Of a stretch of 13,216 bases of DNA, positions 1 to 13,216 are shown piece by piece. The first letter of the stretch is position 1; every line of letters begins with the position of its first letter. The notes below the pieces were generated by a model. That model did not search any database, had not been told where the DNA came from, and saw only the letters and a program-made list of their open reading frames with translations. The position numbers were made by a program, and so were the translations under genes. The stretch lies in contig CANHGC010000013.1 in the NCBI GenBank assembly GCA_947460045.1, positions 1-13,216 on the forward strand. Reading direction: 5' to 3'. Source of the stretch: Bacteroidota bacterium (GTDB lineage Bacteria; Bacteroidota; Bacteroidia; NS11-12g; UBA955).

Positions 1-35
1 AGTAAATTGATTAACGAATACAAATATAATACTTT

Positions 36-213
36 TTCCGACTTTGGCGGTATTTTGTTTCCGACTTTGGCGGTTTTTTGTTTCCGATTTTGGCGATGTT
101 TTACTTCCGACTTTGGTGGTGTTTTACTTCCGACTTTGGCGGTTTTTTGTTTCCGACTTTGGCGATGTTTTGTTTCCGACTTTGGCGGAGTTTTACTTCC
201 GACTTTGGCGGTA
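36..213. repeat. Array of eight 23-bp tandem direct repeats
   Basis: Units begin at 36, 59, 82, 105, 128, 151, 174 and 197, each exactly 23 bp apart; the last is partial. Each has a conserved core TTCCGACTTTGGCGG (variants: T for C at 88, GTGG in unit 4, GCGA in units 3 and 6) followed by a T-rich linker ending in TTTTGT or TTTTAC. The core is an imperfect inverted repeat (CCG.C...G.CGG) that could fold as a small hairpin or bind a dimeric protein. There are no unique spacers. Because 23 is not a multiple of three, the reading frames through it are by-products of the repeat and are not called as genes. Confidence 0.93.
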
Positions 214-278
214 TGGTCGGTGATTTGTTAACCTTTGAGTTAATATCGACACTTAATTTTTAAATGTAAAGGTTTAGA

Positions 279-309
279 TTTGCGAATTCCGGAATGTAAA
301 GTATATTTG
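279..309 (+). promoter_or_regulatory. Bacteroidota-type promoter for the membrane protein/XRE pair
   Basis: TTTG at 279-282 and TATATTTG at 302-309 are separated by exactly 19 bases, matching the primary-sigma consensus of Bacteroidota (TTTG at -33, TAnnTTTG at -7). Transcription would start near 315, leaving a leader of about 20 bases before the ATG at 336. It lies between the 23-bp repeat array and the first gene. Confidence 0.75.
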
Positions 310-335
310 TCATTGGGGAAAGCAAACTTGTCATA

Positions 336-749
336 ATGCAAAACGAAAAATTCAATAAACAACCGAAGTTGTTGGGTGTTCACTTCAAGAAAATAGGAGT
401 TGTGGTGATGATTTTATCCATGGTTCCGGGGCTCATCGTTAAAACGATGCATATCGCACTGATGGAAAGTCAAAAAGATCTATTAAAATCTCTCTCATAC
501 AGCGGCTTTTTACTTGGGTTGTTATTTATTGTATTGTCGCGCGACAAAGTGGAAGACGAATTGACCATTCATATCAGAATAACATCGATGCAAGAAATGT
601 TCATCTTTGCGGTAATCTATGTGATGATTAAACCCTTGATTGTATGGGTGTTGCAGTCGCCATTTACTGATGTTTCAGGTCAACAATTGGTTACCCTTAT
701 GTTGGTTGGATATTTGATTAGTTTCTATCTCAAAAAGTTGAATCGTTAA
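336..749 (+). CDS. Four-helix membrane protein paired with an XRE regulator (DUF2178-like)
   Basis: A 137-residue integral membrane protein with hydrophobic segments at about 19-37, 53-67, 88-106 and 117-132. Between the second and third is a charged stretch, SRDKVEDEL (68-76), followed by R81. This resembles the cytoplasmic loop of small DUF2178-like proteins that in many Bacteroidota sit directly before a YozG-type XRE regulator. The stop codon overlaps the start of the XRE gene by one base (TAATG), so the two are probably translationally coupled, and both lie behind the promoter at 279-309. The family's biochemical role is not known; sensing or controlling the regulator at the membrane is only an inference from this arrangement. 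The assignment rests on topology and context. Confidence 0.8.
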   Translation: MQNEKFNKQPKLLGVHFKKIGVVVMILSMVPGLIVKTMHIALMESQKDLLKSLSYSGFLLGLLFIVLSRDKVEDELTIHIRITSMQEMFIFAVIYVMIKPLIVWVLQSPFTDVSGQQLVTLMLVGYLISFYLKKLNR

Positions 750-949
750 TGAATAATACACTCAAGGTTGAGCGGGCAAAGTTGGATTTAACCCAGCAGC
801 AGTTGGCTGATAAAGTGGGGGTTTCACGTCAGACAATCAACTCCATTGAAGCTGAGCGATATATCCCATCAACCGCCCTTGCTATCAAGATTTCTGACGT
901 TTTCAAAACGAGCGTCAATGAGATTTTCACCCTCGAAGAGGATGATTGA
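749..949 (+). CDS. Small XRE/Cro-CI family transcriptional regulator
   Basis: A 66-residue stand-alone helix-turn-helix protein of the HTH_3 (Cro/CI) type, in the short YozG-like class. Helix 2 is about 17-24 (QQLADKVG) and the recognition helix is 26-34 (SRQTINSIE), with the typical turn VGVSRQT. The C-terminus NEIFTLEEDD is the usual acidic tail. It should bind DNA as a dimer and often autoregulates its operon; the target here is unknown, although the 23-bp repeats upstream contain an imperfect inverted core that could be tested as its site. It starts one base inside the stop of the membrane protein gene. Its last 37 bases (913-949) occur again at 2128-2164, which shows this locus was rearranged. 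Confidence 0.9.
   Translation: MNNTLKVERAKLDLTQQQLADKVGVSRQTINSIEAERYIPSTALAIKISDVFKTSVNEIFTLEEDD
913..949 (+). repeat. Left copy of 37-bp direct repeat (3' end of the XRE gene)
   Basis: These bases encode the C-terminal VNEIFTLEEDD and stop of the XRE regulator. They match 2128-2164 at 36 of 37 positions; the one difference is C928 versus T2143. The two copies flank the glycine-zipper/kinase cassette. Confidence 0.9.
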
Positions 950-1027
950 ATTCTAGCAGTACTTAAAATCGACTAGATATTTGAAATCGTCTGTAAGAGG
1001 ATCTCGTCTTGTTGTGATTTGAATAAA

Positions 1028-1035
1028 TAATTTTG
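1028..1035 (+). promoter_or_regulatory. Possible -7 element ahead of the glycine-zipper/kinase cassette
   Basis: TAATTTTG fits TAnnTTTG exactly, but the upstream element is poor (CTTG at 1008-1011, spacer only 16) and the implied start would be just a few bases before the ATG at 1048. If real, the cassette carries its own promoter inside the flanking repeats. Confidence 0.3.
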
Positions 1036-1047
1036 TAAATTCGAATA

Positions 1048-1341
1048 ATGAAAACCTCTAAATCTTCCTTGAATTCATTAATTGCAGGCGGATTGATTGG
1101 CGCTAGTTTGGGCGCATTTTTGTCCAATGATAAAGAAGAGGGCGCTGTAATTGGAGCTATTTTGGGAGCAGCTATTTCAGCAACCACGGATGCCAGTGGT
1201 GAAGCCAAGAAATTAAAGTTGCCACAGTTGATTGAGGAAAACGGTATTCTTTATGAAATTGGATTAGATGGTGAAAAGCGGTTATTTAAGAAATTGGTTA
1301 AAAGTAAAAGGGTTTTGCCCAATCAATTTCAATTGATTTAA
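1048..1341 (+). CDS. Glycine-zipper small membrane-associated protein, partner of the downstream kinase
   Basis: A 97-residue protein. Residues about 10-46 hold two hydrophobic, Gly/Ala-rich segments (AGGLIGASLGAF and GAVIGAILGAAIS) separated by a charged NDKEEG turn, which is the glycine-zipper pattern of helices packing in membranes. The C-terminal half is soluble: LPQLIEENGILYEI then GEKRLFKKL. From memory, similar small proteins precede COG4185-type kinases in Bacteroidota, but I cannot name a characterised member. The stop is one base before the kinase ATG, so translation is probably coupled. It could be an antitoxin, a membrane anchor or a second effector. It does not resemble the known epsilon/PezA antitoxins. 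Confidence 0.75.
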   Translation: MKTSKSSLNSLIAGGLIGASLGAFLSNDKEEGAVIGAILGAAISATTDASGEAKKLKLPQLIEENGILYEIGLDGEKRLFKKLVKSKRVLPNQFQLI

Positions 1342-1342
1342 T

Positions 1343-2071
1343 ATGTCTATCAAAAGAATGAGGGTTTTTGCTGGTCCAAATGGCTCCGGTAAAACAACTA
1401 TTTTTAAGGGCATTTTGAAAGATAGTAACATTAACTTGGGTGTTTATGTAAATGCCGATGAGATAGAGGTGGTTTTGAATGGTTCTTCACCATTAGATTT
1501 TGGTTTATTTCAAATTCAAGTTTCAAATGAACAGTTGGGAGTTTTTTTTAAAAGAAGTACCTTTTCCCCAACAAAAAGAAAGGAGTCAGATTTGTACACC
1601 AAGTTGTTTGTAAATGATAACCTGTTGACCATAACGACATTCGTGGATTCCTATTTGGCAGCAGATTTGGCGGAGTTCGTTAGACAACAGTTGGTAGATC
1701 AGGGTTTATCTTTTACCTATGAAACGGTCATGAGTTTTTCTGATAAAATTAAGTTTTTGGAAGAGTCGAGAAGAAAGGGTTATAAGGTGTATTTGTATTT
1801 TATCGCGACAAATGATCCCGAAATTAATATAAATCGCGTCAATTTGAGAGTTGCACAAAATGGTCATTACGTTGATCCTGATGTCATTAGCAGGAGGTAT
1901 TTCAGAAGTCTTAAAAACTTGAAATTTGCGATCAAACAAACGGATCGGGCATATGTTTTTGACAATACCGGTACTTCGGCTAAATTGGTTGCGGAAATTA
2001 CCAATGGAATCAATGTAATTATGAATTCGGCGATTGAAACGCCAAGCTGGGTGATAGATTCACTGATCTAG
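1343..2071 (+). CDS. Zeta-toxin-like P-loop kinase (COG4185 type)
   Basis: A 242-residue P-loop ATPase/kinase. Walker A is GPNGSGKT at 11-18, directly after the first beta strand. NADEI at 37-41 occupies the place of the substrate-binding acidic residue of zeta toxins. YETVMS (126-131) and the strand YKVYLYFI (147-154) follow. A lid-like stretch with R165 and R169, then GHYVD (174-178), RRYFRSL (184-190) and FDNTG (206-210), completes the COG4185 pattern. Classical zeta/PezT toxins phosphorylate UDP-N-acetylglucosamine and block cell-wall synthesis; the substrate of this subgroup is not established. No epsilon or PezA antitoxin is adjacent; the only coupled partner is the glycine-zipper protein. 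An insert at about 50-100, including KRSTFSPTKRK, is longer than I would expect in the family. Confidence 0.85.
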   Translation: MSIKRMRVFAGPNGSGKTTIFKGILKDSNINLGVYVNADEIEVVLNGSSPLDFGLFQIQVSNEQLGVFFKRSTFSPTKRKESDLYTKLFVNDNLLTITTFVDSYLAADLAEFVRQQLVDQGLSFTYETVMSFSDKIKFLEESRRKGYKVYLYFIATNDPEININRVNLRVAQNGHYVDPDVISRRYFRSLKNLKFAIKQTDRAYVFDNTGTSAKLVAEITNGINVIMNSAIETPSWVIDSLI

Positions 2072-2127
2072 TCCATTTATAATCAATTGTTAATTTGTCG
2101 CAAATACTTGGGCACGGACTCGTTCCA

Positions 2128-2164
2128 CGTCAATGAGATTTTTACCCTCGAAGAGGATGATTGA
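2128..2164 (+). pseudogene. Right copy of 37-bp direct repeat: remnant of an XRE gene 3' end
   Basis: This stretch repeats 913-949 at 36 of 37 bases and still encodes VNEIFTLEEDD and a TGA stop. The preceding codons no longer resemble an XRE protein, so it is a remnant and not a gene. It lies 56 bases after the kinase stop and 6 bases before the end of the convergent barrel gene. The rest of the gap 2072-2127 shows no clear hairpin terminator. Confidence 0.85.
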
Positions 2165-2170
2165 CTCGCC

Positions 2171-2839
2171 TTAAAACCCTTGGGTGATTCCAATGTTGAA
2201 ATTCAATGAGCGATTGAAAAGAGGAATGGATTTGGTATCTGCTTGGATATTGGCCTGACCGTGGTTGTAGCGAAAGCCTAGCGTTAGATTGGCATTGTTT
2301 CTGATTGGAATCTCAATGCCTAGGCCACCGCAAAATCCATAATCGAACAGATTCCTGTATTGTGTGATTTCAACCGTACGGCTACTCGTACTTTTACTGG
2401 TCAACTTCCGGACGGTAGTCGTTGCGCTTATTAAGAATCCTCCAAAGGCACCGGCATCAATGAAAACTTTGTTGCGTTTGCCAAATTGAGCCCTAATCAG
2501 TAGTGGTGAAGTTATGTAGTTGTTGGCCAACCTCAAATCCCAGGATCCCACAGTAACGCCATTGTCATCGGTGATTGAAAAAGGACCGCGGTAGCCGCCC
2601 TTACGTTCGTAGTTCAATTGCAATCGAACCGATATCCATTTGTTTGCGTTGTATTGGGATGAAAGGCCGGCCCAATATCCTGGGGTGGGGGTGAATTGGA
2701 AATCAACGTTTTGGCTGTAAATGGTTGTAGTTGATGGTCCCGCTTCAAATCCCATTTGCCATTTCATGCTTTGGGCATTTGCCGATAATGATGCGCAGGC
2801 TAAGATTAGGCAAAGCGTGAAATTCTTCATTGGGTTCAT
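2171..2839 (-). CDS. Outer-membrane beta-barrel protein (PorT/OMP_b-brl_2 type)
   Basis: A 222-residue exported protein. A signal peptide (MKNFTLCLILACASLSANAQ from Met4) precedes a barrel of alternating polar/aromatic strands, beginning WQMGFEAGPS and ending in NFNIGITQGF, whose terminal Phe is typical of BamA-recognised barrels. Length and pattern fit PF13568. The first ATG overlaps the stop of the upstream thioredoxin gene (ATGA at 2836-2839); translation could also start at Met4 (2830), which gives a cleaner signal peptide. It is the last gene of the pair. Such barrels are common in Bacteroidota and mostly uncharacterised, so no specific function is claimed. Confidence 0.83.
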   Translation of the reverse strand: MNPMKNFTLCLILACASLSANAQSMKWQMGFEAGPSTTTIYSQNVDFQFTPTPGYWAGLSSQYNANKWISVRLQLNYERKGGYRGPFSITDDNGVTVGSWDLRLANNYITSPLLIRAQFGKRNKVFIDAGAFGGFLISATTTVRKLTSKSTSSRTVEITQYRNLFDYGFCGGLGIEIPIRNNANLTLGFRYNHGQANIQADTKSIPLFNRSLNFNIGITQGF

Positions 2840-4083
2840 TTGCCTTTTTTATTTGGTGATTTTGGGAGTGCGACGTTGATTTTAGACATCAAGGCTTGGG
2901 TATTGCTAATGTTTTCACCTGCTGCTGTCCCTAACCGTATGGCTTCACTGGCATTTTCCTGTGCGGCGGTAAAATTGCCCAGTTTGTAATACAAGTTGGC
3001 ACGGGTATCGTAATACGCCCAATTGGGGGTCTTCTCGATACTCATCGATGAGTATTCAATGGCCTTTTTTAAAATTTTGGTGTCATCGCAGGATTGGAAT
3101 ATTTCCCAGGCCACGCTATTGAGTCCAGATGAATTGATCTTTGCAGCCATTTCATCGAAAGAGGCCACATAACGACTCCATTCACCGCGTTTTTTATACC
3201 ATTCCATGTATTGACTGGGTTTGTCGAATTCAGGATACTCAGACCGTTTTAACAATTCTCTCAAGGCCCATTGAAATTGCGCTTCATTTTGCACTTCAAC
3301 ACTGTGTTGCACTTGGTGGCCAAACAATTTGTAGGCGGTGCTTTTTGTCCAGTCGTGGCCAAACAGCGAATCGTACATCGCCTCTCGAGCAAGCCATTGT
3401 TTTGCCAGGGTTTCATCGCATCGATACGGCGCGATGCTATAAAGAGCCATTTGTTGGAAGGGGTCTGTGACTTCCTTGAAACGATTAATGAAGCCCGTAG
3501 AGGTGGTGTCTTCGAAAATGGAAAAATTTTTGTTCAGAATGTACTCGCGAAACCAATCGGGTATGTTGCTAGCGGAGATTGGTGGCAGTCCGGGGCGTTT
3601 GTATTTCCCTTTTCCAGCGGTGGATTCCTTGAGTTGTTGCATGGAATCTAAATAGTTCAACCAAGGTCCTTTTTCGGAATAGCCAAAATAACTGCCGATA
3701 AAATCACCATCGCCGTTGAATATCAAAAAGCTGGGAAAACCGTTAATTCCGAAGTGGAATCTCAACAACTTTCCGAGGTCGTCTTTTTCCATCTCCAGTG
3801 AATAACTGTTGAGGAAACTATTCATTTTGTTTTGTACTTGTGTGTCGGCGAAATTCTTCTGGTCCATGATCTTGCACCATCCACACCAGTCGGTATAGCA
3901 GTCTATGAATACCCATTTATTTTCTTTTTTTGCCTTTGCAAGCGTGCTATCCCACACTTCTACTTTGCCAAACGCAGGTGGGGGGAATTGGGGGGCTTTT
4001 TTTGTTGACGACTGTCCAGCAGTTGATAATACAGACAGCAACGCAGTGAGCAGACAAATGGCGTTAGGAGTGAATTTTGACAT
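2836..4083 (-). CDS. Exported thioredoxin-fold protein with C-terminal TPR
   Basis: A 415-residue protein with a signal peptide at 1-24 (hydrophobic ICLLTALLSVLS). A thioredoxin domain at about 40-150 contains the redox motif CGWC at 67-70 after FIDCYTDW, and the cis-proline loop GFPSFL with P117. Cys62 lies just before the active site. The middle (about 160-340) is helical and unassigned. A TPR-like repeat lies at 354-387 (WAYYDTRANLYYKLGNF). Thioredoxin_7/DUF255-type domains with CxxC reduce or isomerise disulfides in periplasmic proteins; the helical part probably binds partners. The gene overlaps the barrel gene by ATGA and follows the Cys-rich secreted protein gene on the same strand, a plausible substrate by context only. 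Confidence 0.87.
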   Translation of the reverse strand: MSKFTPNAICLLTALLSVLSTAGQSSTKKAPQFPPPAFGKVEVWDSTLAKAKKENKWVFIDCYTDWCGWCKIMDQKNFADTQVQNKMNSFLNSYSLEMEKDDLGKLLRFHFGINGFPSFLIFNGDGDFIGSYFGYSEKGPWLNYLDSMQQLKESTAGKGKYKRPGLPPISASNIPDWFREYILNKNFSIFEDTTSTGFINRFKEVTDPFQQMALYSIAPYRCDETLAKQWLAREAMYDSLFGHDWTKSTAYKLFGHQVQHSVEVQNEAQFQWALRELLKRSEYPEFDKPSQYMEWYKKRGEWSRYVASFDEMAAKINSSGLNSVAWEIFQSCDDTKILKKAIEYSSMSIEKTPNWAYYDTRANLYYKLGNFTAAQENASEAIRLGTAAGENISNTQALMSKINVALPKSPNKKGK

Positions 4084-4135
4084 CTGATAAATAAACGTTT
4101 AAAACATTGTTATCGTGTATGTCCAGTTGGGTCTA

Positions 4136-5005
4136 TTACTCTTGGAATATTTTCTTTGTTGAACCATCGTCATACAAGAGAATCATAATTTCTTCTTTTC
4201 GAATATGTTTGACAGGCCTTCCTAGCATATCATAGATTCCAATGAGTTTGGGTTCTGGTTTTTTGATTTCAGATGTACCAAGTGTAACACATGGGTCAAT
4301 AGTGAGACGCCTTAACATGATTGTATCAATATTGAAACACCAATTCATCCAATAGGACACTAACACATATCTACCTGGTTTAGTAAACTTGTAATTAATA
4401 AATCTTGCTGCGTCCAAAGAATCAAGTTTAGAATACACAATACAATTCTGATTACGTGAGGTCCATTCCCAAATTGCACTGTCTGTCCCGTGAACCCATT
4501 GACTATCTAAAATATTGTTAAGTTTTGCATCTCCCAAGTATAATTTCATCATATATGTCCAACAATAGTCAGTTTTAGGTACGGATTTCGTCATCTGACC
4601 AGCTATTGAGTCTTTACACTTTGGGTCGTACGTTGAACCCAATTGGTAGGAAAATTGACATTGAGTGAAGTAATCATAGGTCAAAACATCACTATAAATT
4701 ATGGTGTCACATCCTGTACATTTGTTTGTGAGTTTTAAGTTAAACCTGTATTTACCTTTGCTTCTAAAATAAACATAGGGTTCAGTTCCTTGCTTCATTA
4801 AGTAGGGTGATTCTTTTCCGTTACTTAGGTCGATGAGATTATAATCATACTTTACGCAAGTATCCTTGAATACATCACCTCTCAGAAACCATAAATAGTA
4901 ATTCTTAGAACCCATCTGTTTAATTGAAACTGAGGCCCATGTACATTTTGCATTCACTGTTGCTAAGGAGACCAAAAGCACCAACAGCAGTATTGTTTTT
5001 TTCAT
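4136..5005 (-). CDS. Cys-rich secreted protein with short LGRPV-type T9SS-like C-terminus
   Basis: A 289-residue protein when started at the ATG at 5003-5005, which places a signal peptide (MKKTILLLVLLVSLATVNA) at the true N-terminus; an upstream ATG at 5032 would add nine residues. The mature part has at least nine cysteines and two stretches that look like the last strands of PKD-like beta-sandwich domains (GKYRFNLKLTNKC, GRYVLVSYWMNWC), each followed by a DTI motif. The last about 35 residues read IYDMLGRPV ... ILLYDDGSTKKIF, which resembles the short C-terminal sorting segments seen on Bacteroidota secreted proteins and not the usual longer type A domain. Otherwise unrecognised. It precedes the thioredoxin gene by 52 bases. 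Confidence 0.75.
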   Translation of the reverse strand: MKKTILLLVLLVSLATVNAKCTWASVSIKQMGSKNYYLWFLRGDVFKDTCVKYDYNLIDLSNGKESPYLMKQGTEPYVYFRSKGKYRFNLKLTNKCTGCDTIIYSDVLTYDYFTQCQFSYQLGSTYDPKCKDSIAGQMTKSVPKTDYCWTYMMKLYLGDAKLNNILDSQWVHGTDSAIWEWTSRNQNCIVYSKLDSLDAARFINYKFTKPGRYVLVSYWMNWCFNIDTIMLRRLTIDPCVTLGTSEIKKPEPKLIGIYDMLGRPVKHIRKEEIMILLYDDGSTKKIFQE

Positions 5006-5042
5006 TTTTCTGATATTGAACTGTTTAAACAAACCAAAAGAC

Positions 5043-5966
5043 TTAATCCATCACATACCGCAATCTCACGAATCCAGAGACCTTTGGATCGTCTTTCCAA
5101 TAAGTGTAAGGAATTTTAACAAACATCACATGGTGCGCTCGACCGTCTGCTAAAGTCTGTGTGGTAACTTCCATGAAATTCCTTTCGTCACTGTCAAGTT
5201 CATTCCAGAAAATATCATTATCATCTATATCGTTTACAGTCACTTTGCCTGATTTGAACAAATAGATATAATTATGCTGAGGAATGGCATTGTAATCGGG
5301 AAATAAATTCCTAGGACGCTCTGGATTGTTGTAGAAACTCTGAAAGTTGCCAGTATAATCTATAGATTTCAAATGCAACCCTGGCCAAACACCTTCCAAA
5401 GGACGATATTGACGCATGAAAGAATCACACACCTCCTTTTCATTGGTTTTTCTGTGAGGAAAATCAATTAAATAATCATTTGCTTCTTCGTCTGTATTCC
5501 ATGTAAATGCCCGACTAATTCGCTTAAACTCCCGCATTCCAACAATTAGCGTTGTATCTCCGGTGGTAAAACCAAATTGCGATGCTGAATCAGCAGCTCT
5601 GAAGGCAATAAAACGATCTACTTTAGTGTAAACAGCGAACTTGTACTTGTCGGGAGATAGCGGCTCAAAATACCCTATTGGCATCCAATAATATTTAAAT
5701 TGGTTAATTAAATCAGGATTCGCAGCATAATAATCCATCGTGTCAGTAATCTTCCAACCCATACGGCCCTTCACTACAGTAGAATCAATCATCCAAAGTG
5801 GATCTATACCTTTATTGTTTTGACAGAGTGAATCAAGGTATTGTTCTTTAGTCAACTTTACCAGAATGGGGTCTTTGACAGTTGGCAATGGATCTTGCTG
5901 ACATCCTGTTGCACTGATGAGAATTGCAACAACCAAAGCGAGGGTGGGGATGAGTTTGTGTTTCAT
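5043..5966 (-). CDS. Hypothetical lipoprotein, downstream tandem paralog
   Basis: A 307-residue protein with a lipoprotein signal (hydrophobic LALVVAILISATGC, Cys22) followed by a polar linker. It is a paralog of the next gene upstream: both share LTK.QYLDSL near residues 38-47, the WMIDSTV/LMIDSTV and KG.MG segments, PIG..EP, D.DIF..ELD, TT Q.LADGR and the C-terminal KIPYTYWKD followed by VSGFVR.RYV. I do not recognise the family. The pattern suggests a beta-rich, membrane-anchored surface or periplasmic protein. Only 18 bases separate it from its paralog, so they are likely co-transcribed. The first 40 or so coding bases are almost identical to those of the paralog, well above the rest of the gene. 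Confidence 0.8.
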   Translation of the reverse strand: MKHKLIPTLALVVAILISATGCQQDPLPTVKDPILVKLTKEQYLDSLCQNNKGIDPLWMIDSTVVKGRMGWKITDTMDYYAANPDLINQFKYYWMPIGYFEPLSPDKYKFAVYTKVDRFIAFRAADSASQFGFTTGDTTLIVGMREFKRISRAFTWNTDEEANDYLIDFPHRKTNEKEVCDSFMRQYRPLEGVWPGLHLKSIDYTGNFQSFYNNPERPRNLFPDYNAIPQHNYIYLFKSGKVTVNDIDDNDIFWNELDSDERNFMEVTTQTLADGRAHHVMFVKIPYTYWKDDPKVSGFVRLRYVMD

Positions 5967-5974
5967 ACTGTTAG
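5928..5974. repeat. 47-bp near-identical block at the start of the downstream lipoprotein gene
   Basis: Matches 6861-6907 at 46 of 47 bases (the exception is at 5960 versus 6893, G versus T on the plus strand). It covers the first codons of the signal peptide plus eight bases upstream of the ATG (TAACAGT before ATG on the coding strand). Confidence 0.85.
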
Positions 5975-5984
5975 GCTGATTGAT

Positions 5985-6899
5985 TTAATTTAACACATAT
6001 CGAAACCTCACAAATCCAGAAACGTATGGATAGTCCTTCCAATACGTGTAAGGAATCTTCAAAAACATGACCTGGTGCTCACGGCCATCAGCCAATTTCT
6101 GTGTTGTTATTTCCATAGAGGTCGGATCATCTCTGTCAAGTTCGATTTGAAAAATGTCATTGTCGAACACATCGTCTTCTGTTGTTCTTCCCGCCTTGAA
6201 CACATAATAATACAAATGAGGGAATCCATCCTCATTCGCTAAATTCCCCGCACTCGGATCAGAAGGGTCATTGTAAAATATTTCCTGCATTCCATATTTG
6301 GAAACGCTGGCCGCATAAAATCCAAACCAATTTTCTTCAAACGCATGATAATGATTGATAAATGAGTCGATTACTGCTTGCTCGTTGGTGTTTTTGTGAG
6401 GAAATGTTTCGAGATATACTGAAGCTTCATACGGGGTCATATCGGGAAGAACCCTGCTTACTCGTTGAAACTGCAGTATCGCAATTGAAAGCCCTGTGTC
6501 ACCTGTATTTAGTCCATATTGAGAAGAGGAATCAGCCGATTTTATCGAAATATAACGCCTCACTTGGGTGTAAATGGCGTATTTGCCCTGGTCTTTAGAC
6601 CAAGGTTCGACATTGCCTATTGGTAATACTACATACCTAAATCGATAATTCGGCGCCTCATCAGTTCCAAAAATCACGGTATCAGTAAATCGCAACCCCA
6701 TGCTGCCTTTCATCACCGTTGAGTCGATCATTAACACTGTTGACAAACTGACATTGTTTTTGAAAAGCGAATCTAGATATTGGTCTTTTGTTAACTTGGT
6801 GCTACCACTTGTATTGGGCGGGGTGATGTTGTTTTGATCACAGGCACCGATGAACAATGTAACAACCAAAGCGAGGGTGGGGATGAGTTTGTTTTTCAT
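5985..6899 (-). CDS. Hypothetical lipoprotein, upstream tandem paralog
   Basis: A 304-residue protein with a good lipobox (LFIGAC, Cys20) after a hydrophobic segment and then a Thr/Asn-rich linker (DQNNITPPNTSGST). It is clearly homologous to its neighbour over the full length: KLTKDQYLDSLFKNN, SADSSSQYGLNTGDT, FPHKNTNEQ and a C-terminal IPYTYWKD...VSGFVRFRYV are shared. The family is not known to me. The tandem copy, equal length and similar termini point to gene duplication followed by divergence. The 121-bp gap upstream (6900-7020) carries a hairpin at its far end but no exact consensus promoter; the pair may have its own promoter there. Confidence 0.8.
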   Translation of the reverse strand: MKNKLIPTLALVVTLFIGACDQNNITPPNTSGSTKLTKDQYLDSLFKNNVSLSTVLMIDSTVMKGSMGLRFTDTVIFGTDEAPNYRFRYVVLPIGNVEPWSKDQGKYAIYTQVRRYISIKSADSSSQYGLNTGDTGLSIAILQFQRVSRVLPDMTPYEASVYLETFPHKNTNEQAVIDSFINHYHAFEENWFGFYAASVSKYGMQEIFYNDPSDPSAGNLANEDGFPHLYYYVFKAGRTTEDDVFDNDIFQIELDRDDPTSMEITTQKLADGREHQVMFLKIPYTYWKDYPYVSGFVRFRYVLN

Positions 6900-6907
6900 A
6901 CTGTTAG
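6861..6907. repeat. 47-bp near-identical block at the start of the upstream lipoprotein gene
   Basis: Second copy of the block at 5928-5974. The two copies are 933 bases apart, so the upstream paralog gene lies between them. Confidence 0.85.
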
Positions 6908-7003
6908 TGTTAAGATGGAACTTGAAAGAATTTTATACTGTACTACACGCCTTATTTGAACTGACGCATTTTATTTCAATGTATTGTAGTTGCATGTAAT
7001 CTT

Positions 7004-7019
7004 GTTGATCTTTATCAAC
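7004..7019 (-). terminator. Hairpin directly after the T9SS-cargo gene
   Basis: GTTGAT (7004-7009), loop CTTT, ATCAAC (7014-7019): a perfect 6-bp stem one base past the minus-strand stop codon at 7021-7023. There is no T-run after it, so it may be a weak terminator or an mRNA 3'-end stabiliser. Its position fits the end of the sigma-factor transcription unit. Confidence 0.4.
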
Positions 7020-7020
7020 C

Positions 7021-8730
7021 TTACCTCAAAACGATGATTTTCTGGGTATTGTTGTGGTTCGCAAATTGTGTTTTTACCAAATAGTTTCCGGTGGGTAAGC
7101 TTTCCAAGTGTATCAGAGTTTTTAACGCTTTTGTGGACTGCTCATAAACGACTTGCCCTTGCATCGTCATCACAGTGACAGTCTGGATCGGCTGCAGCGC
7201 ATCGATGTGTAAAATCCCTTGATCAACAGGGTTGGGGTAGTACTTGGGTTGTTCGCTGCCAAGCAATTGCGTTTGTGCGTTGGGTGAGCAAATTTTCACG
7301 ATCCACATGGTCTTCTGATAGAGCGGTGTCTTTAATATCATTCCATTTGTGGAAGAAACCGTTTTTCCCGTGTATGCGTATAAATTGAAAGTGGCCGACT
7401 GTGCAGAATAATCAGAGTAAAAGCATTTGTAATTGATTGTATTTTGAGATCGAAAGTGTTTTATCGAATCACCGATTACAGTGAAGAAAACATTCAAAAA
7501 CGTTGGGTCTGTATTGCTTTGTGGAGTATACGTTTTTCCATTAAAATCAAAAGTGCTGTCAGTATTGGCAATCAGTGTGATTTCGTTATTGGAAGATTTG
7601 AAAAAGCTCATACCCACTCGGGTGTACTCTGCCTTGTCCGCAAATGTGCTTAGTTTTATTAAATTGAACGCTGTGTCAAAAATGGCCAATGAATTTCTGC
7701 CAGCTACTGGTGCTAAGTATAGCCGCATTGTGTTGTCGTATAACTTCTGGCCCAAATTGTTGTGAGGGAAATAAAAACGATTGTTCGCAAAATATAAACT
7801 CGATGGTCTGCCTAGAGGGTTAACGCTACTCGAACAACCAATGGTGTAACTCGAAACGATTTGATTGTTGGTTTCTTTGATGATCAAATAATCCCATCCG
7901 TCAATGCCGAGTCCAGGATTTAATTTTCGTAAGGCATTCGAATATGATTGGTTGGTGCTAGGCACAAAAATGCCTTTCTGGTATTTAAGAAAATAGTAAA
8001 ACCCATAGGGTGTGGATAGCATACCGTAACTGCTAATATCGGAGCTGTTTTGGGCCAAAAGCGTTTTCTTGACGATGTTGAAATTTGCATCGAGTTGCAA
8101 TGTGTAAATGTCTATTGCGCTGTTGGGTTTGATCGAATCTCCATTATTCAAGTAGGCGTTCTTATTAACAATCATCAACATGGTTGCTCCTGATTTTGTG
8201 CAATGTATATCGTTTTCGCCTTCCCAAATTCTTTGTTTATTGGTCGTTTCTCCAATTTTTACAAATTGTACATTGCTCAAGTTTGAATCGATGCGGACAA
8301 TGCCTACAACTGACTTATTCAGAGCATTTACGCTCACTGAATTGTTGATTTTGTAAATTTTGTTATAGGCCGTGAGCACATAGGCCAAACCACCTGTACT
8401 GGGATCTAAGCGAAGATTGGGGTTGGTGTACGGCATGGGCAAAATCAAATCCATTTGTGCGACAATATTGCCGGTATTGTCGTATTTGATGATCAAACAT
8501 TTGTAATCTGCCGATGTGTTTTCAGTGTGCTTTTTCTGGTCTACTGCGATGGAATCGGTGTACCAAAAGGCTTTGTAGGTATTTACGCCATTGTGCGATA
8601 GATCTGTAGTAATATGCATGAGCTGCTTGTCGTAGCTAATGTTTAAGTTGTACTGCTGACACTGTCCGAAAGCATATGCGTGCCCAAAGAAAAACAGTGC
8701 AATAAGAATGAAATGTTTGATTCTATTCAT
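7021..8730 (-). CDS. T9SS-exported beta-propeller-like protein with type A C-terminal sorting domain
   Basis: I take the ATG at 8728-8730 as start, giving 569 residues with a signal peptide (MNRIKHFILIALFFFGHAYAFGQ). The reading frame extends to an ATG at 8808 and beyond, but that extension is a FecR-gene remnant and would bury the signal peptide. The body has repeated short strands of the kind CLIIKYDNTGNIV and IYTLQLDANFNIVKK, as in secreted propeller proteins. The C-terminal about 72 residues are a T9SS type A domain: YYPNPVDQGILHID, VTVMTMQGQVVYE, LESLPTGNYLVK and a final KIIVLR. The product should be exported by PorU/PorV-type machinery and attached to the surface or released. No catalytic motif is visible. 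It follows the STN-barrel gene on the same strand. Confidence 0.85.
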   Translation of the reverse strand: MNRIKHFILIALFFFGHAYAFGQCQQYNLNISYDKQLMHITTDLSHNGVNTYKAFWYTDSIAVDQKKHTENTSADYKCLIIKYDNTGNIVAQMDLILPMPYTNPNLRLDPSTGGLAYVLTAYNKIYKINNSVSVNALNKSVVGIVRIDSNLSNVQFVKIGETTNKQRIWEGENDIHCTKSGATMLMIVNKNAYLNNGDSIKPNSAIDIYTLQLDANFNIVKKTLLAQNSSDISSYGMLSTPYGFYYFLKYQKGIFVPSTNQSYSNALRKLNPGLGIDGWDYLIIKETNNQIVSSYTIGCSSSVNPLGRPSSLYFANNRFYFPHNNLGQKLYDNTMRLYLAPVAGRNSLAIFDTAFNLIKLSTFADKAEYTRVGMSFFKSSNNEITLIANTDSTFDFNGKTYTPQSNTDPTFLNVFFTVIGDSIKHFRSQNTINYKCFYSDYSAQSATFNLYAYTGKTVSSTNGMILKTPLYQKTMWIVKICSPNAQTQLLGSEQPKYYPNPVDQGILHIDALQPIQTVTVMTMQGQVVYEQSTKALKTLIHLESLPTGNYLVKTQFANHNNTQKIIVLR

Positions 8731-8781
8731 GGCTTGTATGTTGATTTTAAGTGGATTACGATTTAAATGAAGAAACACTGA

Positions 8782-8839
8782 GTTTTCTTTTTTGGGGACA
8801 ATTTCCATGTTGAATGTTTCTTGGATTATTTCGAGGATG
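8782..8839 (-). pseudogene. Remnant of a FecR/DUF4974 gene 3' end
   Basis: These 58 bases match 10751-10808 at 54 positions. On the minus strand they read ILEIIQETFNMEIVPKKEN, against ILEIIQETFNIEIVSEKET in the intact FecR-like gene. The remnant begins five bases beyond the stop codon of the STN-barrel gene and is still in frame with the T9SS-cargo gene downstream, which is why an artificially long N-terminus could be predicted for that gene. Confidence 0.88.
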
Positions 8840-8843
8840 ATGT

Positions 8844-10724
8844 TTACTTATTTGTGGGTAGTGATTTTTGCAAAACCAATCCTGAGTTGAGCGGGATGTT
8901 TAAACTAAATCGGATTCCGCGCTGCAATTGTTGCTTGTAGGTAGGCAACACAACTGTAGGTAAGGGGTCAGTTCTATCGATGGTTGCAAAGGATTTTGCT
9001 AAATTTTCATTCATCAATAAAGGAAGTGAAATTTTTAAGATACCTGTCCTGATCATGATCCCTGCATCGTAAAAAGAGGGTCCAAATGGGAATGTTATCC
9101 CGCTCAAAGTTCCCCAGGGATTAAGCTTTTGTGACTCTTGCCAAGCCCCGTCGAAAAACAATCGAATCGCTGATGGCACTTTGGGCAATCCTATGGAAAT
9201 ATTGACTGACTTTAATATCCCTTGTGACCCAAGGAATGTTGACGTCCCCATACCTCCCATATTCTCCATGCGTTGCTGTCCGAATGTTGTATTTTGATAA
9301 TCACTAATGAAAGTGTTTTTTAAATTCGTTGCACCAGCGGCCCTCCCGACGAAATAATTATCATAAAACACATCTTCATCACCTGAGGCGCCGCTCAACT
9401 TTAATTGCATTTTGGAATATATGCCTGCTGAACGCCCAGAACTTATTTTAAAGACGGTACCCAAGTATACGCGGACTTCTATGCTGCGTTGTTTTTTTAT
9501 TGCGGATATATAATTCCATGTATATTTCGCTTCAGTTTGAAATCTGCCAGTAGAATTGTTTGTATATGGAGATATAAAATTCAACCATTCAATTCCCGTT
9601 TTAAATTCCAGAGAAGAGGTAGGCCCTTGTTTGAAGGCATTGTAATTCAATCTAAAACCGCCTTGAAAATCTATGTAATCATTGAAGCTTAATTTACTAT
9701 GCGATGCAAAGAGTCCTGTGATTTCAACAAAACTCGAGAATTCGTTTCCGCGTTTGGGGCTACTCAATTCCATTATGCCATAGGGTTTCAATACTTGAAA
9801 AGATGATTCAACTGGGAAAGGTGCCGTGTTGTAAGTTTTGCTGGATCCTAACTTCAACGCGCTAACCCCAAGCCGTAAGGTTTTAAAGTAACTGCCCACT
9901 TTTGTGTTGTAACTAATATCGGCAATGCCAGAAATGGCTTTACGTTCGAATGAAAACATGGGCACCAAAGTATAGCGCCATTTAGGTTCTGGTTTACGCG
10001 TATTAAAAAAAGCGAGACCCAGCATGAGACGGTCGTACTGATTCCAACCTATGGCTGGCAGTAGGCAGTGGTTGCGCACTTCGGGGATCACATTGTTGGG
10101 GATGATATTCCATCGGTTTCCAGATCTCAAAGAGATGACATCTTTGTTGAGTATAGTTTCAATTTTCACAAATGGACTGACGATTTGGTAAAATGATTTT
10201 ACCTGTGGTTGATTGATATCGTTCGAATTTGGTAGGCTATCTGTCAATGTTTTTTTTAAATTTTCGCCGCTTTTTGTTGTGGGAATTTGTATTGTGCTCG
10301 TATCTTGAATGGAGTCAAATCCAATCGTTTTTTCGGTTGGTTTGTCTTTTCCGTGGTCGTTGAGGTCAAATTCTTTTGTGCCATTGACGATTTTCCCATC
10401 TTCTATAGTTCGAATCACTAGATAGTTCCATCGAATGCGATAGACATAATTTTTGCCTAACATTCTTGATAATCCTTGAGCCAATGTAAGATTGACCCAT
10501 GTATCTGCACTGACGATTTTGGGAAGAATTTCATGATTATAAGAAAAGAAGAGGTTGGTTGCCAACTCAAGTTTTTCGAGGGCTTTTGTGGTGCTGCCGG
10601 CGGGAACAATGAAGTTTATTGGTTGATTGATGTTGGGTGCTGATGATGGTGTATTTGAATGGATTGTTTGCGCCGATAGCGATGCGATGAGGTGTGTGGT
10701 GATGAGCAGGAATAGTGTTCTCAT
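8844..10724 (-). CDS. STN-domain outer-membrane beta-barrel protein, no TonB plug seen
   Basis: A 626-residue protein with a signal peptide (MRTLFLLITTHLIASLSAQ). Residues about 37-105 form an STN (secretin/TonB short N-terminal) domain: NFIVPAGSTTKALEKL, the typical FFSYN at 59-63, and NLTLAQGLSRML. A polar Ser/Thr/Asn-rich linker runs to about 175. From about 220 there are barrel-like strands (LLPAIGWNQYDRLMLGLAFFN, YTLVPMFSFERKAISGIADISYN). That segment recalls the barrels attached to M1-peptidase or DUF5686 proteins, from memory and not checked. I see neither a TonB box nor a plug domain, and the length is short for a TonB-dependent receptor. Its ATG overlaps the FecR-like stop (ATGA at 10721-10724), so it is the likely signal-input partner of that protein. 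Confidence 0.82.
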   Translation of the reverse strand: MRTLFLLITTHLIASLSAQTIHSNTPSSAPNINQPINFIVPAGSTTKALEKLELATNLFFSYNHEILPKIVSADTWVNLTLAQGLSRMLGKNYVYRIRWNYLVIRTIEDGKIVNGTKEFDLNDHGKDKPTEKTIGFDSIQDTSTIQIPTTKSGENLKKTLTDSLPNSNDINQPQVKSFYQIVSPFVKIETILNKDVISLRSGNRWNIIPNNVIPEVRNHCLLPAIGWNQYDRLMLGLAFFNTRKPEPKWRYTLVPMFSFERKAISGIADISYNTKVGSYFKTLRLGVSALKLGSSKTYNTAPFPVESSFQVLKPYGIMELSSPKRGNEFSSFVEITGLFASHSKLSFNDYIDFQGGFRLNYNAFKQGPTSSLEFKTGIEWLNFISPYTNNSTGRFQTEAKYTWNYISAIKKQRSIEVRVYLGTVFKISSGRSAGIYSKMQLKLSGASGDEDVFYDNYFVGRAAGATNLKNTFISDYQNTTFGQQRMENMGGMGTSTFLGSQGILKSVNISIGLPKVPSAIRLFFDGAWQESQKLNPWGTLSGITFPFGPSFYDAGIMIRTGILKISLPLLMNENLAKSFATIDRTDPLPTVVLPTYKQQLQRGIRFSLNIPLNSGLVLQKSLPTNK

Positions 10725-11413
10725 TGACAGCTACCCCCTTTCAACCAGATGGTTTCTTTTTCGGAGACAATTTCTATGTTGAATGTTTCTTGGATTATTT
10801 CGAGGATGTTTTGGATGGGCTCATTGTCAAATGTTGCAGTGAGTTTACACTGCATCAATTGGGGCTTTTCAATTTTGATGGTTACGCCATAGTTTTGGCT
10901 CAGGATTTCAGCCACTACAAGGAGTTCTGTTTGCTTGAATTGCAGTATTTTGCTATTCGGCAACGGATTATTTATGTTGGTTTGTGGGGCTGAATGGATG
11001 GATGGGGCTGTGTTTATTTCTGACTTTCGCGATGCGATATGGATCACATCTTGGGTGGTTGTCGTTTTTTTGTCAACTGTCGCTTGAGTTGGATCGACAA
11101 TTTTTGACTGGATTGTCTTTACGGTTGTAGATACTGTTTTCTTTTGGGATTGCTTAATCTGGTAAACAGTGCCTGCTATAACGCTGGCGCCAACCGCACC
11201 CCACAACAAGAGTTTTTTTACGGTGAATTTGGCGATGGTTTTTACGGGTGTGGTGGAGAGCAGGGAGGCAGAGACGGCGGTAGCCCCTAAATTCATTGAT
11301 ACTTTTTGCCATGCCTTGTCGGTATTGGGTGTCCAAGGGTTGGAGGGCTTGGCAATTTGCCAAATCGAATCATCTTGGGGGGTGTTTACGCCGAAGTTTT
11401 CTGGATTTTTCAT
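10721..11413 (-). CDS. Minimal FecR-like anti-sigma protein with C-terminal DUF4974
   Basis: Started at the ATG at 11411-11413, which overlaps the sigma stop codon (ATGA), the protein has 230 residues; an in-frame ATG at 11443 would add ten. The N-terminal 66 residues are cytoplasmic and contain PWTPNTDKAWQKV (26-38), similar to the sigma-contacting segment of Bacteroidota FecR proteins. A transmembrane helix follows at 67-84 (LLLWGAVGASVIAGTVY). After a Thr/Lys-rich linker, residues 157-228 form the DUF4974 domain: FKQTELLVVAEILSQNYGV, CKLTATFDNEPIQNILEII and the typical end WLKGGSC. The usual middle FecR domain (PF04773) is missing. The DUF4974/STN contact probably passes the signal to the sigma factor. 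Confidence 0.85.
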   Translation of the reverse strand: MKNPENFGVNTPQDDSIWQIAKPSNPWTPNTDKAWQKVSMNLGATAVSASLLSTTPVKTIAKFTVKKLLLWGAVGASVIAGTVYQIKQSQKKTVSTTVKTIQSKIVDPTQATVDKKTTTTQDVIHIASRKSEINTAPSIHSAPQTNINNPLPNSKILQFKQTELLVVAEILSQNYGVTIKIEKPQLMQCKLTATFDNEPIQNILEIIQETFNIEIVSEKETIWLKGGSCQ

Positions 11414-11976
11414 GGGTTTGAAATAATTAAAAATGCGAGCCACAATAGGGCGTGAGTTGAAAGTTTGATTTTGAGTATTTGCAATGCTTTGTGTAGGTGG
11501 TACTCTACGTTTTTAAGCGAGAACGACAGGGTTTCGGCAATTTCTTTGTGACTAAAACCGTGGAAACGACTTAAGATGAAAGTTTGTCTCGTGGTTTCTG
11601 TCATTTCCAATAATGCTCGGGTAACCGCAGTTTCAAGTTCTTTGGTTTGAAGTTGGATGTCGGCGTTGTTCTGATGATTGCCTTCCCAATAATGTTGGGT
11701 GTGGTAGGTTGCGTGTTTTCGTTTGACAGCTTGATGCTTGATGTTGTTCAGGCAGCGACTGTAAACGGTTTTGAAGAGGTAGGCTCGACAGTTATCGGGC
11801 AGGGGTTTGTTTTGGTTGGTTTCCCAAAACTTGAGAAATATTTGTTGAACGATGTCTTCAGCTTCTTCTTTTGAGCCAAGGTATGTGAGTGCGTATCGAC
11901 ACAAATCAGCATAGTTTTCGTAGAACAACGATTGTAGCTGAGATTCTGTTAAGGTCGATGTAAATTCTGCATTCAC
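11410..11976 (-). CDS. ECF RNA polymerase sigma-70 factor (FecI-like, Bacteroidota type)
   Basis: A 188-residue extracytoplasmic-function sigma factor. Region 2 spans about 15-84, with EEAEDIVQQIFLKFW (37-51) as the core-binding and -10-recognition part. Region 4 spans about 113-170, with the helix-turn-helix GFSHKEIAETLSFSLKNVEYHL (140-161) for -35 recognition. The C-terminal tail HALLWLAFLIISNP is hydrophobic, as in many Bacteroidota FecI-like sigmas. The start is GTG (11974-11976); there is no in-frame ATG near it, and upstream the frame closes with a stop. It is the first gene of an ATGA-overlapping operon with the FecR-like and STN-barrel genes. It would direct RNA polymerase to envelope-response promoters when released by its FecR partner. 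Confidence 0.92.
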   Translation of the reverse strand: MNAEFTSTLTESQLQSLFYENYADLCRYALTYLGSKEEAEDIVQQIFLKFWETNQNKPLPDNCRAYLFKTVYSRCLNNIKHQAVKRKHATYHTQHYWEGNHQNNADIQLQTKELETAVTRALLEMTETTRQTFILSRFHGFSHKEIAETLSFSLKNVEYHLHKALQILKIKLSTHALLWLAFLIISNP

Positions 11977-12046
11977 GATGGTAAGACAACGAAGTAGCGA
12001 ATTACCCTAAATAAATCACAAAAAAAAATGCACAGTTTTCTTTTGT

Positions 12047-12070
12047 GACATAGTTCCATGTAACTATGTC
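12047..12070. promoter_or_regulatory. Perfect inverted repeat in the divergent intergenic region
   Basis: GACATAGTT (12047-12055) and AACTATGTC (12062-12070) are exact reverse complements around the 6-base centre CCATGT. The site lies 71 bases upstream of the sigma-factor start and 123 bases before the plus-strand membrane protein gene. Because it sits between divergent starts, an operator is more likely than a terminator. I see no exact consensus promoter in the 216-base region 11977-12192. Confidence 0.5.
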
Positions 12071-12192
12071 GAAGTGATTTCAGTTCTGTACATTCGTTTT
12101 TTGGGTTGGTGTGATTCTCATCGTGACTTTTTGAATTTCATTGAGTGTAAAAGAAATCTGTAGCCGATTTCGTTATCAAGCATCAGATTGAC

Positions 12193-12687
12193 ATGACTCC
12201 AAGATTGATGCAAAGCCGTTTGATTCGATTATTTCAAAGCGATATAGTGATAAAAATATCGCTGGTGCTCACGGTGCTGAGCATATTCGTGCCCTTTGTA
12301 TACATGAAAATTGGTCCGATGGGTTATCGCTACTACGGTCCAAATGTGCCTGATATTTACATCTTTGGCGGATACATTTTTGGAAAAGACACTTCGTTTT
12401 GGGGAATTAACTTTGCGTACAAAGTTCAATTGGGGTCGATTCTCTTGATTGCCTATAACCAATGGCGATACCTGAGCACTCAAAGAGTCAAATTCATGAT
12501 TTTGAATGCATCCTTATTGCTGTTATTTCCGATTTGGCTTGAGGCCTATGTGGGTGGGGTTGTATGTAACAGCGATGGTGCCGATCTCACCGTCTATTGG
12601 CATTCGATGCCGGGAATATGGGTTTGGGGTGTTGTCTTCGCGCTGCACATTGTGATGCTATTTGCGAGGTTTCGGAAATCGGTTTAA
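12193..12687 (+). CDS. Hypothetical four-helix membrane protein
   Basis: A 164-residue protein with hydrophobic segments at about 18-38, 76-90, 102-120 and 139-158. The first loop is rich in Tyr and Gly (GPMGYRYYGPNVPDIYIFGGYIFGK). The last loop contains VCNSDGADLTVYWHSMPGIWVWG. The positively charged ends (RLIRLF, RFRKSV) suggest both termini face the cytoplasm. Translation could also begin at Met6. I do not recognise a family and no catalytic motif is visible. It is the only plus-strand gene in the right half, lying between the sigma operon and the orphan antitoxin, so it could be part of whatever replaced the missing Fic toxin gene. Confidence 0.65.
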   Translation: MTPRLMQSRLIRLFQSDIVIKISLVLTVLSIFVPFVYMKIGPMGYRYYGPNVPDIYIFGGYIFGKDTSFWGINFAYKVQLGSILLIAYNQWRYLSTQRVKFMILNASLLLLFPIWLEAYVGGVVCNSDGADLTVYWHSMPGIWVWGVVFALHIVMLFARFRKSV

Positions 12688-12709
12688 AAAGAGAAATTGT
12701 TTGTCATTG

Positions 12710-12726
12710 ATCCATTTTATATGGAT
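12710..12726 (+). terminator. Possible hairpin after the membrane protein gene
   Basis: ATCCAT (12710-12715), loop TTTAT, ATGGAT (12721-12726), 22 bases past the stop. The stem is short and lacks a T-run, so termination is uncertain. Confidence 0.25.
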
Positions 12727-12762
12727 TCCATGAGTGACGGAGGGTATTGTGCCACATCGGTT

Positions 12763-12831
12763 TTACACGTGGTGGGTTTTAGGTCCCAAGTAAATCGAAT
12801 GAGAATCTATGTAGCTATATCCATCAGACAT
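12763..12831 (-). pseudogene. Possible 5' remnant of a Fic toxin gene
   Basis: A 22-codon frame starts at an ATG (12829-12831) that overlaps the antitoxin stop by eight bases (ATGTCTGA), which is the usual antitoxin-toxin coupling. It begins MSDGYSYIDS, reminiscent of Fic-family N-termini (a short polar start then Y.YP/D), and ends after YLGPKTHHV. No Fic motif (HPFxxGNG) follows anywhere downstream on this strand within the window. The start position is strong as context, but the similarity is short and could be chance. Confidence 0.35.
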
Positions 12832-13045
12832 ATGCCTGGGATTTGGTAATGCTGATTAATTCGGACAATGAAATTTGACCAAGGATGTAATCTCGCACCA
12901 ATGTTACAGATTTTGGTGTTGGCTCAAAGCCCTCAAACATGTTGCTGCCAATCGCATATGCTGTAGATTCTAATACAGAAAGAGTAGGGAACTTTACACC
13001 CATAAGTGTAAGCTGTTCTCTGTTTATAATGATCTCTTTGTACAT
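12824..13045 (-). CDS. VbhA-like antitoxin of a Fic toxin system, orphan
   Basis: A 73-residue protein. SNMFEG at 34-39 matches the Fic-inhibitory motif (S/T)xxxE(G/N), with S34, E38 and G39. It is followed by FEPTPKSVTLVRDYILGQISLSELI, the usual second helical part of VbhA-family antitoxins (GLEPS...L...Y..GEIS.EE.I). In the known system the inhibitory glutamate blocks ATP gamma-phosphate positioning in a Fic AMP-transferase. An AGGA Shine-Dalgarno site lies at 13053-13056, seven bases before the ATG. The expected Fic gene should start at the overlapping ATG at 12831 but is missing, so the antitoxin appears to be left alone. An exact palindrome at 13058-13074 upstream is a likely operator. 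Confidence 0.8.
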   Translation of the reverse strand: MYKEIIINREQLTLMGVKFPTLSVLESTAYAIGSNMFEGFEPTPKSVTLVRDYILGQISLSELISITKSQAYV

Positions 13046-13057
13046 GTGTCGTTCCTA

Positions 13058-13074
13058 ATGAAATCTGATTTCAT
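13058..13074. promoter_or_regulatory. Palindromic operator candidate of the antitoxin gene
   Basis: ATGAAATCTGATTTCAT is a perfect 8-bp inverted repeat around one base. It sits 12 bases upstream of the antitoxin ATG, next to the AGGA ribosome-binding site at 13053-13056. A second, wider inverted pair (TGCGAA 13074-13079, TTCGCA 13102-13107) adjoins it. Binding here would suit autoregulation of a toxin-antitoxin operon. The rest of 13075-13216 shows no gene. Confidence 0.5.
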
Positions 13075-13216
13075 GCGAAGTTAAGTTTAGCATTTTGGTT
13101 TTTCGCAAGTTATTTAAAGGGAATATTGAAAACTTTTAGGCAACTGAACCATTTGTGGCATTAGCGTAACAAGGTGAAAGTACCATGATACTGATACGAT
13201 TGGAAGTCTTTGTCGA

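Follow-up and report, generated by a model that had tools for sequence, protein, structure and literature searches.

The window, by which we mean the whole stretch of DNA analysed (13,216 nucleotides), is contig C13 of an assembly that is fragmented (291 contigs, 1.78 Mb in all) and 80% complete. Its minus strand carries, in this order, an ECF sigma factor gene, a FecR-like gene, a gene labelled STN-barrel and the gene of a T9SS cargo protein that ends in a Por secretion tail; behind the cargo gene come two related tandem genes and then others. The features that concern us are the following.

11980..12007, minus strand: candidate operon promoter, GGGTAA-N14-GTCTTA, conserved in 3/3 operons
11410..11976, minus strand: ECF sigma factor gene, first of the operon (Sigma70_r4_2 and Sigma70_r2)
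10721..11443, minus strand: FecR-like gene, complete (PF16344 FecR_C, E 6.5e-14, and homologues)
10751..10808, minus strand: part of the FecR-like gene from which the copy derives, in the FecR_C domain
8844..10724, minus strand: gene labelled STN-barrel in the original prediction; order and 4-base overlap with the FecR stop kept in two relatives, G010 and G005
8782..8839, minus strand: ectopic copy of the internal FecR-like stretch, between the STN gene and the cargo gene (54/58 identity to 10751-10808)
8731..8808, minus strand: open-frame extension of the cargo gene, 26 codons from an ATG inside the copy, probably not translated
7021..8730, minus strand: T9SS cargo gene (PF18962 tail), likely true start ATG 8730, shared with relatives

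A gene with sigma-70 regions 2 and 4 is followed by a gene with a FecR domain, which is the arrangement of an ECF sigma/FecR operon. In many database versions of the FecR-like protein the start lies 10 codons further in, giving 230 aa. The STN and barrel labels of the third gene are a reading taken from the original prediction and were not confirmed: the protein had no Pfam match at E 1 and 0 sequence matches in the PDB, and the model predicted from a three-sequence alignment was unusable (mean pLDDT 27.9). Residues ~204 to 625 of this protein match, at 50-54% identity, part of open frames ~1,100 residues long in eight genomes of the genus. The candidate promoter block, also given as GGGTAA-N14-GTCTTACC, sits upstream of the sigma gene, a few bases before its listed GTG start, and may be either a near-leaderless promoter or a sign that this start is misplaced. 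At two mismatches or fewer, GGGTAA-N14-GTCTTA has 2 matches in the window versus a mean of 2.9 in shuffled sequences, and is thus no rarer than expected by chance. A contig search for further loci of this operon gave only the two known relatives, and viral contigs yielded one weak partial-protein match (26%).

The stretches 8782-8839 and 10751-10808 are identical at 54 of 58 positions, in the same orientation and without gaps, as originally claimed (the BLAST core of the pair is 53/56). The best other site in the window matches the 58-base stretch at 30 positions, and the maximum over 50 first-order Markov controls was 34/58, versus 54/58 for the pair; identity drops on both sides of the repeat, leaving sharp edges. 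The copy lies about 2,000 bases from its source in the FecR-like gene. The match had been described as the end of that gene: it is indeed a partial duplicate of the 3' region, but it stops near the end rather than at it, the final nine codons (IWLKGGSCQ) and the stop codon (10721-10750) being uncopied. Likewise, the copy reads ILEIIQETFNMEIV in frame, as was stated, but the FecR-like gene's own reading differs and is ILEIIQETFNIEIV. The frame of the copy is that of the cargo ORF, whose earliest listed start is ATG 8808, and not that of the STN gene. The identity of the match and its sharp edges support its reading as a partial duplicate of the FecR-like gene. Four bases (8843-8840) separate the STN stop codon (8846-8844) from the copy; AAACATC is common to both places if a 3-base slip is allowed, in which case the left edge of the copy may extend to the STN stop codon.

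One of two explanations offered originally was that the STN gene had been inserted between the FecR gene and its 3' end. On the one hand, the gene is flanked by direct repeats, much like the zeta-toxin gene pair at another scar of the window (see below). On the other hand, such an insertion would put the last FecR codons behind the downstream repeat, and these nine codons and the stop instead follow the upstream repeat and abut the STN gene; the FecR-STN junction is moreover identical in three species (the window's, G010 and G005), all with a 4-base overlap between the FecR stop and the STN start. This contradicts the insertion claim, which we reject as scarcely credible. The STN gene follows FecR in both close relatives that have the operon, with no empty site (FecR without STN), and the FecR-STN pair is unbroken and common to the three species, which settles the puzzle of the locus. 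Between the repeats lie the STN ORF, a 67-codon ORF on the opposite strand and part of a second such ORF. No recombinase was found in this segment or among the 15 window proteins scanned in Pfam.

A widespread dispersed repeat would have told against a FecR origin, and one was looked for. The window's own genome gave good scores at two places only, with two further matches at E 1.42. In a search of 70 family genomes, with up to 12 candidates scored per genome, the copy was present only in the window's own genome and in none of the 69 others; the other matches were to the FecR gene of G010 and to the cargo start of G006, with a third, of 31 bases in G062, that adjoins the copy sequence and does not lie within it. 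Short local repeats as such are not peculiar to this genome. There were 5 pairs in 307,913 bases of it, a sample made up of its 21 longest contigs out of 291, with three truncated at 20 kb; the window accounts for 3 of these 5. G022 had 24 pairs in 298,257 bases, and seven genus loci had 8 in 63,212 bases. A coding/non-coding label for these pairs (set for 0, 4 and 3) was left unused: neither scar of the window was picked up by it, since the false cargo extension counted as coding and a 66-aa gene fell under the 80-aa limit.

The copy is absent behind the STN gene in both relatives, over 313 bases in G010 and over the whole intergenic stretch in G005, and what lies downstream of STN differs (in G005 a 291-aa gene, then a cargo gene). 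A decayed copy at that position was also considered, and rejected by local alignment of 70 bases to the FecR 3' ends. Of nine alignments, the three with the window as query recovered the copy itself (0/1000 shuffles reached the score), and of the six with G010 or G005 one score was reached by 45/1000 shuffles and the other five by 114 to 956. Sequence comparison indicates that G010 and G005 are sisters: FecR is 78% identical between them and 69% and 63% identical to that of the window, and STN 82% versus 72 and 69%. The absence of the copy from both therefore counts as one independent observation. Two silent sites separate the sequences: the copy and the window's FecR gene read ATC-CAA, and G010 and G005 read ATA-CAG. 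The copy thus likely arose in the line leading to the window, once G010 and G005 had split off; we had initially taken this as proven and downgraded it, since with the two relatives being sisters, two silent sites make copying after the split the simplest reading without proving it. An older copy could also have been lost on the branch that G010 and G005 share.

The four differences between copy and source bear on age. Met stands in the copy at a position that is Ile in each of the 30 closest FecR proteins (P0073-P0102), and all 16 nearest other FecR proteins (P0103, P0105-P0108, P0110-P0120) have Met, which implies that the copy predates the change from Met to Ile. One difference would therefore lie on the FecR side and two on the copy side (Glu to Lys and, the last of the four, Thr to Asn). 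The remaining difference, Pro/Ser, was at one point read as a change in FecR. This reading was dropped, since the homologues vary at the site (11 Pro, 2 Thr, 2 Ser and 1 Val among the 16 proteins with Met) and the G005 DNA has Ser. Changes on the copy's own side seemingly amount to only two or three of 58 bases.

Another conceivable source is a sister lineage in which FecR still reads NMEIVP, the copy having travelled with the cargo gene; we hold this to be very improbable. P0103 and similar FecR proteins do share the copy's Met and Pro, and the cargo family is mosaic between lineages, but ATC-CAA is common to the copy and the window's own FecR gene.

The same leader occurs in database proteins. 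A 595-aa cargo protein starting MEIVPKKEN is recorded in the clusters P0001 (7 contigs), P0002 (2) and P0003 (1), and a protein search with the leader alone gave 8 matches, with the extension in P0001, P0002, P0003 and P0025. P0025 (599 aa) begins MEIVLEKENVHFF and then shares NRNPLK.N.QA, which indicates the same event seen in a diverged line; its extension is open and in frame across a length difference of four codons. P0025 is 80% identical to the window's cargo protein, which was also considered as a sign of great age; since P0025 is a mosaic, this was dropped. The longest contigs of P0001, P0002 and P0003 measure 17223, 6319 and 375540 bases, and the same figures recur for the clusters P0078, P0090 and P0088 of near-identical FecR proteins; judging from these equal sizes, cargo and FecR genes probably lie together on those contigs. 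FecR proteins 96-97% identical to that of the window are also found on contigs of 1375505, 676133 and 587722 bases. In none of the 72 cargo clusters, for which candidates had between 0.55 and 1.75 times the length of the query, is the longest contig one of these, which suggests that such a cargo gene is absent from those three FecR contigs. An assembly artefact might be feared in a genome as fragmented as this one. Nevertheless, the two copies differ at 4/58 positions, the same leader occurs in P0002, P0003 and P0025, and the FecR and cargo clusters share longest-contig sizes, so that we regard an artefact as practically out of the question.

The copy creates a long open frame for the cargo gene, and the N-terminal extension from ATG 8808 had been predicted to be false. 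This is likely so. Relatives with the same type of signal peptide (P0005-P0007, P0028 and P0029) are recorded from the residue that matches ATG 8730, the equivalent ATG is also present on contig 19 of G006, and upstream of ATG 8730 homology to other cargo genes fades within ~25 bases. Position 8808 is thus probably a false start, and the annotation of the cargo ORF should probably begin at 8730. Alternatively, the copy could be functional, by placing the start codon of a 26-residue STN-coupled cargo leader 35 bases downstream of the STN stop, or as a cis-acting leader. The copy is in frame, open, provided with an ATG and little changed, and the database proteins P0001-P0003 and P0025 start there. 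Gene callers, however, tend toward long frames, and recorded starts are therefore weak evidence for a leader; the entries for other relatives with this signal-peptide type begin at MNRIK or the equivalent residue, the leader differs much between the window and P0025, and the candidate promoter of the operon is absent from the copy. An ECF promoter within the copy had been considered separately and was rejected (the best site needs 6/12 mismatches, versus 5/12 in the FecR stretch). A role for the copy therefore seems unlikely to us.

We favour, with moderate confidence, the explanation that the copy arose in a single event as the T9SS cargo gene came to lie behind the sigma-FecR-STN operon, and that it has no present role. 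The fragment behind the STN gene was copied from the FecR-like gene, and the FecR-STN junction was left undisturbed; that this took one event by way of microhomology, and left no function, is what we infer. A strand ending behind the STN gene would have paired with the FecR gene through a few shared bases (AAACATC, with its 3-base slip), copied ~58 bases of it and rejoined ahead of the cargo gene, a process that may have been microhomology-guided template switching or repair during rearrangement. Against this stand the small number of changes in the copy, two or three being few for an old unconstrained scar, the extension in P0025, which is still open and in frame, and the slip that AAACATC requires, so that this match could be chance. 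No intermediate of the copying event was seen among the loci compared.

The other explanation offered originally, a lost copy of the operon, would amount to a tandem duplication with one end inside FecR and the other just past STN, whose second unit was later deleted down to 58 bases. The same direction of the repeats and the start of the copy right behind the STN gene, as at a tandem junction, would suit it. It requires two events, however, and tblastn at E 0.1 found no other FecR or STN protein remnant in the window. When FecR and STN DNA was compared with the rest of the window, one 23-base match (E 0.055) appeared, which we take as chance. Moreover, 0 of 58 genomes had two FecR matches (9 had one, 49 had none). 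A lost operon copy was thus not borne out, and we consider a trimmed duplicate doubtful, although the data do not firmly separate it from a single-step copy.

The favoured reading, a scar left by a single copying event, makes the locus look like an ordinary rearrangement leftover and not like a new kind of element. Templated insertions and partial gene duplicates at rearrangement junctions likewise consist of nearby coding sequence copied over a short length on the same strand, with possible microhomology at one edge; here the junction before the event is not available, so that the route is deduced. FecI-FecR-type operons have the same sigma and FecR_C genes, followed by a third gene read as an outer-membrane STN protein, but here the third gene lacks a Pfam match and the copy plays no visible part in the system. 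Sites of attL/attR-like integration also show direct repeats of a gene's 3' region on either side of a gene. Unlike such sites, this locus has no recombinase match among the 15 window proteins scanned, relatives have the flanked STN gene at the same junction, and the last nine codons are omitted from the repeat.

The cargo gene beside the copy belongs to a family (7021-8730; P0001-P0072) from a freshwater Flavobacteriales group in which the same signal-peptide ends occur on differing bodies. Of the 72 cargo homologues, 70 could be divided at the mature N-terminus, which P0058 and P0061 lack. The 19-residue signal sequence MKNYILFAAISFLAGRLTG precedes bodies from two clusters, 11 and 14, whose identity to the body of the window's protein is about 67% and 84%, respectively; with signal-peptide types assigned by an ad hoc scripted rule, type A occurs on body clusters 8, 11 and 14 and type B on 13 and 14. 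Among chosen examples, P0006, P0025, P0028 (two choices of parents) and P0004 have mosaic bodies (0/2000 shuffles), and P0010 tested as not mosaic (356/2000 shuffles). These patterns suggest frequent recombination between relatives in the cargo family. A copy at the 5' edge of a gene from an often-recombining family fits a junction scar, and the repeat marks a junction beside a family whose 5' ends and bodies have seemingly been reshuffled, which may merit a study of its own. The FecR fragment might even be one of several interchangeable 5' ends of this recombining, surface-secreted family, supplying a FecR-derived leader and a start codon coupled to the STN gene; we hold this to be quite improbable, but if true, it would tie a cargo member to the expression of the operon.

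Several other junctions and repeats were seen in and around the window. On contig 79 of G005, a chimeric gene (L071, 2779-3594) joins the first 71-75 residues of a cargo protein to a relative of the outer-membrane barrel protein encoded at 2171-2839 of the window. The first scar of the window (913-949 and 2128-2164, identical at 36/37 positions) repeats the 3' end of an HTH gene beyond a glycine-zipper ORF and a zeta-toxin-like gene. On contig 79 of G005, more of this HTH tail is present (L071, 2700-2768), again beside the outer-membrane gene, and the position of the tail beside that gene may be ancestral. The related tandem gene pair at 5043-6899 is 72% identical over 225 bases at the 3' ends and 91% identical over 64 bases around the starts. 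Tandem repeats of 23 bases occupy 36-217 at the contig end, and bases 1-90 of the window are 99% identical to the end of another contig of its own genome, C147. Near the opposite end of the window, a small ORF (12824-13045) matches the antitoxin VbhA (PF18495, E 5.3e-7).
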